A stretch of 64,000 nt of DNA from Anaerolineae bacterium (GTDB lineage Bacteria > Chloroflexota > Anaerolineae > Aggregatilineales > Ch27): positions 1 to 64,000 of the forward strand of contig JABLXG010000013.1 of the NCBI GenBank assembly GCA_013178165.1, read 5' to 3'. The notes below the pieces were generated by a model, which had not been told where the DNA came from, searched no databases, and saw only the letters and a program-made list of their open reading frames with translations. Below, piece by piece: positions 1 through 64,000 of the stretch. Position numbers and translations under genes: made by a program. The stretch's first letter is position 1. Each line of letters starts with the position of its first letter.

Positions 1-1419
1 TATCTCGCCGCCAAGCGGGTCGCCATAACGCACCAGACTGGTGCAAAACGTGGCAAAGCACAGCAGTTGCGGCAGCTGGTACTTGAGATCGTCGGCAAAT
101 GGCAGACTCAGATACTCCGACTCAGTCATCGAGGTGAACGGCCAGGCCACCCAGACGGTAAACCCCTCGCCGGTCACATACATCATCTTAGAACCCGGTG
201 CACTGCTGCGGGCCAGCGCCCGGAAAGGCGTCCCCCGCGGGATGGTGCCGATCCGCATTCGCGCACCGTGATCCAGATAGGCGTTCGGGTTAGCCGCTAC
301 GCCCGCTAGGTTGCCCAGGGCGGTTGCTACCGGGCGCGCGCCGCCCGCCTCACTCACCGCAGCCTGTCCCCCGCCGCCCACTACAGGCATCGATGCCGCC
401 GCCAGCGCCTCCACGAAACGGCTGAGTTCCAGAACTACACGATCGCAGTAGTCCGGCGCCGAAGGCGACACACTGTCCTCGGCGCTGGTCTCCTTGCCCA
501 GCAGCAGGACAAACGCCTGAACCTCCTCCGAACACTGGATCAACGGGTCGAAGAAGGTCCATCCATCCGGGCGCACCCCTACCCCCAGCTTAGCGTCGGC
601 CAGCAACTCCAGATCGTGCCGGATAGCCCGCGCGATCTGCCAGTCCGTGCCGAATGTCTGCTGGCCGTACCAGCGATCTTCCGGTACCGGATTCCCGACC
701 TGGCTGGAGGCAACCTTCAAGAGTTCCATATCCTGGCGAATGCTGAGGCTATCTTTGCCATCTGTCCAGCCAATCGGGAAGACATTCTCGCGGAAGATGC
801 GGCGGCTGAGGGCGTTGAGATCAGCGCGGAGATCGCCGCTTGGTTGGGCCTGCTGTTGCACGGTCAGTTCCACAAACAGGGCATTCTGCTGGGCCAGCAG
901 GGTGCAGTAGTCAATGCCGGGCTGCGGCGCTGGAAGCGAGTAGGCCAGGTTGGTGCGCTGGAACCACAACGCCAGCGCCTGTTCCTTGCGGGAGCAGCGC
1001 ATCAGCGGATCGCCGCCAATCCACAGCGACGGTCGGACACCGGGGCCTAGCTGGCTATCGGCCAGCGCCTCCAGATCATGCCGGATATCGCGGGCCACCA
1101 GCCACGGCGTGCCCGCCTGAGCGCCAAACCAGTCAGCCGGCCGGCGATCCGGCCCCAGGAGCGTCCCGGCCAGCGTCTCTAGGTCCAGGCGCAGGTCCAG
1201 GGCGAAGGACTCCGCCCTAACATCAAACGAGTTCGTCCAGATGACCGGGCGGATACCCTCACCCAGGCGATCGTTGGCCAGCGTCTCCAGGTCAGTACGC
1301 GCTGCCAGCAGCAGCGCCGCGACATCACCCTGCCGGGACGGGGCAGCCAGACCCAGGCCGCTACTGGAGAGCAAGCTGCAGATCAGGACAAAGACCACCA
1401 TACGGATTCGAGAAGCCAC
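1..1419 (-). CDS. Secreted repeat protein, C-terminus beyond window edge
   Basis: An uninterrupted minus-strand frame of 473 codons runs off the left edge. The GTG start at 1419 is preceded by GGAG at 7 nt and opens a signal-peptide-like region (basic ASRIR, hydrophobic core, AAPS); an ATG at 1401 is an alternative. The mature part holds about six copies of a 25-28 residue unit near residues 40-62, 75-99, 110-133, 197-220, 226-251 and 264-287. The core pattern is a DL-x-x-LA-x-x-x-LG-x-G-x-RP-x-x-W motif. Copies 3 and 6 are followed by similar segments with a conserved CS and later a YC (for example DPLMRCS and DPLIQCS). The residues near 395-440 look SH3-like. It is probably an exported envelope protein. 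I do not recognise a family, and the function is unknown. Repeat structure is read directly; export is inferred. Confidence 0.8.
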   Translation of the reverse strand, partial: MASRIRMVVFVLICSLLSSSGLGLAAPSRQGDVAALLLAARTDLETLANDRLGEGIRPVIWTNSFDVRAESFALDLRLDLETLAGTLLGPDRRPADWFGAQAGTPWLVARDIRHDLEALADSQLGPGVRPSLWIGGDPLMRCSRKEQALALWFQRTNLAYSLPAPQPGIDYCTLLAQQNALFVELTVQQQAQPSGDLRADLNALSRRIFRENVFPIGWTDGKDSLSIRQDMELLKVASSQVGNPVPEDRWYGQQTFGTDWQIARAIRHDLELLADAKLGVGVRPDGWTFFDPLIQCSEEVQAFVLLLGKETSAEDSVSPSAPDYCDRVVLELSRFVEALAAASMPVVGGGGQAAVSEAGGARPVATALGNLAGVAANPNAYLDHGARMRIGTIPRGTPFRALARSSAPGSKMMYVTGEGFTVWVAWPFTSMTESEYLSLPFADDLKYQLPQLLCFATFCTSLVRYGDPLGGEI

Positions 1420-1565
1420 AGCACCGCTCCTTCGCCAGGCGCATAGGCCTAACCACGTCAGTGAAACCCATTATAGCATCAGCCACCATTTCGCAGGGCG
1501 AGCCGGGGCGTCCGGATTACTCATCAGCCATTCAGGTGCATCCTATACATATCTAATAGAGTTGC

Positions 1566-1588
1566 GGTATAGTCACGAGGTATAGTCA
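1566..1588. repeat. Tandem 10-bp repeat upstream of ftsH
   Basis: The decamer GGTATAGTCA occurs twice (1566-1575 and 1579-1588), 13 nt apart, in the 232-base gap between the divergent repeat-protein gene and ftsH. Each copy holds TATAGT, a plausible -10 hexamer, so they could be two tandem promoters or a regulator site. No convincing -35 element was found. No gene was seen in this gap. Confidence 0.4.
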
Positions 1589-1651
1589 GTAGGCGCATAT
1601 TCAAAGCCCAAAAACTGGATAACGTTTACTGCTTTCCGGAAGGATACAACT

Positions 1652-3547
1652 GTGGACAAGAACCCCAACGAGCCTCAGCATAGCGGGCCGATGATGTCGT
1701 CACGGATCTGGATATTCCTGGGCCTTGGCTTGCTCTTGATGTTGGGCCTGCAATTCCTGGCCAGCGGGACATCCGTGAGCAATGAAGTCTCGCTCAGCCA
1801 GCTGGCGGACGCTATCAAAAGCGGGAGTGTCACCCGTCTGGTAGTGCGGGCCGAGACCGACATTCTGGCCGAGTTGCGGGATGGCAGCGTCATCGCCAGC
1901 CGCAAGGAGCGCGCCAGCAGCATTTACGAAACGTTGCACGGCCTGGGCATCCCTGATGAGCGCATCCAGAGCCTGGATATTGCCATCCAGTCCGGCGATA
2001 CGTTTGGCTCGCTACTGTTGAGCCTGATTCCTTTGCTGCTGCCAACTGCTTTGTTGGGCTTTCTGGTCTGGCGAATGGTTCGCACCGTGCGCATTGGACA
2101 GGACCAGACGCTGGGCTTTGGGCGTAGCCGGGCGCGTGTCGCCCGTGATATGGAGCGCCCCACCGTCACCTTCAACGATGTCGCCGGCGCAGATGAGGCC
2201 AAGCAGGAGCTTCAGGAGATTGTCGAATTCCTCCGGGAGCCGGATAAGTTCATCCAGCTTGGCGCACGCATTCCCAAAGGCGTCCTGATGGTTGGTCCGC
2301 CCGGCACCGGCAAGACGCTCATGGCCCGCGCTGTCGCCGGGGAGGCGGGTGTGCCATTCTTCAGCATCTCCGGCTCGGAATTTGTAGAGATGTTCGTCGG
2401 CGTGGGCGCCAGCCGGGTGCGCGACCTCTTTGACCGGGCCAAGAAAGAAGCGCCGGCCATTGTCTTCGTCGATGAGATCGATGCCGTTGGTCGCCAGCGC
2501 GGGACCGGCCTGGGCGGCGGTCACGACGAGCGCGAGCAAACGCTTAACCAGATACTGACGGAAATGGATGGCTTCGAGACAGGCACCAACGTGATTGTCA
2601 TGGCTGCCACCAACCGGCCTGATGTGCTTGACCCGGCGTTGTTGCGTCCGGGCCGCTTTGACCGCAAGGTCATGCTGGACCGGCCAGACGTCAAAGGGCG
2701 CGAGGCTATCCTGCGCGTGCACACCAAAGGCAAGCCACTGGCTTCCGACGTTGACCTGGATGCGCTGGCCAGACTAACGCCAGGCTTTGCCGGGGCAGAT
2801 ATTGAGAATCTGGTCAACGAAGCGGCTATCCTGGCCGCCCGCCGCAACAAGCGGACCATCGGCATGCGTGAATTCCAGGAGGCCATGGAACGGATCATCG
2901 CTGGCCCGGAGCGCCGCAGCCGGGTGATCCAGCCCAAGGAACGCGAGATCGTCGCCTATCACGAGGCCGGTCATGCCGTGGTCATGCACTTCCTGCCGGA
3001 AGCTGATCCTGTGCACAAGATCACGATCATCCCGCGCGGCCAGGCGGGCGGCTATACCATGAGCCTGCCCGAAGAAGACAGCATGCTCGTCAGCCGGGAG
3101 AAGTTTGAGGATCAGATTGCCGGCCTGCTGGCTGGGCGGGCCGCGGAAGAAATCACCTTCAACCGGATCACTACTGGCGCCGCCAATGATCTGGAACGCG
3201 CTACTCAGATCGCGCGGGCGATGGTCACCCGCTACGGCATGAGCGAAAAGCTGGGTCTGCGCACCTTTGGCGAACAGGCTGGCAACATCTTCCTGGGCCG
3301 TGACCTGATGGAGCAGCGCAATTACAGCGAAGAGGCCGCGGTGCAGATCGACCAGGAAGTGCGCCGCATCCTGGATCACGCATACCTGCGTGCCAAATCC
3401 ATCCTCCAGGAACACCGTGCCAAGCTGATCCGGGTCAGCCAGACCCTGCTGGAGCGCGAAACGATTGACCGCGAGGAGTTCGAGAACATCATGCGCAGCA
3501 GCCCTGAACCGGCTGCCGTGAGCACCGAGGCGGCGGTGGCCTCATAG
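1652..3547 (+). CDS. ftsH: ATP-dependent zinc metalloprotease FtsH
   Basis: Membrane-anchored AAA+ protease that degrades misfolded and regulatory membrane and cytosolic proteins. The 631 aa match the usual family length. Two transmembrane segments (about 19-38 and 119-141) flank a small extracytoplasmic domain. The AAA domain has Walker A GPPGTGKT (215-222), Walker B VFVDEID (271-277) and second region of homology LRPGRFD (331-337). The peptidase has HEAGH (437-441) and a third zinc ligand Asp near 513 in [11 protein letters not shown]. The GTG start follows GGAAGGA at 1638-1644 with good spacing. It stands alone: the upstream neighbour is divergent and a terminator follows. All catalytic residues are present. 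Confidence 0.97.
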
Positions 3548-3571
3548 GGTCACATGCCTCATAACAGACAA

Positions 3572-3607
3572 AACGCCCGTCCGGCTCAATCAGACCGGGC
3601 GGGCGTT
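3572..3607. terminator. Bidirectional terminator hairpin after ftsH
   Basis: A 13-bp stem (AACGCCCGTCCGG with CCGGGCGGGCGTT, one G-T wobble) lies between the convergent ftsH and the small FHA gene. The A-rich flank at 3568-3573 becomes a U-run for minus-strand transcripts, so it can serve both genes. Confidence 0.75.
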
Positions 3608-3637
3608 CCTGTTTTCCCGTACCCTTGCCGCCAGCGA

Positions 3638-4093
3638 TTAGTAGGGCGCGCGCACAAAGCGGACGATCATCCGGAGCCGCCCCAGTTCCAGTTCATCGCC
3701 GTCACGCAGGCGATACAGGCGTTCTGGTTCCAGCTGAAAGCCATTGATCCGGGTACCGTTAGTGGTGTTCAGATCTTTGACGTACAGTGCCGCCTCATCC
3801 TGCACGATAACCGCATGGCGGCGGGAAACCCCATGCTCTTTGCCACCATAAGACGTCAGATCCAGATCGGGTGTGAAACCTGCCAGGGGGTCCCGCCGAC
3901 CGATGACCACATGCTCGCGGACTTCCAGCCCGATCGTTGTATGATGATCGCCGCCAAGATGCAACAGCAGACGCCATGGTGGGGCGAGTATACCGGTCCT
4001 GGGTGGCGTGCCGCTCTGTTGCAGCATCGGATGGACGCGCTCGCTCAACAGCACGGTATCGCCTTTGGTGTTCTTGGGGGGCAAGGTTAACAT
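3638..4093 (-). CDS. FHA domain protein
   Basis: A protein of 151 aa whose C-terminal half is a forkhead-associated domain, a phosphothreonine-peptide binding module. Visible motifs are the GR of VVIGRR, the S-R-x-H motif in GVSRRHAVI, and the TNGTRING loop. The N-terminal 45 residues show no recognised domain, zinc ribbon or membrane segment. The ATG at 4093 was preferred over an upstream GTG at 4156 because the extra 21 residues are low-complexity and poorly FHA-like; neither start has a strong ribosome binding site. It faces ftsH across a shared terminator. It is one of three small FHA proteins here; no Ser/Thr kinase gene is present in the window, so its partner is unknown. Confidence 0.85.
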   Translation of the reverse strand: MLTLPPKNTKGDTVLLSERVHPMLQQSGTPPRTGILAPPWRLLLHLGGDHHTTIGLEVREHVVIGRRDPLAGFTPDLDLTSYGGKEHGVSRRHAVIVQDEAALYVKDLNTTNGTRINGFQLEPERLYRLRDGDELELGRLRMIVRFVRAPY

Positions 4094-4225
4094 GGTAGTG
4101 CTCTGTAGATTGCTCGTGCGTATACGAAACCTTGAGCCTTCAGACAGGCTCAACACTACAATAGCACGTCAGGACAATCTTTCAAGTAGCCTGTAGTACC
4201 ATATGTCCCGAACGCAAAGGACGGC

Positions 4226-5533
4226 ATGATCCGGATACTCACGACCTTCCTCGCTATCCTGCTGGCAATCCTCGTTCTGATGGCTTGCCAGCCAGCGCCG
4301 CCCCCTTACCCCGGAATCGCTCCGTGGTCTGACGGGCTGCTCATTGGCCAGGCCCGCCGTCTGGACGCGCCAGCGGCAGCCTGGAACGGTCAGGCCTGGC
4401 TGGCGGCATGGGCGGATGCCAGTACGCTGTTCGCCCGCCAGGTCTGGCCAGAACAGGCATCTGCCACGCCCTCGCCGTTGCTCACCGACCGCCAGCCCTG
4501 GGCGCCGGTTCTACTCCCAGCAACTGACGGCGAGTGGCATCTGCTGTGGAACGAGGTAGACTCCTTTGAGCAAACTCACCTTTTCTCCGCTCACCTCCAG
4601 GCAGACAGTACGTTATCGCGCGGGCCAATGCCGGTGACCGCAGATGCTACCGGTTCGTCAGCAGCCGCACTGGATGGCAGCGGCGGGGTCATCATCCTGT
4701 GGGTAGCCACCGGCGGCGATCGGCCAGTCCTGTACGGCCAGCAACTTGACGCACAGAGTCGCCCCCTGGCCGGGCCAGCGCCACTTGTTGCCCCCAGCGC
4801 TGAATACCCGGCCCTGGCCCGCACGGCGGAAGGACGCTGGGTAATGGCCTGGCTGGCCCTTCCGGACAGCCCTCACAATCCGGCTGACAGCCGCGACGTG
4901 GTGATACAGATATCGGAATCGGTGTTGCCGTGGCAGGAACCAGGCAAGCCGGTGATCATTGGCCGCGCGACCTTGTCTGACCCGGCGCTGTATATCGAAT
5001 CAGTCGCCCTTGGTCTGGACCGCTCGTTCGGCTACCTGTTTGTCAACCGCCGCGATGCCCGCAACTACGCGGCCCAAACAGAAGTCTACTCGTTCCCCCT
5101 TTCGGGTGGAGAAAGCAGTCTGCCCGCTAATGTTGCGCCGCTGCTGGTGCGCTTCCCGGCAGCAGCATCAGCCACATCCGGCTCCTTCACCACCGGCTTC
5201 AATACCGGCCCCGCCCTGGTGGCAGGCGATGTGGCTGATCCGGCAAATCTGCCTGCAGGCGGGGCATACCCTGTTCAGGGACAACATGAGGTGCTACCGG
5301 TCGCCTTCACTGCCGATCGGCGTCTGATCATCGGATACTTCCAGGGGGGGGTGCTGGCAGCGTACCAGAACGTAGCGACTGCCCCTGGCGCGATCGGCGG
5401 CCTGAACCTCTCCGCCGATCGCGACCGGCATCTGACCATCGCCTGGACCAGCCTGCCTCACTCGTCTGAAGATCCGGCATCTTTGCTCCTGAGTACTACC
5501 CGGCCCATCAGCGCCCCCTCGACCCGGCCATGA
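4226..5533 (+). CDS. Predicted lipoprotein of unknown function
   Basis: A 435-aa protein with a clear lipoprotein signal: hydrophobic stretch followed by LVLMAC near residue 21, then a Pro-rich stretch. The body is rich in W, A and short beta-like segments that recur (AWNGQAWLAAWA, DGEWHLLWNE, EGRWVMAWLA, DRHLTIAWTS), the pattern of a beta-propeller-like fold. The repeated x-W-x-h-x-W blades are my reading, not a family match. AAAGGA lies before the ATG. It is followed by a 238-base gap and then the kinase gene. It is probably anchored outside the cytoplasmic membrane. No catalytic motif was recognised. Confidence 0.8.
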   Translation: MIRILTTFLAILLAILVLMACQPAPPPYPGIAPWSDGLLIGQARRLDAPAAAWNGQAWLAAWADASTLFARQVWPEQASATPSPLLTDRQPWAPVLLPATDGEWHLLWNEVDSFEQTHLFSAHLQADSTLSRGPMPVTADATGSSAAALDGSGGVIILWVATGGDRPVLYGQQLDAQSRPLAGPAPLVAPSAEYPALARTAEGRWVMAWLALPDSPHNPADSRDVVIQISESVLPWQEPGKPVIIGRATLSDPALYIESVALGLDRSFGYLFVNRRDARNYAAQTEVYSFPLSGGESSLPANVAPLLVRFPAAASATSGSFTTGFNTGPALVAGDVADPANLPAGGAYPVQGQHEVLPVAFTADRRLIIGYFQGGVLAAYQNVATAPGAIGGLNLSADRDRHLTIAWTSLPHSSEDPASLLLSTTRPISAPSTRP

Positions 5534-5680
5534 GCGGTAGTTTCCTCACTGGTCTGAGCACCCAGAAAGCAGGGGAACAGGCGCGTCCCCCGGCGGTGCT
5601 TATCTCGCGCTGCTTCGCTCTCCGGCGCTGCCAGCCGGCGCCGCTGCCAGGCTCTGTCTGTATCCTGAAAGGTGCCAGTC

Positions 5681-5708
5681 TTGGAATATCGCCGAAGTAT
5701 GTTACACT
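5681..5708 (+). promoter_or_regulatory. Candidate promoter for the PfkB kinase gene
   Basis: TTGGAA (5681-5686) and TACACT (5703-5708) are separated by 16 bp, each matching four of six sigma-70 consensus bases. They lie 64 bp before the kinase ATG in a gene-free gap of 238 bases. Prediction only. Confidence 0.35.
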
Positions 5709-5771
5709 GCTGAACGTACCTGTGCCGGATCCAGGCGTCGCCCGCCGCTGCAAAATCCAGGGAGTACCACC

Positions 5772-6719
5772 ATGAGCTTCACGTTTGAACATGGCGAATA
5801 CGTGCTGGTCGTTGGCTCGGCAGGCATTGATGTCAAAGGGCGACCAGACTACAACCCTGTCAGCGGCGCTTCGGTGCCCGGTCGCATTCGCAGCAGCGTC
5901 GGCGGCGTCGCACGCAACATCGCCGAGAATCTCGCCCGCCTGGAAGTACCCACCCTGCTACTTTCCGCCGTTGGCGATGATGCACCGGGCCGCCGGGTGC
6001 TGGATCGCTGCGCTGAAGCTGGCATTGACATCTCGCATGTAAAGATCGTCCCCGGTGAGAACACTGGCCACTATATGGCCATTCTGACCCCTGATGGTCA
6101 ACTGAGCATGGCGGTCAACGACTACACCATCACCAGTACCATCAATGCGGCTTACCTGCTGGAACACGAAACACTGTTTCCTCCTGCCCAGATGATCATT
6201 ATCGACGCTAACCTGGAGGATCGGACGCTGGTTACGCTGTTCGACCTGGCCGCCAAGTATCGCGTGCCAGTCTGCGCCGATCCCACCACCCCGTCGCTGG
6301 CGGTGCGGCTGCGGCCATTCCTGAACCGCATCATGATGATCACCCCTAACCTGATGGAAGCGGCGGTGCTCTGGGGACGCTCAAGCCTGACCTACACCCC
6401 CGAAACTGCCCTCAGCGCGGCCCAGTTCCTGCTGGAACGCGGCGTACGCATCGCAGTGGTAACGCTGGGCGTGCATGGCCTGGCTTACGCCAGCGGCAGC
6501 GACCGCGGCCTGATCCCGGCAATTCGCACCGAAGTTGTTGATGAAACCGGCGCCGGTGATGCCCTGACGGCTGGTGTGATTTTCGGACTGCTCCATGAGG
6601 TCCCGCTGGATGAAGCGTTGCGGCTGGGTGTATCAGCGGCTTCCCTGACCCTGCGCTCGCGGGAGACCGTGGTCAAGGAACTGAGCCAGGAACTGCTGTA
6701 CGATCAGCTGGTCTTCTAG
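5772..6719 (+). CDS. psuK: PfkB-family kinase, pseudouridine kinase-like
   Basis: A 315-aa ribokinase-fold kinase. The N-terminus has GSAGIDVKG and the GGVARNIAENLARL substrate motif. The C-terminus has the ATP/catalytic motif ETGAGDALTAG with the catalytic Asp. Blocks such as VPGENTGHYM followed by a MAVNDYTI-type segment resemble E. coli PsuK (YeiC), which phosphorylates pseudouridine to its 5'-phosphate. PsuK usually sits beside the glycosidase PsuG. No psuG is in this window, so the specificity is inferred and an adenosine or ribose kinase role is possible. AGGGAG precedes the ATG. The next gene converges from the other strand. Confidence 0.75.
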   Translation: MSFTFEHGEYVLVVGSAGIDVKGRPDYNPVSGASVPGRIRSSVGGVARNIAENLARLEVPTLLLSAVGDDAPGRRVLDRCAEAGIDISHVKIVPGENTGHYMAILTPDGQLSMAVNDYTITSTINAAYLLEHETLFPPAQMIIIDANLEDRTLVTLFDLAAKYRVPVCADPTTPSLAVRLRPFLNRIMMITPNLMEAAVLWGRSSLTYTPETALSAAQFLLERGVRIAVVTLGVHGLAYASGSDRGLIPAIRTEVVDETGAGDALTAGVIFGLLHEVPLDEALRLGVSAASLTLRSRETVVKELSQELLYDQLVF

Positions 6720-6751
6720 GACTGTCGGTGATTCCACCTGCGCAGAGGCCG

Positions 6752-7327
6752 CTATTCGTGATGGCCCTCCGGCTGGAGAAAATGGATCTGTAGCTTGAGC
6801 TGTCCCAGGCGGATTTCATCCCTGTCGCGTACAATGCGGGGCTGGTTGGGCATCACCCGCAGCCCGTTGAGAAACGTGCCGTTGGTGCTGCCCAGGTCGG
6901 TCACATACAGCGAATAATCCTTTAGCCCCAGCTGGAGATGCTCCCTGGAAACACCCATCTCCGCCGCCCCATACGGTGAAAGATCGAGGTGTGGCATCGG
7001 CAGGTCTGGCCCGGCCAGGCGCCCCAGGATCAACGTGCCTGTCTGCTGGACATCCAGTTTGAGCGTTTCACCGCCGGGGATCACGACCGCCACGACCTGA
7101 GTATGCTCGTCAATGCGCGCCTCGCCCCAGCGCGGTTCATTGTGAGGCGGTTCCGGAGGAACCTGGCGGGTCTTTTCGGGTGGCGTTATCCCCTCCGGCA
7201 GCACCGTCGTTGTCCGCAGGGCGTCATCCGTCCTGGCAGGCGGCAACGGTGCGGCGCAGGCCCAGCATTCCGGCGCGCCAGCGCGGTTTCGGTATCCACA
7301 GTAAGTGCACACCACACGGCCAGTCAC
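6752..7327 (-). CDS. Zinc-ribbon FHA domain protein
   Basis: A 191-aa protein. An N-terminal zinc ribbon (CTYCGYRNRAGAPECWAC, two CxxC pairs at about 8-25) is joined by a Pro-rich linker to a C-terminal FHA domain. The FHA domain shows GRL, GVSREHLQL and STNGTFLNGL. The gene starts 17 bp behind the spermidine-synthase-like gene and is probably co-transcribed with it. FHA domains bind phosphothreonine peptides; the zinc ribbon may mediate protein contacts. The architecture is nearly the same as the protein at 28198-28680. No cognate kinase is visible. Confidence 0.88.
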   Translation of the reverse strand: MTGRVVCTYCGYRNRAGAPECWACAAPLPPARTDDALRTTTVLPEGITPPEKTRQVPPEPPHNEPRWGEARIDEHTQVVAVVIPGGETLKLDVQQTGTLILGRLAGPDLPMPHLDLSPYGAAEMGVSREHLQLGLKDYSLYVTDLGSTNGTFLNGLRVMPNQPRIVRDRDEIRLGQLKLQIHFLQPEGHHE

Positions 7328-7344
7328 ACAGCACCCCCGCTCCG

Positions 7345-8997
7345 CTATCCCTGAATCTGAGATAGATTGTCCGCCCCCAGGATAAATTCCAGAATCATGG
7401 TGTTGATCATCGTTTCGACCGGTGCGCGTTCATCAGTGAAGATCGTTGTCGATGGCACGACTTCCGCCAGCGACTCGGCGGCCAGCGTCAGGGTATCCCG
7501 CAACAGTGGATGGGCGTCCGCTGGTAGAGCCTGCCGGTTGCGGATGAGATTATCAGCCGTCGTCGGGGTCTGCGTCCCCACCAGCAGCGTATTGAATGAA
7601 TAAGGCACATCGATGGCCTGCACGGTCGGGTAGACCTGCAGCATGGTCGCAGCAATGGCATCGACAAAACGGCGGTCGGAAGCAGCCCGCCCGACATTGA
7701 TCATCACCACGCCCTGCGGGGCCAGCTTTTCCCTGACCTCTGTGAAGAACTCCACCGTAGTCAGGTGCCAGGGAATATACGGGACCCGGTAAGCATCGAT
7801 GGCGATCAGGTCATAGCCGCCGGGCAAGTGGGCCAGCCCATAACGCCCATCGCCGACGATCACATTCAGATTGGGCATGGTCATGCCAAAGAATCGCCGC
7901 CCGGCTTCTACAATGCCGGGGTCAATCTCGATGCCATCGATGGCAACTGGCCCGTACACCGCTGTGTATTGCTGAGCGATCGTACCCGCCGCCAGACCGA
8001 TGATCGCGATCCGGTCGATGGTCGCCGGGTCAACACCGTCATTAAAGTAGGGCGCGGCCAGGAACATATCCCAGGTAGCGCCGGTCTGCAAATGCTCTGG
8101 ATGGTAGACCGAATGCACCCCCTGCCCTTCGTTGAGCATCAACAGGCGCGTCCCGGCCGGCTGGCGGGAGACGATCATCCCCGGATTGACCTCGACAACC
8201 TGCACGTAGTTGTAAGCAGTCTCTTTCTCATAGAGCAGCGTTGTTCCGGCGGGCGCCGGTTTGACCGGCCCCCGGATGCCCGCCGCCAGTAAGATCAACA
8301 GCAGTACTGGCATCCAGGCGTGCAGCAGGGCGCGACGCGGGGAAAGGCGGTAAAGCCCCAGCAGGGCCGCCGCTAGCAGGATCAGCGCAAATAAGCCAAA
8401 CGTCCAGGCTGTGCCTATTGCCGGGATCAACACCAGCGTCGGCGCAAAGGTGCCCAGCAGGCTGCCCAGGGTAGACACAGCGTAGACCTGCCCCGCTGCC
8501 CGGCCCGCCGTGGCCGTATCTGAGATGGCCAGCCTGACCACAAAAGGCGAGACGCATCCCAGCAATATCATCGGCACCGCGAACAGGATCGCCACGCTCA
8601 GCCCCACCACGATTAACACGGCAAGATCCAGGTTTGCCAGCGCAAACGCGGAGGCCATTCTGAGCATCAGGGGACGCGCTACTACCGGTACCAACCCTGC
8701 AGCCAGCGCCGTCCAGGCCAACAGCCGGAAGAATGTGACAGGCTGTGGCGAGCGATCCGCCCACCGGCCGCCAAGCACATAGCCTAGCGTCAGGTACACC
8801 AGCACCAGCGTGATCACCGCCGCCCAGACGATGTCAGCCGTGCCCAGGATCGCCCCGATCAGGCGGGTGATGGACATCTCAATGCCCAGCGTAGTCATCC
8901 CGGCGACAAATGCTGCGCCGTACAGCAATCGTCTTGAAAGCATGTGCTCGCTGATCCCGTTGTCTGTGTCTGCTGCGGTATTCTGGCGAACTCTCAT
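7345..8997 (-). CDS. Membrane-fused spermidine synthase-like protein
   Basis: A 550-aa protein. The N-terminal half (to about residue 240) has seven to eight transmembrane segments, beginning near LLYGAAFVAG. The C-terminal half is a Rossmann methyltransferase fold of the spermidine synthase type: a SAM-binding loop (IIGLAAGTIAQ), an acidic residue after the second strand (IDGIEIDP), GDGRYGL, and YDLIAIDAY. Spermidine synthases use decarboxylated SAM and putrescine. The membrane-fused proteins of this group are mostly uncharacterised, so the substrate is not assigned. ATG at 8997 is used; an internal ATG at 8943 directly before the first membrane helix is an alternative. It forms an apparent operon with the zinc-ribbon FHA gene. 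Confidence 0.8.
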   Translation of the reverse strand: MRVRQNTAADTDNGISEHMLSRRLLYGAAFVAGMTTLGIEMSITRLIGAILGTADIVWAAVITLVLVYLTLGYVLGGRWADRSPQPVTFFRLLAWTALAAGLVPVVARPLMLRMASAFALANLDLAVLIVVGLSVAILFAVPMILLGCVSPFVVRLAISDTATAGRAAGQVYAVSTLGSLLGTFAPTLVLIPAIGTAWTFGLFALILLAAALLGLYRLSPRRALLHAWMPVLLLILLAAGIRGPVKPAPAGTTLLYEKETAYNYVQVVEVNPGMIVSRQPAGTRLLMLNEGQGVHSVYHPEHLQTGATWDMFLAAPYFNDGVDPATIDRIAIIGLAAGTIAQQYTAVYGPVAIDGIEIDPGIVEAGRRFFGMTMPNLNVIVGDGRYGLAHLPGGYDLIAIDAYRVPYIPWHLTTVEFFTEVREKLAPQGVVMINVGRAASDRRFVDAIAATMLQVYPTVQAIDVPYSFNTLLVGTQTPTTADNLIRNRQALPADAHPLLRDTLTLAAESLAEVVPSTTIFTDERAPVETMINTMILEFILGADNLSQIQG

Positions 8998-9169
8998 GGG
9001 TACCGTACATCAGCCCCGGCCTATTGTCAAAAATGGCTGGGGTTTGTTGTAAGCGGTAGTCCGAATCTGCCGATTTCTCCGTTCATCGGGTACACTTCTC
9101 ATGCAATTGTTTTTATTCTTGACTATACGAAAACTTGATCTCGATTTACAGGGGAAACGCGCCCTGACA

Positions 9170-11062
9170 ATGGCTATCTCGCCTGCTACCTCCCACAAGT
9201 GGCTGGTGGTCAAACTGGCCGACATCGGCGACCTGCTGACTATCACGCCCGCTCTAAGCCTGCTGCGTGCAACCCGGCCCGCAGACACGGTGCACATCCT
9301 GACCACCGCTCACAGCGCCCCGATTCTACCGCCCGATCTCTATGACGAGATCATCCTGTTCGACAAGTTCGCCTTCGATCGCCCACGCGATCTGTTCCAC
9401 CCGGCCAACCTGCAGGGTGCGCTGGCGCTGGCTCGCCGCCTGCGCCGCGAGCGCTATGATACCGTCCTCATCCTGCACCACCTGACGACGCCTTTTGGCG
9501 CGTTCAAGTACGCGGCACTGGTCCTGGCTAGCGCCGCGCCCCGCCGGATCGGTCTGGACAATGGCCGCGGCTGGTTCCTGACCGGGCGGGTTCCCGATCA
9601 CGGATTCGGCGTGGTCCACGAAGTCGTCTGCTGGCTGCAGGTAGTCAACCTGGCGCTTGGCGCTGCGGCAACTTCGCCATTGCGTCCGCCAGATTTCCCC
9701 CTGCGCGTCCGGATCACCGCCGCTGACCGCGCCTGGGCCGCCGGGCGGCTGCCGCAAGGTAGCCGCCCCCGCATTGCCATTCACACAGGCAGCGGTGGCT
9801 ATGCGCCCGCCCGCCGCTGGGACCCTCTTGCCTTTGCCGCCGTCGCCGATCAACTCCAGCAGCGACTCAACGCGCACATTGTGCTGGTCGGCGGGCACAC
9901 CGACGGCGTCGAACTCACCCGTCAGGCGATGGCCCACACACCAACCGACCTCTCTGGCAGTACTACCCTACCCCAGCTGGCCGCTGCCCTAGAAGCCTGT
10001 GACCTGTTCATTGGCGCAGATAGCGGTGTGATGCACCTGGCAGCTGCCGCGGGGACACCTGTCCTGGCCCTTTTCGGGCCGAGCAACGCCGCTGCCTGGG
10101 GGCCCTGGTCGGATCGCGCCGTCATCCTGACCGGCGGGAGCCGCTGCAGCCCGTGCAGCTACATCCTCAGCGCGGTGGGGCAGCGCGAAGGTTGCCCGGC
10201 CCGCACCTGCATGCGCCTGATCACGCCTGAAGCCGTTGTGGCAACCGCTGAGAACATACTTGCCGGGCGTAACGTCGAGGGCGCGACGCTCTCCACACAG
10301 CCGGAGCATCACCGCCTGCGTATTCTGGGCGTGCCTGTGGACGCCATCACCTGGCAAGACCTGCGGCGCACTATCACCGCCTGGATCACCAGCGACCGTC
10401 CGCGCCAGATGTGCACCGTCAACCCGGAATTTGTGATGGTCGCCCAGCAGGACATCAACTTCTACAACATCCTCAACCGCGCCGATCTATGCGTCGCAGA
10501 TGGTCAGGGGTTGCTGTGGGCGGCGCGATACCTCGGCTCGCCCCTGCCGGAGCGCATCACCGGCTCGGATGGCGTCCCGCTGATCGCTGGCTGGGCAGCG
10601 GAAGCGGGCTGGTCGATCTTCCTGCTGGGCGCAGCGGAAGGCGTCGCGGCGCGGGCGGCGGCTATCTTGCAGGAAACGTATCCGGGCCTGCGTATCGCCG
10701 GGACGTATGCCGGCAGCCCGGCCCCGCAGGATGAAGACGACATCGTCGCGCGGATCAATGCCAGCGGCGCGGATATCCTGTTCGTCGCCTACGGCGCACC
10801 GGCGCAGGACAAATGGATCGCCCGTAACCTGCCCCGCCTGCGTGTCAGGGTGGCCGCTGGCGTGGGAGGCGCATTCGACTTCATCGCCGGGGTACAAAAG
10901 CGCGCGCCGCTGGCCTGGCGACGCCTGGGTCTGGAATGGCTCTACCGCCTGACCCGCCAGCCCTGGCGCTGGAGGCGGATGACCCGCCTGCCCCGCTTCG
11001 TGCTGGCGGTCCTCTGGCGCGGGCGGCGCGGCCCGGCCCGCTTTGAAGGTCCGCGCCGCTGA
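9170..11062 (+). CDS. Fused GT9-GT26 glycosyltransferase
   Basis: A 630-aa protein with two glycosyltransferase domains. Residues 1 to about 365 resemble heptosyltransferase family GT9, with KLADIGDLL near the start, HTGSGG (nucleotide-sugar region) and GADSGVMHLAAA. From about residue 382 it is a WecG/TagA/CpsF (GT26) domain, with NPEFVM near 418, ADGQGLLWAA near 443 and GGAFDFIAG. GT26 enzymes add the second sugar to an undecaprenyl-linked acceptor. The fusion implies two consecutive sugar additions by one protein, probably for a surface polymer or teichoic-acid-like glycan. An upstream in-frame ATG at 9101 would add 23 residues with no family match, so 9170 was chosen; the GGGG element is 14 nt upstream and imperfect. 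Confidence 0.87.
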   Translation: MAISPATSHKWLVVKLADIGDLLTITPALSLLRATRPADTVHILTTAHSAPILPPDLYDEIILFDKFAFDRPRDLFHPANLQGALALARRLRRERYDTVLILHHLTTPFGAFKYAALVLASAAPRRIGLDNGRGWFLTGRVPDHGFGVVHEVVCWLQVVNLALGAAATSPLRPPDFPLRVRITAADRAWAAGRLPQGSRPRIAIHTGSGGYAPARRWDPLAFAAVADQLQQRLNAHIVLVGGHTDGVELTRQAMAHTPTDLSGSTTLPQLAAALEACDLFIGADSGVMHLAAAAGTPVLALFGPSNAAAWGPWSDRAVILTGGSRCSPCSYILSAVGQREGCPARTCMRLITPEAVVATAENILAGRNVEGATLSTQPEHHRLRILGVPVDAITWQDLRRTITAWITSDRPRQMCTVNPEFVMVAQQDINFYNILNRADLCVADGQGLLWAARYLGSPLPERITGSDGVPLIAGWAAEAGWSIFLLGAAEGVAARAAAILQETYPGLRIAGTYAGSPAPQDEDDIVARINASGADILFVAYGAPAQDKWIARNLPRLRVRVAAGVGGAFDFIAGVQKRAPLAWRRLGLEWLYRLTRQPWRWRRMTRLPRFVLAVLWRGRRGPARFEGPRR

Positions 11063-11142
11063 TCCGGGATGCATTTTCGCCTCCTGAGCGATAGACTTAT
11101 GGCCGCTAGCCTGATCGGCATAGAACCCAAGGAGTTACACGC

Positions 11143-12033
11143 ATGAAGACAGTCGGGTACATCGGTCTGGGGCTGATGGGTGCCTCTATGGCCCGCAACC
11201 TGATGAAGGCGGGTTACCCGCTGGTGGTGCACAACCGCAGCCGGGCGATCGTCGACCAGCTTGCCGCAGAGGGTGCAACACCCGCCTTTTCGCCCAAAGA
11301 AGTTGCAGCCCAGGTCGATGTGGTTTTCACCAATCTGCCCGATTCGCCGGATGTGGAACAGGTCGCCCTCGGCCCGGACGGGATCATCGCCGGCGCGCAC
11401 CCGGGCCTGATCTTTGTTGACAACAGCACCATCAAACCGGAAACCGCCCGTCACATTGCCGCCGAGCTGGCTCGCGCCGGCATCCGGGCGCTGGATGCGC
11501 CGGTCAGCGGCGGCGACATTGGTGCGCGGGCCGGGACGCTGACGATCATGGTCGGTGGGCCGGTCGACGCCTTTGAGGAGGTATTGCCGCTGTTTCAGGC
11601 AATGGGCAAGACCATCACCCATATAGGCGAGAGCGGCGCCGGTCAGGTTGCCAAGGCCGCCAACCAGATTATGGTCGCCGCGCAGATGGCCGGCATGGCC
11701 GAAGCGCTGGTGCTGGCGCAGAAGAGCGGCGTCGATCCGCGCAAAGTCGTAGAAGCCATCAGCAAAGGCGCGGCGCAATGCTGGGCGCTTGACACCAAAC
11801 CGGCGCGCATCTTCCGCCGGGAACTGACCCCCGGTTTCAAAGCCTACATGCAGCTCAAGGACCTGAACATTGTGCTGGATACCGGCGGCGCCTACGCCGT
11901 CCCGCTCCCGGTGACAGCCGCCATCCAGCAGCTCTACCGGGCCATGATCGCCGCCGGGAACGGTGACCTGGACAACAGCGCCGTGATCACGGTGTTGGAG
12001 GCGCTGGCTGGTGTGACCGTCGAATCGTCCTGA
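11143..12033 (+). CDS. NAD(P)-dependent beta-hydroxyacid dehydrogenase
   Basis: A 296-aa enzyme of the 3-hydroxyisobutyrate dehydrogenase / tartronate semialdehyde reductase family. It has the Rossmann GLGLMGASMA motif at 6-15, the substrate motif DAPVSGGDIGA, and the catalytic Lys in KAANQIMVA. NHR-S after the second strand (VVHNRS) is compatible with NADPH, by analogy. AAGGAG lies before the ATG. Likely reactions are oxidation of 3-hydroxyisobutyrate or reduction of a short semialdehyde (glyoxylate or succinic semialdehyde included); the sequence alone does not decide. The aminotransferase gene follows after 77 bp on the same strand. Confidence 0.9.
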   Translation: MKTVGYIGLGLMGASMARNLMKAGYPLVVHNRSRAIVDQLAAEGATPAFSPKEVAAQVDVVFTNLPDSPDVEQVALGPDGIIAGAHPGLIFVDNSTIKPETARHIAAELARAGIRALDAPVSGGDIGARAGTLTIMVGGPVDAFEEVLPLFQAMGKTITHIGESGAGQVAKAANQIMVAAQMAGMAEALVLAQKSGVDPRKVVEAISKGAAQCWALDTKPARIFRRELTPGFKAYMQLKDLNIVLDTGGAYAVPLPVTAAIQQLYRAMIAAGNGDLDNSAVITVLEALAGVTVESS

Positions 12034-12110
12034 CTGCGACTGACCGTGATGTGTTCTGATCGCTGTTGCGCAATCATGCAGGAACCGGGCTATGCTGTGG
12101 GGTGATGATC

Positions 12111-13289
12111 ATGAGATTGATGGCTGAGCGGGTGAGTAAACTGGGGCCGAGTGTTTTTGCGGAAATCAATGCTCTGGCGCGTCAGCATCAGGCGGTCAAC
12201 CTGGGGCAGGGCGCGCCGGATTTTGACGCGCCGCCGGAAGTCATCCAATCCGCAGTGGAAGCGTTACGCTCCGGCCAGACGGCCTGGTACGCGCCCTCCA
12301 CCGGCACCCCCGCCCTGCGGCTGGCCGTCGCCGAACATGCGCGTCGTCACTACGGCCAGCTGGTCGATCCTGAGACGGATGTGCTGGTGGTCGCCGGGGC
12401 CTCGCTGGGTGTGTTCTACGCCATACTGGGCCTGGTTAACCCAGGCGATGAGGTCATCGTCTTTGAGCCATTTTTCGATACCTATGTGCCGAATATCGAG
12501 ATGGCCGGGGCTGTGCCCCGCTATGTCACCCTGCGCCCCCCGCGCTGGGCATTCGACCCGGATGAACTGGCAGGGGCTTTCAATTCCCGGACGCGGGCCA
12601 TCGTGGTCAATACGCCCCATAACCCCACAGGCAAGGTTTTCAGCCGGGAAGAACTGACGATCATCGCTGAGCTATGTCAGCGCTGGGATGCGGTCGCCAT
12701 CGTCGATGAGGTCTACGAGCATCTGCTCTATGATGGCACGACGCATGTACGGCTGGCCACGCTGCCCGGCATGGCCGAACGCACGGTGACGCTGAGCAGC
12801 GCCGGCAAGACTTTCGGCGTGACCGGCTTCAAAATAGGCTGGTGCATCGCCCCATCAACCCTGCTGGAAGGGGTCAGGCGCGTCCACGAGTTCAGCATGT
12901 TCGCCACCGCCCATCCCTTGCAGGAGGCGGTGGCGACCGCCCTGGCTTTCCCGCAGTCGTTCTATGACGATCTGCGGGCTTTTTATGGATTGCGTCGGAA
13001 TATCCTGTTGCGGATAATGCGTCAGGCCGGACTGGACGTGCTGTTGCCGGATCAACTGGGGGCATTCTACCTGGTGGCGGATTTTAGCCGCGTCTTTTCC
13101 GGGGACGACCTGGCCTTCGCCCGGCATCTGGTCACGGCGTATGGCGTCGCCTGTATCCCGCTCACGCCCTTCTATAGTCCGGAGCACCGCACGGACGGGC
13201 AAAGGCTGGTGCGCTTCACTTTCTGCAAACGTGAGGATACACTGAGGGTAGCGGAAGAACGCCTGAGTCGCCTGCAGGCACGGAGCTGA
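12111..13289 (+). CDS. PLP-dependent class I/II aminotransferase
   Basis: A 392-aa fold-type I aminotransferase. Motifs are NLGQGAPDF (substrate-binding N-terminus), NTPHNPTG (PLP pyridine contact), IVDEVYEHL (Asp to the PLP nitrogen), SSAGKTFGVTGFKIGW (Schiff-base Lys) and VRFTFCK near the end with the substrate-binding Arg. It resembles the kynurenine/methionine aminotransferase group (YbdL, KAT). ATG at 12111 has GGGG at about 8 nt; a TTG at 12066 extends the frame but is unlikely. It may act with the adjacent dehydrogenase on 2-oxo or semialdehyde acids, which is an inference. Confidence 0.9.
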   Translation: MRLMAERVSKLGPSVFAEINALARQHQAVNLGQGAPDFDAPPEVIQSAVEALRSGQTAWYAPSTGTPALRLAVAEHARRHYGQLVDPETDVLVVAGASLGVFYAILGLVNPGDEVIVFEPFFDTYVPNIEMAGAVPRYVTLRPPRWAFDPDELAGAFNSRTRAIVVNTPHNPTGKVFSREELTIIAELCQRWDAVAIVDEVYEHLLYDGTTHVRLATLPGMAERTVTLSSAGKTFGVTGFKIGWCIAPSTLLEGVRRVHEFSMFATAHPLQEAVATALAFPQSFYDDLRAFYGLRRNILLRIMRQAGLDVLLPDQLGAFYLVADFSRVFSGDDLAFARHLVTAYGVACIPLTPFYSPEHRTDGQRLVRFTFCKREDTLRVAEERLSRLQARS

Positions 13290-13397
13290 TCAAAGCGCAG
13301 ATAACCAGCGGTTCCAAACAGGTTGGCCTTTCATCACGTGGTAGCTGGCTGCTCGGGCCTGTTCGAGGAGGATCACACCGAGCAAGACACATCACTT

Positions 13398-14876
13398 ATG
13401 CATATCCTCATTGGAGTCCTGGTTGGCCTCTATGTGGTTAGCGCGCTTTTGCTCTCACTTTATGCCCTGGGCGCGCTGGTGCTGCTGGTGTTATGGCGGT
13501 GGGGGCGTGCTCGCCCTATGCCGCCATCAGTAATCCCCGCCGACTGGCCACGTGTGCTGGTGCAACTACCGGTCTATAACGAACGGGCGGTTATCGCACG
13601 CCTGGTCGACGCTGTGGCGGCTCTGGATTACCCGCGCGATCGCCTGTTCGTGCAGGTGCTGGACGATTCAACGGATGAAACCAGCGAACTGATCGCCCGC
13701 CTGGTTGCTCACTACAGCGCGCTTGGCTACGCAATGGTGCACCTCCGGCGGACAGAGCGCCGGGGGTACAAAGCCGGGGCGCTGGAAGAGGGCCTCAAGC
13801 AACAGAGCGCCGACCTGGTGGCGGTGTTTGATGCGGACTTTGTCCCGCCACCTGATTTTCTACGGCGTGTAGTGCCGTTCTTCTGCGCTGATGAACAGCT
13901 GGGTATGGTGCAAACGCGCTGGGGCCACCTGAACGCGCTGGAGAACGCCCTGACACGCGCGCAGGCGTTGAGCCTGGACGGGCACTTTGCGATTGAACAG
14001 GCGGCCCGCTCACGGGGTGGACTGCTGCTGAACTTCAGCGGATCGGCGGGTGTATGGCGCCTAGCCTGTATCAAGGCAGTGGGCGGCTGGTCCGCGGCGA
14101 CACTGGCTGAAGACCTGGACCTGAGCTATCGCGCCCAGCTCAATGGCTGGCGCTTTCTGTATTTACCGGATGTCGTGGTGCCCGCCGAAATCCCCCCACA
14201 GATTGCCGCATACACGCAGCAACAGAGCCGCTGGGCCAAGGGCACTACACAGAACCTGCTGCTCCACGGCCCGACGCTATGGCGCAGCCGCCTGAACCTG
14301 TTGCAGAAGTTCATGGGGACCCTACACCTGGCCCAGTACCTGACTCATCCGCTGATGCTGTTCCTCCTGCTCCTTACGGTGCCATTGTTGCTGGCCGGTA
14401 AGCTAGGCAGCCTGCCGCTGGCGTCGCTGGGGTTGCTCGGTTTTGCCCCGCCAATGCTCTACCTGGCCGGGCAGATGGCCTTGTATGATGATTGGCCTCG
14501 TCGCATCCTGATCTTCCCTGTACTGATGGGACTGGGAACCGGGCTGGCCCTGCGTAACACATTGGCTGTCCTGGCGGCACTGCGCGGTGAACCGAATGAG
14601 TTTCGCCGAACGCCCAAGTTCCGTAACCTTTCCTGGCGGCAGAGCAGCTATGCCCTGCAACAGGGCTGGTTGCTGCCAGGGGAAGTCTTCCTGACGCTGT
14701 ATGCCATACTGGCAATGAGCCTGGCCCACCAGCATGTGCCGTCGCTGGCGCCGTTCATGGCCGTGTATGTCTTCGCCTTTGGGCTGGTGAGCGGCTGGAG
14801 CCTGCTGGAGGGCCTGCAACTCCACTGGCGCGCCAGGACAGAACAGGTTTCTGTGCGCAAACGGGTATCCGCGTGA
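13398..14876 (+). CDS. Processive membrane glycosyltransferase, GT2 family
   Basis: A 492-aa inverting GT2 enzyme of the cellulose-synthase/glucomannan-synthase type. One N-terminal membrane segment is followed by the catalytic domain with the D, DxD, D, QxxRW set: VLDDSTDET, FDADFVPP, AEDLDLSYRA and QQSRWAKG. Two to four C-terminal membrane helices follow (LMLFLLLLTVPLLLAG and onward). It polymerises or transfers sugar from a nucleotide donor across the membrane; the product is unknown. The ATG at 13398 directly precedes the first helix; a strong GAGGAGG-like element lies 25 nt upstream, so the exact start is uncertain. The convergent flippase-like gene ends 1 bp away. Confidence 0.88.
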   Translation: MHILIGVLVGLYVVSALLLSLYALGALVLLVLWRWGRARPMPPSVIPADWPRVLVQLPVYNERAVIARLVDAVAALDYPRDRLFVQVLDDSTDETSELIARLVAHYSALGYAMVHLRRTERRGYKAGALEEGLKQQSADLVAVFDADFVPPPDFLRRVVPFFCADEQLGMVQTRWGHLNALENALTRAQALSLDGHFAIEQAARSRGGLLLNFSGSAGVWRLACIKAVGGWSAATLAEDLDLSYRAQLNGWRFLYLPDVVVPAEIPPQIAAYTQQQSRWAKGTTQNLLLHGPTLWRSRLNLLQKFMGTLHLAQYLTHPLMLFLLLLTVPLLLAGKLGSLPLASLGLLGFAPPMLYLAGQMALYDDWPRRILIFPVLMGLGTGLALRNTLAVLAALRGEPNEFRRTPKFRNLSWRQSSYALQQGWLLPGEVFLTLYAILAMSLAHQHVPSLAPFMAVYVFAFGLVSGWSLLEGLQLHWRARTEQVSVRKRVSA

Positions 14877-14877
14877 C

Positions 14878-15906
14878 TCAGCTGGCGGCGTCGGTTGAGG
14901 TTCCGGGAGAACCCACCGTGATCATGGCTCCCTGCCGGATCTGGCTGACCGACAGCCCCAGAGACAGGATGCCCACGATACCCCACAGGGTATAGGTGAC
15001 GACCGCTCCGGCGTGCCAGACAACCGCGTAAGCGGCGGCTACTTCCTGGGGCGTACGAACGGTCAACAGGGCGAAGATCGCGGCGGCTTCAAATGGGCCG
15101 ACACTGGCCAGCGTAAAAGGGATGATGATGCTGAATGAGGCGGCCACCACCGACAGGCTGAGCGCCGCCCGCATTTCTGCGCTCTGCGGCAGAGCGGGGA
15201 AAACCTGGGCCAACACCCATGACCCGGCGACAGAGAGCGCCCAGGCCAGGGCCGTCCACAGGATGGTCGCCAGCAGGCCGCGCCAGGTAGTCAGCGGGCG
15301 CAGGCCCGCCAGCAGGCGGGTGAGAAGATCTTGCAGCGGAGCACGGTTCAGTAATGGCAGCGGGGCGCTCAACCGCTGCAGGAAACCGAGCGTTCGCTCA
15401 GGGGTGTGAGCCAGCACAAGCAAGAAAGCAAATCCAACAACCGCCACCGCGCCCATCAGCAATCCGCCGTTGACAGCGGCACGGTCGATGGTCAGCACGG
15501 GCAGCACAGCAACCAGCAGGATGACCACTGCCAGCATGTCAATGATCCGTTCGGCGACGACGGTGCTGAGCGCCGCCCAGCCTGAGGGACCTTCCCCATC
15601 GCGGCTGACCAGATAAGCGCGGGCCAGGTCTCCTGTACGGAAAGGGAGGGTGTTGTTGATCAGAAAGCCGATGTTGAGTACATGGAAGGCGCGGCTGAAG
15701 CTAACCTGCCCTCCCAGCAGAACTCGCCAGCGTATCGCCCGTACAGCCAGACCTAGCGTCCAGATTCCAGCTGCCAGGAGCAGAAAGCCCCAGCGAGCGC
15801 TGGCCAGCGTTCGGCCCACTGCAGACCAGTCCAGGTCACGCAAAGCCAGCCATAAGAAGAGCAGGCTGAAGACCAGACCCAGCGCCAGATTTCGCCAGCG
15901 TTTCAT
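14878..15906 (-). CDS. Lysylphosphatidylglycerol synthase-type membrane protein
   Basis: A 342-aa polytopic membrane protein with about eight helices and the family signatures WRVLLGG, FLINNTLPFRTGDLARAYL and IIPFTLASVGPFEAA. This is the UPF0104/YbhN family, related to the flippase domain of MprF and to archaeal AglD. Members move or modify lipid-linked substrates, but the cargo is usually unknown. Its last codon lies next to the end of the convergent GT2 gene, and a joint role in making a glycolipid is possible but unproven. No synthase domain of MprF is attached. Confidence 0.85.
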   Translation of the reverse strand: MKRWRNLALGLVFSLLFLWLALRDLDWSAVGRTLASARWGFLLLAAGIWTLGLAVRAIRWRVLLGGQVSFSRAFHVLNIGFLINNTLPFRTGDLARAYLVSRDGEGPSGWAALSTVVAERIIDMLAVVILLVAVLPVLTIDRAAVNGGLLMGAVAVVGFAFLLVLAHTPERTLGFLQRLSAPLPLLNRAPLQDLLTRLLAGLRPLTTWRGLLATILWTALAWALSVAGSWVLAQVFPALPQSAEMRAALSLSVVAASFSIIIPFTLASVGPFEAAAIFALLTVRTPQEVAAAYAVVWHAGAVVTYTLWGIVGILSLGLSVSQIRQGAMITVGSPGTSTDAAS

Positions 15907-16146
15907 GGAGCCGTCCTATCCACCATGCCCGGCAAGGCAGCGAAATAAGGAACCAGGGCGCGCCGGGGCGGTTCCATTGTACCGGCCCTTGCCCGCCCTG
16001 CCTACAGCCATTGCGCACCGGTTGTCCGTGCTGGCAGCTGAGGCGTCCGGTCTTAACCGGTTCTTCGGGCAATGTTCATGGGGATTTAATCGCTCAGCCG
16101 TAAAATAGATATTGCAAGTCCGCATGAATACTGAGATAGCGAGGTT

Positions 16147-16977
16147 ATGTTGAGCGAGCAGCGTCCGTTAGTACTATTCACCAACGACGATGGAATCCAG
16201 TCACCCGGCCTGTGGGCAGCGGTGGAAGCGCTGGAAGATTGCGCCGATGTGCTGGTCGTTGCCCCCCGGGAGCAGCAATCCGGTATGGGGCGCAGTCTGC
16301 CGGTCACCAGCGAGGGGCGGATTTACGAGCAGAGTCGACGTGTCAACGGCAGGACGATCACCGTTTACGCGGTTGACGGCACACCGGCCCAGGCGGTTCA
16401 GCATGGCGTGCTGGAGCTGGCGCCGCGCCTGCCTGCGCTGGTAGTGTCGGGGATCAACTATGGGGAAAACGCCGGGAACGGTGCGACGATCTCCGGGACG
16501 GTAGGCGCTGCCCTGGAGGGAGCCAGCCTGGGCATCCCGGCGCTGGCGATGAGCCTGCAAATGCCCAAAGATCTACACCTGACATATGCTGATGTCGATT
16601 TTTCCGCGGCGGCGCATTTCACACGTCTGTTCGGGACATGGCTGCTGGAAAACCGGCGTCTGCCGGACGATGTGGACGCCCTAAAGGTGGATGTGCCGGC
16701 AGGGGCACGACCGGACACACCGTGGCGGGTGACCCGGCTTTCCCGGCGGCGCGTCTACTGGCCAACGCGCCCGGAGCGAATCGCGCTGAACGACATCGGC
16801 AAGCTCGGCTACGAGTACATGGCCGATCCTGCGCGGGCCGAGCCGAACTCGGATGTCTACGCGGTTCTGCACGAAGGGGTGGTAGCGGTAACCCCGCTCA
16901 GCCTGGATATCACCTCGCGAACCGATCTGTTCCGGTTGCAGCAACTGATCCGGGGTGAGTTGCGCTACGGTGAATAA
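16147..16977 (+). CDS. surE: 5'/3'-nucleotidase SurE
   Basis: A 276-aa phosphatase that hydrolyses nucleoside monophosphates and short polyphosphates with a divalent metal. Metal ligands are visible in FTNDDGI (near residues 11-17) and in APREQQSG and VVSGINYGENAG; all family motifs are intact. The ATG is preceded by a weak GCGAGG. The 240-base gap upstream holds no gene. It stands alone, with a hairpin and a convergent small gene behind it. Confidence 0.95.
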   Translation: MLSEQRPLVLFTNDDGIQSPGLWAAVEALEDCADVLVVAPREQQSGMGRSLPVTSEGRIYEQSRRVNGRTITVYAVDGTPAQAVQHGVLELAPRLPALVVSGINYGENAGNGATISGTVGAALEGASLGIPALAMSLQMPKDLHLTYADVDFSAAAHFTRLFGTWLLENRRLPDDVDALKVDVPAGARPDTPWRVTRLSRRRVYWPTRPERIALNDIGKLGYEYMADPARAEPNSDVYAVLHEGVVAVTPLSLDITSRTDLFRLQQLIRGELRYGE

Positions 16978-17001
16978 CGCCGCTGGCATAACCAGACAAA
17001 A

Positions 17002-17029
17002 ACGGGACGTACCGGTCAGGGCGTCCCGT
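17002..17029 (-). terminator. Terminator of the small minus-strand gene
   Basis: Eight-bp stem (ACGGGACG with CGTCCCGT). Read on the minus strand it is followed by a TTTTTG run, so it fits a rho-independent terminator for the gene at 17069-17419. It may also stop surE transcription. Confidence 0.75.
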
Positions 17030-17068
17030 CAGCGGCGCAAACTTGCGGGCGCAATTTGCGGGCGCAGG

Positions 17069-17419
17069 TTACAGGTCATCCAGGTCGCCCCGATCCAGGG
17101 CGATCTGGAACGCGCGGCCAATGAGGACGATACTCTCTAGCCAGGTCGAGATTTCATCCTCCTCAAAGTGCTCTTCCAGCACGTCGACGATTGACTGCGG
17201 GGTCAGCCTGAGAAAGATCTCAGTGGTCAGGCAGGACATCGCCTGCCAGACCGCGTCACGCGATTCGGGTGGGTCCCCCTCCAGGAGGTTATCCAGCCAG
17301 CGCTCAACAATGGGGTGAATCTGGGTGCAGGCCGAGCCTTCGGTCAGCTTGAGGTTGGCAAGCTCTTCGAACTCCTCCAGCCATTCCAGCCGTCGGGCGT
17401 TGTCCTTGCCCTGGTCCAT
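17069..17419 (-). CDS. Small acidic hypothetical protein
   Basis: A 116-aa protein with a strong Shine-Dalgarno (AGGAGG, 7 nt before the ATG at 17419) and its own terminator, so it is very likely expressed. It is acidic and helical, starting with a charged segment (RRLEWLEEFEELANL) and ending with DRGDLDDL. There are no membrane segments and no recognised domain. It is divergent from metK and upstream of its promoter. I do not recognise the family. Confidence 0.8.
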   Translation of the reverse strand: MDQGKDNARRLEWLEEFEELANLKLTEGSACTQIHPIVERWLDNLLEGDPPESRDAVWQAMSCLTTEIFLRLTPQSIVDVLEEHFEEDEISTWLESIVLIGRAFQIALDRGDLDDL

Positions 17420-17552
17420 GCGCGCACCTCCTTGCCTGCTCAACCCAAGTGTACCCGGGGGGGCGGAAAAAGCAATACTATTTGGCTGAACTGGTGGTAG
17501 GCACGCTACCGCCAATGGGTCGGATCGGCGGGTCGAGCGGGTCGGATGGCGC

Positions 17553-17582
17553 TTGACAATCGCGCGGCGAGCGTGGTACCAT
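17553..17582 (+). promoter_or_regulatory. Candidate sigma-70 promoter for metK
   Basis: A perfect TTGACA (17553-17558) and TACCAT (17577-17582) with an 18-bp spacer lie about 20 bp before the SAM riboswitch, so the predicted transcript begins just ahead of the aptamer. Confidence 0.65.
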
Positions 17583-17604
17583 CCGCGGCGTTTAACAACT
17601 GATA

Positions 17605-17720
17605 TGCGTCATCCAGAGCGGTGGAGGGACCGGCCCAGTGAAACCGCGGCAACCCTTGGCCTGCACAGGCAGGCTAGGAAGGTGCCAAGTCCGGCAGGGA
17701 GACACCCTGACAGATGATGG
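17605..17720 (+). promoter_or_regulatory. SAM-I (S-box) riboswitch aptamer
   Basis: The conserved S-box core is present in order: an AGAG-GGTGGAGGGAC-like block (17614-17630), GGCCC, TGAAACC-like 17639-17645, GGCAACC (17648-17654), then AAGGTGCCAA (17679-17688) and TCCGGCA. The closing P1 helix is formed by GCGTCATC (17606-17613) and GATGATGG (17713-17720) with G-T pairs. S-box RNAs bind S-adenosylmethionine and switch off downstream genes. Here the gene is metK, the enzyme that makes the ligand, so this is feedback control. Confidence 0.95.
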
Positions 17721-17739
17721 CTTTAGTCGAACCTGTCAA

Positions 17740-17770
17740 GTCTCTTGTCTGCCGCAAGAGGCTTTTTTTT
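17740..17770 (+). terminator. SAM riboswitch expression-platform terminator
   Basis: An 8-bp stem (GTCTCTTG with CAAGAGGC, one G-T pair) with a 7-nt loop is followed by eight T residues. It lies 20 nt behind the aptamer and 44 nt before metK. The TGACAG at 17709-17714 can pair with CTGTCA at 17733-17738 as a possible antiterminator base. SAM binding would therefore promote transcription termination. Confidence 0.9.
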
Positions 17771-17813
17771 GCCCCCACCCAACCAGGCGATCAGCCAGTA
17801 AGGAGTAAGACCT

Positions 17814-19034
17814 GTGAGCAGCAACAGCACCTTCATGACATCGCCCCATTTCTTCTTTACCTCCGAAAGCGTCACGGAAGGCCACCCGGACAAGCTGTGC
17901 GACCAGATTTCCGACGCCGTCCTTGACGCGATCATCAAGGACGATCCCAACGCGCGCGTGGCCTGCGAGACAGCGGTCACCACCGGGCTGATCCTGGTGA
18001 TGGGGGAAATCACGACCAGCACGTATGTCGACATCGCGACAATCGCTCGCGATACCGTGCGCGACATCGGCTACACCCGCGCCAAGTACGGCTTTGATGC
18101 GGAGACGTGTGGGGTGATCGTCTCCATCAAAGAACAAAGTCCCGACATCGCCCTCGGCGTCAACCGGGCGCTGGAGGCCCGTGAAGGCCAGATGTCCGAC
18201 GCCGAGATCGAAGCAATTGGCGCGGGCGATCAGGGCATGATGATCGGTTTCGCCTGCAACGAGACACCTGAATACATGCCCCTGACCATCAGCCTGGCCA
18301 ACAAGCTGGCCCGCCGGCTGGCGGAGGTGCGCCGCAACGGGCTGCTGGATTACCTGCGCCCGGATGGCAAGAGCCAGGTCACGGTTGAATACGCCTATGG
18401 CAAGCCCAAGCGCGTTGACACGGTGGTGGTCAGCACCCAGCATGCGCCCGATGTTGCCCAGGAACAGATCCGGGCCGACGTGATCGAGCATGTCATCCGG
18501 GCGGTGGTGCCGCTGGACCTGCTGGATGACCGCACCCGCATCTATGTCAACCCGACCGGGCGCTTCGTCATTGGCGGCCCAATGGGCGATGCCGGTCTGA
18601 CCGGACGCAAGATCATCGTCGACACGTATGGCGGTGTCGCCCGGCATGGCGGCGGCGCTTTCAGCGGCAAGGACGCGACCAAGGTCGACCGTTCCGGCGC
18701 CTATATGGCCCGCTACATCTGCAAGAATCTGGTCGCAGCTGGCCTGGCGGAGCGGGTGGAACTGCAGGTCAGCTACGCCATTGGCGTGGCCCGGCCTACC
18801 AGCCTGGCGGTGGAAACGTTCGGCACCGGGCGCATCAGCGACGAGAAGATCGTGGAGCTGATCCGCGCCCATTTCGATATGCGTCCGGCGGCCATCATCC
18901 GCGATCTGGGCCTGCGCCGGCCGGTCTTCAAGCAGGTGGCGGCTTACGGCCACTTTGGCCGGGATGATCTTGACCTGAGCTGGGAACGCACCGATAAAGC
19001 CGAACTCCTGCGCCGGGAGGCCGGACTGGCCTAG
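17814..19034 (+). CDS. metK: S-adenosylmethionine synthetase
   Basis: A 406-aa enzyme that makes SAM from methionine and ATP. Signatures are [35 protein letters not shown] (ATP loop), and [19 protein letters not shown] (phosphate and metal binding). The length is a little above the usual 385-400 because of an N-terminal extension. GTG start with AAGGAG 8 nt upstream. Transcription is controlled by the S-box upstream and ends at the strong terminator downstream; the gene is monocistronic. Confidence 0.97.
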
Positions 19035-19057
19035 CAGCAGGTGTTTCCGCCACTGGC

Positions 19058-19088
19058 AAAAGCCCCGTCACCGCTGGCGGGGCTTTTT
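19058..19088. terminator. Terminator between metK and the kinase-like gene
   Basis: Ten-bp stem (AAAAGCCCCG with CGGGGCTTTT) followed by a T-run on the plus strand and, because of the A-tract, on the minus strand too. It separates two convergent genes. Confidence 0.88.
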
Positions 19089-19092
19089 GCGT

Positions 19093-20223
19093 TCACTCAC
19101 GTGGTTTGCCGGGCGCAGGCGTGGGGAGACTGAGGGTGAAGGTACTGCCCGCCCCTTCTTCACTCTGGAAGCCAATGCTCCCCCCCATCGCTTCCAGTTC
19201 GACCCGGGCCAGATACAGGCTCAGGCCGTATCCTTCAACAGCAATCACCTGGGGCTGGCGCGCGCGCTGGAACGGCTGGAAAACCCGATCCTGCTCCGAC
19301 TGGCGAATCCCGCAACCCTGATCGATCACGCTGATCTGGACGCTATCGCCGGTACGGCTGGGGACCGCCGTCAGGATAATGGGCGTCTCGACGGGGCTAT
19401 AGCAGGCGGCATTACGCAGCACATCGCGCAGGATGTGGGTCAGGTGGGCAGGAGATGCCAGGATTTGCAGGCGATCTGGCACGGTCAAGGCCAGGCGATC
19501 GCGCAGGTCGATTGACCCCATATCAGGATCAACCAGCGATTCCTCAGCGAACTCGTCCAGCAAGTCCTCAATGAAGTTAGCCAGGTAAATCTTGCAACGC
19601 TGTTCACGGATCTGCTTCTTCAGGTCACCGGTGCGGATGGCCTCCATCCGCTCCAGCTGGGTGATCAGGCGCTGCAGCCGCGCCGTATGGGCGGCAATGA
19701 TCCCGGTGAACCCCATGACCCGCCGGGCCAGCGCCTGGGTTTCCGGGTTGTCAGCATGCTTGTGCAGCAATTGCGTGACCAGTTCAGCGTGGCCCTGGGT
19801 GGCAGAGATGACCATACTGGCTTCCCGGCGGAAGATGGCCGTCAGTTGCGTGAGAGCTTCCCAGGCTGGCTGGTCAAAGCTGAACAGTGTCAGGGTCGCG
19901 CCACCGGCGCCGTAGATAACCGCTATCCAACAGGAGACGGTAGCCCCTGAAAAGTGGGCATGGAAGCGAATCGGGTTGGGTGTGCGCCGCGCCTGATCCC
20001 GCAACAGGTTCAGATCAGGCGGATTACCTTCGTAGGGGGCCTGCATCAGCGCCACCAGAGCTTCCCAGCCTCCAGCGCGGACAGCCGGCAGATGCTGCCC
20101 CAGAATCGCCCGCGCCGCCAGGTTGTCCAGCAGCAGCCGGCCATCGGCGTCAAATAACAACACGCCCTGCCCCATGCCGTCAAGAAGGGCACGGTAGTCG
20201 ATCGGTGAGGATGCGTTAATCAT
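19093..20223 (-). CDS. Histidine kinase-like protein without canonical H-box His
   Basis: A 376-aa soluble protein. The N-terminal PAS-like domain (VLLFDADGRLLLDN, about 20-34) is followed by a helical segment and a GHKL ATPase domain with N-box RDVLRNAACYS, G1 DQGCGI and G2 EGYGLSLYLA. The dimerisation helix reads RREASMVISATQGHAELV. Where most kinases have SHELRTPL, here the phosphoacceptor position is Arg133, so autophosphorylation may not occur in the usual way; His145 is nearby but off-register. GGAG lies 6 nt before the ATG at 20223, which decides the start. No response regulator is adjacent. Confidence 0.8.
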   Translation of the reverse strand: MINASSPIDYRALLDGMGQGVLLFDADGRLLLDNLAARAILGQHLPAVRAGGWEALVALMQAPYEGNPPDLNLLRDQARRTPNPIRFHAHFSGATVSCWIAVIYGAGGATLTLFSFDQPAWEALTQLTAIFRREASMVISATQGHAELVTQLLHKHADNPETQALARRVMGFTGIIAAHTARLQRLITQLERMEAIRTGDLKKQIREQRCKIYLANFIEDLLDEFAEESLVDPDMGSIDLRDRLALTVPDRLQILASPAHLTHILRDVLRNAACYSPVETPIILTAVPSRTGDSVQISVIDQGCGIRQSEQDRVFQPFQRARQPQVIAVEGYGLSLYLARVELEAMGGSIGFQSEEGAGSTFTLSLPTPAPGKPRE

Positions 20224-20312
20224 AGGTTCTCCATCCAACGCGCCGGAGCGTAGCCCTGATTATGGCTATACCTGGCCAGCCTGCGCAACCGTCTGACGGC
20301 CAGGAAAAATGT

Positions 20313-20342
20313 TTGGGGGCGGGCGGTTCTGCGGGTTATACT
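20313..20342 (+). promoter_or_regulatory. Candidate promoter for the MoxR operon
   Basis: TATACT (20337-20342) matches five of six -10 bases, with TTGGGG (20313-20318) 18 bp upstream as a weak -35. It lies 56 bp before the moxR-like ATG in the gap between divergent genes. Prediction only. Confidence 0.4.
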
Positions 20343-20397
20343 CGTCGTGTTTACAGAGCAGCCGCTTTTGTCTCGGCATTAGATAGGATGAAGCCTC

Positions 20398-21333
20398 ATG
20401 ATTGCGGATACTGCCCGGCGGATACGTGAGAATGTGCAGCGCGTTATTGTGGGCAAGACAGACATCATCGATCTGGTGCTCACAGCCATTCTGAGCGAAG
20501 GGCATGTGCTGCTGGAAGATGTCCCTGGCACGGGCAAGACCACGCTGGCCAAAGCAATCGCCATCTCGCTGGGCGCGACCTTTCGCCGGATTCAGTTCAC
20601 CCCGGATTTGCTGCCCAGCGACGTCACGGGCATCAGCTTCTTCAACCAAAAGACGCAGGAGTTCGAGTTCCGCCCCGGCCCTATCCTGAGTCAGGTGCTG
20701 CTGACCGATGAGATCAACCGCGCCACACCGCGTACTCAGAGCGCCCTGCTGGAAGCCATGCAGGAGCGACAGATCACGGTTGATCTACAAACCTACAAAT
20801 TGCCCAGGCCGTTCCTGGTGCTGGCCACTCAGAATCCAATCGAACTGGAAGGGACCTTCCCGCTGCCGGAGGCGCAGATCGACCGCTTCCTCATGAAGGT
20901 CGACATTGGCTATCCAACCGAACAGGAGGAACGTGATATTCTAACGCGCTTCCGCCTGTCCGATCCGCTGGAGAGCCTGAAGCCGGTCACCGATCCTGAG
21001 ACAGTATTGCGCATGATCGCCGGGGTGCGCGAAGTGCGCGTAGAGGCGAGCGTGCACAACTACATCGTGCAGGTCATCCGCACCACACGGGAGCATCCAG
21101 AAGTCGATCTGGGCGCCAGTCCGCGGGCAACCATGGCCCTGTACCGCACCAGCCAGGCCTGGGCAGCCATCCATGGCCGCGACTTTGTCCTGCCGGATGA
21201 TGTCAAGAAGCTGGCCCCATACGTGATCACGCACCGCATCATGCTCAGCCCGCAGATGCGCCTGCGCGGGCGCAAGCCGGAAGAGATTGTGACTGATATC
21301 GTGAGCACAGTACCTGTGCCGGTGGAAGTGTAG
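20398..21333 (+). CDS. MoxR-family AAA+ ATPase
   Basis: A 311-aa AAA+ ATPase: Walker A DVPGTGKTTLAKA, Walker B LLTDEINRA, and sensor ATQNPIELEGTFPLPEAQ, all typical of MoxR. MoxR proteins act as chaperone-like ATPases, often with VWA or DUF58 partners and frequently in assembly of envelope or metalloprotein complexes. First gene of a three-gene operon (MoxR, DUF58, DUF4129) with 2 bp and 4-bp-overlap spacing. All ATPase residues are intact; the client is unknown. Confidence 0.93.
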   Translation: MIADTARRIRENVQRVIVGKTDIIDLVLTAILSEGHVLLEDVPGTGKTTLAKAIAISLGATFRRIQFTPDLLPSDVTGISFFNQKTQEFEFRPGPILSQVLLTDEINRATPRTQSALLEAMQERQITVDLQTYKLPRPFLVLATQNPIELEGTFPLPEAQIDRFLMKVDIGYPTEQEERDILTRFRLSDPLESLKPVTDPETVLRMIAGVREVRVEASVHNYIVQVIRTTREHPEVDLGASPRATMALYRTSQAWAAIHGRDFVLPDDVKKLAPYVITHRIMLSPQMRLRGRKPEEIVTDIVSTVPVPVEV

Positions 21334-21335
21334 CT

Positions 21336-22706
21336 GTGGCGCTGTTTGACTTTGAACAGGCAGAAAAGGAGCTTTTGAACGGTAGCCGCCGGGTGGCCGA
21401 AGGGGACTCCGTGCGCAGTTTGCTGGATCATCGCTGGGTGGGCATGGCCCTGCTGTTGTTTGTGGTGGGGGGGATAGTCCAGAACCTGGCTCTGGTAACC
21501 CTGACCGGGTTCATGCTGGTGGTAGTGAGCGCGGCCTGGCTGTGGAGCCGGGGGGCGCTCAACCAGGTGACGTATCGCCGCCAGTTTGAGCATCGCCGTG
21601 TCTTCCCCGGCGAGATGCTGGAAGTCCAGATCATTGTAGAAAATCGCAAGTTGCTCCCGGTGGGCTGGCTGCGCGTTGAGGATGAATGGCCGCTGGCCTG
21701 CGCACCGGCTGAGGAAGGCCGTCTGGATGAAGCGCCCACGCCGGAGATCGGCTATCTGACCAACACCTACACCCTGCGCTGGTATCAGCGGGTGCGGCGG
21801 AGGCTGCCTGTGGTGGCCCGTCAGCGCGGCATCTTCACTATCGGCCCGGCTTACGCCCTCTCCGGCGATCCATTCAACCTGTTTGAGCGTGGCCGCGAGC
21901 TGCGCCACCCGGACTACCTGATCGTCTACCCGGAGATCAAGACACTGGAAGAACTGGGCCTGCCGGTCAAAGACCCGATCGGCGACATGCGCGTCCGCCA
22001 GCGCCTGTTCGAAGACCCCAACCGGATCATGGGTGTGCGCAATCACCAGCCGGAAGATGACCTGCGCCACATTCACTGGAAAGCCACAGCGCGAACTGGC
22101 ACCCTGCATACCCGGGTCTACGAGCCGACGCGCAGCGCTAATGTAGTCTTTTGCCTGAATGTGGCGACTTTTGAGCGGCACTGGCATGGCTTCTGGCCAG
22201 ACATGCTGGAATATCTGGTCAGCACAACGGCATCACTGGCCTCCTGGGCGACAGAGCAGGACTATGCCGTAGGCGTGGTGGCCAACGGGACGCTGGCCCA
22301 CGCTGACCAGCCCTTTCGCGTGCTACCGGGCCGCAACCGTCTGCAACTGACGCGCATCCTGGAAACTCTGGCCGGGGTCAGTTACATCGTCACGCAGGAC
22401 TTTGGCGCTTTTTTGCTGGAGGAAAGCCCACACCTGCCATGGGGGGCCACACTGGTGCTGATCACGGCTTTTGTCAACGAGGCCCTGCAGATGGCCATCC
22501 TCCGCCTGCGTGACAGTGGCCGCCGGATTGTCCTCCTGACGCTGGGCAAGGATGCGCCACCAGACATCCCCGGCATCCTGATCCATCATCTGCCGATCCA
22601 AAAGGAACCGCCGGTGCTGGAATCAGAGTCCGGGGATGAAGAAGAAGCCCTGACGCCTCGCCAGCGTTTCCTGCGCGAACGCGCCCGGACGGAGGCACAG
22701 CCGTGA
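21336..22706 (+). CDS. DUF58 domain protein, MoxR partner
   Basis: A 456-aa protein with two adjacent N-terminal transmembrane helices (about 30-65) and a cytoplasmic or extracytoplasmic body. The DUF58 signature is seen in NHQPEDDLRHIHWKATART with the invariant HWK. The C-terminal half is VWA-like in secondary pattern but the MIDAS motif is not clear. GTG start 2 bp behind the moxR stop codon. Proteins of this family work with MoxR; the exact role is not established. Confidence 0.88.
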   Translation: MALFDFEQAEKELLNGSRRVAEGDSVRSLLDHRWVGMALLLFVVGGIVQNLALVTLTGFMLVVVSAAWLWSRGALNQVTYRRQFEHRRVFPGEMLEVQIIVENRKLLPVGWLRVEDEWPLACAPAEEGRLDEAPTPEIGYLTNTYTLRWYQRVRRRLPVVARQRGIFTIGPAYALSGDPFNLFERGRELRHPDYLIVYPEIKTLEELGLPVKDPIGDMRVRQRLFEDPNRIMGVRNHQPEDDLRHIHWKATARTGTLHTRVYEPTRSANVVFCLNVATFERHWHGFWPDMLEYLVSTTASLASWATEQDYAVGVVANGTLAHADQPFRVLPGRNRLQLTRILETLAGVSYIVTQDFGAFLLEESPHLPWGATLVLITAFVNEALQMAILRLRDSGRRIVLLTLGKDAPPDIPGILIHHLPIQKEPPVLESESGDEEEALTPRQRFLRERARTEAQP

Positions 22707-24193
22707 ATCTGTTCCTTCGCCTGCACGATCCTTCCCTGCCCTACGTCCGTCCGCAGCTCCGGCAGGAAGCCACCCATCTGCTGGCCGCCCTGACCGAAGC
22801 GATGTGGCTCGCCCCTTGGTTTGTGGTAGTACTCTCCGGGGCGCAGGGCGCCGCCCCGCCACTGGTGCTGTTCTATGTAGCGGCCAACATCGTCGCCGCA
22901 TTGCTGATCGTGCGGCTGCTGGATTCCCGTGGCATGTGGGAGAATCTGCGGCAAATCGTCTTCGTGGCGGCGCTGATCCTGGCGCTGCTATACACTGTGG
23001 GCGTGATGTTCCCCCCGGCCCGGCAGGCCACAACCGTGACCGCAATCAGCGACAATGTTGATCCAATCCCGATGGTGACGGTGCCACCGTTCATCCCGGC
23101 GCTGATCATGATCGGGCTACTGTGGTGGCGCGGGCTGCGTCTGGCGCTGGTGCCGCCAACACCGACGCGGCTGGCGTTTGGTATGCGGCTGGGCATCCTG
23201 TTCTTTGCCGCGGCCTCACTGGTGCCGGTCGCCCGACCGGTGATGCTCTCTGCATTACCGCCCTTCTTCTTCTTTGGTCTGCTGGGAACCAGCCTGGCCC
23301 GCGCCATCGCCCTGCGCGAGTCCGGCGGCGTGGCGGTAGCCTTTGGGCCGCGCTGGACGGCCTTCATGATCCTGGCTGTGAGCGGGATCACATTGCTGGG
23401 CGTGTTGATCACCGTGCTGGTGGGCGGCCTGGATCCAGCGACCTTCAGGCAGTTACTGGAACCGCTGCTGGCCGCCGTACTCTTTCTGTTCACATTACTG
23501 ATGATGCCCGTCTTCCTGGTGCTGGGCGTGGTTGTGGAGGCAATCGTCAAGGCACTGACAGCCAGCGGCGTACTGAGCGAGGAAGAAGTGCTCGGTCTGG
23601 GATCGTTGATCGAGCAGGGCGAGCCACAGCAGACAACCCGGCTGGAGGAACTGCTCCGCCGGCTGCAGGACTTTCTGGCGGCTATCGGCGGCATCGAGAC
23701 CTGTCTGAGCATTCTGGCGCTGCTGCTGATCGTGGCGGTGATCGTGCTGACCCTGCGACGGCAACAACGGGCCGCGCTACAGGAGGGCGAGGAGCGCGAA
23801 GATCTGGAAGGGGACATGCTGGGCAGCCTGCGGGATATGTTCCGGCGGGGCGTGGATGCAGTCAACCGGGCGCTCAACACGATCGGTCAGTTTGGCCTGG
23901 GGCGCGACCTGCTGGCGGCGTTGACGGTGCGCCGCGCCTATGCTCAGATGGTACGCCAGGCCAGCAAGCTTGGCTATCCACGCGGCACTTCCCAGACGCC
24001 CTACGAGTATCGCGTCGTCCTGCAAGCCGCTTTTCCGCAGGCGCAGGAGGCCATTGATGTCATCACCGAAGCCTACGTGCGCGTCCATTATGGCGAAGCG
24101 CCGGAGACTGAAGAGGCGCTGGCAGCCGTGATCCGGGCGCTGGAAGGCTTCAAGGCTGCAGCAGCGGTGGCAGCACAGGCTGGGTCTGGTTAA
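22703..24193 (+). CDS. Polytopic DUF4129-type membrane protein
   Basis: A 496-aa protein whose GTG start overlaps the DUF58 stop by 4 nt (GTGA), with GGAGG upstream. About ten N-terminal helices, a further helix near 345-362, and a C-terminal soluble domain of about 100 residues (from VRRAYAQMVRQASKLG to the end) like DUF4129. This is the arrangement of transglutaminase-fused MoxR-operon proteins, but no transglutaminase Cys-His-Asp domain is visible here, so it may have lost it or be a partner. Function unknown. Confidence 0.8.
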   Translation: MNLFLRLHDPSLPYVRPQLRQEATHLLAALTEAMWLAPWFVVVLSGAQGAAPPLVLFYVAANIVAALLIVRLLDSRGMWENLRQIVFVAALILALLYTVGVMFPPARQATTVTAISDNVDPIPMVTVPPFIPALIMIGLLWWRGLRLALVPPTPTRLAFGMRLGILFFAAASLVPVARPVMLSALPPFFFFGLLGTSLARAIALRESGGVAVAFGPRWTAFMILAVSGITLLGVLITVLVGGLDPATFRQLLEPLLAAVLFLFTLLMMPVFLVLGVVVEAIVKALTASGVLSEEEVLGLGSLIEQGEPQQTTRLEELLRRLQDFLAAIGGIETCLSILALLLIVAVIVLTLRRQQRAALQEGEEREDLEGDMLGSLRDMFRRGVDAVNRALNTIGQFGLGRDLLAALTVRRAYAQMVRQASKLGYPRGTSQTPYEYRVVLQAAFPQAQEAIDVITEAYVRVHYGEAPETEEALAAVIRALEGFKAAAAVAAQAGSG

Positions 24194-24230
24194 TAACCCA
24201 CGCTACCTGATCCTGAGGGGGCAACAAAAT

Positions 24231-24253
24231 GGGGGACAGGCGCTCTGTCCCCC
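24231..24253. terminator. Hairpin between convergent DUF4129 and TPR genes
   Basis: Nine-bp stem (GGGGGACAG with CTGTCCCCC). Minus-strand transcripts would meet a short ATTTTG run after it. It lies between the two stop codons. Confidence 0.65.
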
Positions 24254-24273
24254 GCTGCGTTATCGGTACGCGC

Positions 24274-26349
24274 TCAACTCTGCCCTGCCAGCACTTCGAG
24301 GCGGGCGACGGCATCCGGCAGGAAGGGGTAGGCATAGATACGGCCCCAGCGTTGCACCCAGTCATATTCGCGGGCCGCTTCTTCTTCATTGCCCAGCGCC
24401 TCCTGGATACGTCCGCGCAGATAGTGGCGCGAGCCGGATTCCTGGGCAGCCAGCGCCGCATCGATATCGGCCAGGGCGCTGCGGTACTGCTGCTGTTCCA
24501 GCAGGATACGGGCGCGGTACTCCAGCGCGACTGGTCGCAGATCAGCTGCCAGCACCGTCGGGAAGCCGCCAGCCAGGATGTTCAACGCGTCGCGGAGCGC
24601 CCGGCGGTAGGCTTCCTCGTTGCGCGGGTTAGCGCCATCAACCAGAGCCTGCGCTTTTAACAAACGCAGATCGTAACGGCCCGGCGTATCTGCAAGCAGA
24701 ATGTCAAGGTCCTCGATCGCTTCGCCAAAGCGCCCGGCCAGGTAAGCGGCGCGGGCACGGCCTTCCCGCGCAGCGACATCATCCGGGGCAACGTCCAGAA
24801 TGGCGGTATAGTCAACATAGGCGCGCTCTGGCTGGTGCAGGCGGGCGTAAAGCGCCGCGCGGGCCATGAGCGCCGGGAATTGCTCCGCCGTGATCTGCGC
24901 AGTGTTGACGGCGCGGCTGTAAGCGTCAATCGCGAGCGTGTCGTTGCCTTCCAGTGTGCGCACTTCGCCCAGCAACGTCCAGCCCTGGATACTGCCAGGA
25001 TACAGGAACAGGTAGTCCTGCAAGTGCAGCACAGCCAGCCCGTAATCGCCAAAAGCGATATCGGCACGGGCCTGGAGCAGGTAGGCTTCTTCGGCGCTGG
25101 GATCAATGTAGAGCGCCACACGTGCATTCTGCTGCGCCTCAGCGGGCTGGCCGCGCAGCAGATTCAACTCGCCACGCAGCAGCCACAGGTTAACATCCGC
25201 CGGATGGCGATCCTGAGCTTCATTGAGGAGACGGCTTGCTTCCTGGTAGTTCTCGGTAGCCAGTGCGTTCCGAACCAGCGTATAGTATGGCTGAACCAGG
25301 GCCGGATCACCGGTCAGGGCCAGGTCTGCTTCCTCGTTGGAGGCTCTGTAGTTCCCCCTGGCCGCGTAGACATAGGCTAGGCCGGCATGCAACAGCCCCG
25401 TATTAGCGCCCAGGCGCTCCAGCCGCTCGATGCCTTCCTGAAGCACGCGCTCGGCGCGTTCGGTATCGCCCAGGTTGGTCAGTGCGATCGCCTCATAGTA
25501 GAACGGGTTGGGGTTGTTGCTGGTTTCCAGAAGCGTTTCCCGCAGCGCGGAAAGCGTGGGCAGGGCGACACTGTCACGCCCGGCGTCGATGAGCATCACG
25601 GCTTCCTGAATGACACGCCCTTCCAGAAAACGCGGATAAACTGGCGTGATGGTCATCCCAACGGATAGATCGCCTCTGGGCAGGCTGGGATCGATCGCCG
25701 GGCTGGGGGTATACGTCAGGCGCGGTGTGGGTGAAGGCGTCGGCGTGAAGCCCGGCGTGGGCGTGGGCGTGACGGTTGGCGTGTGGCTGGGCGTCCAGGT
25801 AGGAGCCAGGGCAATCGCGCTGGGATTGGTACTGACGAAGTACGCGCCAGCGGCCAGCAGGCCGACAACCAGCAACACCGGAACGACGCGAATGGCGATG
25901 GTGAACAGGGTAGCCGCCCGCTCGCCGGCGCGGTTGCGCCGCTTGTGTACCCACTGGATCTGGCTGTAGGGGTCTTCCCGTTCTGTGGCAGCCTGAATGA
26001 TCGGGCCGAGCGCACGCTGCGCCGCCTTGATTCGTTCCGGCGTCGGGCGGGGAACGTTGGAAGTGACAGGTCTGGCGGCTGCCTGAGGCTGGTCACCGGT
26101 GGCAATGCCCAGCGCCTGTAGCCCTTTGATAGCTAGCTCGTTCTGTGGATTGATCTGCAAAATCTGGCGCAGGCAAAAGATGCGTTCCTGGTTATCCTTG
26201 GCTACGCTGGCCAGCCACAACCAGGCTGTCTCGTTTTCAGGATCGAGGCGGATGGCGGTCTGTAGCAGACGCCGCGCTTCTTCCGTCTTCTTGGCTTTGG
26301 CAGCGGCGATTCCCTGTTGCAGGTATTGAATGGCTTGTTCCCCGGACAT
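24274..26349 (-). CDS. Membrane-anchored TPR protein
   Basis: A 691-aa protein. Two or three N-terminal TPR units are cytoplasmic (QAIQYLQQGIAAAKAKK, then LLQTAIRLDPENETAWLWLA). A single transmembrane helix lies near 155-172. A Thr/Pro-rich linker (SHTPTVTPTPTPGFTPTPSP) follows. The large outer part has about ten TPR units (for example AYVYAARGNYRASNEEADLAL and LLARALYARLHQPERAYVDY-like segments). TPRs mediate protein contacts, so this is probably an envelope scaffold. The type-II topology (inside N-terminus) is inferred from the basic flank before the helix. It begins after a 260-base gap and is the last gene on this minus-strand run. Confidence 0.85.
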   Translation of the reverse strand: MSGEQAIQYLQQGIAAAKAKKTEEARRLLQTAIRLDPENETAWLWLASVAKDNQERIFCLRQILQINPQNELAIKGLQALGIATGDQPQAAARPVTSNVPRPTPERIKAAQRALGPIIQAATEREDPYSQIQWVHKRRNRAGERAATLFTIAIRVVPVLLVVGLLAAGAYFVSTNPSAIALAPTWTPSHTPTVTPTPTPGFTPTPSPTPRLTYTPSPAIDPSLPRGDLSVGMTITPVYPRFLEGRVIQEAVMLIDAGRDSVALPTLSALRETLLETSNNPNPFYYEAIALTNLGDTERAERVLQEGIERLERLGANTGLLHAGLAYVYAARGNYRASNEEADLALTGDPALVQPYYTLVRNALATENYQEASRLLNEAQDRHPADVNLWLLRGELNLLRGQPAEAQQNARVALYIDPSAEEAYLLQARADIAFGDYGLAVLHLQDYLFLYPGSIQGWTLLGEVRTLEGNDTLAIDAYSRAVNTAQITAEQFPALMARAALYARLHQPERAYVDYTAILDVAPDDVAAREGRARAAYLAGRFGEAIEDLDILLADTPGRYDLRLLKAQALVDGANPRNEEAYRRALRDALNILAGGFPTVLAADLRPVALEYRARILLEQQQYRSALADIDAALAAQESGSRHYLRGRIQEALGNEEEAAREYDWVQRWGRIYAYPFLPDAVARLEVLAGQS

Positions 26350-26462
26350 GCGGCCATCCCTGTCCTTTGTGCGCCAGGCTCAAGCGTATGCTTCAGCGCT
26401 TACGCTGCAGCCATTGTACACTAACGCCCGCACAGCCCACAATTGCCCGTATTCTTTCACGC

Positions 26463-26516
26463 AAAATGTTACCGAGGGGGTACGGTTCACTCAAAAGAAA
26501 ACGTCACCGAGGGAGA
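26463..26516. repeat. Imperfect 19-bp direct repeat upstream of the TPR gene
   Basis: AAAATGTTACCGAGGGGGT (26463-26481) and AAAACGTCACCGAGGGAGA (26498-26516) match at 15 of 19 positions with a 35-bp offset. They lie in the 260-base gap before the TPR gene and could be a regulator binding pair. I see no gene in this gap. Confidence 0.4.
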
Positions 26517-26609
26517 ACATTTCCTGCTGGTGTGCCAGGCAGAACGGGTCCACAGGAAACACCCCGCCCGTGACCAGCGCGGGCAAAGCGACCGGGCGCT
26601 TACCAGCCG

Positions 26610-27050
26610 CTAGGACAACTCCGTGTCGTCAAAGTAGGCGTCCATCTCATCGTCGTAGTCGTCAAGCCCGCGGCGGAAGCGACGGCGCGCTGATGCTGCC
26701 CGTCCTTTTCCGGGTACAGGGTCATCAAACCCTTCATCGGCAGCGCGGGCATACCGGCTGGCGGGCACAACGTTCGCATCCGGGATGAACGCCGAAGGAT
26801 CCCCGCTCAGGCGGGCGTCAAACTCCTGATCCAGTTGTGTCCGAATCTGATCCGCCCTGGTGCGCAGCGGGCGCCTGACGGCCCGGCGCGGCACTGGCGC
26901 TTCGTCTTCAGTCTCAAGCTGGCCGACCAGACGGGCCACCAGACCGGAGCGCACGATTACAAAGCCGATGCCGCCAGCGAAGATAAGCAGACCACAGGCC
27001 AGCGCGCAGAGCAGGGTGATCGTCGGGCTAGCTTGTTGCAGGGAATCCAT
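26610..27050 (-). CDS. Small membrane-anchored acidic protein
   Basis: A 146-aa protein. One N-terminal membrane helix (about 11-33) is followed by a charged tail: a basic Arg-rich stretch (RRAVRRPLRTRAD), then a very acidic end (DDYDDEMDAYFDDTELS). No domain is recognised. It begins 33 bp behind the stop of serA on the same strand and may be co-transcribed. The tail suggests a disordered binding segment; function unknown. Confidence 0.75.
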   Translation of the reverse strand: MDSLQQASPTITLLCALACGLLIFAGGIGFVIVRSGLVARLVGQLETEDEAPVPRRAVRRPLRTRADQIRTQLDQEFDARLSGDPSAFIPDANVVPASRYARAADEGFDDPVPGKGRAASARRRFRRGLDDYDDEMDAYFDDTELS

Positions 27051-27083
27051 CGGTCGCGTCCCCGGTGTCGGGCTTGTCCGCGC

Positions 27084-28055
27084 CTAACCGCCAGTGGTTG
27101 GCGCAGGCAACACGTCAACATTGACGACGTTGCGAAAGTCGCCGTACAACAACCCGTCACGAATCTGCTCTGCCGCCTGAACCGCCACAGCAATCTGGGC
27201 TTCGTGAGTGCTGGCCCCCAGGTGGGGCGTATGGATGACACCGGACAACCCGATCAGCGGATAATCCGCCGCCGGAGGCTCTTGCGGGTATACATCGAGC
27301 GCCACCCCGGCCACCTTGCCCGCGCGAATCGCCGCCGCCAGCGCCTCCGCATCGATCAGCACCCCGCGGGCCGTGTTGATGATCCGCACGCCGTCTTTCA
27401 TCCGGGCGATGCTTCCGGCGTTAATCATCTGGCGCGTACTTTCATTGGCCGGAGCATGCAGCGAAATGACATCGCTCTGCGCCAGCAGTTCCTCCAGGGT
27501 GACAGAAAGAGTGCCTTCCTGCTCCTCGCCGATCTGCAGGCGGGGATCGTACGCCAGCACCCGCATGTCAAAAGCCACCGCACGCCGGGCGACCGCCCGC
27601 CCGATCCGTCCCAGACCGATGATGCCCAGCGTCTTACCCTTCAATTCAGTCCCCATCAGGCCGCGTTCCCAGCGCCCTTCCAGCAAAGCCTGGTGCCCCT
27701 GCGGGATGTGCCGGACCAGCGCCAGCAGCAGACCGAAGGTGTGTTCCGCCGCAGCAATAGTATTGCCCCCGGGAGTATTCATCACCGGGATACCCCGCGC
27801 CGTCGCCGCCGCCAGGTCGACGTTATCCACCCCGGCGCCAGCGCGGGCGATAGCCTTGAGGCGCGGCGCAGCAGCCAGAAATTCAGCGTCCACCCGCGTA
27901 GCGCTGCGGATAATCAACGCATCTGCGTCAGCCGCCGCGGCCAGCGCCTCGGCGCGGGAAAGCGAACCCGCCGTCAGATGAAAGCCATCAACCGCCTGCA
28001 AAACCTCAAGGCCCTCACGGCTGAGTTTATCCGGAATAAGGACATGAAATGACAT
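27084..28055 (-). CDS. serA: D-3-phosphoglycerate dehydrogenase-like protein
   Basis: A 323-aa D-2-hydroxyacid dehydrogenase. The NAD fold has GLGRIGRAVARR, and the catalytic triad is seen as Arg in ANESTRQMIN, Glu in DVYPQEPP, and His in HTPHLGAST. The high similarity pattern to 3-phosphoglycerate dehydrogenase (first step of serine synthesis) includes GNTIAAAEHTFGLLLAL. It lacks the C-terminal ACT and intervening regulatory domains of longer SerA proteins, which means no serine feedback domain. The ATG at 28055 has GGAG at 6 nt; an upstream ATG at 28067 is in frame but lacks a ribosome binding site. Confidence 0.88.
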   Translation of the reverse strand: MSFHVLIPDKLSREGLEVLQAVDGFHLTAGSLSRAEALAAAADADALIIRSATRVDAEFLAAAPRLKAIARAGAGVDNVDLAAATARGIPVMNTPGGNTIAAAEHTFGLLLALVRHIPQGHQALLEGRWERGLMGTELKGKTLGIIGLGRIGRAVARRAVAFDMRVLAYDPRLQIGEEQEGTLSVTLEELLAQSDVISLHAPANESTRQMINAGSIARMKDGVRIINTARGVLIDAEALAAAIRAGKVAGVALDVYPQEPPAADYPLIGLSGVIHTPHLGASTHEAQIAVAVQAAEQIRDGLLYGDFRNVVNVDVLPAPTTGG

Positions 28056-28197
28056 ACCTAGCTCCATGAAGCCAAGCCCGCGCGATCCCTAGCCGCGCAG
28101 AAGTTTACCACCTGCCCAATAAACAACAAGCAGTTGGGATAAGCAGGAGGGTACACCGGAAAGGAAGCAGGGTGCAACCAGCGTCGCGGGTCAGGGG

Positions 28198-28680
28198 TCA
28201 GGAAAGTTTGATGCGCGCTTCCAATCCGCCAAAACGGACAACATCATCCGTATACAGCAGATGGCGGTGTTGTGGTTCCAGCCGGCGACCGTTGAGAAAG
28301 GTTCCGTTGGTGCTGGCCAGATCGATCAGATACGCGGAATGCCCTTCCACCTTGACCATAGCATGTTTGCGGGAAACGCCCCGCTCGCTGCCGTTGACGG
28401 CGGTCAGGTCAAGCGTGGCGACATTCGGCGCAGTGCCAAAGATGCTACGTCCGATCAGGATTTCGTCCCCGTTCTGTACGGGGAAATCATAGGTAACGTT
28501 GTCCACCTCAAAGGTGATCGTCCTCAACCGGTCGGTGGTCTGCTTGCGCTCCCGTTCAGGGATCAACCCGCCGCTGACTTTAAGGCGCCGAGTTTCCTCG
28601 GGAACCATCAACATCTGCCCGCACACATGGCAGATCAATTCCCCTTCCCGGTTGACCGCCCCACAGTGCCCGCAGATCAT
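28198..28680 (-). CDS. Zinc-ribbon FHA domain protein
   Basis: A 160-aa protein. An N-terminal zinc ribbon (CGHCG and CHVCG, about 3-19) is followed by an FHA domain with ILIGRS, GVSRKHAMV and STNGTFLNG. The architecture parallels the protein at 6752-7327, which suggests paralogues, but the linker differs. ATG at 28680 was chosen because the ribbon begins directly there; a start at 28746 would add 22 unrelated residues. It sits between the dynamin-like GTPase and serA on the same strand. Phosphothreonine binding is inferred from the conserved SxxH motif and N. Confidence 0.87.
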   Translation of the reverse strand: MICGHCGAVNREGELICHVCGQMLMVPEETRRLKVSGGLIPERERKQTTDRLRTITFEVDNVTYDFPVQNGDEILIGRSIFGTAPNVATLDLTAVNGSERGVSRKHAMVKVEGHSAYLIDLASTNGTFLNGRRLEPQHRHLLYTDDVVRFGGLEARIKLS

Positions 28681-28773
28681 TTCACTTACCCGTCCAAACG
28701 CGATCCTTAAACCAGTGTAAACCGCAACGGTAGGCCTGTCCAGCAAAATTTATTCTGATTTCAGAACCGCGCT

Positions 28774-30555
28774 TCAAACGGTTGGCGCTTCTTCCGGCGC
28801 TTCGGGGATCGCGTCCAGCTCCTGCTGCAACCCGGCCACCTGTCCGGCCAGTTCCTCCAGAACAGCCAGATCGCGTTGCGTGTTTTCCGCCAGAACTGCA
28901 AAGTGGCTGAGCACTGGCTCCAGAATCTGCCGTCCGTACTGCAGCAAACGGTTACGCTCGCGGTCGGTCAGTTCGGCCATCGCCCGGCGGTAACCCCTTT
29001 CCAGCAGATCAAGCTGGTTGGTGAAATCCGCCTTCACATCGCGGCGCAGCCGCCGCCAGTAGTACACAGCAAAAGCCCCACCGCCGATAGCTACCGGGAT
29101 GCCGATCACCGCGCCCAGCAGGGCGAAGGCATGTACGGTCAGCGCCCCCGGCGTAGCGATGCCCAGCGCCGCCGCCAGCGCCCCCAGCACGCTCAGCCCG
29201 GCGCTGGAGCTAAAGCCGGTCAGGTTCGCCTGAAATCGTTCCTGCATGACAGCCAGCATCTCGGCGTTGGAGTAAGCGCCCATCTCCGCATCAGCAATGG
29301 CAATGGCCTCCTGCAGGGCGATCCGCTGCTCGGTATAAACGCTGCCATCCACGCCGTGAACCTGCGCCTGAACCAGGTCCTGTAACTGGCTCAGCCGGGC
29401 GATAATACCCTGCCAGTAACGACGGTTGCTGTCAACCTGAGCGTTGACATAGTCACTGGCAAGGTCAGCGATCTGATCCAGCGAGCGCCCGATCACCTCC
29501 TCCACAAACTCCTGCTGCATGGCCGCGGCATCCGGCGCCCGACCTCTGATCCGTACCTTGAAGTGCCGGTCTACAAAGCTCATTCCGCGCTGGCGGACCC
29601 CCTCGAAGATGCGCGCCAGTTCATCCGTGCTGGTGCGCAGACGGGAGTCCATGCTCTGGGCATAGGTCTCCAGTTCCTGCTGAATCCGGTCGGTCTGCTC
29701 GCGGTTACGTCCGACCAGCGCCAGCCGGTCGCGCAGGGCCTGCTGGCCATCCGCAATGCTGCGCGCCGCGAATTCCAGTTGCGTGCGCAGTTTCTGCCGG
29801 GCTGGCGAGACCTGGGCAAAGGTCGCCCGCAAGTGTGCCCGCACCGCCTCCAGCCCGCTATCCGTCTGCCCCTCCAGCGCGCGCCGCGCCGAGACCATGA
29901 AGATTAACGGCTTGAGGTTCAGGCGCTGTTCGATCTGTGCCTGCACAAAGCGGCGTACATCCGCCTGCTCCCGCGGAGCGAGCAGGTCGATCTGATTCAC
30001 GACCACGACCAGCTTCTTCCCGTAATTGCGCAGCAATTCCATGTACAGCCGGTCGGTCTCAGCAAAGGCATGCTTGGCCGAGAGCACGAAGATCACCAGA
30101 TCGCTGCGATGCAGAAAACCGCGGGCGGTCTGCTCATGCCGGACGAAGACTGAGCCGGTACCCGGCGTATCGACCAGCACGATCCCCGGCCCGCCGACAT
30201 TCGGATGTTCCCAGACACGCACACCATCCGGGCGCACCTCTGGCCGGCGGGTCACCGTCTCGGCGTACCGGATCAACTCGATGACCTCGGTGGTCGGCGT
30301 GATCCCGGTCGGCAACAGGTCATCCTGCAACAATGCGTTGATAAACGACGATTTGCCGGAGTTGAATTCGCCGACGACGACTACCATAAAGAACAGATCG
30401 CGCAGATCATCCGCCACATCGCGCAGACGCCGACGGGCCTCCTCACCATCGGGCAGGACACGTGCCAGCGCATCACCAATCTCATGCAACAGTCGAATCT
30501 CGCGCTCGCGGAGCGCCGCCAGCGGGCCATCCAGCTTCAGATCATTCACCACCAT
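28774..30555 (-). CDS. Bacterial dynamin-like GTPase (second of a pair)
   Basis: A 593-aa dynamin-superfamily GTPase. G1 GEFNSGKSS (62-70), switch Thr in TPTTE, G3 DTPG (129-132) and G4 NQID (187-190) are all present. Long helical stalk segments follow, and a hydrophobic hairpin near 445-500 (including ALLGAVIGIPVAIGGG) could insert into membrane. Bacterial dynamins fuse, bend or repair membranes; many act as pairs. It is downstream of the partner at 30615-32456 with a 59-bp gap. Catalytic motifs are intact; membrane role is from family knowledge. Confidence 0.92.
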   Translation of the reverse strand: MVVNDLKLDGPLAALREREIRLLHEIGDALARVLPDGEEARRRLRDVADDLRDLFFMVVVVGEFNSGKSSFINALLQDDLLPTGITPTTEVIELIRYAETVTRRPEVRPDGVRVWEHPNVGGPGIVLVDTPGTGSVFVRHEQTARGFLHRSDLVIFVLSAKHAFAETDRLYMELLRNYGKKLVVVVNQIDLLAPREQADVRRFVQAQIEQRLNLKPLIFMVSARRALEGQTDSGLEAVRAHLRATFAQVSPARQKLRTQLEFAARSIADGQQALRDRLALVGRNREQTDRIQQELETYAQSMDSRLRTSTDELARIFEGVRQRGMSFVDRHFKVRIRGRAPDAAAMQQEFVEEVIGRSLDQIADLASDYVNAQVDSNRRYWQGIIARLSQLQDLVQAQVHGVDGSVYTEQRIALQEAIAIADAEMGAYSNAEMLAVMQERFQANLTGFSSSAGLSVLGALAAALGIATPGALTVHAFALLGAVIGIPVAIGGGAFAVYYWRRLRRDVKADFTNQLDLLERGYRRAMAELTDRERNRLLQYGRQILEPVLSHFAVLAENTQRDLAVLEELAGQVAGLQQELDAIPEAPEEAPTV

Positions 30556-30614
30556 TCACACTCCACCGCAATCCGTTCGTCCCCCCCGGCAACCAGCATA
30601 AACATCCCCTCCGC

Positions 30615-32456
30615 TCAGGCCGGGCGCTCCCAGACGCCGCCAATCTCCCCGGCAATAGCGGAGAGTTCGCCTTCCAACCGGCGCAGGTCTGCCGCCAGTT
30701 CGCTCTGGCGGGTAACCTGGGCATCGATCAACCGGGTGAAGGGCGCGGTGACATCCTGACGCAATTTGACGCCCTGGGCAATCTGCTCCTCAGCCGCTTC
30801 CCGCAAGGTCGCCTGATACTGCCGGGACAGATCGACCATCCGCTCACTGAAGCGCCGGGCAAGTTGATGGCCGCGGAAGGACATCAGGGCCACGCCCAGG
30901 AACATCAGCGCCAGCGCCCCCATGACCAGCAACAAAGGTGTCAGCACATCCGACCAGTCGACAGACAGCGTCCCCAGCAGAATCAAGGCCACAACAATCG
31001 CCAGTTCCCAGCCCGCCAGGAGCACCAGCGCATTGCGCACGGCCCGATCCAGTTGCTCCGGCTCGACATGGCGGGCGCTGGCTGCGATCTCTTCCAGCTG
31101 CCCCCGCACCCGGCGGAGCGGCTCGCGATCGTAAGCAGCCGGCGCGCGCACTTCGCCGATCACCCGCGAACGCAGAACATCCGGCAGGTCGGCCAGCGCC
31201 CTGTTGGTGTACACCACCAGATCGTCGATGTCCTGCATATCGCGCCCCTCCAGGCGCGGCCCCAGTTCTTCGACCAGTCCCGGCAGGTCATCCAGCGGGG
31301 CCAGCACTTCGCGCGCCGCAAAGGCCGCTTCTGCATGGCTGCGCGCGCCCAGCCGCCGCGCCAGCCCGCCCAGCCCGATCAATTCGCCCAGCCCGGCGGT
31401 CACCTGCGCCAGAGCGCGAGTTGGCTGGAATAGCTCACGGATGGCATCCTCGCCCCGCTGAGCGGACTCGGCGAAGATTGCCGCCACGTCGTCAAGCACC
31501 CCATCGACGAGGCGGCGCTGTTGCCCCCGCCCGGCTTCGATCTGCGCGTCGATGTTCTCCTGCACGCTGCGGTAGCGATCGAGTGCCCGCTGCTGAACCT
31601 GCACCTGTTGCTCGGCTTCGGTCAGCACATGCCGGGCGATCTGAAGCGGCGTCTGGAGCTTCTGCCGGAGCCGCTCCCGATCATCCAACGCCCTCGTCAG
31701 GAAGTCTTCCAGCGCGGCCATGCCGCTGGCTCGCCAGCCGGCAACATCCGGCGGTTGCGCCTGGCGGCTTGCCAGGCCCTGCCGGGCCGACAGCAGGAAC
31801 ACCTGCGGCTCCCCACCAAGGTGAAGCGCACACTGGTCATGCACAAACGTCTGCACCGTCCGGCGCTGCTCTTCTTCCAGCAGGTCAATCTGGTTGACCA
31901 GCACCAGCACATTCTTGCCATAACGCTTGAGGGCCGTGAGGTATTCCAGATTGCCAGCGGTGAGCACGCGGGTGGCCAGCATCACCATCACCACCCAGTC
32001 GCTGCGATGCAGGAAGGAATCAGTGCGGGCGCTGTGCTGGGCAAAAACCGATTCCAGGCCGGGGGTATCGACCAGGCTGATAGTCTTGAGCAGATCTGCC
32101 GGGTAGAACACGGTCTCAATCCCGTCCTGGCTGGTGATACGTTCCAGGCTGGCCCCATGCCGCAGGATGGTGACATGATCGGTAGTGGGCACCGGCCCGG
32201 TGGGCAACACTTCAGCGCCCAGCAGGGCGTTGACGATCGTCGATTTCCCTGCCCCAAAAGGCCCGATCAGCGTCAGCAGAAACGGATGATCGGTGTGGAA
32301 GACCGCGTCACGCGCCTGATCGATCACCACTGACGATAGACCATCAACGCGAGGCAGGGTATCCAGCAACCGCAGCAAGACCTCATTCTCGCGGCGGCGC
32401 AGACTATCATAGGCCAGCAGAATGTCCGGCGTTGCGGCGAACAACCGGGAGATCAC
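30615..32456 (-). CDS. Bacterial dynamin-like GTPase (first of a pair)
   Basis: A 613-aa dynamin-superfamily GTPase. G1 GPFGAGKST (65-73), switch TT (91-92), G3 DTPG (130-133) and G4 NQID (188-191). It has a long coiled helical stalk and two membrane-insertion helices near 480-530 (AIVVALILLGTLSV and LLLVMGALALMFLGVAL). The downstream gene at 28774 is a divergent relative. Paired bacterial dynamins often form hetero-oligomers. The plausible transcription order is this gene, its partner, FHA, SerA. The ferredoxin gene lies 72 bp downstream of the 32457 side on the same strand but upstream in transcription. Confidence 0.92.
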   Translation of the reverse strand: MISRLFAATPDILLAYDSLRRRENEVLLRLLDTLPRVDGLSSVVIDQARDAVFHTDHPFLLTLIGPFGAGKSTIVNALLGAEVLPTGPVPTTDHVTILRHGASLERITSQDGIETVFYPADLLKTISLVDTPGLESVFAQHSARTDSFLHRSDWVVMVMLATRVLTAGNLEYLTALKRYGKNVLVLVNQIDLLEEEQRRTVQTFVHDQCALHLGGEPQVFLLSARQGLASRQAQPPDVAGWRASGMAALEDFLTRALDDRERLRQKLQTPLQIARHVLTEAEQQVQVQQRALDRYRSVQENIDAQIEAGRGQQRRLVDGVLDDVAAIFAESAQRGEDAIRELFQPTRALAQVTAGLGELIGLGGLARRLGARSHAEAAFAAREVLAPLDDLPGLVEELGPRLEGRDMQDIDDLVVYTNRALADLPDVLRSRVIGEVRAPAAYDREPLRRVRGQLEEIAASARHVEPEQLDRAVRNALVLLAGWELAIVVALILLGTLSVDWSDVLTPLLLVMGALALMFLGVALMSFRGHQLARRFSERMVDLSRQYQATLREAAEEQIAQGVKLRQDVTAPFTRLIDAQVTRQSELAADLRRLEGELSAIAGEIGGVWERPA

Positions 32457-32528
32457 GGTTCAGCACTCCAATCCAGACGGCGCAAAGCTCAGCATACCGC
32501 GTTTGAGACCGGGCGACAATAAGCGGTA

Positions 32529-32807
32529 TCAGGCATCTGAGCGGCGCCCGCCGTACCCCGGCCCCAGTCGAAAGTAGTCGTAGTTGGCCTGGATATCGGC
32601 TTTCAAGAAATCGGGGACGCTCGCCTCTGGCCAGATGGCATTATAGGGACAGGCAGTCACACAGGCGCCGCAATCGATGCAGGTCTCCGGGTCGATGTAG
32701 TAGTACGGCCACTGCTCAGGCGGCTGACCGGGAACGATGCAATCTACCGGACATACCCGGACACAACCGCCAGAGCGATTGCACAGGCCGGTGATCACAT
32801 GGGTCAT
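32529..32807 (-). CDS. Two-cluster ferredoxin
   Basis: A 92-aa ferredoxin. Cluster motifs are CNRSGGCVRVCPVDC (first) and CIDCGACVTACPYNAI (second, canonical CxxCxxCxxxCP). The first motif lacks the middle Cys of a CxxCxxC and resembles seven-iron ferredoxins with a 3Fe-4S site, though with shorter spacing. It transfers electrons in redox metabolism. The ATG at 32807 is preceded by GGGAGGAG; the ORF start at 32879 is poor. The last 25 residues (FRLGPGYGGRRSDA) form a tail. Confidence 0.92.
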   Translation of the reverse strand: MTHVITGLCNRSGGCVRVCPVDCIVPGQPPEQWPYYYIDPETCIDCGACVTACPYNAIWPEASVPDFLKADIQANYDYFRLGPGYGGRRSDA

Positions 32808-33022
32808 GACTCCTCCCTGACGTCCTGCTCCGCCGCCGGTTGCCGTTAGGCTTGCCTGATGCCTTCGCCAGTCCAACACTCACAAACTGCCCAGCAGGAG
32901 ATCACAATTTCAGTGTGAGTTTGAGCAGCTTTGTGGTAACATCTTTCCGGTGTTTTCCAGTGCAAAGCCAACTGTCACAGGCCACCACAATCCAGGTGTG
33001 GATGCAATAAGGAGAACCGTCT

Positions 33023-34174
<1,152 letters not shown>

Positions 34175-34211
34175 ACTGCCGCAACTGCTTCACCTGCCTG
34201 GTCAATCACAC

Positions 34212-34240
34212 GCCGGGGCGCTCCTCAGCGCCCCGGCTTT
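34212..34240 (+). terminator. Terminator after the phosphofructokinase gene
   Basis: Eleven-bp perfect stem (GCCGGGGCGCT with AGCGCCCCGGC) and a 4-nt loop, followed by TTT. It separates convergent genes. Confidence 0.8.
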
Positions 34241-34242
34241 GC

Positions 34243-35805
34243 TCAGACCTTCTTGGTCACTCTGAACTGGATCGGCATACCCAGCAGCAACAGCGTCTGC
34301 GCCTGGATGGTCGGGATGGCCAGCACTACCAGCGTCAACAGGGGTAACAGCGGGAAGCTCAGGAGCGTTGCCAGGACATCCCGCAACGTCCAGGGACGTG
34401 GGCGCGGCGGGCGTTGAAGAATATCCAGGATCATCACCACCGCGCCCAGAATCGAGACAATGGCCAGTGAAATCTGCAGCAGCAGAAAGAACGGCGTATT
34501 CCATTCAGCGAAGAAAAGCTCCGGGTACAGCACAAAGACCAGTTGCGGCCCCACTGTCATGATCACCCAGCCCGCCCCGGCCAGGATAATGTCGTGGGCG
34601 ACGCGGAAGAACAGCCGCAACCCTGTCCACAGGGGAATCTCCGGATACTCGATGATCCGGGCCAGCGTATAGCCGACCTCTTTTGATCCCCAGGCGTGGC
34701 GCACTGACTGCTGGTAGCGGTTCTTGAGGCTCTCCCATAGAGTTTCGCCCGCGGTTGCTTCTCCGGAAAATGGCAGGAAGACCCGCTCCAGCCTGACCAG
34801 TCCTTCCCGCTGAAAGAAGGCTTTAATGAACATATGCCATTCGTCGGCGATGACATCGCCATCCCAGTACCCGACCCCATCCAGCAGGCGCAGGCTGAGC
34901 GAGTAGGACGACATCGGCAACGGAATCCAGCCCGGTGCGGAAAGGTAGGCCAGCTCCCAGGCGGAAGAATACGCGTGCACCAGCGCGATCGACGCGCTGA
35001 TGTTCCAGATGTTGTTATGGTAGCGGATCGGCGCCTGCCAGAAGCGCAGATGACGCTGGGGATTCAGCGCAAACAGCGTGGTCAGGCAGGCAAAGTGCCG
35101 GGGATGCCAGATGGTATCGGCGTCCATCGTCGTGACCAGAATATGATCGATGTTGTAGCCTTCCTCGTCTACCAGGCGGCGTTTGATCCAGCGTGCTGCC
35201 CAGGCTTCGTTGGCCGATTTGCACTGCATCTCGCCGGGCAGCCCCTTGGGGTGAATCGTGTAATAGACATTGGCAAAGCGGGAACGATACTGCTCCTGCA
35301 GCGCCCTGGCCTTGCTGGCCGCCTCTGGGTCTGCTCCTTCCATCGCCAGGACAACCGTCATACGGGTCGTGGCATCTTCCTGGAGGGACAGAGCATCGAG
35401 GGTCCGGCATAACACCTTCAGCGGCTCTTTGTAGTTGGGGATGATCACCACATGGTGAACAAGCTCGCGGGGGATGCTGCCCGGCCCGGCCCGACGCTGG
35501 TATTCCGCCACCCAGTCGATCTGCTCCCACCGGTGGATACGCCGCAGCCCGATCACATTGGCCGCTGCCCCGACCACAAAGCGCAATGCCGTATAGAAGC
35601 CAAGCACCGCTGCCAGGCCCACCACCACCCGCGGGCGGAGGACTGCCCCGGCTACCGTCAGCAACAGGGCCAGCCAGGCCAGAAAACCGGGAATGCCATC
35701 CAGCACCTGCTCCGGGATGGCCGGAGGCGGTGAACCAGTCCAGATGGAACGCCCCACGCCAAACTGGACGCTATTTCGCCGGGTACCACTCGAACGATAT
35801 GGCAT
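34243..35805 (-). CDS. Membrane glycosyltransferase, GT2 family
   Basis: A 520-aa enzyme. Two N-terminal helices (about 41-90) are followed by a GT2-like domain: IIPNYKEPLKV, TTMDADTIWHPRHF (DxD), IADEWHMFIKAFF (catalytic ED-like), and QQSVRHAWG in the place of QxxRW. Three or four helices end the protein. The D-x-D and base are clear but the R-H-A-W variant of the last motif is unusual for cellulose synthases. Substrate and product are unknown. It lies apart from the GT2 enzyme at 13398 and is not closely similar by motif wording. Confidence 0.83.
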   Translation of the reverse strand: MPYRSSGTRRNSVQFGVGRSIWTGSPPPAIPEQVLDGIPGFLAWLALLLTVAGAVLRPRVVVGLAAVLGFYTALRFVVGAAANVIGLRRIHRWEQIDWVAEYQRRAGPGSIPRELVHHVVIIPNYKEPLKVLCRTLDALSLQEDATTRMTVVLAMEGADPEAASKARALQEQYRSRFANVYYTIHPKGLPGEMQCKSANEAWAARWIKRRLVDEEGYNIDHILVTTMDADTIWHPRHFACLTTLFALNPQRHLRFWQAPIRYHNNIWNISASIALVHAYSSAWELAYLSAPGWIPLPMSSYSLSLRLLDGVGYWDGDVIADEWHMFIKAFFQREGLVRLERVFLPFSGEATAGETLWESLKNRYQQSVRHAWGSKEVGYTLARIIEYPEIPLWTGLRLFFRVAHDIILAGAGWVIMTVGPQLVFVLYPELFFAEWNTPFFLLLQISLAIVSILGAVVMILDILQRPPRPRPWTLRDVLATLLSFPLLPLLTLVVLAIPTIQAQTLLLLGMPIQFRVTKKV

Positions 35806-35947
35806 GACTGCCGCCTATCCTGCCCTGCAGCGGGCGCGCGAACAGCAATACCGCTGGCCGCTGTATTCGCGCCCCGGAAACGTACCACCGTCAAACAAGG
35901 CGGCGATTATAGCAGAAGACTTGCAACATCGGGCAACGGCCCTGTCG

Positions 35948-37120
35948 CTATTCCCGCGACTCCAGCAGCAGTGTCAACGCATACGCGCCGCTGGTCATCC
36001 CCTGTGTTTCCTGGAAACGAGTCGCCAGGATGATATATTCGCCGGATGCCGGAAGCCGGAAGCCGCTGATCTGCGCGTTAGTCGTTGTCGGGTCAGCCGG
36101 ACTGGGCGCGTCATCGTTGGCGGCCAGCTCGTGCCCGGCCACATCCATCAGCCGCAGGTATGGATCCAGGCTATCAGCCGGATTCAGGCGGGTCAGGCTG
36201 ATCCTGACAACATCGCCCTGTTGCCCGCTGAAAGTATAGGCGACGACGGGTGAGCTATTGTTGATTGCGCCGACAACGGTTTGCGCGTAGGCGATCCGCT
36301 GCGGCCCTGCCGACGTCGGCGTTGCGCCAATCGGCATCTCAATGCGCCTGAGTGTTAACAGGAACTCCCCGCTGGTTGTCCCGGCGCCGCGCTGGAAGCG
36401 CGTGGCGACAATGGTGTACACCCCGCTCGCCGGCAGCCGGAGCTGTTCGATTCGCGAATCAGAAGGCACCGGTCCCGGCGCGTCATCATTCATCGCTAGT
36501 TCATGGCCAGCAGAATCTAGCAGCACCAGGATGGTATCCAGGTCGCCGCTTTGCCGCTCCAGCCGGATTGTGATGACATCCCCCCGCCCCCCTGTAAACG
36601 TAAAGATACGCTCCGGCTGCACATCGGAGATGATACCGGTCATCACATCCCCATAGGCGATCGCCTGCGGGCCGATCAGGGTTGGTATGGCCGTCGGCAG
36701 CGGCATCGGGGTGGCTGTGGGCGATGCCGTCCAGGTGGGCGATGGTGTATCCGTCGGCGTGACCGCCTGCGTGGGCGGTTCGGTCGGCAGCGGTATGGCA
36801 GTTAGAGCAGGAGGTATGGTTGGCAGCGGCAACGGCGTATTGGTCGGGACAGGGGGCATGGTTGGCAACGGCGATGGTGTACTGGCTGGCGGGACAGGGG
36901 ATAACGGCGGGCGTGTGGGCGGCAGGGTCGGCTCCAGGGTAGCGGTCTCAGCTGGCACAACCGTCGCCAGCAGCGTTGGAGAAGGCCCCGCCGTCACCGG
37001 GACTCGCGTTGGCAGCATTGCACCGCTGCGCAGCGCCGGCGCGTTGACCAGCGTGCAGCCTGCCAACAGGCAGACTGCCCCTCCGTAGATAAGCGCCATG
37101 CGCCCCGGCAGCCCTTTCAT
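35948..37120 (-). CDS. Lipoprotein with Pro-rich linker and two PPC-like domains
   Basis: A 390-aa protein. Lipobox LLAGC near residue 22 follows a short basic and hydrophobic signal. Residues about 30-150 are a Thr/Pro-rich linker with many PTPP-like repeats. Two C-terminal domains follow, each with TFTGGRGDVITI or TFSGQQGDVVRI, LLDSAGHELAMNDDAP or LMDVAGHELAANDDAP, and LPASGxYxIxATRFQ; these match pre-peptidase C-terminal beta domains. Such domains usually accompany secreted peptidases, but no peptidase domain is present here. ATG at 37120 chosen over 37186 because of the signal. Confidence 0.87.
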   Translation of the reverse strand: MKGLPGRMALIYGGAVCLLAGCTLVNAPALRSGAMLPTRVPVTAGPSPTLLATVVPAETATLEPTLPPTRPPLSPVPPASTPSPLPTMPPVPTNTPLPLPTIPPALTAIPLPTEPPTQAVTPTDTPSPTWTASPTATPMPLPTAIPTLIGPQAIAYGDVMTGIISDVQPERIFTFTGGRGDVITIRLERQSGDLDTILVLLDSAGHELAMNDDAPGPVPSDSRIEQLRLPASGVYTIVATRFQRGAGTTSGEFLLTLRRIEMPIGATPTSAGPQRIAYAQTVVGAINNSSPVVAYTFSGQQGDVVRISLTRLNPADSLDPYLRLMDVAGHELAANDDAPSPADPTTTNAQISGFRLPASGEYIILATRFQETQGMTSGAYALTLLLESRE

Positions 37121-37217
37121 CTCGTCCCTCACCTTTTCATGCCGTGCGACGATCCAGGCTACCCTGATTGTATAGTAAGCTGGCAAGCGGCGGCGAGTCG
37201 CCGCACACCACAGCGCC

Positions 37218-38408
37218 CTAGCTCTTGATCCCTTTGACGCCCTTCAGCCCCCTGGCAGCGGCATGAGCCACCAGCCCGGTCTTGTAGTTGTAGCGAGTCT
37301 GGCGCTTCTGCGCATGCGCCTCAAAGGCCAGCCGGATCAGTTCATCAACCAGGTTGCGCGGCGAAAGCCCCTCCGCTTCCCACAGGTAAAAGGCCAGCGA
37401 GCCAGGCATAGTATTGATCTCGTTGACGACTACCTGCCCGTCCTTTTCCCGCACCAGGAAGTCGACACGCGCGGTTCCCCGTCCGCTGATCGCTTTGAAC
37501 GCCGCCACTGCTGTCTGCTGAATGTGGCGGGTCAATTCCTCGCTGATTGGCGCGGGAATCCTGCGCTCGGCGCCCTTCATCCCGCCGCCTTCCCGCATGT
37601 ACTTCTCTTCGTAGGTCAGGAACTCTTCCCAGGTAATCGGTTGCTCACACACCGACGGGCGCACCTCATCGTCATTGCCCAGCACTGCGCAGTTGACTTC
37701 CATCGCGCCTTCCAGCGCCGGCTCGATCAGGATGCGCTGGTCAAAGTTAGCTGCCACATCGATGTAGTTGCCCAGTGCCTCGCGGTCGGTCACACGGGCA
37801 ATGCCGATGCTGGAGCCAAGCGTCGCCGGTTTGACAAACACCGGATAGGCGAAGCGCCCTTCCAGGCGATCGAGAACAGCCTCCCGCGCCCGGACCCACT
37901 CCGAACGGCGCACTACCTCCCATGGCAGCACGGCGATCCCGTGTGCGGAAAGCACAGTCTTGGTCATCGCCTTGTCAATGGCGATGGCTGAGGCCAGCAC
38001 ACCGCAGCCAACATAAGGCAGGTCTACCAGCTCAATCAGGCCCTGCAGGGTACCGTCTTCCCCGTGTGAGCCATGCACCACCGGGAAGAGGACATCCAGT
38101 TTGCGCAGCGTATTGCGGCCTACCAGCCCGGAGATCGGCGGGATGATCAGGCCCTTGAAATCCGTGCTGCAGCTCAGCACGGCTTCCTTAATACCCAGCA
38201 TCTCAGCCACGCGGTCGCCTTCAAAGCTGCTGATATCGCGCAGCGGATCGCCGACCAGCCAGCCGCCTTCCCGCGTGATGTAGACCGGCACAACGCTATA
38301 CCGATCGGGGTCCAGCGCCCGCATGACCTGCTGCGCCGTCACGATCGACACATCGTGTTCTACCGACCGGCTGCCAAAGATCACCCCAACCGTCAATTTC
38401 GTGGTCAT
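37218..38408 (-). CDS. ddl: D-alanine--D-alanine ligase
   Basis: A 396-aa ATP-grasp ligase. Signatures are FGSRSVEHDVSI (substrate Glu), FPVVHGSHGEDGTLQG, VKPATLGSSIGI and EINTMPGSLAFYLW. It joins two D-Ala for peptidoglycan precursors. The ATG at 38408 has AGGAG 7 nt upstream; the frame-opening TTG at 38414 is not needed. It follows the MurF-like gene on the same strand after 77 bp, with the MurA-like gene further upstream, so a cell-wall operon is likely. Length is above the usual 310-370 because of two insertions. Confidence 0.95.
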   Translation of the reverse strand: MTTKLTVGVIFGSRSVEHDVSIVTAQQVMRALDPDRYSVVPVYITREGGWLVGDPLRDISSFEGDRVAEMLGIKEAVLSCSTDFKGLIIPPISGLVGRNTLRKLDVLFPVVHGSHGEDGTLQGLIELVDLPYVGCGVLASAIAIDKAMTKTVLSAHGIAVLPWEVVRRSEWVRAREAVLDRLEGRFAYPVFVKPATLGSSIGIARVTDREALGNYIDVAANFDQRILIEPALEGAMEVNCAVLGNDDEVRPSVCEQPITWEEFLTYEEKYMREGGGMKGAERRIPAPISEELTRHIQQTAVAAFKAISGRGTARVDFLVREKDGQVVVNEINTMPGSLAFYLWEAEGLSPRNLVDELIRLAFEAHAQKRQTRYNYKTGLVAHAAARGLKGVKGIKS

Positions 38409-38485
38409 GGTCAAGCTCCTGTGGCCAAACGCTCTTCGGCTCAGGCGGCGTCAGCATTGCCAGCCAACCCGGCTGTCAGTGCGCC

Positions 38486-40105
38486 TTAGAGATAAGTATC
38501 TGGCAAATCGTTCAAGAACAGGACGGCATCGCCCGGTCGGGCCTGCTCGCGCAACCAGGCCACCGCCCCGGCATGGGTTTCAAAGACATGCAGGCGCGAG
38601 CGATCGAATGTCGTTGCCAGAACCCCTTCATAGATCGGACGTGTCTGCTCCACACCCACTAGCAGAATATCCGTCGCCACACTCGCAGCCGCTTCCCCCA
38701 GGCGGCGGTTCTCTTCCTCCTGGCGCTCTCCCAGCTCCACCATACCCGGCGTGATCAGGATGCGCCGCCCCTCCTGATGCAGCCCCAGGACGTGTAGAGC
38801 GCTCCGTGCGCCGACCGGGTTGGCGCTGTAGGCATCATCCAGCACAATCAGCCCGCCGGGTTGCACCCGGCGCTGCAGGCGATGCTCAAACGCTTCCAGA
38901 CCGGCCACCCGCAGGGCGATCTCCCCCAGCGGCAGGCCAAGTTGTCGCGCCGCCGCCGTCGCCAGCAACAGGTTAGTCACATTGTGGATGCCATAGAGCG
39001 GCGCGTGAAAATGGCGCGATTCCCCGCTGGCCGTCTCAACCACATCGAAACTCAGGCCATCGAGCGTCTCTTTGACATTGCGGGCCACCAGAGCGGCGTC
39101 AGCTGCCCCTTCCTGGCTAACCAGCACAGTGCGACCAACCTGCGCCCATTCAGCCATCTGGCGCACGCGGGGATCGTCGCCGTTGAGAATCGCCACGCCG
39201 TCAGGGGGCAGCGCGGCTACGATTTCATACTTGGCCCTGGCAATCGCCTCCAGGGAACCGAAGCGCTCCAGATGCTGCGGCCCCACCGCCGTCACGATGC
39301 TGATCCGGGGGCGCGCCAGGCGGCAAATCTCGGCAATCTCGCCCTCAACGTAAGCGCCCATCTCAACGATGAAGTAATCCAGCGCAGTTTCCTGCTGCAG
39401 CACGGTGTTAATCGCCAGGGAGACGCCCATCAACGTGTTATAGCTGCGGGGCGTAGCGACCGCCCGATAACGTCCGTTGAGAATGTGAGCCAGATAATGC
39501 TTGGTACTGGTCTTGCCGTAGCTGCCGGTGATACCGATCACCGTTGGCTCCAGCCGGCGCAGCACCCGCCGCGCCCGCGCCAGGTACAGCCGCCGCAGGG
39601 CAGCTTCTACCGGTGCCGCCAGCCAGTTACCGGGGATCAGGGCCAGGGGCGCCAGCAGGAACAGGATCACGCCAGCCAGCGCCGCCAGCAGGTAGCCGGA
39701 CAGGGGCAGCGCTGGCACCGCCCAGACGGCGGCCAGCCGCTGCAGCAGGATCGTCGCCCCACCAAAGATGAGCGCTGACGCGATCAGCAGACGCAATGCC
39801 CGTGGCGTCCGGACAAACCGCTTCTTGATTTCCTTCTCGCGGGCAGGCCAGATGGCGGCCAGCGCCGCCAGGCCGAAGATCGCCAGCGCGAGGATATCCG
39901 TTGCCTGTTCCAGCAGGAAGAACCCAAGTATCAGCGCCACTGACCAGGCCAGCAGCGGACGCTGCCATCCCCAACGCTGGGGCATCCGCAGCAGCCAGCG
40001 GAAGTAACGGCGGTTCTGATACTCCTCAATTTGAAAGAAGCGGGCAAAGTGGTAGATACGAACCAGCCCGCCCAAAAACCACAGGATGGCTACCAGTGCA
40101 GACAT
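38486..40105 (-). CDS. Membrane-anchored MurF-like ligase
   Basis: A 539-aa protein. Residues 1 to about 160 hold four or five transmembrane helices. From 190 there is a Mur ligase: ATP loop GITGSYGKTSTK (191-202), central-domain EMGAYVEGEI, and C-terminal HRLQRR, DDAYSANP. MurF adds D-Ala-D-Ala to the UDP-MurNAc-tripeptide. Canonical MurF has a soluble N-terminal substrate domain that is absent here, so the substrate might be lipid-linked or different. Start is 2 bp behind the hydrolase stop. Partner Ddl is downstream. The functional label is a family-level inference. Confidence 0.85.
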   Translation of the reverse strand: MSALVAILWFLGGLVRIYHFARFFQIEEYQNRRYFRWLLRMPQRWGWQRPLLAWSVALILGFFLLEQATDILALAIFGLAALAAIWPAREKEIKKRFVRTPRALRLLIASALIFGGATILLQRLAAVWAVPALPLSGYLLAALAGVILFLLAPLALIPGNWLAAPVEAALRRLYLARARRVLRRLEPTVIGITGSYGKTSTKHYLAHILNGRYRAVATPRSYNTLMGVSLAINTVLQQETALDYFIVEMGAYVEGEIAEICRLARPRISIVTAVGPQHLERFGSLEAIARAKYEIVAALPPDGVAILNGDDPRVRQMAEWAQVGRTVLVSQEGAADAALVARNVKETLDGLSFDVVETASGESRHFHAPLYGIHNVTNLLLATAAARQLGLPLGEIALRVAGLEAFEHRLQRRVQPGGLIVLDDAYSANPVGARSALHVLGLHQEGRRILITPGMVELGERQEEENRRLGEAAASVATDILLVGVEQTRPIYEGVLATTFDRSRLHVFETHAGAVAWLREQARPGDAVLFLNDLPDTYL

Positions 40106-40107
40106 GC

Positions 40108-40902
40108 TTATGCCATCTCTCCCGGTTCGGTGGTGAGGAAATGATCCACCAGGCGCACATACTCCGGCAGGCGTTCCAGGTAGCTGAAATGCCCAGCCCC
40201 TTCGAAAACCACCAGCCCGGCGCCGGGGATCGTCTGTTCCAGCTTCCGTCCCTGCCAGAGAGGGGTATCCCTGTCCTGATCGCCCCAGATTAGCAGCGTT
40301 GGACGGCTGACCCGCGCCGCCTGTGGTAGCAGGTCCTGCCCCACCACACGCAGAAAAGTCTCCCGCAGAGGCCCGGCCTCCAGATAATCGGTCGCTCCAA
40401 GCTGCTCATAAGCGCGGCGGCGAGCCGGTTCGTACAGTCGCCGCAGACCGGGCAGGCTCAGGACAGCTTTGGCAGCCTGCACGACTCCATCGCGTAGCGG
40501 GTTGCCCGGATTGGGCACACCGGCGCTGTTGGCCAGCACCAGTTTGTCGATCCGCCCGGCGTAATCCGCGCCGAGGACCAGCCCGATCCGCCCGCCAAAA
40601 GAATGCCCCAGCACATGCGCCCTTTCCAGACCGCGCGCCGTCATATAAGCCACCACGAGCGCGGCATAGGCAGGCACATCCCAGGCAACCGGCGGGAGAT
40701 CACTCTCGCCAAAGCCGGGCAGATCGAGGAGATGGATGCTGTAGCGGCCCGACCGGTTGAGTTGCAGCGCCACCGGCCAGAAGCTTTCAATGCTGCCGCC
40801 CCAGCCGTGCAGGGCCACGATCGCCGTCGGCCCGTTGCCATGAATGGTACAGGCTATCTTCAGGCCGTTGACGGCCAGCATTTCCCGCTTCGGTTCAAGC
40901 AT
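40108..40902 (-). CDS. Alpha/beta hydrolase
   Basis: A 264-aa hydrolase fold protein. Oxyanion HGWGGS, nucleophile elbow GHSFGGRIG, acid in WGDQDRDTP and His in GAGHFSYLE form the catalytic triad. It is in the middle of a Mur-type operon: the MurA-like gene is upstream with 60 bp and the MurF-like gene follows after 2 bp. Substrate unknown; it may be an esterase or amidase of precursor molecules, by position only. ATG at 40902 has AGG 6 nt upstream, 40956 is poor. Confidence 0.87.
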   Translation of the reverse strand: MLEPKREMLAVNGLKIACTIHGNGPTAIVALHGWGGSIESFWPVALQLNRSGRYSIHLLDLPGFGESDLPPVAWDVPAYAALVVAYMTARGLERAHVLGHSFGGRIGLVLGADYAGRIDKLVLANSAGVPNPGNPLRDGVVQAAKAVLSLPGLRRLYEPARRRAYEQLGATDYLEAGPLRETFLRVVGQDLLPQAARVSRPTLLIWGDQDRDTPLWQGRKLEQTIPGAGLVVFEGAGHFSYLERLPEYVRLVDHFLTTEPGEMA

Positions 40903-40962
40903 GGCACCTACCAGTCCGTCCGAACCACGTGCTGTCGCAACGGGCGAGTATAGCACACCCGC

Positions 40963-42240
40963 CTACCGGCTCAGCACCCTGATCTGTGCGCCGATCACCT
41001 CCAGACGGCGCAACACATCGCCGAAATTCCACTCGAACATCTCCGCGCCATCGATGATTGTCTCGCCTTCGGCGCATAGCGCCGCGCCCAGCAGCCCCAG
41101 CCCGGTGCGCACATCGGGTGTGTCCAGGTAGTCGGCCCGCAGGCGGGTGCGCCCCACGACCACTGCCCGATGTGGATCGCACAGCACGATCTGCGCCCCG
41201 AACCCTTTGAGCTTATCCACAAACAGCATCCGGTCGCGGAAGAGCTTCTCGTGGATCAGGATCGTGCCCTGGGCCTGGGTAGCGATCAGTGTGGCGACAG
41301 CCACCAGGTCGGAGGGAAAGCCGGGCCAGGGTGCCGTCTCGATGCTGACATCTACTTCCTCGTCACGGCTGGAAATGGCAAAATCCTCATGGCGTGGCAC
41401 GTACAGATGGCCGTCATCCAGGTCAAGGCGCAACCCCAGCCGGGCGTACACCTTGGCGATCATGCGCAGGTCAGCGGAACGCACACCGTCGACGGTCAGT
41501 CGCCCGCCGGTCAGGGCGGCAAATGCAGCCACGCTGGCCACCTCAATATGATCCGGCGCGATGGTCTGCTCGGTCCCGCCCAGCCCAGCCGGGCAGCCGC
41601 GAATGCGCAACAGGTTGGAGCCAAGGCCTTCCACTGTCGCCCCCATGGCGCTCAGCATCGTCAGCAGGTCACACACATGCGGTTCCGTAGCCGCATTGTG
41701 GATCACGGTCTGGCCGGGCTGGGCAGCTGCCAGCATGGCGATCAGCGCCGTCGCCGTCACGCTGGCCTGCATCAGGATGATCTCGCGGTATTCCCAGGGC
41801 ACAAAGCGCAGTTCCAGCGAGCCGCCGTCGATCGTCACCCCGCAGCCCAGATCGCGCAGGGCCGTCAGGTGAGTGTGCAGGCGGCTGACCGGGTAATCGA
41901 CTTCCAGATGCACATGCTGACGGCGGACCAACAGAGCAGGCAGGAACAGGATCACTCCGACTTTGGCCGCGGTCATGGCCCGGCTCAGGCTGCGAGTGGT
42001 AATCGCCGGCGTGCGTAGTCTGACGGTGGCCGGGGTCTCCGGTTCGCGTTCTACCTGCGCGCCCAGCATCGCCGCCACATCCAGCATCACCGCCACGCTG
42101 GTTGTTTCCGGCACGCCGCGCAGGACCACTGTCTGGTCCGTCAGCAACGACGCGGCGATCATCGCCATGGTCGCATTGCTGTTCCCGCCGGGTATGTACG
42201 TCCCGCGCAGGGGTTGATTGCCTGTGACGCCAATGCGCAT
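40963..42240 (-). CDS. MurA-like enolpyruvyl transferase, altered active site
   Basis: A 425-aa protein of the EPSP synthase/MurA fold. Motifs of MurA are recognisable: IEVASVAAFAALTGG, TAPWPGFPSDLV (conserved catalytic Asp), and the beginning RGTYIPGGNSNAT. In MurA the N-terminal motif has a catalytic Lys (GAKNA), here replaced by Ser21. The loop that carries the PEP-reactive Cys in E. coli has Asp115 here (EVDYPVSR), as in naturally fosfomycin-resistant Asp-type enzymes. The loss of Lys makes normal transfer doubtful. It may be a specialised paralogue; a standard MurA is not in the window. Confidence 0.8.
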   Translation of the reverse strand: MRIGVTGNQPLRGTYIPGGNSNATMAMIAASLLTDQTVVLRGVPETTSVAVMLDVAAMLGAQVEREPETPATVRLRTPAITTRSLSRAMTAAKVGVILFLPALLVRRQHVHLEVDYPVSRLHTHLTALRDLGCGVTIDGGSLELRFVPWEYREIILMQASVTATALIAMLAAAQPGQTVIHNAATEPHVCDLLTMLSAMGATVEGLGSNLLRIRGCPAGLGGTEQTIAPDHIEVASVAAFAALTGGRLTVDGVRSADLRMIAKVYARLGLRLDLDDGHLYVPRHEDFAISSRDEEVDVSIETAPWPGFPSDLVAVATLIATQAQGTILIHEKLFRDRMLFVDKLKGFGAQIVLCDPHRAVVVGRTRLRADYLDTPDVRTGLGLLGAALCAEGETIIDGAEMFEWNFGDVLRRLEVIGAQIRVLSR

Positions 42241-42392
42241 CCGATCACCTCATCTACAGGCTGGCGCAAGTCCCGCGCTGATTATACCAGCAAGCCCTGC
42301 GGACTGAAGGGCCAGCCCCTGCCCTTGATCAAAGCGCCCGGCTGGGCAATGATAGGAATAAGAATCGTTACTCAGCAGAGTTGCGTGTGACC

Positions 42393-43043
42393 ATGACTGT
42401 CCTGGATGTCATTGTCGCCTTCCTGACTGGCCGGACCGCTCCCCTGGAGGCTATTCTGGCCAGCCCTGGTCTGCCGGTGATCCCCCTCCAGATCGTCGCC
42501 CTGGCCGGGCTATCTGAATCGATCGGGCAGAGCGCCATCCTGTTCGCCAACCGGGTGACTCCCCGCCGCTTCATCATCAGCCTGTTTGTCTCAGCGCTGA
42601 TCTATGTCGGCGGATTTTTCATGTGGGTCTTCTCCATCACGGTTGTCGCCGGCGTCCTGTTCCAGCGCACGGGGATGCTCAGCGCGGTCGCCGGGGCTGT
42701 CAGCCTCAGCTATGTGCCGTTGCTTTTCGGCTTCCTCACCTTCCTGCCTTACCTGGGCAGCCCGATCATCAAGGGCCTCTACCTGTGGGCATTTCTGGCC
42801 CAGGTGGCCGAGTTGCGGTTCGCGCTGGGCCTCAACCACGCCCAGGCTGTCCTGTGCAGCATGGGCGGGGCGCTGTTCATCCTGATCATCCGCGCCACAG
42901 TCGGGCGGCCAGTCATCTGGCTGGAAAACCGCGTGCGCAACTGGGTAGCAGGCAAGCGCCTGGAGTTTGATCTGAAGACCCTGCTCGATCCCGCCCGTTA
43001 CCAGCGCCGATCAGAAGATCGTGACAGGGACAGACGGCTATGA
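42393..43043 (+). CDS. Small polytopic membrane protein
   Basis: A 216-aa protein with five or six predicted helices (PVIPLQIVALAGL, FIISLFVSALIYVGG, ITVVAGVLFQRTG and others) and a charged C-terminus. The arrangement resembles the Yip1 family, but the match is uncertain. Its ATGA overlap with the next gene shows co-translation. Start is uncertain: the ATG at 42393 has a weak ribosome binding site, and a GTG 6 nt earlier is possible. Function unknown. Confidence 0.75.
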   Translation: MTVLDVIVAFLTGRTAPLEAILASPGLPVIPLQIVALAGLSESIGQSAILFANRVTPRRFIISLFVSALIYVGGFFMWVFSITVVAGVLFQRTGMLSAVAGAVSLSYVPLLFGFLTFLPYLGSPIIKGLYLWAFLAQVAELRFALGLNHAQAVLCSMGGALFILIIRATVGRPVIWLENRVRNWVAGKRLEFDLKTLLDPARYQRRSEDRDRDRRL

Positions 43044-44050
43044 CGATCAGTCCGGAGTGGATTATCGGTCTTATGCTGGCCTGGCTGCTGATCGCCGCCC
43101 TGCTCTCCCCGCTGGAGGCGCTGGGCTGGTGGGCGGGCTGGTTCCGCGGCCTGGAAGATGCGCCACCGGTCGCTGAAGCGTCGCCTCCGGCGGCGCCTGC
43201 GCCGGACACCCGGCGTTACGTGGCCTATCTCACCGGCATCGCCAGCGCCGCCGAAGGTGTCCACCTGCCCCGCGAGCAGCGCTTCCTAGAAGCGCTGGCT
43301 GCCCGCCTGCCGGATACTGTGCTGATCGGGGATATCTTCCCTTACTCGATCACGCATCGCGCCCTGACCGGGCAACGGGTCTTCGCCTGGTTCTGGCGCT
43401 ATATCTTCAGCCGCAAGACTCAGGGCAGCCCGGTCGGCTTCCTGATCAACCTGCGCAATCTCTTTCAGGTGCTGGTCTCCGCCGACAGCCGTTACGGGCC
43501 GATCTACAACCAGGGCGGCGCGGCGCTGATCATCAACGCCCTGCGCCGGCATGGTTACCCCTTTGGCAGCGGGACGCCGGTCACGCTGATCGGCTACAGC
43601 GGCGGCGGGCAGATCTGCCTGGGAGCAGCACCTTACCTCAAAGCCATGCTGAAAGCGCCCATCACCCTGATCTCGCTCGGTGGTGTGTTGTGCTCCGATC
43701 CCGGCATCACTGCGGTAGAGCGCCTGTATCACATCCAGGGTAGCCGGGATTGGGTGCAGCGGATTGGCGAGGTGGTCTTTCCCGGTCGCTGGCCGCTGCT
43801 GCCCAACTCCACCTGGAACCGGGCCAGGACACAGGGCCGCATCGAGATCATCCATCCTGGCCCGTTCAGCCATACCGGCAAGGGCGGTTATCTGGATGAT
43901 GAAACGCGCTTGCCTGATGGCCGGACCTGTCTTGAAGTCACCCTGGATACACTGGTTGGCCTGATTCAGCGTTGCCCCTCGCCCCCGGCCAAACCACGAC
44001 GCCGCCGGTCACTGCGGCGCTCCAGGCATTCTGTCCACACGCCCATGTGA
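43040..44050 (+). CDS. Membrane-anchored serine hydrolase-like protein
   Basis: A 336-aa protein with one N-terminal helix (about 8-28) and a Pro-rich linker. A GYSGGGQ nucleophile elbow lies near residue 195, and a late His lies in PFSHTGKGGYLDD, as in alpha/beta hydrolases. It overlaps the membrane protein upstream by 4 nt. The substrate is unknown; the fold assignment rests on the elbow and the late HxG region only. Confidence 0.7.
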   Translation: MTISPEWIIGLMLAWLLIAALLSPLEALGWWAGWFRGLEDAPPVAEASPPAAPAPDTRRYVAYLTGIASAAEGVHLPREQRFLEALAARLPDTVLIGDIFPYSITHRALTGQRVFAWFWRYIFSRKTQGSPVGFLINLRNLFQVLVSADSRYGPIYNQGGAALIINALRRHGYPFGSGTPVTLIGYSGGGQICLGAAPYLKAMLKAPITLISLGGVLCSDPGITAVERLYHIQGSRDWVQRIGEVVFPGRWPLLPNSTWNRARTQGRIEIIHPGPFSHTGKGGYLDDETRLPDGRTCLEVTLDTLVGLIQRCPSPPAKPRRRRSLRRSRHSVHTPM

Positions 44051-44129
44051 TCGATCTTGGAAAACGCTGCGCCACGCATTGCCATAACGGTAGAGGCACA
44101 GCTTGAGTCTCAGCATCAGGATGGAGCCT

Positions 44130-44885
44130 ATGACCCAGTCACTCGCTGCCCAGTACCAGACTCAGGTGCATTGTACTGAGGAAACCATCGACCCGGAATT
44201 CTGGCAGAATCCGCATGGGGTCGAGGTTCCTCACGACAATCTCAAGTTCCTGTACGTCCCCGATCACGTGTCAGCCTACATAGCCGCGCAGGTCGCCCGT
44301 AAGGTCTACCGCTATCAGATCGACAACATCTGCACCAAAGAGCAGATCACCCATGCGGTGATGATCACCATGGGCGGGCTGCTGCCGGGCGTGCTGCTCC
44401 ACGATCATCTGGCCTGGACGCTCAACAAGAACATCCCGCCGATCGAGTTTGGCACGCTGGGAGTCCGGTATTATGCCGGGCCAGGCCAACCGCTGGACCG
44501 CCCGACCATCATCCACCCGCTGTCGATCGAGGTTGAGGGCAAAGTGATCGGCGTCGTCGAAGACCTGGTCGACATGGGTGGGACGGCCCGCTTTGTGGCT
44601 AATTACTTGACTGACGAGCGCAAGGCCCGCAAGGTCGTCCTGATCGCCCCGTACCTCAAGAGCACCGGTCTGTTGAACGAGATGGATGTGATCTACTACG
44701 GTCACGTCCCCAAAGATACCTGGATCATCACCCCGCGCGAACGGGTCGAGACGTTGATCAAGCGCGTGCCCTACTGGCGCGATCGCGGCGCCACACTCCA
44801 GGAATGCGAGCAGAGCCTGCGGGAGATCGGCTACCCGCCCTACCTGCTGGAGATTTACCTGCGGGCAACTTACGAGCGCGGTTGA
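44130..44885 (+). CDS. Phosphoribosyltransferase-like protein
   Basis: A 251-aa protein with a clear PRPP loop in VIGVVEDLVDMGGTARF (near residues 142-158), where type I phosphoribosyltransferases have VVEDxxDTGGT. Early residues (GGLLPGVLLHDHLAW) match the conserved core. Such enzymes convert nucleobases plus PRPP to nucleotides; the base is not clear. The C-terminal 80 residues are a helical extension. Start at 44130 has AGGA 8 nt upstream; 44121 and 44103 are alternatives. Family-level call. Confidence 0.75.
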   Translation: MTQSLAAQYQTQVHCTEETIDPEFWQNPHGVEVPHDNLKFLYVPDHVSAYIAAQVARKVYRYQIDNICTKEQITHAVMITMGGLLPGVLLHDHLAWTLNKNIPPIEFGTLGVRYYAGPGQPLDRPTIIHPLSIEVEGKVIGVVEDLVDMGGTARFVANYLTDERKARKVVLIAPYLKSTGLLNEMDVIYYGHVPKDTWIITPRERVETLIKRVPYWRDRGATLQECEQSLREIGYPPYLLEIYLRATYERG

Positions 44886-44901
44886 TCCCCGCTGCAAACA
44901 A

Positions 44902-44931
44902 CACGAGAGCGACCGGGGTGTCGCTCTCGTG
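44902..44931. terminator. Hairpin between convergent genes
   Basis: Twelve-bp perfect stem (CACGAGAGCGAC with GTCGCTCTCGTG) and 6-nt loop, 16 bp behind the phosphoribosyltransferase-like gene and 27 bp before the radical SAM stop. No T-run is present, so termination is likely but not certain. Confidence 0.6.
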
Positions 44932-44957
44932 CTTCCCAGCGCCATCCTTCCGCCGGC

Positions 44958-46880
44958 TTACAGCGGCTCCAGCGGGATGATCGCCTCCGCCCGGCGGCCC
45001 CGCCGTTCGCGGGGCACGACCGGCGGGCATTCCCAGGCGTCGGCGGTCGTTTCTGCCCGCATGTCCTTGAAACGGGGGAGGATACCGCAGGCGAAGCAAT
45101 GGTTGCGGCAGTCCACACGCGTCTCGCCCTGCAACGACATCAGGTAGTCTTCCTGCAGGTATTTCTTCCTGACGGCGATGCTCAGGTGGTCCCAGGGGAA
45201 GACCTCATCCAGGCTGCGCGGGCGATGAGTATAGAAGCGCATGTCAAGGTCACAATCCACAAATGCCTGCCGCCAGGCGTCCGCCCGGTAGTGATCCTGC
45301 CAGGCGTCGAAGCGGGTCCCCAGTTCCCAGGCGCGGCGGATCACCGCCCCCAGGCGGCGATCGCCCCGGCTCAGGAAGGCCTCCAGCAGCGTTTCTTCCA
45401 CGTCATTCCAGCGCAGATGCAGCCCGTGCCCGCGCAGCGTCTGCTGCAACAGCGCTTGCTTGGCCCGGATGTTCTCTGGCGTGTCCAGCGACACCCACTG
45501 GAAGGGCGTGTGTGGCTTGGGAACGAAGGTACTGACGCCAACGTTGACATTGGCCTTATTGCCGTGCACCCGGCGCCCTTCGGCCAGAACCGCCTTCACG
45601 AGATCGGCGATGGCCTGCACATCTTCCAGTGTCTCTTCCGGATGCCCGATCATAAAGTAGAGCTTGATCGTGCGCCAGCCGCGGTTGTAAATCTCGCGGG
45701 CGGTGTCCAGTACCTGCTGGTGCGGAACGAACTTGTTGATGATCCGGCGCATTTTCTCCGTCGCTGCCTCCGGCGCCAGAGTGAACCCGCCGCGACGGGT
45801 ATCCTTGAGCGCGTCCAGCAGGTCAACGCTCATCGATTCGATGCGCAGGCTGGGCAGGCTGATGCTCAGCCCCCGGCTCCCGTACTTCTCGCCGATGACC
45901 TGCACCAGTTCGCGCACGTGGGTGTAATCGGAGGACGACAGGCTGAGCAGACCGATCTCCTCGAAGCCAGTATTGCGGACGATCTCATCCACCGCCGCGA
46001 CGATCTCCTCAACTGTGCGTTCACGCACCGGGCGGGTGACCATCCCGGCGTGACAGAAGCGGCACCCCCGCGTGCAGCCACGCATGATCTCGACCGGTGC
46101 GCGGTTGTGCACCGTGCTCACATTGGGCACCAGGAAGCGCGTGAACGGCTTCGGCAGCACGGGGACAATCCGCTTGGTGACGGTCGCCGGGATGCCGGGA
46201 CGGTTGGGCGTGACCGCGGCGATCGTGCCATCCGGGTGGTAGGCAACGTCATAGAACCGCGGCACGTAAAAGCCTTCCAGCCGGGCCAGCGCCATGAGTT
46301 GCGCGTCGCGTGACTGCCCCTTTGTCTCCAGCAGCACCCGCCCGATCTCGACAATGATCTCCTCGCCCTCGCCGATGACAAAGCCATCGATGAAATCGGT
46401 CATCGGTTCCGGGTTGTAGCAGGCGTGCCCACCGGCAATCACCAGCGGATAGGAAGAATCGCGCTCGCGGGCCAGCAGGGGCATCCCCGCCAGATCGAGC
46501 AACGTCAGCACGTTAGTGTAAAGCTGCTCGTAGGGCAGGCTGATGGCAAATACATCAAAGTCGCGGACAGCGTGCTTGGTCTCCAGGCTATAGAGCGGGA
46601 TTCCTTCCCGGCGCATCAGCGCCTCCATGTCCGTCCAGGGGTTAAAGACGCGCTCAGCCAGCATATCCGGCTGGCGATTGACGGCATCATAAAGCAGCAT
46701 CACCCCCAGGTTGGACATACCCAGGTCGTAGATATCCGGGAAGGTCATCGCTACCCGCAGGGGAACCCGCGCCCAGTCCTTGACGACGCTGTTGTACTCC
46801 CCGCCGACATAGCGGCCAGGCCGGTCAACCTGCAACAGGATACGGTCAAGGGTGCGCTCGATCTGCTCTGGAGTCATCAT
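44958..46880 (-). CDS. B12-binding-type radical SAM protein
   Basis: A 640-aa protein of the TIGR03960-like type. The N-terminal half resembles a B12-binding fold (TFPDIYDLGMSNLGV) with GGHACYNPEPM and DGFVIGEGEE. The 4Fe-4S cluster motif is CTRGCRFC (CxxxCxxC). The last part has CRNHCFACGILPRFKDM, a second Cys group seen in this family. Proteins of this family usually neighbour a DUF2344 gene, which is not present here. AGGTGG lies before the double ATG start. Substrate unknown. Confidence 0.87.
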   Translation of the reverse strand: MMTPEQIERTLDRILLQVDRPGRYVGGEYNSVVKDWARVPLRVAMTFPDIYDLGMSNLGVMLLYDAVNRQPDMLAERVFNPWTDMEALMRREGIPLYSLETKHAVRDFDVFAISLPYEQLYTNVLTLLDLAGMPLLARERDSSYPLVIAGGHACYNPEPMTDFIDGFVIGEGEEIIVEIGRVLLETKGQSRDAQLMALARLEGFYVPRFYDVAYHPDGTIAAVTPNRPGIPATVTKRIVPVLPKPFTRFLVPNVSTVHNRAPVEIMRGCTRGCRFCHAGMVTRPVRERTVEEIVAAVDEIVRNTGFEEIGLLSLSSSDYTHVRELVQVIGEKYGSRGLSISLPSLRIESMSVDLLDALKDTRRGGFTLAPEAATEKMRRIINKFVPHQQVLDTAREIYNRGWRTIKLYFMIGHPEETLEDVQAIADLVKAVLAEGRRVHGNKANVNVGVSTFVPKPHTPFQWVSLDTPENIRAKQALLQQTLRGHGLHLRWNDVEETLLEAFLSRGDRRLGAVIRRAWELGTRFDAWQDHYRADAWRQAFVDCDLDMRFYTHRPRSLDEVFPWDHLSIAVRKKYLQEDYLMSLQGETRVDCRNHCFACGILPRFKDMRAETTADAWECPPVVPRERRGRRAEAIIPLEPL

Positions 46881-47057
46881 GGCACGCCACCTGAATTTTT
46901 CTGACGAAAGGTTAATAAATTCAAATTATAGCTGCCGCGCTGGTGCATGTAAAGCGCGCAGCGATTCGCCCGGCACCCCTAAATTGGGGGATGCAGGGAA
47001 GCTGACTTCCGGCGATAATGAGGATAACCGGCACGATGGCGACCAGGATGGTGCCTC

Positions 47058-47705
47058 ATGATGGACACGCTCTTCGGCGGCAGTGCCCTCAACTGTATTT
47101 ATGGCGCCGCCCTGCTGATCGGCTTCCTGTACGCCCTGTTCCTGATCTTCTTTCAGGGCGTCGGGCATGCTTTTGAACTGGGCCATGTGGACATTTTTGG
47201 CCACGATATTGATCTGGGCGGCCTGTTTGACCTGCCCGGCCAGGATGTGGACCTGCACGCCGGGCACGAGGTGATGGCCGGGCATGACGGCCACGAGGCC
47301 GGTGGGTTGAGCATGCTGGCGATCAGCGGCTTCACGGCAGCCTTTGGCGCATTCGGGCTGGCCACGGCGACGCTGTTGGATGCTCCGCCGTTGCTCAGCC
47401 TGCTGGCGGCGGTAGCTGGCGGGGTTGTCATCGGCGGCCTGGCCCAGATTCTGTTCATTCAGGTGCTTTCCCCTTCCACCAGCAGCAACATCCAGCTCAG
47501 CGCCATCAAAGGCGCTTCCGCCAGGGTGACCGTCCCCATCCCTGCCCGCGGCATGGGCCAGATCGCCATTGTACTTGGCGGCCAGCGCATGACGCTCGGC
47601 GCACGCTCTTCAGCAGAGGTGGACATCCCGCGCGGTGTGGATGTGCTGGTGGACGGCGTACGCGATGGCGTCGCTTACGTCTCGCTGGAAGCACCTGAAG
47701 AGTGA
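47058..47705 (+). CDS. NfeD-like membrane protein, flotillin partner
   Basis: A 215-aa protein. Helices near 10-33 and 84-135 surround a His/Asp/Gly-rich loop (GHVDIFGHDIDLGG and HAGHEVMAGHDGHEAGG) that could bind metal. The C-terminal domain is an OB-like fold typical for NfeD (GARVTVP to SLEAPEE). It resembles YqiJ, the partner of flotillin YqiK. The flotillin gene follows after 99 bp on the same strand, which supports the assignment. Start: ATG 47058 or the next codon. Confidence 0.85.
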   Translation: MMDTLFGGSALNCIYGAALLIGFLYALFLIFFQGVGHAFELGHVDIFGHDIDLGGLFDLPGQDVDLHAGHEVMAGHDGHEAGGLSMLAISGFTAAFGAFGLATATLLDAPPLLSLLAAVAGGVVIGGLAQILFIQVLSPSTSSNIQLSAIKGASARVTVPIPARGMGQIAIVLGGQRMTLGARSSAEVDIPRGVDVLVDGVRDGVAYVSLEAPEE

Positions 47706-47804
47706 CGGCCACCGGAGTTGTGGGCTGCCCATCTCCGGTGCTATGCTGACCGAAAATCCGCGCCGCGCACTGCTACCGGTAGCTAACGCTTTAAGGAGGA
47801 AGCC

Positions 47805-49235
47805 ATGTCACCTGCAGTAGGGGGCCTCGCCCTGCTCATCCTGTTCTTTGTATTGATCACCGTCTTGATCGTCTACCTCAGCCGCATCCGGACGGTTGGC
47901 CCCAACGAGGTGTTGATCATCTCCGGTCGCAGGCGAACGGTCGTCAACCCGCTGACCGGCAAACCGGAGGAGCGCAGCTACCGGATCGTCAAAGCCGGGC
48001 GCGCTTTCATCTGGCCCGTGATCGAGCGCGTTGACGTGCTATCGCTGGAACTGCTGACCATAGAAGTCAGCATCGACGACGTATACACCTCGCAGGGGGT
48101 GGCTATCAGCCTGGACGGCGTGGCCCAGATCAAGATCGCCAGCGATGATGTCAGCATCGGCACCGCCGCCGAGCGCTTCCTCTCCAAGAGCCGCGCCGAA
48201 CTGCAGAATGTCGCCCACGAAACCCTGGCCGGTCACCTGCGGGCCATTGTTGGCACGCTCACCGTCGAGGAGATCTACCGCGAGCGCGACAAGTTCGCCC
48301 AGAGTGTGCAGGAAGTCTCCGCCGATGACCTCAAGAACATGGGTCTGGCCATCGATAGCTTCGTGATCAAGGACATCCGCGACAGCGAGGGCTACCTGAA
48401 TGCCCTGGGTCGCCCGCGCATTGCCGATGTCAAGCGCAACGCCGTGATCGCTGAGCAGTCTGCCGCCGCCGAGGAAGAAGCGGCTCGCCGCGACTATGGC
48501 ATCAAGAAAGCCGAGTACGACCGGGAGGTCGCCCGCCAGCGCGCTGAATCCGATCTGGCCTACAAACTGCAGGAAAGCATCACCAGCCAGAAGGTCCGCG
48601 CTGAGGAAGTCCAGGTCGAGATCGTCGCCAAGGCCAAGCAGATCGAGCTGCAGGAGCAGGAAGCCCTGCGCATGGAGCGTGAGCTGGAGGCGACCGTCCG
48701 CAAGCCAGCTGAGGCTGAGCAATACCGCATCCAGACCATCGCCAACGCCCGAAAGTACCAGCTTGAAGCGGAAGCCGCCGGCGAAGCAGAAGCTATCCGT
48801 GCCAGAGGTCTGGCCGAAGCGGAAGTCGTCAAGCAGCGCGGCCTGGCCCAGGCGGAAGTCGTCCGCCAGCAGGGTCTGGCAGAAGCCGAGGCCATGAGCA
48901 AGAAGGCCGCGGCCTGGCAGGAGTACAACCAGGCGGCCATTATTCAGCAGTTGATCGACGCACTGCCGCAGATCGCGGCAGCCATCGCCGCCCCGCTGGC
49001 CAAGACTGAACGCATCGTCGTCATCAGCAATGGCGGCGACGGCCAGTCCGGCGCGGGAGCGTCGCGAGTCTCGGCGGATATCACCAGCATCATCGCCCAG
49101 ATTCCCGCTACGGTAGAGGCCCTGACCGGCGTCAACCTGATCGAAACACTCAAGAACCTGCCCGGCGTGGTGGCCACGCCCCCCGCCCAGCCAGAAGCGC
49201 CCGCCGAGTCTGGCCCGGTGAATATCGAGCAGTAA
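47805..49235 (+). CDS. Flotillin-like SPFH protein
   Basis: A 476-aa protein of the flotillin/YqiK family. An N-terminal helix (7-26) is followed by the SPFH domain (VGPNEVLIISG to about 200). A long Glu/Ala/Arg-rich coiled coil follows, with repeats such as EAEAIRARGLAEAEVVKQRG and AEVVRQQGLAEAEAM. Flotillins organise membrane microdomains and protein complexes. AAGGAGGAAGCC before the ATG is strong. The NfeD-like gene upstream is its probable partner. Confidence 0.95.
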   Translation: MSPAVGGLALLILFFVLITVLIVYLSRIRTVGPNEVLIISGRRRTVVNPLTGKPEERSYRIVKAGRAFIWPVIERVDVLSLELLTIEVSIDDVYTSQGVAISLDGVAQIKIASDDVSIGTAAERFLSKSRAELQNVAHETLAGHLRAIVGTLTVEEIYRERDKFAQSVQEVSADDLKNMGLAIDSFVIKDIRDSEGYLNALGRPRIADVKRNAVIAEQSAAAEEEAARRDYGIKKAEYDREVARQRAESDLAYKLQESITSQKVRAEEVQVEIVAKAKQIELQEQEALRMERELEATVRKPAEAEQYRIQTIANARKYQLEAEAAGEAEAIRARGLAEAEVVKQRGLAQAEVVRQQGLAEAEAMSKKAAAWQEYNQAAIIQQLIDALPQIAAAIAAPLAKTERIVVISNGGDGQSGAGASRVSADITSIIAQIPATVEALTGVNLIETLKNLPGVVATPPAQPEAPAESGPVNIEQ

Positions 49236-49249
49236 CCCGCAACCCTTCC

Positions 49250-49284
49250 CTGCGGACAGGGCGGCCTGCCTACCCTGTCCGCAG
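49250..49284 (+). terminator. Hairpin after the flotillin gene
   Basis: Twelve-bp perfect stem (CTGCGGACAGGG with CCCTGTCCGCAG) 15 bp behind the flotillin stop. There is no T-run; it is probably a terminator or an mRNA-stabilising structure. Confidence 0.6.
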
Positions 49285-49368
49285 CATCACCCCGGCTGCT
49301 GATGCGCCTGGCAGCCGGAGCCTTGCATTCTACCGGCAACTATCGCCCTGCCAGAACTGGAGAGACGC

Positions 49369-50247
49369 ATGAAACGCCTGAACACCTTTTCCATCGTGGC
49401 TTACGATCCCGCTGAAGAAGCCTGGGGAGTAGCGGTTGCCAGCAAATTCCTGGCCGCTGGCGCGGTGGTCAGCTGGGCCAGGGCCGGGGCCGGCGCGGTG
49501 GCGACCCAGGCGCTGGCGAGAGTCAGCTTCGGAACGGATGGCCTGGCCATGCTGGCCGCCGGCAAGAGCGCCAGCGAGACTCTGGCGGCACTGCTGGCTG
49601 CCGATCCGGGCCGCGAGGATCGCCAGGTCGGGATTGTAGACGCTCACGGCGGCGCTGCCGCCCATACCGGCGCAAGCTGTTTCGCCTGGGCCGGGCATCG
49701 CGTCGGCGAAGGCTTCACCTGCCAGGGTAACATCCTCACCGGCCCGGAAACGCTGGATGCGATGGCTGAGACCTTTCAGACTGCCACAGGCGAACTGGCC
49801 GACCGGCTGGTAGCTGCTTTGCTGGCGGGCGATACCGCCGGCGGCGATCGGCGGGGCAAGCAGGCTGCCGGCGTGCTGGTCGTGCGCCACAACGGCGGCT
49901 ATGGCGGCGATAACGACCGCTACCTGGATCTGCGCGTTGATGACGACCCGGAACCAGTCAAACGCCTGCAGGAACTGGTGGCTATGCACCACCTTTTCTT
50001 TGGCAAGCCCAGACCGGAAGACCAGTTGCCCATTGACGAATCCCTGGCCCGCGAATTGCAGGCGCTGCTACTGCGAGCAGGCTATGCAGTTCCTATCACC
50101 GGCGTCTGGGATACGGCATCACAACAGGCCTTCTGGGCGCTGGTCAGCAACGAGAACCTGGAAGAGCGCTGGGCCATTGACCGGCAGCCCGATCGGATCG
50201 ACCAGGTAGCCATGGCGTACCTGCGGCGGCGCTTTCCCGGTGGCTGA
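49369..50247 (+). CDS. DUF1028 family protein with C-terminal PGB-like domain
   Basis: A 292-aa protein. The N-terminal 220 residues match DUF1028, an Ntn-hydrolase-like family (NTFSIVAYDPAEEAWGVAVAS, GADGLAMLAAG-like region, YLDLRVDDDPEPV). From about 222 a peptidoglycan-binding-type helical repeat follows (LARELQALLLRAGYAVPITG). This pairing is known in the family. GGAG lies before the ATG. Enzymatic activity is unproven. Gene is single between a hairpin and the next promoter. Confidence 0.85.
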   Translation: MKRLNTFSIVAYDPAEEAWGVAVASKFLAAGAVVSWARAGAGAVATQALARVSFGTDGLAMLAAGKSASETLAALLAADPGREDRQVGIVDAHGGAAAHTGASCFAWAGHRVGEGFTCQGNILTGPETLDAMAETFQTATGELADRLVAALLAGDTAGGDRRGKQAAGVLVVRHNGGYGGDNDRYLDLRVDDDPEPVKRLQELVAMHHLFFGKPRPEDQLPIDESLARELQALLLRAGYAVPITGVWDTASQQAFWALVSNENLEERWAIDRQPDRIDQVAMAYLRRRFPGG

Positions 50248-50276
50248 TTGCCTCGTAGTCATCACCTCAGTACAAT
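50248..50276 (+). promoter_or_regulatory. Promoter giving a predicted leaderless mRNA
   Basis: TTGCCT (50248-50253) and TACAAT (50271-50276) have a 17-bp spacer. The expected start point, seven bases downstream, coincides with the A of the ATG at 50283. The gene has no good ribosome binding site (ACAGGT only), which supports leaderless translation. Prediction. Confidence 0.5.
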
Positions 50277-50282
50277 ACAGGT

Positions 50283-50903
50283 ATGGCGAGACTGTTCAAT
50301 AAACTCAACACCCTGCTAAGGGCCAGCATTGAAGGCTTTCTGGAGGATGACCTGCGCCTGTCACGGGGCCATCGGGATACGCCACGCGGCAAGGCGCTTG
50401 ACCGCGAGATTGAGGCCCTGCGCCGGGAAATCAGTGCCGCCCTGGATTACGAAGACGATCTGCAAACCCGCATTGATGCCCTGCGCCAGGACGCCTCCGA
50501 TCTCGATCTCCAGGCCGACAACGCCCTGCTGACCCACCAGCAGGAGGTCGCCCGTCAGGCGTTGGCGCAACTCAAGCGCACTGAACAACAGATCGCCATG
50601 CTGGAAGCCGATCTGGCCCAGCACCGGCAGCATGTCGCCGCGTTGATGGATCGCGTGAACGTGCTGGAAGGACTGGCTGCTGAGGCAACGGCACGCCAGC
50701 GGGCCGCGCCTGCGGACAGTGCAAACGTCGAACCTGCGCCAGCAGAGCAAACGTCCTCGCCTGTCGCTGTACAGGTAACGGCCAGCGGTCCTGGGGAAAC
50801 CGCCGAGACGAGTTCCGCCGGATTGCCGCCCTCGCCAGTCACTGACGAAGAACTCGCCGCCCGGCGCCGGCGGCTGACAGGCGGAACCAATCAAAAGGAG
50901 TAG
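50283..50903 (+). CDS. Coiled-coil protein, PspA-like N-terminus
   Basis: A 206-aa protein. Residues 1-130 are amphipathic helices and a coiled coil rich in Asp, Gln and Leu (for example REISAALDYEDDLQTRIDAL). A Pro/Ala/Ser-rich linker and a short basic tail (AARRRRLTGG) follow. The beginning (ARLFNKLNTLLRASIEG) resembles PspA/IM30 amphipathic helices, but the protein is shorter. It is followed by a response regulator after 7 bp, so both are in one operon. Family assignment is uncertain. Confidence 0.75.
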   Translation: MARLFNKLNTLLRASIEGFLEDDLRLSRGHRDTPRGKALDREIEALRREISAALDYEDDLQTRIDALRQDASDLDLQADNALLTHQQEVARQALAQLKRTEQQIAMLEADLAQHRQHVAALMDRVNVLEGLAAEATARQRAAPADSANVEPAPAEQTSSPVAVQVTASGPGETAETSSAGLPPSPVTDEELAARRRRLTGGTNQKE

Positions 50904-50910
50904 TCACTGC

Positions 50911-51618
50911 ATGAGTGCCTATATCCTGACCGTCGATGACGAACACCAGATGCGGATGCTGCTGATGGATGCGCTCCGTAGCGCCGGGTACGAGACCGGC
51001 CAGGCCAGTTCAGCCAGAGAAGCCCTGGCCATGATCGCCAACCGCCGCCCTGATTTGCTTGTCCTCGATGTAGGGATGCCGGAGATGAACGGCCTGGCGC
51101 TGTGCCGCAGATTGCGTGAAGACCCGCGCTATGTCACCCTGCCCATCCTGTTCCTGACCGCCTATACCCAGCCGGAGGATATCATCCGTGGTCTGGATGC
51201 CGGCGCGGATGACTACACCACCAAGCCTATCAACCTGGCGGTTTTTCTGGCGCGGGTGCGCGCCCTGCTCCGCCGGGCCGAACTGAGCACGGCCACTTCA
51301 GCGGAGAACGAACAGCCGATCCTCACCGTTGGCGACCTGACCCTCAACTCCAATACGTACCAGGTGCAGGTGAACGACCGCACGATCCCTCTAACAGCAA
51401 CTGAACACCGCTTGCTGCGCTACATGATGGAGCACAGCAACCAGCCGCTTTCCCCCCAGCACTTACTGGAAGCCGTCTGGGAATACCCACCCTTCACTGG
51501 CGACCCGGACCTGGTCCGCGTGCATGTGCGCAACCTGCGCGCCAAGCTGGAAGAGGATACCCGCCAGCCCCGATACATCCAGACGGTGCACGGCGTCGGC
51601 TATATGATCAAGGGTTGA
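50911..51618 (+). CDS. OmpR/PhoB-family response regulator
   Basis: A 235-aa two-domain regulator. The receiver domain has acidic VDDE near 7-10, phosphoacceptor Asp in LVLDVGMPEMNG, Thr in FLTAYTQP and Lys in DYTTKPINL. The C-terminal winged helix has a typical recognition region (VWEYPPFTGDPDLVRVHVRNLRAKL). No histidine kinase is adjacent; the kinase-like protein at 19093 is far away. AAGGAG precedes the ATG. It is cotranscribed with the coiled-coil gene. Confidence 0.95.
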   Translation: MSAYILTVDDEHQMRMLLMDALRSAGYETGQASSAREALAMIANRRPDLLVLDVGMPEMNGLALCRRLREDPRYVTLPILFLTAYTQPEDIIRGLDAGADDYTTKPINLAVFLARVRALLRRAELSTATSAENEQPILTVGDLTLNSNTYQVQVNDRTIPLTATEHRLLRYMMEHSNQPLSPQHLLEAVWEYPPFTGDPDLVRVHVRNLRAKLEEDTRQPRYIQTVHGVGYMIKG

Positions 51619-51631
51619 GCGGTTCCGCCCA

Positions 51632-52375
51632 TCAGAGCGCGCCAATGCGACGCAGCTTGGTCACCAGTTCGCGCCGCGTCTCGCGCATCGATTCTTCGAG
51701 GTAAGGCAAAGCTAGCCAGCCATTCATCAAACCAAACAGCGCGCCGGTCACCGTCCGGAAGAGCGGCGTGCTTTCCCGTGCCGGCCACAGGCTCAGCGGC
51801 GGCTGGCTGAGGAGTTGGCTGAAGCCGTCCAGGCCGATCGGCCCCAGCCCCAGCACAAGATATAACCACAGCGGCGCAGGCCGCAGCCGGTTGCGGATCA
51901 GGGCAAAAAGCAGGGTGAACAGGAACAACGCCCCGTAAATGGCAATGTCCCGTTCGCACAGGGCAACCTTGTAACCCATCACCGGGTTGCCGATAAAGCT
52001 ACGCGACAGAAGCTGCAGATCAGCCGTCCAGGCGTGTAGATCGGGCACAGCAGCGAAGAATTCATCCTGGGCCACAAACGACTCGTACGGCTCCAGCCCG
52101 GCAACCCCGGCATCAGCGCGCGGATACGCCGGCTGCGCCCCGAACAGGAACCACGATCGGAAGGCAAACTGGTGGCACAGCGGGCTGTAGATCGTGTACA
52201 GCGCGCGAGCGGGGCCGGTCGCCCCGACGTGCATCAATACCGGCGCCAGTAGCGCCAGTCCCACATACAACCCGAAGAAAAGCGCAACCAGCCATAACCA
52301 GTGGCGGCTAAGCCATAACACCCCGCGCTGCATACGGATGGCCCGGCGGCGAGCAGCTTCGTCACGGACAACCAT
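51632..52375 (-). CDS. DUF2085 membrane protein
   Basis: A 247-aa protein with about five helices. DUF2085 signatures are LCHQFAFRSWFLFG, KVALCERDIAIYGAL and GLDGFSQLL; the two Cys and the His suggest a metal or redox role, unproven. It is the last gene of the sulfur and redox operon (53 bp after CcdA). The ATG is preceded by AAGGGGG. Confidence 0.88.
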   Translation of the reverse strand: MVVRDEAARRRAIRMQRGVLWLSRHWLWLVALFFGLYVGLALLAPVLMHVGATGPARALYTIYSPLCHQFAFRSWFLFGAQPAYPRADAGVAGLEPYESFVAQDEFFAAVPDLHAWTADLQLLSRSFIGNPVMGYKVALCERDIAIYGALFLFTLLFALIRNRLRPAPLWLYLVLGLGPIGLDGFSQLLSQPPLSLWPARESTPLFRTVTGALFGLMNGWLALPYLEESMRETRRELVTKLRRIGAL

Positions 52376-52428
52376 AGGGGGCCCCCTTCACTCATTCTGA
52401 CGCTATCGACAAAGCCTCCGGCCAGCGA

Positions 52429-53529
52429 TCACCCGACCGGCGCAGGGAGCAAACCCGTCTCCGTCCCAAAGGACGGTCCCTCCTGCAGGCATGGCCCCAG
52501 CTCACCCAGCCCGATCCGCCCCTGGAACAACTCGGTCGCGCAGTATTCCAGGTTATAGGAGAAGTCCCCGGTTGACCCCAGCTGGCTCAACACGGCCAGT
52601 TGCCCGCTCATCACCAACACCCCGATCACCATCAGGAACATACCGCTGACCAGTTCAATGGTGCGCATGTGTCGCTGCAGACGGCGCAGCAAGCCCTGCA
52701 TACGGTCCATCGCCAGCGCTGTCAGCAGGAATGGGACGCCCAACCCCAGCGAATAAGCCATGAGCAACATCCCGGCCTGACTGAGCGACCCGCCATTGGC
52801 GGCCATCGTCAGCACCGCCCCGTACACCGGGCCGATGCAGGGCGTCCATCCCGCCGAAAACACCACACCCATCAGCGCCGAACCGAAATAGCCCCGATCG
52901 TGGTGCGGCTGCATCTGCTGACGGGTATCCGCGTACAGCGCCAACTGCAACCGGCTCAGGGCGCGATCCCAGAAGTCGCCCGGACGGGTGAACGCCCCAC
53001 CCCACAGGAGCCATAACAGGTACAACCCGGCGCCGCCGATCATCACCACTGGCGTGACCAGCGCCCAGGCCAGAATCGCTGCCACGCCCAACTGGGCGAT
53101 GACTGTGATTAGCCGCCCCATCCCGCTGTTCATCGTTGCCCGCTGACCCAGCACCCAGCTGATAAAACGCGGCAGCACGCCCATCACATGCAGCCCAAAC
53201 AGGATGATGATCAGCCCGCCCAGCCGCGCCAGAATCACCTGCACTTCCACCACTGAACCGCGCAGGGCGAATGATCCAGCTGTCGTCAGCAGTCCGAAGA
53301 TGACAAAAACGGCGCTGAAGCCCATTACAAAGAACAGCCCATGCAGCAATGTGACAAAGCGGCCCGACCGGACAACGGTTCTGCTGCCCCGGCCCGCGCC
53401 AGCTGCCACGGTGACCGTCAATTGCCCACCCATATAGCCGACATATGCGGGCACCAGCGGTAGGACACAGGGCGAAACAAAGGACACCAGTCCCGCAATG
53501 AAAGCCAGTCCGATCGTGATATCTGTCAT
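52429..53529 (-). CDS. ccdA: CcdA-type thiol-disulfide electron transporter
   Basis: A 366-aa polytopic protein of the CcdA/DsbD family. The redox Cys residues are visible in SFVSPCVLPLVPAYVGYMGG and GWTPCIGPVYG. The family passes electrons from cytoplasmic thioredoxin to extracytoplasmic thiol proteins. The length is greater than typical CcdA (about 220-240) because of an insertion around residues 120-200 with additional helices. GGAG before the ATG. It is in an operon with a thioredoxin-like lipoprotein, a plausible electron acceptor. Confidence 0.92.
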   Translation of the reverse strand: MTDITIGLAFIAGLVSFVSPCVLPLVPAYVGYMGGQLTVTVAAGAGRGSRTVVRSGRFVTLLHGLFFVMGFSAVFVIFGLLTTAGSFALRGSVVEVQVILARLGGLIIILFGLHVMGVLPRFISWVLGQRATMNSGMGRLITVIAQLGVAAILAWALVTPVVMIGGAGLYLLWLLWGGAFTRPGDFWDRALSRLQLALYADTRQQMQPHHDRGYFGSALMGVVFSAGWTPCIGPVYGAVLTMAANGGSLSQAGMLLMAYSLGLGVPFLLTALAMDRMQGLLRRLQRHMRTIELVSGMFLMVIGVLVMSGQLAVLSQLGSTGDFSYNLEYCATELFQGRIGLGELGPCLQEGPSFGTETGLLPAPVG

Positions 53530-53631
53530 ACCTTGCTCCCGATCCGCAGTATCGCGCCGCGATTCCGATTCTACCCTTTAGACGCTGCAATCGGGGCCAC
53601 TGTCACCTGAATATTCGATGAAAACATGCGC

Positions 53632-54540
53632 TCAAATCACCTCGATAGACGCATCCACCGGCAGCCAGCCGTACAGCCAGCGAGCCGCCCAGGGCGCCAC
53701 TTCCCAGCCAGGCCCCTCGCCAGTCTCGCCGAAACGGTGGTGCCAGTACACGCCATAGAGTAGCATGCCATTGCCTGACAGCACCCATGCAGCACCATAC
53801 CAGGGGTTGATCCGGGTGGCTGGTTGGCGGAGCAACCCGCCACCTGTTCCCGGACGCCCTGCCCGCATCCTCGGCGGGACGGCCGCCGAAAGGCGCAACA
53901 CATCGCGCCCGTCCTCCTGCGCGATAATCGCAGCGCGGGCGCGATCCAGCAGCAACCTTCTGGCTCGTGTCGTCCGGGCCGGCTCAGGCTCTGTGCAGAT
54001 GCTCCAGCGGGTCGCTGGCGTCCAGCCCAACGGAGTCGAGTCCGGGTGCTCGCTGAGGGCGTACCAGCCGCCATCGTCGCCCGGCAGTGCGTCCACAACC
54101 GCCAGGACGCCGCCATGGCCGATCCGCGTCACCAGCGGCGCAGCAGCGGATGCCCACCGGCGCACGGGGGCGACTGCCGCCACAACCACCGCCCATGCCG
54201 GCAATGCCGCCGGATGTGCCATATCCCCGGGTGCAGAGGATAGCATCGGCTGGATATCGTAACGGTGAACATAGCCATCCGGCACAGCATACCAACCGCC
54301 TTTAAGTCCCAGCAAAGGGGTAGTGCTATCCGGCCACAGATGGCGCACCATCGGAGCCGCACCATCCGGCGCCGATCGCACCACCACCGCTTTCAGCGCC
54401 CGCCCGGTCACCGGCTCAGGCAGGGGCGCATCCAGGCCCTCCACCGGCAGGGCCGCCGCCAGCAGAGTCGCGCCTGACAGGGACAGGAACGTTCGCCGGG
54501 TCAATGGCACACCCAAAACGCCTCGATCAATCGGTTTCAC
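53632..54540 (-). CDS. L,D-transpeptidase-like protein lacking catalytic motif
   Basis: A 302-aa protein with a Tat-type signal (RRTFLSLSG, hydrophobic core). The C-terminal part has the layout of a YkuD domain: DGRDVLRL, a WYGAAWVLSGNGMLLYG strand, YWHHRFGETG, and a WLYGWLPVD end. In active enzymes YWHxxFG is followed by a SHGCVNM-type motif; here the sequence reads GEGPGWEVAPWAARW, without Cys or the preceding His. The protein is thus probably a non-catalytic binding relative. GTG start overlaps the previous gene by 4 nt (GTGA). It is 102 bp from ccdA. Confidence 0.72.
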   Translation of the reverse strand: MKPIDRGVLGVPLTRRTFLSLSGATLLAAALPVEGLDAPLPEPVTGRALKAVVVRSAPDGAAPMVRHLWPDSTTPLLGLKGGWYAVPDGYVHRYDIQPMLSSAPGDMAHPAALPAWAVVVAAVAPVRRWASAAAPLVTRIGHGGVLAVVDALPGDDGGWYALSEHPDSTPLGWTPATRWSICTEPEPARTTRARRLLLDRARAAIIAQEDGRDVLRLSAAVPPRMRAGRPGTGGGLLRQPATRINPWYGAAWVLSGNGMLLYGVYWHHRFGETGEGPGWEVAPWAARWLYGWLPVDASIEVI

Positions 54541-55133
54541 GGTTCGCTCCCCACCAGGCGCGCCACCACCGCCCGGAGTTGTTCTTCCGGCTGGTAGCCA
54601 AACAACTCCTGCACAACCTCGCCTTCCGCATCCAGCAAGACAATGTGCGGGATAGCTGAGACGCCATACTGTATTGTCAGATCGCGCGTCGAAATGAGAT
54701 CGACGTTCAGGATGTGAAAATCCACCTGCCCGCTGTAGTCTTCCTCAAGCCGTCGCACGGACGGGCGCATCGCGTTGCAGGCGCTTCACCACCACGCCTG
54801 AAACTCGATGAAATGCGGCAGGCCGCGGAGAATGATGGCATACGGCGTTGCCAGCTGATCCTGCGTTGGCAGCAAACCAGCGAGCGCGGTCAGCGTCGCC
54901 AGTGGTCCGATCGGCGTTGGTGCGGCAGTGGGAAAGCTGATCCGGCTGGGAGCCGGGGTAGCCGTAGCTACTGCTTGAGGAGCAGGCGTGGGCAGTGCCG
55001 CTACCGCGCCACCCAGCGGCCCCTGATCCTGTGGCAGGACGGCCACCAGCGTCTGCACCACCCGGCCTGCCGGCGCGCAGGCCGTTAGCCCCAGCAGCGC
55101 GATACCTGCCAGCAAGAACACCAATCGCTTCAT
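54537..55133 (-). CDS. Thioredoxin-like lipoprotein with in-frame TGA (candidate selenoprotein)
   Basis: One continuous frame of 199 codons is interrupted only by TGA at 54786-54788 (codon 116). Upstream: lipobox LTAC (Cys19), Pro/Ala linker and a thioredoxin-like strand HFIEFQAWW. Downstream: SACNAMRPSVRRLEEDY and a VSAIPHIVLLD strand with cis-Pro162. The TGA replaces the first Cys of WCxxC, giving W-U-S-A-C. The downstream half fits the thioredoxin fold exactly in register, and the following gene overlaps its stop by 4 nt. If TGA is read as selenocysteine the product is 198 aa. The alternative is a nonsense mutation or sequence error. GGAGGAG lies 9 nt before the ATG. CcdA in the same operon would supply electrons. 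Sec insertion is an inference; the frame and motif are seen directly. Confidence 0.75.
54750..54788 (-). promoter_or_regulatory. Candidate bacterial SECIS hairpin
   Basis: After the TGA (54788-54786) the mRNA can form a 5-bp GC-rich stem CCGUC/GACGG (54764-54760 with 54754-54750) with a 5-nt loop CGUGC. The loop starts 27 nt behind the UGA and has G and U at positions 2-3. Known bacterial elements have an apical loop about 16-37 nt downstream, with a G among its first two bases. The fit is good but the stem is short, so this is a hypothesis. Confidence 0.45.
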
Positions 55134-55155
55134 GGTGAACTGCTCCTCCCCGCCG

Positions 55156-55659
55156 TCAGCGTTGAACGCGGGTCACCAGACGGCTGATCAGGAAGTCCGC
55201 CAGCCCACTGGTGTCGTCCAGGGCAAAGCAGGGCGCGCCATCCAGCGGCAGATCGCTGACGTAGGCCAGCACCTCCCCCGGTGCATTGAGCGGCTCCAGG
55301 CTGCGCGAGGCGCGTACCACCTCGATCCTGGGAAAGGCTGAATCGCGGTTGAAGCCCTCAGTCAGGATGATGTCCACATCCTGCACCTGCCCGGCCAGTT
55401 CCGCCAGGGAAAGTTCCCGCGCTAGGCGGCGGACGATCGCCATCTTGATCGGCGATACAATCATCACCGCTTCGGCCCCGGCCTCGTAATGCCGCCAGGT
55501 ATCCTTGCCGGGCTGGTCGATCGTGAAGTCCGGGTGAGCATGATGCTTGATGGTGGCCACCCGCAATCCGCGCGCCCGCAACGCCGGAATCAGCTTTTCC
55601 AGCAGCGTCGTCCGGCCTGAGCCAGACCGACCCACAATTCTGACCAGCGGTATCGTCAT
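55156..55659 (-). CDS. mobB: MobB-like molybdopterin-guanine dinucleotide adapter
   Basis: A 167-aa GTPase-like protein. MobB binds GTP and helps MobA make the guanine dinucleotide form of the Mo cofactor. Family blocks VATIKHHAHPDFTIDQPGKDTWRH-like region (two parts), GAEAVMIVSP and DVDIILTEGFN are present. The P-loop reads GRSGSGRTT, with Arg in the place of the invariant Lys, which would normally weaken nucleotide binding. Sits 22 bp before the thioredoxin-like gene and 29 bp behind the sulfite-oxidase-like gene. Confidence 0.87.
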   Translation of the reverse strand: MTIPLVRIVGRSGSGRTTLLEKLIPALRARGLRVATIKHHAHPDFTIDQPGKDTWRHYEAGAEAVMIVSPIKMAIVRRLARELSLAELAGQVQDVDIILTEGFNRDSAFPRIEVVRASRSLEPLNAPGEVLAYVSDLPLDGAPCFALDDTSGLADFLISRLVTRVQR

Positions 55660-55688
55660 GTACTATCGCCCCTGATCCTTGTGTGCTG

Positions 55689-56669
55689 TCAGCCTATCAC
55701 CCGTACCACAATCCAGTGCATGGGATCGACATCCCTGGAACCGCCTGCATTATGCTCCACACTATCGTTTAATCCTAATCCGGCCAGGCGATCCTGCGTC
55801 CGCCCTGTCCGATCGGTGGCCCGCACCACCAGCCGGTACTCGCCCGGCACCTCCGGAGTCCACAGGGTGTACCACTGTGTCCAGGCCAGCGGCGACTCCG
55901 GCGGGCGCAGGGTGACCGGCATCCAGTCACCGCCGTCCACGCTGAGCCCCACCGCCGCGATCCCCCGCAAGCCGGCAAACGCCACACCCTGGACTGCGAC
56001 AGGCTGGCCAACCTGAAGAACAGTATAGGGGCGCGGAGTCATGATCTGTGCGCCCGTCCTGACCGGCGGGATGCCCGCGCCAGAAGCCTGTCGCGCCTCG
56101 ATCGCAGTGATTCGGGTCAGCCACTTGACCGACGCCCCGCCATACAGATCGGGCACCAGTGCCCGCAGCGGGCCGCCGTGCTCCGGCGGCAACAGCGCGC
56201 CATTCATGTCATAAGCCAGGAGTGCCTGTGGCAAACCAGGTTCATCCAGCGCCACTGTCGCTGAATAGCCATCCGCCGCTTCAAACCGGAGATGAGTCGC
56301 TTCCGGCAGCAGATCGGCTTGCAGAAGGAGATCGGCCAGGCGGCAACCGCGCCAAGCTGCATTGCCGATCAGCCCGCCGCCCGGCGGATTCATGGCGCTC
56401 ACCAGCGTGAACACATCCCCGGCAGCGGGCTGCCTTCTGAGCGCCTCATAGCCCAGCTTGAGCGGACGGCGAACCAGACCGTCAAATACCAGCGCCCACG
56501 CCCGGCGATCGATGACCGGCAACCTACCGGTCACAGACTGTCGATAAAAGCGACCAATTGGCGTGATCACCGGCGAATCAAAGGTGATCCCGTCCGAGGC
56601 GGGTGGCTGCGGCCTGCGGCTGCCCGGCAACCGGCGCAAGAACGCGCGCCGCGATAGCATCTCCGGCAC
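55689..56669 (-). CDS. Sulfite oxidase-fold protein with Ser at Mo-ligand site
   Basis: A 326-aa protein with the Mo-binding fold (PGGGLIGNAAWRGCRLADLLLQA) and a C-terminal dimerisation domain of Ig type (VAVQGVAFAGLRGIAAVGLSVDGG). Active enzymes have Cys in a TLxCxxN motif as the Mo ligand; here the sequence is TLVSAMN, Ser91 in that position. SRRAFLRRL near the N-terminus looks like a twin-arginine motif, but no hydrophobic core follows, so export is doubtful. GTG start with GGGAG. 3 bp behind the SufE-like gene. Enzyme activity is therefore uncertain. Confidence 0.82.
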   Translation of the reverse strand: MPEMLSRRAFLRRLPGSRRPQPPASDGITFDSPVITPIGRFYRQSVTGRLPVIDRRAWALVFDGLVRRPLKLGYEALRRQPAAGDVFTLVSAMNPPGGGLIGNAAWRGCRLADLLLQADLLPEATHLRFEAADGYSATVALDEPGLPQALLAYDMNGALLPPEHGGPLRALVPDLYGGASVKWLTRITAIEARQASGAGIPPVRTGAQIMTPRPYTVLQVGQPVAVQGVAFAGLRGIAAVGLSVDGGDWMPVTLRPPESPLAWTQWYTLWTPEVPGEYRLVVRATDRTGRTQDRLAGLGLNDSVEHNAGGSRDVDPMHWIVVRVIG

Positions 56670-56672
56670 CTG

Positions 56673-57137
56673 TCACTCCCTGTCCCGTGGCACCTGTCGC
56701 GCCGCCAGGCGCTGTTGAGCCGCCGCGCGAACCCTGGCCACAATGCCCATCAGCCCCTGGCCCTTGCCCATGGCGATGTTCCGACCAAAGATATCCAGCA
56801 CGATGTCATCCGGGACGTGAGCCACCTGCTCCAGTGGCTGGCCGGAGAGCGTTTCGTCGAGGATCGCGGCTATTGCCCTGGCGGAAAGCCCCTGTGGATT
56901 TTCCACAGCGAAGTAGAACTGCAGCGTACCGTCCTCCCGGTCTTCCGCCCACACATAGGCATCTGACTCGCAGTAGTCGACATGGTTTTCCGACGGGTAC
57001 GGTCTGGTCGCGATGTGCTCCGGCACCGGCTGCAGGCGGTCGGCCAGTTCGATCAGATACTCTGCCCGCTCCGCGCGATCGGTCATCCAGCGGAAGTCTT
57101 CCAGCAGTTGCCTTAGCTTGTCAGGATACTCTGTCAT
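56673..57137 (-). CDS. SufE-like sulfur acceptor
   Basis: A 154-aa protein of the SufE family, which accepts persulfide sulfur from cysteine desulfurases. The acceptor Cys is in VDYCESDAYVWAE, in the place of the usual VxGCQSxVW, and FDEIPD-like and LMGIVARVRAAA regions fit the helical C-terminus. No sufS or sufBCD is nearby, so it may work with another sulfur carrier such as the sulfurtransferase upstream. ATG at 57137 chosen; a GTG at 57182 would add 15 residues. Confidence 0.83.
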   Translation of the reverse strand: MTEYPDKLRQLLEDFRWMTDRAERAEYLIELADRLQPVPEHIATRPYPSENHVDYCESDAYVWAEDREDGTLQFYFAVENPQGLSARAIAAILDETLSGQPLEQVAHVPDDIVLDIFGRNIAMGKGQGLMGIVARVRAAAQQRLAARQVPRDRE

Positions 57138-57226
57138 AGCTGCCCGTACGCTATGCAAGCGGTCTCGATGCACTGGACTCACCCGGCATCCGGCCAGGCG
57201 CAGCGCCGACTATAATCGACTTCGGC

Positions 57227-58090
<864 letters not shown>

Positions 58091-58114
58091 CGGTCACTCT
58101 CCTCAACTGCAACA

Positions 58115-58126
58115 TGACGATCGTCA
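58115..58126. promoter_or_regulatory. Perfect 12-bp palindrome, candidate operator
   Basis: TGACGATCGTCA is an exact inverted repeat just downstream of the minus-strand promoter and 24 bp before the sulfurtransferase start. It lies between divergent genes. A repressor could act there; the regulator is unknown. Confidence 0.5.
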
Positions 58127-58139
58127 ATAATTTATATCA

Positions 58140-58168
58140 AATTTATCTTCTTTTCTCCGAAAATTCAA
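58140..58168 (-). promoter_or_regulatory. Candidate promoter of the sulfur/redox operon
   Basis: On the minus strand TTGAAT (58168-58163) and TAAATT (58145-58140) have a 17-bp spacer, each four of six consensus. The start would be near 58133, so the palindrome is in the early leader. Confidence 0.5.
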
Positions 58169-58178
58169 CCGCTTCAGG

Positions 58179-58184
58179 TATAAT
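58179..58184 (+). promoter_or_regulatory. Candidate -10 element for the M28 peptidase gene
   Basis: A perfect TATAAT lies 86 bp before the ATG at 58270. No good -35 (TCCGAA at 58156-58161) is present. Confidence 0.4.
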
Positions 58185-58269
58185 GACCAGCTGCGTCTGC
58201 CCACCGCCACCACCGGCGCAGCCGGGTCGCACTGGCACTGGCACGGAGCTTATCGCTACAATCTGGCTC

Positions 58270-59673
58270 ATGAAGACTGCAGACCCTTTTTCGACCCTAC
58301 TACGTCGGTTGCCGTTGCTGCTGACCGCGCCTGTCCTGCTGATTCTCAGCAGCCTGGCCTGTAACCTGGGCAGCGCTCCACCGCCGACCGTCCCTCCCAG
58401 CCTGCCCACCAGCACACCTCAGGCCACCATTGGCATCAGCACCCAGGTTCCCATCGATCTACCGGGCGGCATTCAGGCCGAAGCACCCCCTGACCCTGGT
58501 TTGGATAGCCTGCTGCAGCAGGTGGATGCTGGACGTCTGATGCAGCATGTGCAAACGCTGTACGGCTTCCAGACGCGCTATGTCAATTCCGCTCAGAATG
58601 ACCCTGCCCGTGGCATTGGCGCCGCCCGCCAGTACATCCACGACACCTTTGTCTCCTACAGCACGCTGGCGGGAGGACGCCTGACCGTCTGGGATCACCC
58701 GTTCACGGTCAGCTGGCAGGAACAGCAAAGCCTGCAGCATAATGTCGTAGCCACGTTGCAGGGCACGGAAAGCGGCGCAGGTGTGATTATCGTCGGCGCG
58801 CACTATGACAGCACGGCGAATGACGTCGACCCGGTCATTTCCGCCCCCGGTGCGGATGACAACGCGACCGGTGTCGCCGCCCTGCTGGAGATCGCCCGCC
58901 TGCTGGCCCAGAAGCCCCAGCGGGCGACGATCATGTTCGTGGCCTTCTCGGCGGAAGAAGTCGGGCGCCTTGGCAGCATCCGTTTCATCGATGACTACCT
59001 CAAGCCTTACAACATCGATGTACGCGCCGTCATCACGCTGGATACCATCGGCAACATCAACGGTCCCAATAACGAGGTTAACGACCGGCAGATTCGTGTC
59101 TTCTCCGACGACACGGCTGACTCTCCCTCCCGCCAGTTGAGCCGGGTGATGAACCTGATTGCCACAACCTATGTGCCTGACCTGCAGGTGGTGGTACAGG
59201 CTGCCGGTGACCGTGAAGGCCGCTGGGGCGACCATATGAGCTTCACCGCGCGGGGGTATCCGGCCATTCGCATCATCGAGGCCATTCAGGACCCGTCCCG
59301 CCAGAACAATTCGCGGGATACCATCGAGTACGTGAACCCGGCCTACCTGACACGCTCCACCAGAATCGCGCTGGCCACCGTTGCTGTGCTGGCTGACGGC
59401 CTGCAGCCGCCTCAGAACATCAGCCTGCGCCAGAACGCCAGCGATCCTTCCAGCAATACGCTGGTCTGGTCACCGGTTCAGGGGGCCAGCGGGTATGTGC
59501 TGGCCCTGCGCCAGCCGAACGCGCTGACCCACAACCAGATTCTGACGGTTAGCGGCAACTCCCTGACATGGGGAGGCTTCACCCCGGAACGCTTTGAGAC
59601 CGTAGCCATTGCCGCCATCGACGAAAGCGGGCGCTGGGGGCCATTCAGCCGCGAATACCGGCTTGCCCAGTGA
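58270..59673 (+). CDS. M28-family metallopeptidase lipoprotein
   Basis: A 467-aa protein. The start at 58270 opens a lipoprotein signal (LILSSLAC). A Pro/Thr linker is followed by an M28 peptidase domain with two-zinc ligands in VGAHYDS (His), GADDNATGVAALLEIA (Asp), SAEEVGRLGS (Glu catalytic and ligand), TLDTIGN (Asp) and GDHMSF (His). An Fn3-like C-terminal domain (LVWSPVQGASGYVLAL) ends it. The family includes aminopeptidases. An upstream frame extension from 58114 lies across the promoter and is not used. Confidence 0.92.
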   Translation: MKTADPFSTLLRRLPLLLTAPVLLILSSLACNLGSAPPPTVPPSLPTSTPQATIGISTQVPIDLPGGIQAEAPPDPGLDSLLQQVDAGRLMQHVQTLYGFQTRYVNSAQNDPARGIGAARQYIHDTFVSYSTLAGGRLTVWDHPFTVSWQEQQSLQHNVVATLQGTESGAGVIIVGAHYDSTANDVDPVISAPGADDNATGVAALLEIARLLAQKPQRATIMFVAFSAEEVGRLGSIRFIDDYLKPYNIDVRAVITLDTIGNINGPNNEVNDRQIRVFSDDTADSPSRQLSRVMNLIATTYVPDLQVVVQAAGDREGRWGDHMSFTARGYPAIRIIEAIQDPSRQNNSRDTIEYVNPAYLTRSTRIALATVAVLADGLQPPQNISLRQNASDPSSNTLVWSPVQGASGYVLALRQPNALTHNQILTVSGNSLTWGGFTPERFETVAIAAIDESGRWGPFSREYRLAQ

Positions 59674-59713
59674 GCCGCCAGCGGGCGGCAACTGAAAGGG
59701 ATTGAGGATCTGT

Positions 59714-60598
59714 ATGCCTGAGAACGAACGAGAATTGATCCGCTTTGGGACGGTCGGCAGCCCACAGACTACCCCCGCCAGCGGCACTCCCGCCGCTATT
59801 GAACACAGTCGCATCCTGGGGCTGGATCACCTAGAGATCGCCTGGGTACGCAGCGTCAGCGCCAGCGAAAAAACTTGCGCCGAGATCAGGGCCGCCGCCG
59901 AAACTCACCGGATCAGCCTGAGTGTACACGCGCCGTACTTTATTAACCTCAACAGCCAGACTGCCGATCTGATGGCCAAATCAGACGAACGCCTGCTCAA
60001 AGCCGCCCGGACAGGCTTTCTGGCCGGCGCACGGGATATTGTCTTTCACCCCGGCAGCTATCATGATCAGCCGGCGGAACAGGTCTATGAGCGCATCAAG
60101 CAAAAACTGCTGGAAATCCGGGGCATCCTGGATGAAGAAGGGGTCGAGGTGATCCTGCGCCCGGAGACCACCGGTAAGACGGCCATGTTCGGCTCACTGG
60201 ACGAGTTACTGCAACTCAGCAATGAGGTCCCCGGCGTGTTACCGTGCATCGACTGGGCGCATCTCCATGCCCGCCAGGGCGATGGATCCTTCAACAGCTA
60301 TGACGAATTCGTTGAGGCGCTCAAGAAAGTACAGGCAGCACTGGGTGAGGCCGGGTTGAAGCGCCTGCATTGCCACCTGAGCGGGATCGAATACACGTCC
60401 AAAGGCGAACAGAGGCACCTGCCGCTGAACCAGGCCGACATCCGGTACCGGGAACTCCTGCAGGCGCTGATCGATCTTGGCGCGGAGGGCGTGATCGCCA
60501 CAGAAGCGCCGGAACCCTTCCATGTCGCTGATTGCCTGACCATCCAGGCCACTTACCGGCACATCCTTAGCGGCGGGGAAATTCACCGCGATCTGTAA
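59714..60598 (+). CDS. Endonuclease IV-like TIM-barrel protein
   Basis: A 294-aa protein of the AP endonuclease 2 family. Zinc-ligand motifs are SVHAPYF, FHPGSY, RPETTG, CIDWAHLHA, HCHLSG and ATEAPEP, matching Nfo ligands. At the place of the usual DRHxxxG the sequence is EQRHLPLN, so one ligand Asp is changed. Nfo enzymes cut DNA at abasic sites; the ligand change and the archaeal-like length leave activity to be tested. GAGG at 6 nt before the ATG. The M28 gene is 40 bp upstream. Confidence 0.83.
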   Translation: MPENERELIRFGTVGSPQTTPASGTPAAIEHSRILGLDHLEIAWVRSVSASEKTCAEIRAAAETHRISLSVHAPYFINLNSQTADLMAKSDERLLKAARTGFLAGARDIVFHPGSYHDQPAEQVYERIKQKLLEIRGILDEEGVEVILRPETTGKTAMFGSLDELLQLSNEVPGVLPCIDWAHLHARQGDGSFNSYDEFVEALKKVQAALGEAGLKRLHCHLSGIEYTSKGEQRHLPLNQADIRYRELLQALIDLGAEGVIATEAPEPFHVADCLTIQATYRHILSGGEIHRDL

Positions 60599-60599
60599 G

Positions 60600-60625
60600 C
60601 AGGGGCGCCCCGTCCGACGCCCCTG
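60600..60625. terminator. Hairpin between nfo-like and galK
   Basis: Eight-bp stem (CAGGGGCG with CGCCCCTG) in the 39-bp space between the convergent genes. No T-run on either side; likely terminator. Confidence 0.55.
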
Positions 60626-60637
60626 CCCGACTGTGGT

Positions 60638-61789
60638 TTAGCTCAGACGGCGAACGCCACTGCCCGGCGATGGTGAAACCGCGTACAGGTCAGGTTGCAG
60701 CCCAGTCCGCGCCCGGTAAGCCGGCGTAACTGCAGCGATGAAATCCGCGACCCTGGCGCGGTCAACCAGCGCCACCGCGCAGCCGCCAAAGCCGCCGCCG
60801 CTCATCCGCGCGCCATAGCAGTCCGCCTGAGCCTGAGCCAGTTCGACGATCACATCCAGTTCCAGGCAGCTCACTTCATAATCGTCGCGCAGGCTGGCAT
60901 GACTGGCGTTGAACAGCGCACCGGCGCGGGCCAGATCGCCCGACCGCAGCGCGTCAACAGCCTGCAGGGTTCGGTCGTTTTCCGTCACCACGTGGCGCAC
61001 CCGCTTCTGGATCACCGGTTCCAGCCGGGGCAACACAGCAGGCAGATCGGCAACGGTGACATCTCGCAGGGCGCGGACGCCCAGCAAACGTGCGGCTTGC
61101 TCGCACTGGCGGCGGCGCAGACCATACTCCGAGTCAACCAACCCGCGTTTCTTGGCGGTATCCATAACCACCACTGCCGCCGAATCCGGCACGCTGACCA
61201 GCTCGGTCTGCAGCGTGCGGCAGTCGATGAGCAGCGCATGGCCGGCGTCGCCAGCGGCAGAGGTCATCTGATCCATCACGCCGCAGGGCATGCCGATGAA
61301 GCGGTGCTCCACCTCCACGCCCATCAGCGCCTTTTCCGCCTGGCTATACGTATCCACTTGCAGCAGCGCCAGCAACATCTCCAGCACGGCCATTTCCACC
61401 GACGCCGATGAGCTTACCCCGGCGCCAATCGGCAGGTCCGAGCCGATCACGAGATCAGCGCCAGTCAGCGCATAGCCTTTCTCAGCCAGCAACCACATCA
61501 CGCCACGCGGGTAGCGCGTCCAGTGCGGATGCGCCTCACCATGCCAGTCCCCCAGCCGGAAGGTATAGTCACCATCAAAGTCAAGGGAGATCACCCGCAC
61601 CTGGTCATCAGCGCGGGGCGCGGCGGCCACATAGGTCGCACGGTCAATGGTCATGGGCAGGACAAAACCATCATTGTAATCCGTATGCTCGCCAATCAGG
61701 TTGATCCGGCCCGGCGCGCGGGCAATCACCACGGGGGCGCGCCCCAGCCGGGTCTGAAATGCGTGCAATACGGCGCTTTCATCAGGCAT
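60638..61789 (-). CDS. galK: Galactokinase
   Basis: A 383-aa GHMP kinase. Galactokinase signature GRINLIGEHTDYNDGFVLP, ATP motif PIGAGVSSSASVEMA, and MSGGGFGGCAVAL. Catalytic Asp in PCGVMDQMTSA. It phosphorylates galactose to galactose-1-phosphate in the Leloir pathway. The galT and galE genes are not in this window. The upstream start is ATG with no strong ribosome binding site visible. Gene is single. Confidence 0.95.
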   Translation of the reverse strand: MPDESAVLHAFQTRLGRAPVVIARAPGRINLIGEHTDYNDGFVLPMTIDRATYVAAAPRADDQVRVISLDFDGDYTFRLGDWHGEAHPHWTRYPRGVMWLLAEKGYALTGADLVIGSDLPIGAGVSSSASVEMAVLEMLLALLQVDTYSQAEKALMGVEVEHRFIGMPCGVMDQMTSAAGDAGHALLIDCRTLQTELVSVPDSAAVVVMDTAKKRGLVDSEYGLRRRQCEQAARLLGVRALRDVTVADLPAVLPRLEPVIQKRVRHVVTENDRTLQAVDALRSGDLARAGALFNASHASLRDDYEVSCLELDVIVELAQAQADCYGARMSGGGFGGCAVALVDRARVADFIAAVTPAYRARTGLQPDLYAVSPSPGSGVRRLS

Positions 61790-62019
61790 AACGGCAACAC
61801 CTTTCGCATAGGGATCCGCTCAACATCTTGCCATAAACATACACCAAAAGCGGCCCTGCTCCCACGGGTTGCGCCGGGTAAAGTCCTCCGGACAGCCAAC
61901 CCTGGCGACCGGTTCCATCTGCACAACAGGCCAGCGCATACCACCACACAGGCAGGTGCAAATCCGGCCAGTTCATGTTATTGTCACCATGTGTCATGCT
62001 GTCCGGACGGGACAAGTCC

Positions 62020-62469
62020 ATGAATTTCAAGCAGCGTTCTCACCTTATCAGCACGGCCATCATCCTGGTCGGCGTGATGCTCTCCGGCACCTTATTTTTC
62101 CTCAACTGGACCTTTGGGGATCGCTACAACTGGACGAACTGGCTGATGTCGCTCTCCTACGCGGTCTTCATTGGCAGCGGTCTGGTGGCGTTCCTCATCG
62201 AGCTTGGGGCACGCTATACCCTGCCGCGTGGGCGTGTGGTGGGATTCTTCATGATCATCACCTGGATTGCCGGTTCCCTGCTCTCCACCACCCTGGAATC
62301 CATCAGCTTTCTTTCCCAGCAGTTCAACCGCAGCCTATTGCTGGTATTTGTGGTCGGTGGGCTGTTTGTCCTGGTAATTCCCGGCTTTCTGCTACTTCTT
62401 TTCCCCTGGCCGCCGCGCCTGCGCAGGCTCTCCGACGAAGACTCCCGTAATAACGATAGAAAACCCTGA
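62020..62469 (+). CDS. Small four-helix membrane protein
   Basis: A 149-aa protein with four predicted helices (HLISTAIILVGVMLSGTLFF, WLMSLSYAVFIGSGLVAFL, GFFMIITWIAGSLL and LLLVFVVGGLFVLVIPGFLL) and a basic end. ATG 62020 with GGGAC at 6 nt; an upstream extension to 61975 is less likely. No family is recognised. It is 79 bp before the O-antigen-ligase-like gene and may be in the same operon. Confidence 0.78.
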   Translation: MNFKQRSHLISTAIILVGVMLSGTLFFLNWTFGDRYNWTNWLMSLSYAVFIGSGLVAFLIELGARYTLPRGRVVGFFMIITWIAGSLLSTTLESISFLSQQFNRSLLLVFVVGGLFVLVIPGFLLLLFPWPPRLRRLSDEDSRNNDRKP

Positions 62470-62548
62470 GCGCAGCGCATTGGCCGGAAGCTGCCTGTTG
62501 CTATACCATACGACCGTCAGACATCTGTCAGCCTGAATTTGAGAAAGC

Positions 62549-64000
62549 ATGCCCATGTCTGCGCGCCTGCAACGCCTGCTAATCACCCTGCTGCTGGTGT
62601 ACTTCTGCTTTATCGGCGGCACGTTTTACACCGAGCGCTCCGCCGTGCTGCGCCTGTTTCACCAGTTATTCACTACGATATTGCTGACCTGCTGGCTGGC
62701 AACTCTGTGGCGCGAAGGACGAGCGTTTCCAGTTACGCCGCTGGATCGCCCCTTGCTTGCCATCGGTATCGTCTGGCTGCTGGCTGCCCTCTTCGCCCTG
62801 GATCGCCGGGTTAGTCTGGAATACACCTGGCCGATCCTGGTGAATCTGCTGGCTTTCTACCTGCTAATCGACCTCATGCGCCGCGGCCGGCAGCGCTGGA
62901 TCATGGAAGCGCTGTTCACGATTGGCACGGTAGTGATAGTGATCAGCGTGATTGAATTTGTCGCATGGTACTGGGGGATACCCCTATTGCCAGACTTCGT
63001 GATCAGTTGGCCGCAGGTCAACGCTGGCTTATTCCCGCCAGTATGGCACCGGCTCTCGCTGGCCTTCAACGTTTCCACTATCCTCGGTAATTTCACCGCC
63101 AGCCTTATCCCACTGACCGTAGCCTGGGCAACGACCACCCGTCAACGTGACCTGCGGTTTGGGCTGTGGCTGCTGGCAATTGGCCTGTTGGTAACGCTGC
63201 TACTCACACAATCACGCAGCACCCAGATAGCGCTGGCCACCTCCACTGGCGTACTGATCCTCACCTGGCTCCTGCAGCCCGCTGTGCGCCACCGTGCTCC
63301 GCGCCCGCTGCGCGCCCTGCTGAACCCGCGCCTATTGATAGGAGCCGCGGCGCTGACCGGCGCAGCCCTGATCGCCCTGGTGCTCCTCTCTACGCTGCGC
63401 GCGCCGCTGCGCTCCGGGGACGAAAACCGGCTCGATCTCTGGCGAAGCGCGCTGGAAATGGCCTACGACCGTCCCCTGCTTGGCGTTGGCCCTCACGAGT
63501 ACGGGCTGGCCCTGCGCCATTACGGCGATCCAGACCTGTCGCTGGCGCAGGATCGGCTGGTCGCGGCCCATAACCTCCCCCTGCACATCCTGGCGGAAGG
63601 AGGCATAGCCGCTCTGGGAGCAGCTCTGTGGCTGGGGGTAGCCTTCGCCCGTGTCTGGTGGCAGGCCTGGAAAGCGGCTTCTCCCGGCCGCCGGCGCCGT
63701 CTGGAAGGCGGGCTGGCTGCGCTACTGGGATTCGGCGTGCAAAGCCTGGTCGACACCTTTACCCTCAACGTTTCCCTGTTGCCGGTTGCCGTCATCGCCG
63801 CTTACACTGTGGCCGGGCACGTGACACGCTCCCAGGCAGTGACACAGCCAATGTCAGTAGCCCGCCATCGCTGGCCGATCTATGCGGCGTTGATTGCCCT
63901 CGGTATAGCCCAGATCGGCTATTTGCCGGTTCACGCCGGGAATCTGGCGCATGATCGCGCCATGCGCGCTCTGGCAATGAACGATTTCGCGGCAGCCCTG
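62549..64000 (+). CDS. O-antigen ligase-like polymerase, C-terminus beyond window edge
   Basis: A frame of 484 codons without stop runs off the right edge. It is a membrane protein with at least nine helices. The Wzy_C/O-antigen ligase signature is present: RLDLWRSALEMAYDRPLLGVGP and AHNLPLHILAEGGIAALG. It probably polymerises or ligates surface glycans, consistent with the fused glycosyltransferase far upstream. After the membrane part a soluble TPR-like domain may follow beyond the edge. Start ATG 62549 or 62555. Confidence 0.88.
   Translation, partial: MPMSARLQRLLITLLLVYFCFIGGTFYTERSAVLRLFHQLFTTILLTCWLATLWREGRAFPVTPLDRPLLAIGIVWLLAALFALDRRVSLEYTWPILVNLLAFYLLIDLMRRGRQRWIMEALFTIGTVVIVISVIEFVAWYWGIPLLPDFVISWPQVNAGLFPPVWHRLSLAFNVSTILGNFTASLIPLTVAWATTTRQRDLRFGLWLLAIGLLVTLLLTQSRSTQIALATSTGVLILTWLLQPAVRHRAPRPLRALLNPRLLIGAAALTGAALIALVLLSTLRAPLRSGDENRLDLWRSALEMAYDRPLLGVGPHEYGLALRHYGDPDLSLAQDRLVAAHNLPLHILAEGGIAALGAALWLGVAFARVWWQAWKAASPGRRRRLEGGLAALLGFGVQSLVDTFTLNVSLLPVAVIAAYTVAGHVTRSQAVTQPMSVARHRWPIYAALIALGIAQIGYLPVHAGNLAHDRAMRALAMNDFAAAL

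Follow-up and report, generated by a model that had tools for sequence, protein, structure and literature searches.

The gene at positions 54537 to 55133 on the minus strand of the window (the whole stretch of 64,000 nucleotides analysed here) very probably encodes a selenoprotein. Judged from the sequence, its UGA codon 116 would be decoded as selenocysteine (Sec), and the product would be a thiol-redox protein. The case for Sec decoding is built on the conservation of the UGA, the exchange of Sec and Cys among homologues, a hairpin downstream of the codon and a complete Sec machinery in the source genome; the reading as a lipid-anchored thioredoxin is based on a lipobox and a thioredoxin fold.

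A thioredoxin-domain lipoprotein gene with an internal TGA

The frame runs over 198 codons from the ATG at 55133 to the terminal stop TGA (54539-54537) and contains a single internal TGA at 54788-54786. With this codon read as Sec, the protein has 198 residues with Sec at position 116, the first active-site residue of a UxxC motif. A ribosome-binding site, GGGGAGGAG, can be read straight from the sequence at 55143-55151 (minus strand). A first-pass annotation of this DNA had reported the coordinates and the single frame with one TGA correctly, without giving the strand, and had also correctly placed the TGA in the position of the first active-site Cys, within W-W-TGA-S-A-C. The surroundings of residue 116 are FIEFQAWW-U-SACNAMRPS in the protein and FIEFQAWW-TGA-SACNAMRPSVRR around the codon itself; the resolving Cys of U-S-A-C, the invariant C119, is encoded at 54777-54779 (minus strand).

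The thioredoxin domain comprises residues 104-192 (54558-54824, minus strand) and was delineated with Pfam, AlphaFold and Foldseek. The region around and after the TGA matches the Pfam Thioredoxin profile PF00085 with an E-value of 1.1e-13 and 51.5 bits, well above the cut-off of 23.5 bits, and the same domain matches solved thioredoxins by sequence. The AlphaFold model has a pLDDT of 96-98 over residues 101-190, and in the Foldseek search with this predicted model the top matches were thioredoxins. The cis-Pro of the fold aligns as the invariant P162 (54648-54650, minus strand). A profile score above cut-off, the cis-Pro and the predicted fold thus together place the domain in the thioredoxin family, and the complete thioredoxin half after the TGA, with its cis-Pro in register, is as it had first been described.

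At the N-terminus a signal peptide ends at the lipobox L-T-A-C with Cys19 (55077-55088, minus strand), which marks the window copy as a lipoprotein by pattern. A lipobox-like site was present in 53 of the 56 TGA copies found among relatives, according to a pattern test and not a trained predictor. A long linker rich in Pro, Thr and Ala lies between Cys19 and the thioredoxin domain.

Gene neighbourhood and CcdA

The next gene downstream (53632-54540, minus strand) starts with a GTG that overlaps the stop of the selenoprotein gene in the sequence GTGA. This overlap of four nucleotides, already noticed in the first-pass annotation, is found in the source genome (G000) and in its nearest relative (G001). 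The encoded protein is exported with an RR-type signal and had no match in Pfam, NCBIfam or the PDB; its position beside the selenoprotein is conserved within the window's family only, and its C-terminus, inspected by eye, recalls L,D-transpeptidases lacking the catalytic Cys. The gene after it (52429-53529, minus strand) encodes a CcdA/DsbD-type transmembrane conduit for thiol reductant with the cysteines of SPCVLP and TPCIGP, matching the CcdA structure 5vkv with an E-value of 1.4e-33. A long insertion separates the two halves of this protein, which has two more cysteines in a C-terminal tail.

Upstream in the cluster are genes for MobB (55156-55659, minus strand) and for a molybdopterin oxidoreductase of the sulfite-oxidase type (55689-56669, minus strand), so that the order in the window's family is molybdopterin oxidoreductase, MobB, selenoprotein, exported protein and CcdA. 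The two upstream genes belong to a sulfur/molybdenum run at 55156-58090 (minus strand), which also encodes a rhodanese-type sulfurtransferase and a SufE-like protein. Oxidoreductase, selenoprotein, exported protein and CcdA occur together in all four family genomes with the gene (G000 to G003), and MobB was detected in three of these four; a fifth family genome, G004, which is 84% complete, is without such a copy.

Outside the window's family, the sampled loci had neither an adjoining CcdA gene nor any constant neighbour. The pairing with CcdA, put forward in the first-pass annotation, therefore holds for the window's family and not for the wider selenoprotein family as sampled, and a general CcdA-linked operon for the latter was rejected: the neighbours there include an amidase, glycosyltransferases and an AIRS-family protein. 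The AIRS-family gene (the superfamily of SelD) is located just downstream of the TGA thioredoxin in G020 (L058:7392-8483, plus strand).

The overlap raises the question whether the UGA serves mainly as a regulated stop, with a lipoprotein of 115 residues as the main product and read-through serving as a selenium switch for the coupled downstream genes including CcdA. The GTGA in G000 and G001 would indeed make downstream expression depend on read-through; however, among the genomes inspected this overlap was seen in the window's genus only, and elsewhere the neighbours are unrelated. Since domain, Sec and hairpin are conserved in spite of these unrelated neighbours, selection appears to keep the full-length protein, and a UGA acting mainly as a stop is very unlikely.

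The TGA is conserved and exchanges with Cys

Relatives were searched with the protein, and the codon aligned to residue 116 was read in the fetched loci. Within the order and class, this codon is TGA in 56 copies and TGC or TGT in 33, and the TGA copies are spread over many genera and families. An alignment of homologues had been suggested in the first-pass annotation; it places TGA in close as well as distant relatives and Cys in others, that is, the in-frame UGA has Cys homologues at the same position, as expected of a selenoprotein.

Sec and Cys versions occur within one genus (Sec in G020 and G063, Cys in G007 and G045) and even together in single genomes (G029, G034 and G044). In a quick domain tree, calculated with the column of residue 116 masked, at least 11 changes are needed to explain the distribution, and well-supported branches force three of them. 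The presence of the TGA form also goes along with selA: a match was found in 17 of 17 genomes of the order with a TGA copy versus seven of 17 with Cys copies only (hypergeometric p about 1.5e-4, with relatedness ignored and two ordinary thioredoxins left out of the tally). One of the 17 matches, that of G063, is a fragment that reaches 115 bits and falls short of the cut-off. In a genome lacking a selA match, one strand carries three related Cys-type thioredoxin genes within about 1.5 kb (L108, G010:C2:364335-365849).

A hairpin downstream of the TGA covaries in TGA copies

A bacterial SECIS-type hairpin of five base pairs, CCGUC-CGUGC-GACGG, is located at 54750-54764 (minus strand), with its loop at 54759-54755 and the invariant G at 54758. 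The first base of the stem is the 22nd nucleotide after the TGA; stem, CGUGC loop and distance are exactly as first annotated. For the comparison, the 60 nucleotides downstream were scanned for every 5-bp helix with a loop of 3-14 nucleotides, counting the T of the TGA as base 1. The helix pairing 25-29 with 35-39 ranked first; all five of its pairs form in 94% of 53 distinct TGA copies and in 3% of the 33 Cys copies.

Extended to six pairs, the hairpin has 95.9% of its cells paired in the TGA copies, with 72 cells changed on both sides and compensatory changes in five of the six pairs. The covariation score was 0.635, compared to a mean of 0.205 for shuffled alignments, none of which reached it (0 of 500), and slid registers scored at most 0.126. 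At the same position the Cys copies gave no signal (37.9% paired, score 0.127 versus 0.107). RNAalifold, run on the TGA copies, returned exactly this hairpin and nothing else. Bacterial SECIS elements are characterised by a hairpin just after the UGA whose small apical loop contains a guanosine (PMC1088965), and the TGA copies have both the hairpin and an invariant G (G31), which is the second base of the loop. The same register was found in a genome from another class of the phylum that had been held out from the derivation of the structure (G740), with W-U-P-N-C and a perfect 6-bp stem. Chance is no plausible explanation, since codon and hairpin are found at this place in dozens of species.

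In one close relative, G025, the stem forms only after a shift of register; one pair is missing in each of two others. Thermodynamic folding of the window copy by itself did not prefer the hairpin (z = +0.64) and gave a different minimum-energy structure, so the claim rests on the comparison. The folding proposed in the first-pass annotation thus has a divided outcome: covariation supports the hairpin and shows that it tracks the codon, whereas the single-sequence fold does not favour it. Three pairs on well-supported branches were available for comparing hairpin and codon independently of phylogeny; an average of 2.9 went in the expected direction, and three pairs are too few for significance. 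A single Cys copy has an intact hairpin, CCUGC-CGUGA-GCAGG (L095:1687-1740, G378, minus strand). It may be a remnant SECIS left after a change from Sec to Cys; remnants after Sec loss have been reported in other families (PMC1794560).

These comparisons also bear on the opposing view voiced in the first-pass annotation, that an error or a nonsense mutation could explain the TGA. On this view an ordinary WCxxC thioredoxin would have acquired the codon through a recent mutation, or through a mistake in sequencing or assembly. A change from TGC or TGT to TGA takes one base only, but 56 copies in independent assemblies, representing many genera and families, have TGA at the same codon, the frame after it stays open and conserved, and the hairpin covaries in TGA copies only. 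Error or mutation is contradicted by these observations and hardly credible.

The source genome encodes a complete Sec machinery

The source genome (4.19 Mb, 98.6% complete) contains all four genes that the first-pass annotation had suggested looking for. selC, the gene for tRNA-Sec, was found with 73.6 bits and called by ARAGORN as tRNA-SeC (tca); selB (353 bits), selA (545 bits) and selD (372 bits) all scored above their cut-offs. The selD gene has an in-frame TGA at the active-site position, SCAG-U-ASK (L018 around 1440-2436; G000:C32:61473-62408), and SelD of the source genome is thus itself a predicted selenoprotein.

Ten of the 11 genes inspected around the selenoprotein gene, itself included, end in TGA, showing that TGA is not generally reassigned; a genome-wide reassignment to Trp, Gly or Cys, under which the frame would also be open with TGA as an ordinary sense codon, is extremely improbable in view of these stops, of a tRNA-Sec with the anticodon UCA and of a TGA that replaces the active-site Cys only and is tied to the hairpin.

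A second TGA thioredoxin lipoprotein, with TTW-U-PTC, is encoded in the source genome (L053 4736-5236; G000:C1:290735-291235, plus strand; TGA at L053:4985). It has a hairpin of its own, GCCCAU-GGUUC-AUGGGC, and its neighbour on the opposite strand encodes a thioredoxin protein of the DUF255/DsbH type.

Proposed decoding and function

In the mechanism we propose, UGA 116 would be read by tRNA-Sec and SelB, guided by the hairpin of 5-6 bp with its apical-loop G, 22 to 36 nucleotides downstream within the coding sequence. The protein would be exported as a lipoprotein and work outside the cytoplasm as a thioredoxin whose active site is Sec-x-x-Cys. It would be a thiol-disulfide (selenenylsulfide) oxidoreductase that attacks with Sec116 and resolves with Cys119. 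CcdA, the product of the second gene downstream, would most likely keep the selenoprotein reduced in the window's family. For the direction of electron flow, the donor and the substrate we draw on the established biochemistry of thioredoxin, DsbD and CcdA, and the chances that this assignment is right are about even.

In the window's genus the UGA might, besides coding for Sec, act as a switch that senses selenium; we regard this as unlikely. If it did, translation would stop at residue 116 when selenium is short, less of the overlapping downstream gene and of CcdA would be translated, and the whole extracytoplasmic reductase module would be tied to the selenium supply.

Relation to known selenoproteins and thioredoxins

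Thioredoxins with UxxC are a kind of selenoprotein named in the main texts of two inventories (PMC13188914, PMC9312934), and UxxC selenoproteins of PF00085 are listed for Geobacter and Anaeromyxobacter in PMC1794560 and in the 2026 inventory PMC13188914. The protein described here has in common with them the fold, PF00085, Sec as the first residue of the active site, homologues with Cys and a SECIS within the gene; it differs in the lipobox and the long Pro/Thr-rich linker, which would place the domain outside the membrane, and in its distribution in Chloroflexota. With the thioredoxin equivalog TIGR01068 it scored 53.6 bits, below the cut-off of 96.8.

Other thiol-redox families are also related in part. 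The predicted thiol:disulfide interchange selenoprotein of PF13098 likewise has UxxC, and PF13098 is the second-best match of our protein, the listed examples being compared by description. The thioredoxin-like selenoprotein SaoT (NF040730) is also a UxxC thiol-redox protein but was not among the matches at E-values up to 1. ResA, CcmG and TlpA similarly have an anchored extracytoplasmic thioredoxin domain, and in the window's family CcdA is encoded nearby; however, this type has Cys instead of Sec, and the ResA model scored 25 against a cut-off of 170. For TsoB, a rhodanese/DsbD fusion-like selenoprotein (NF045694), the window selenoprotein scored 21.9 bits and the CcdA protein 34.9 bits against a cut-off of 805, each resembling parts of TsoB weakly; TsoB is fusion-like and has a UxxxxU motif (PMC13188914), whereas here the genes are separate and Sec is located in the thioredoxin motif.

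No NCBIfam model, those of selenoprotein families included, matched the window protein above its curated cut-off. The main texts of PMC13188914 and PMC9312934 are silent on Chloroflexi, lipoproteins and CcdA, and among literature titles and abstracts we found none describing a lipid-anchored subfamily of thioredoxin selenoproteins. This subfamily is apparently uncatalogued, as judged by the main texts of the inventories. What sets it apart is its lipid anchor, its occurrence across the class and the repeated exchange of Sec and Cys.

With this finding the phylum, which the main texts of the inventories searched do not discuss, would gain a widespread subfamily of lipid-anchored thioredoxin selenoproteins outside the cytoplasm. 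Annotation by the standard code would cut such genes short at the TGA. The 53 distinct covarying hairpins are an unusually clean model of the bacterial SECIS, and the exchange of Sec and Cys within a genus and within genomes, with gain or loss of the hairpin, makes the family a well-suited natural experiment on why Sec is retained.
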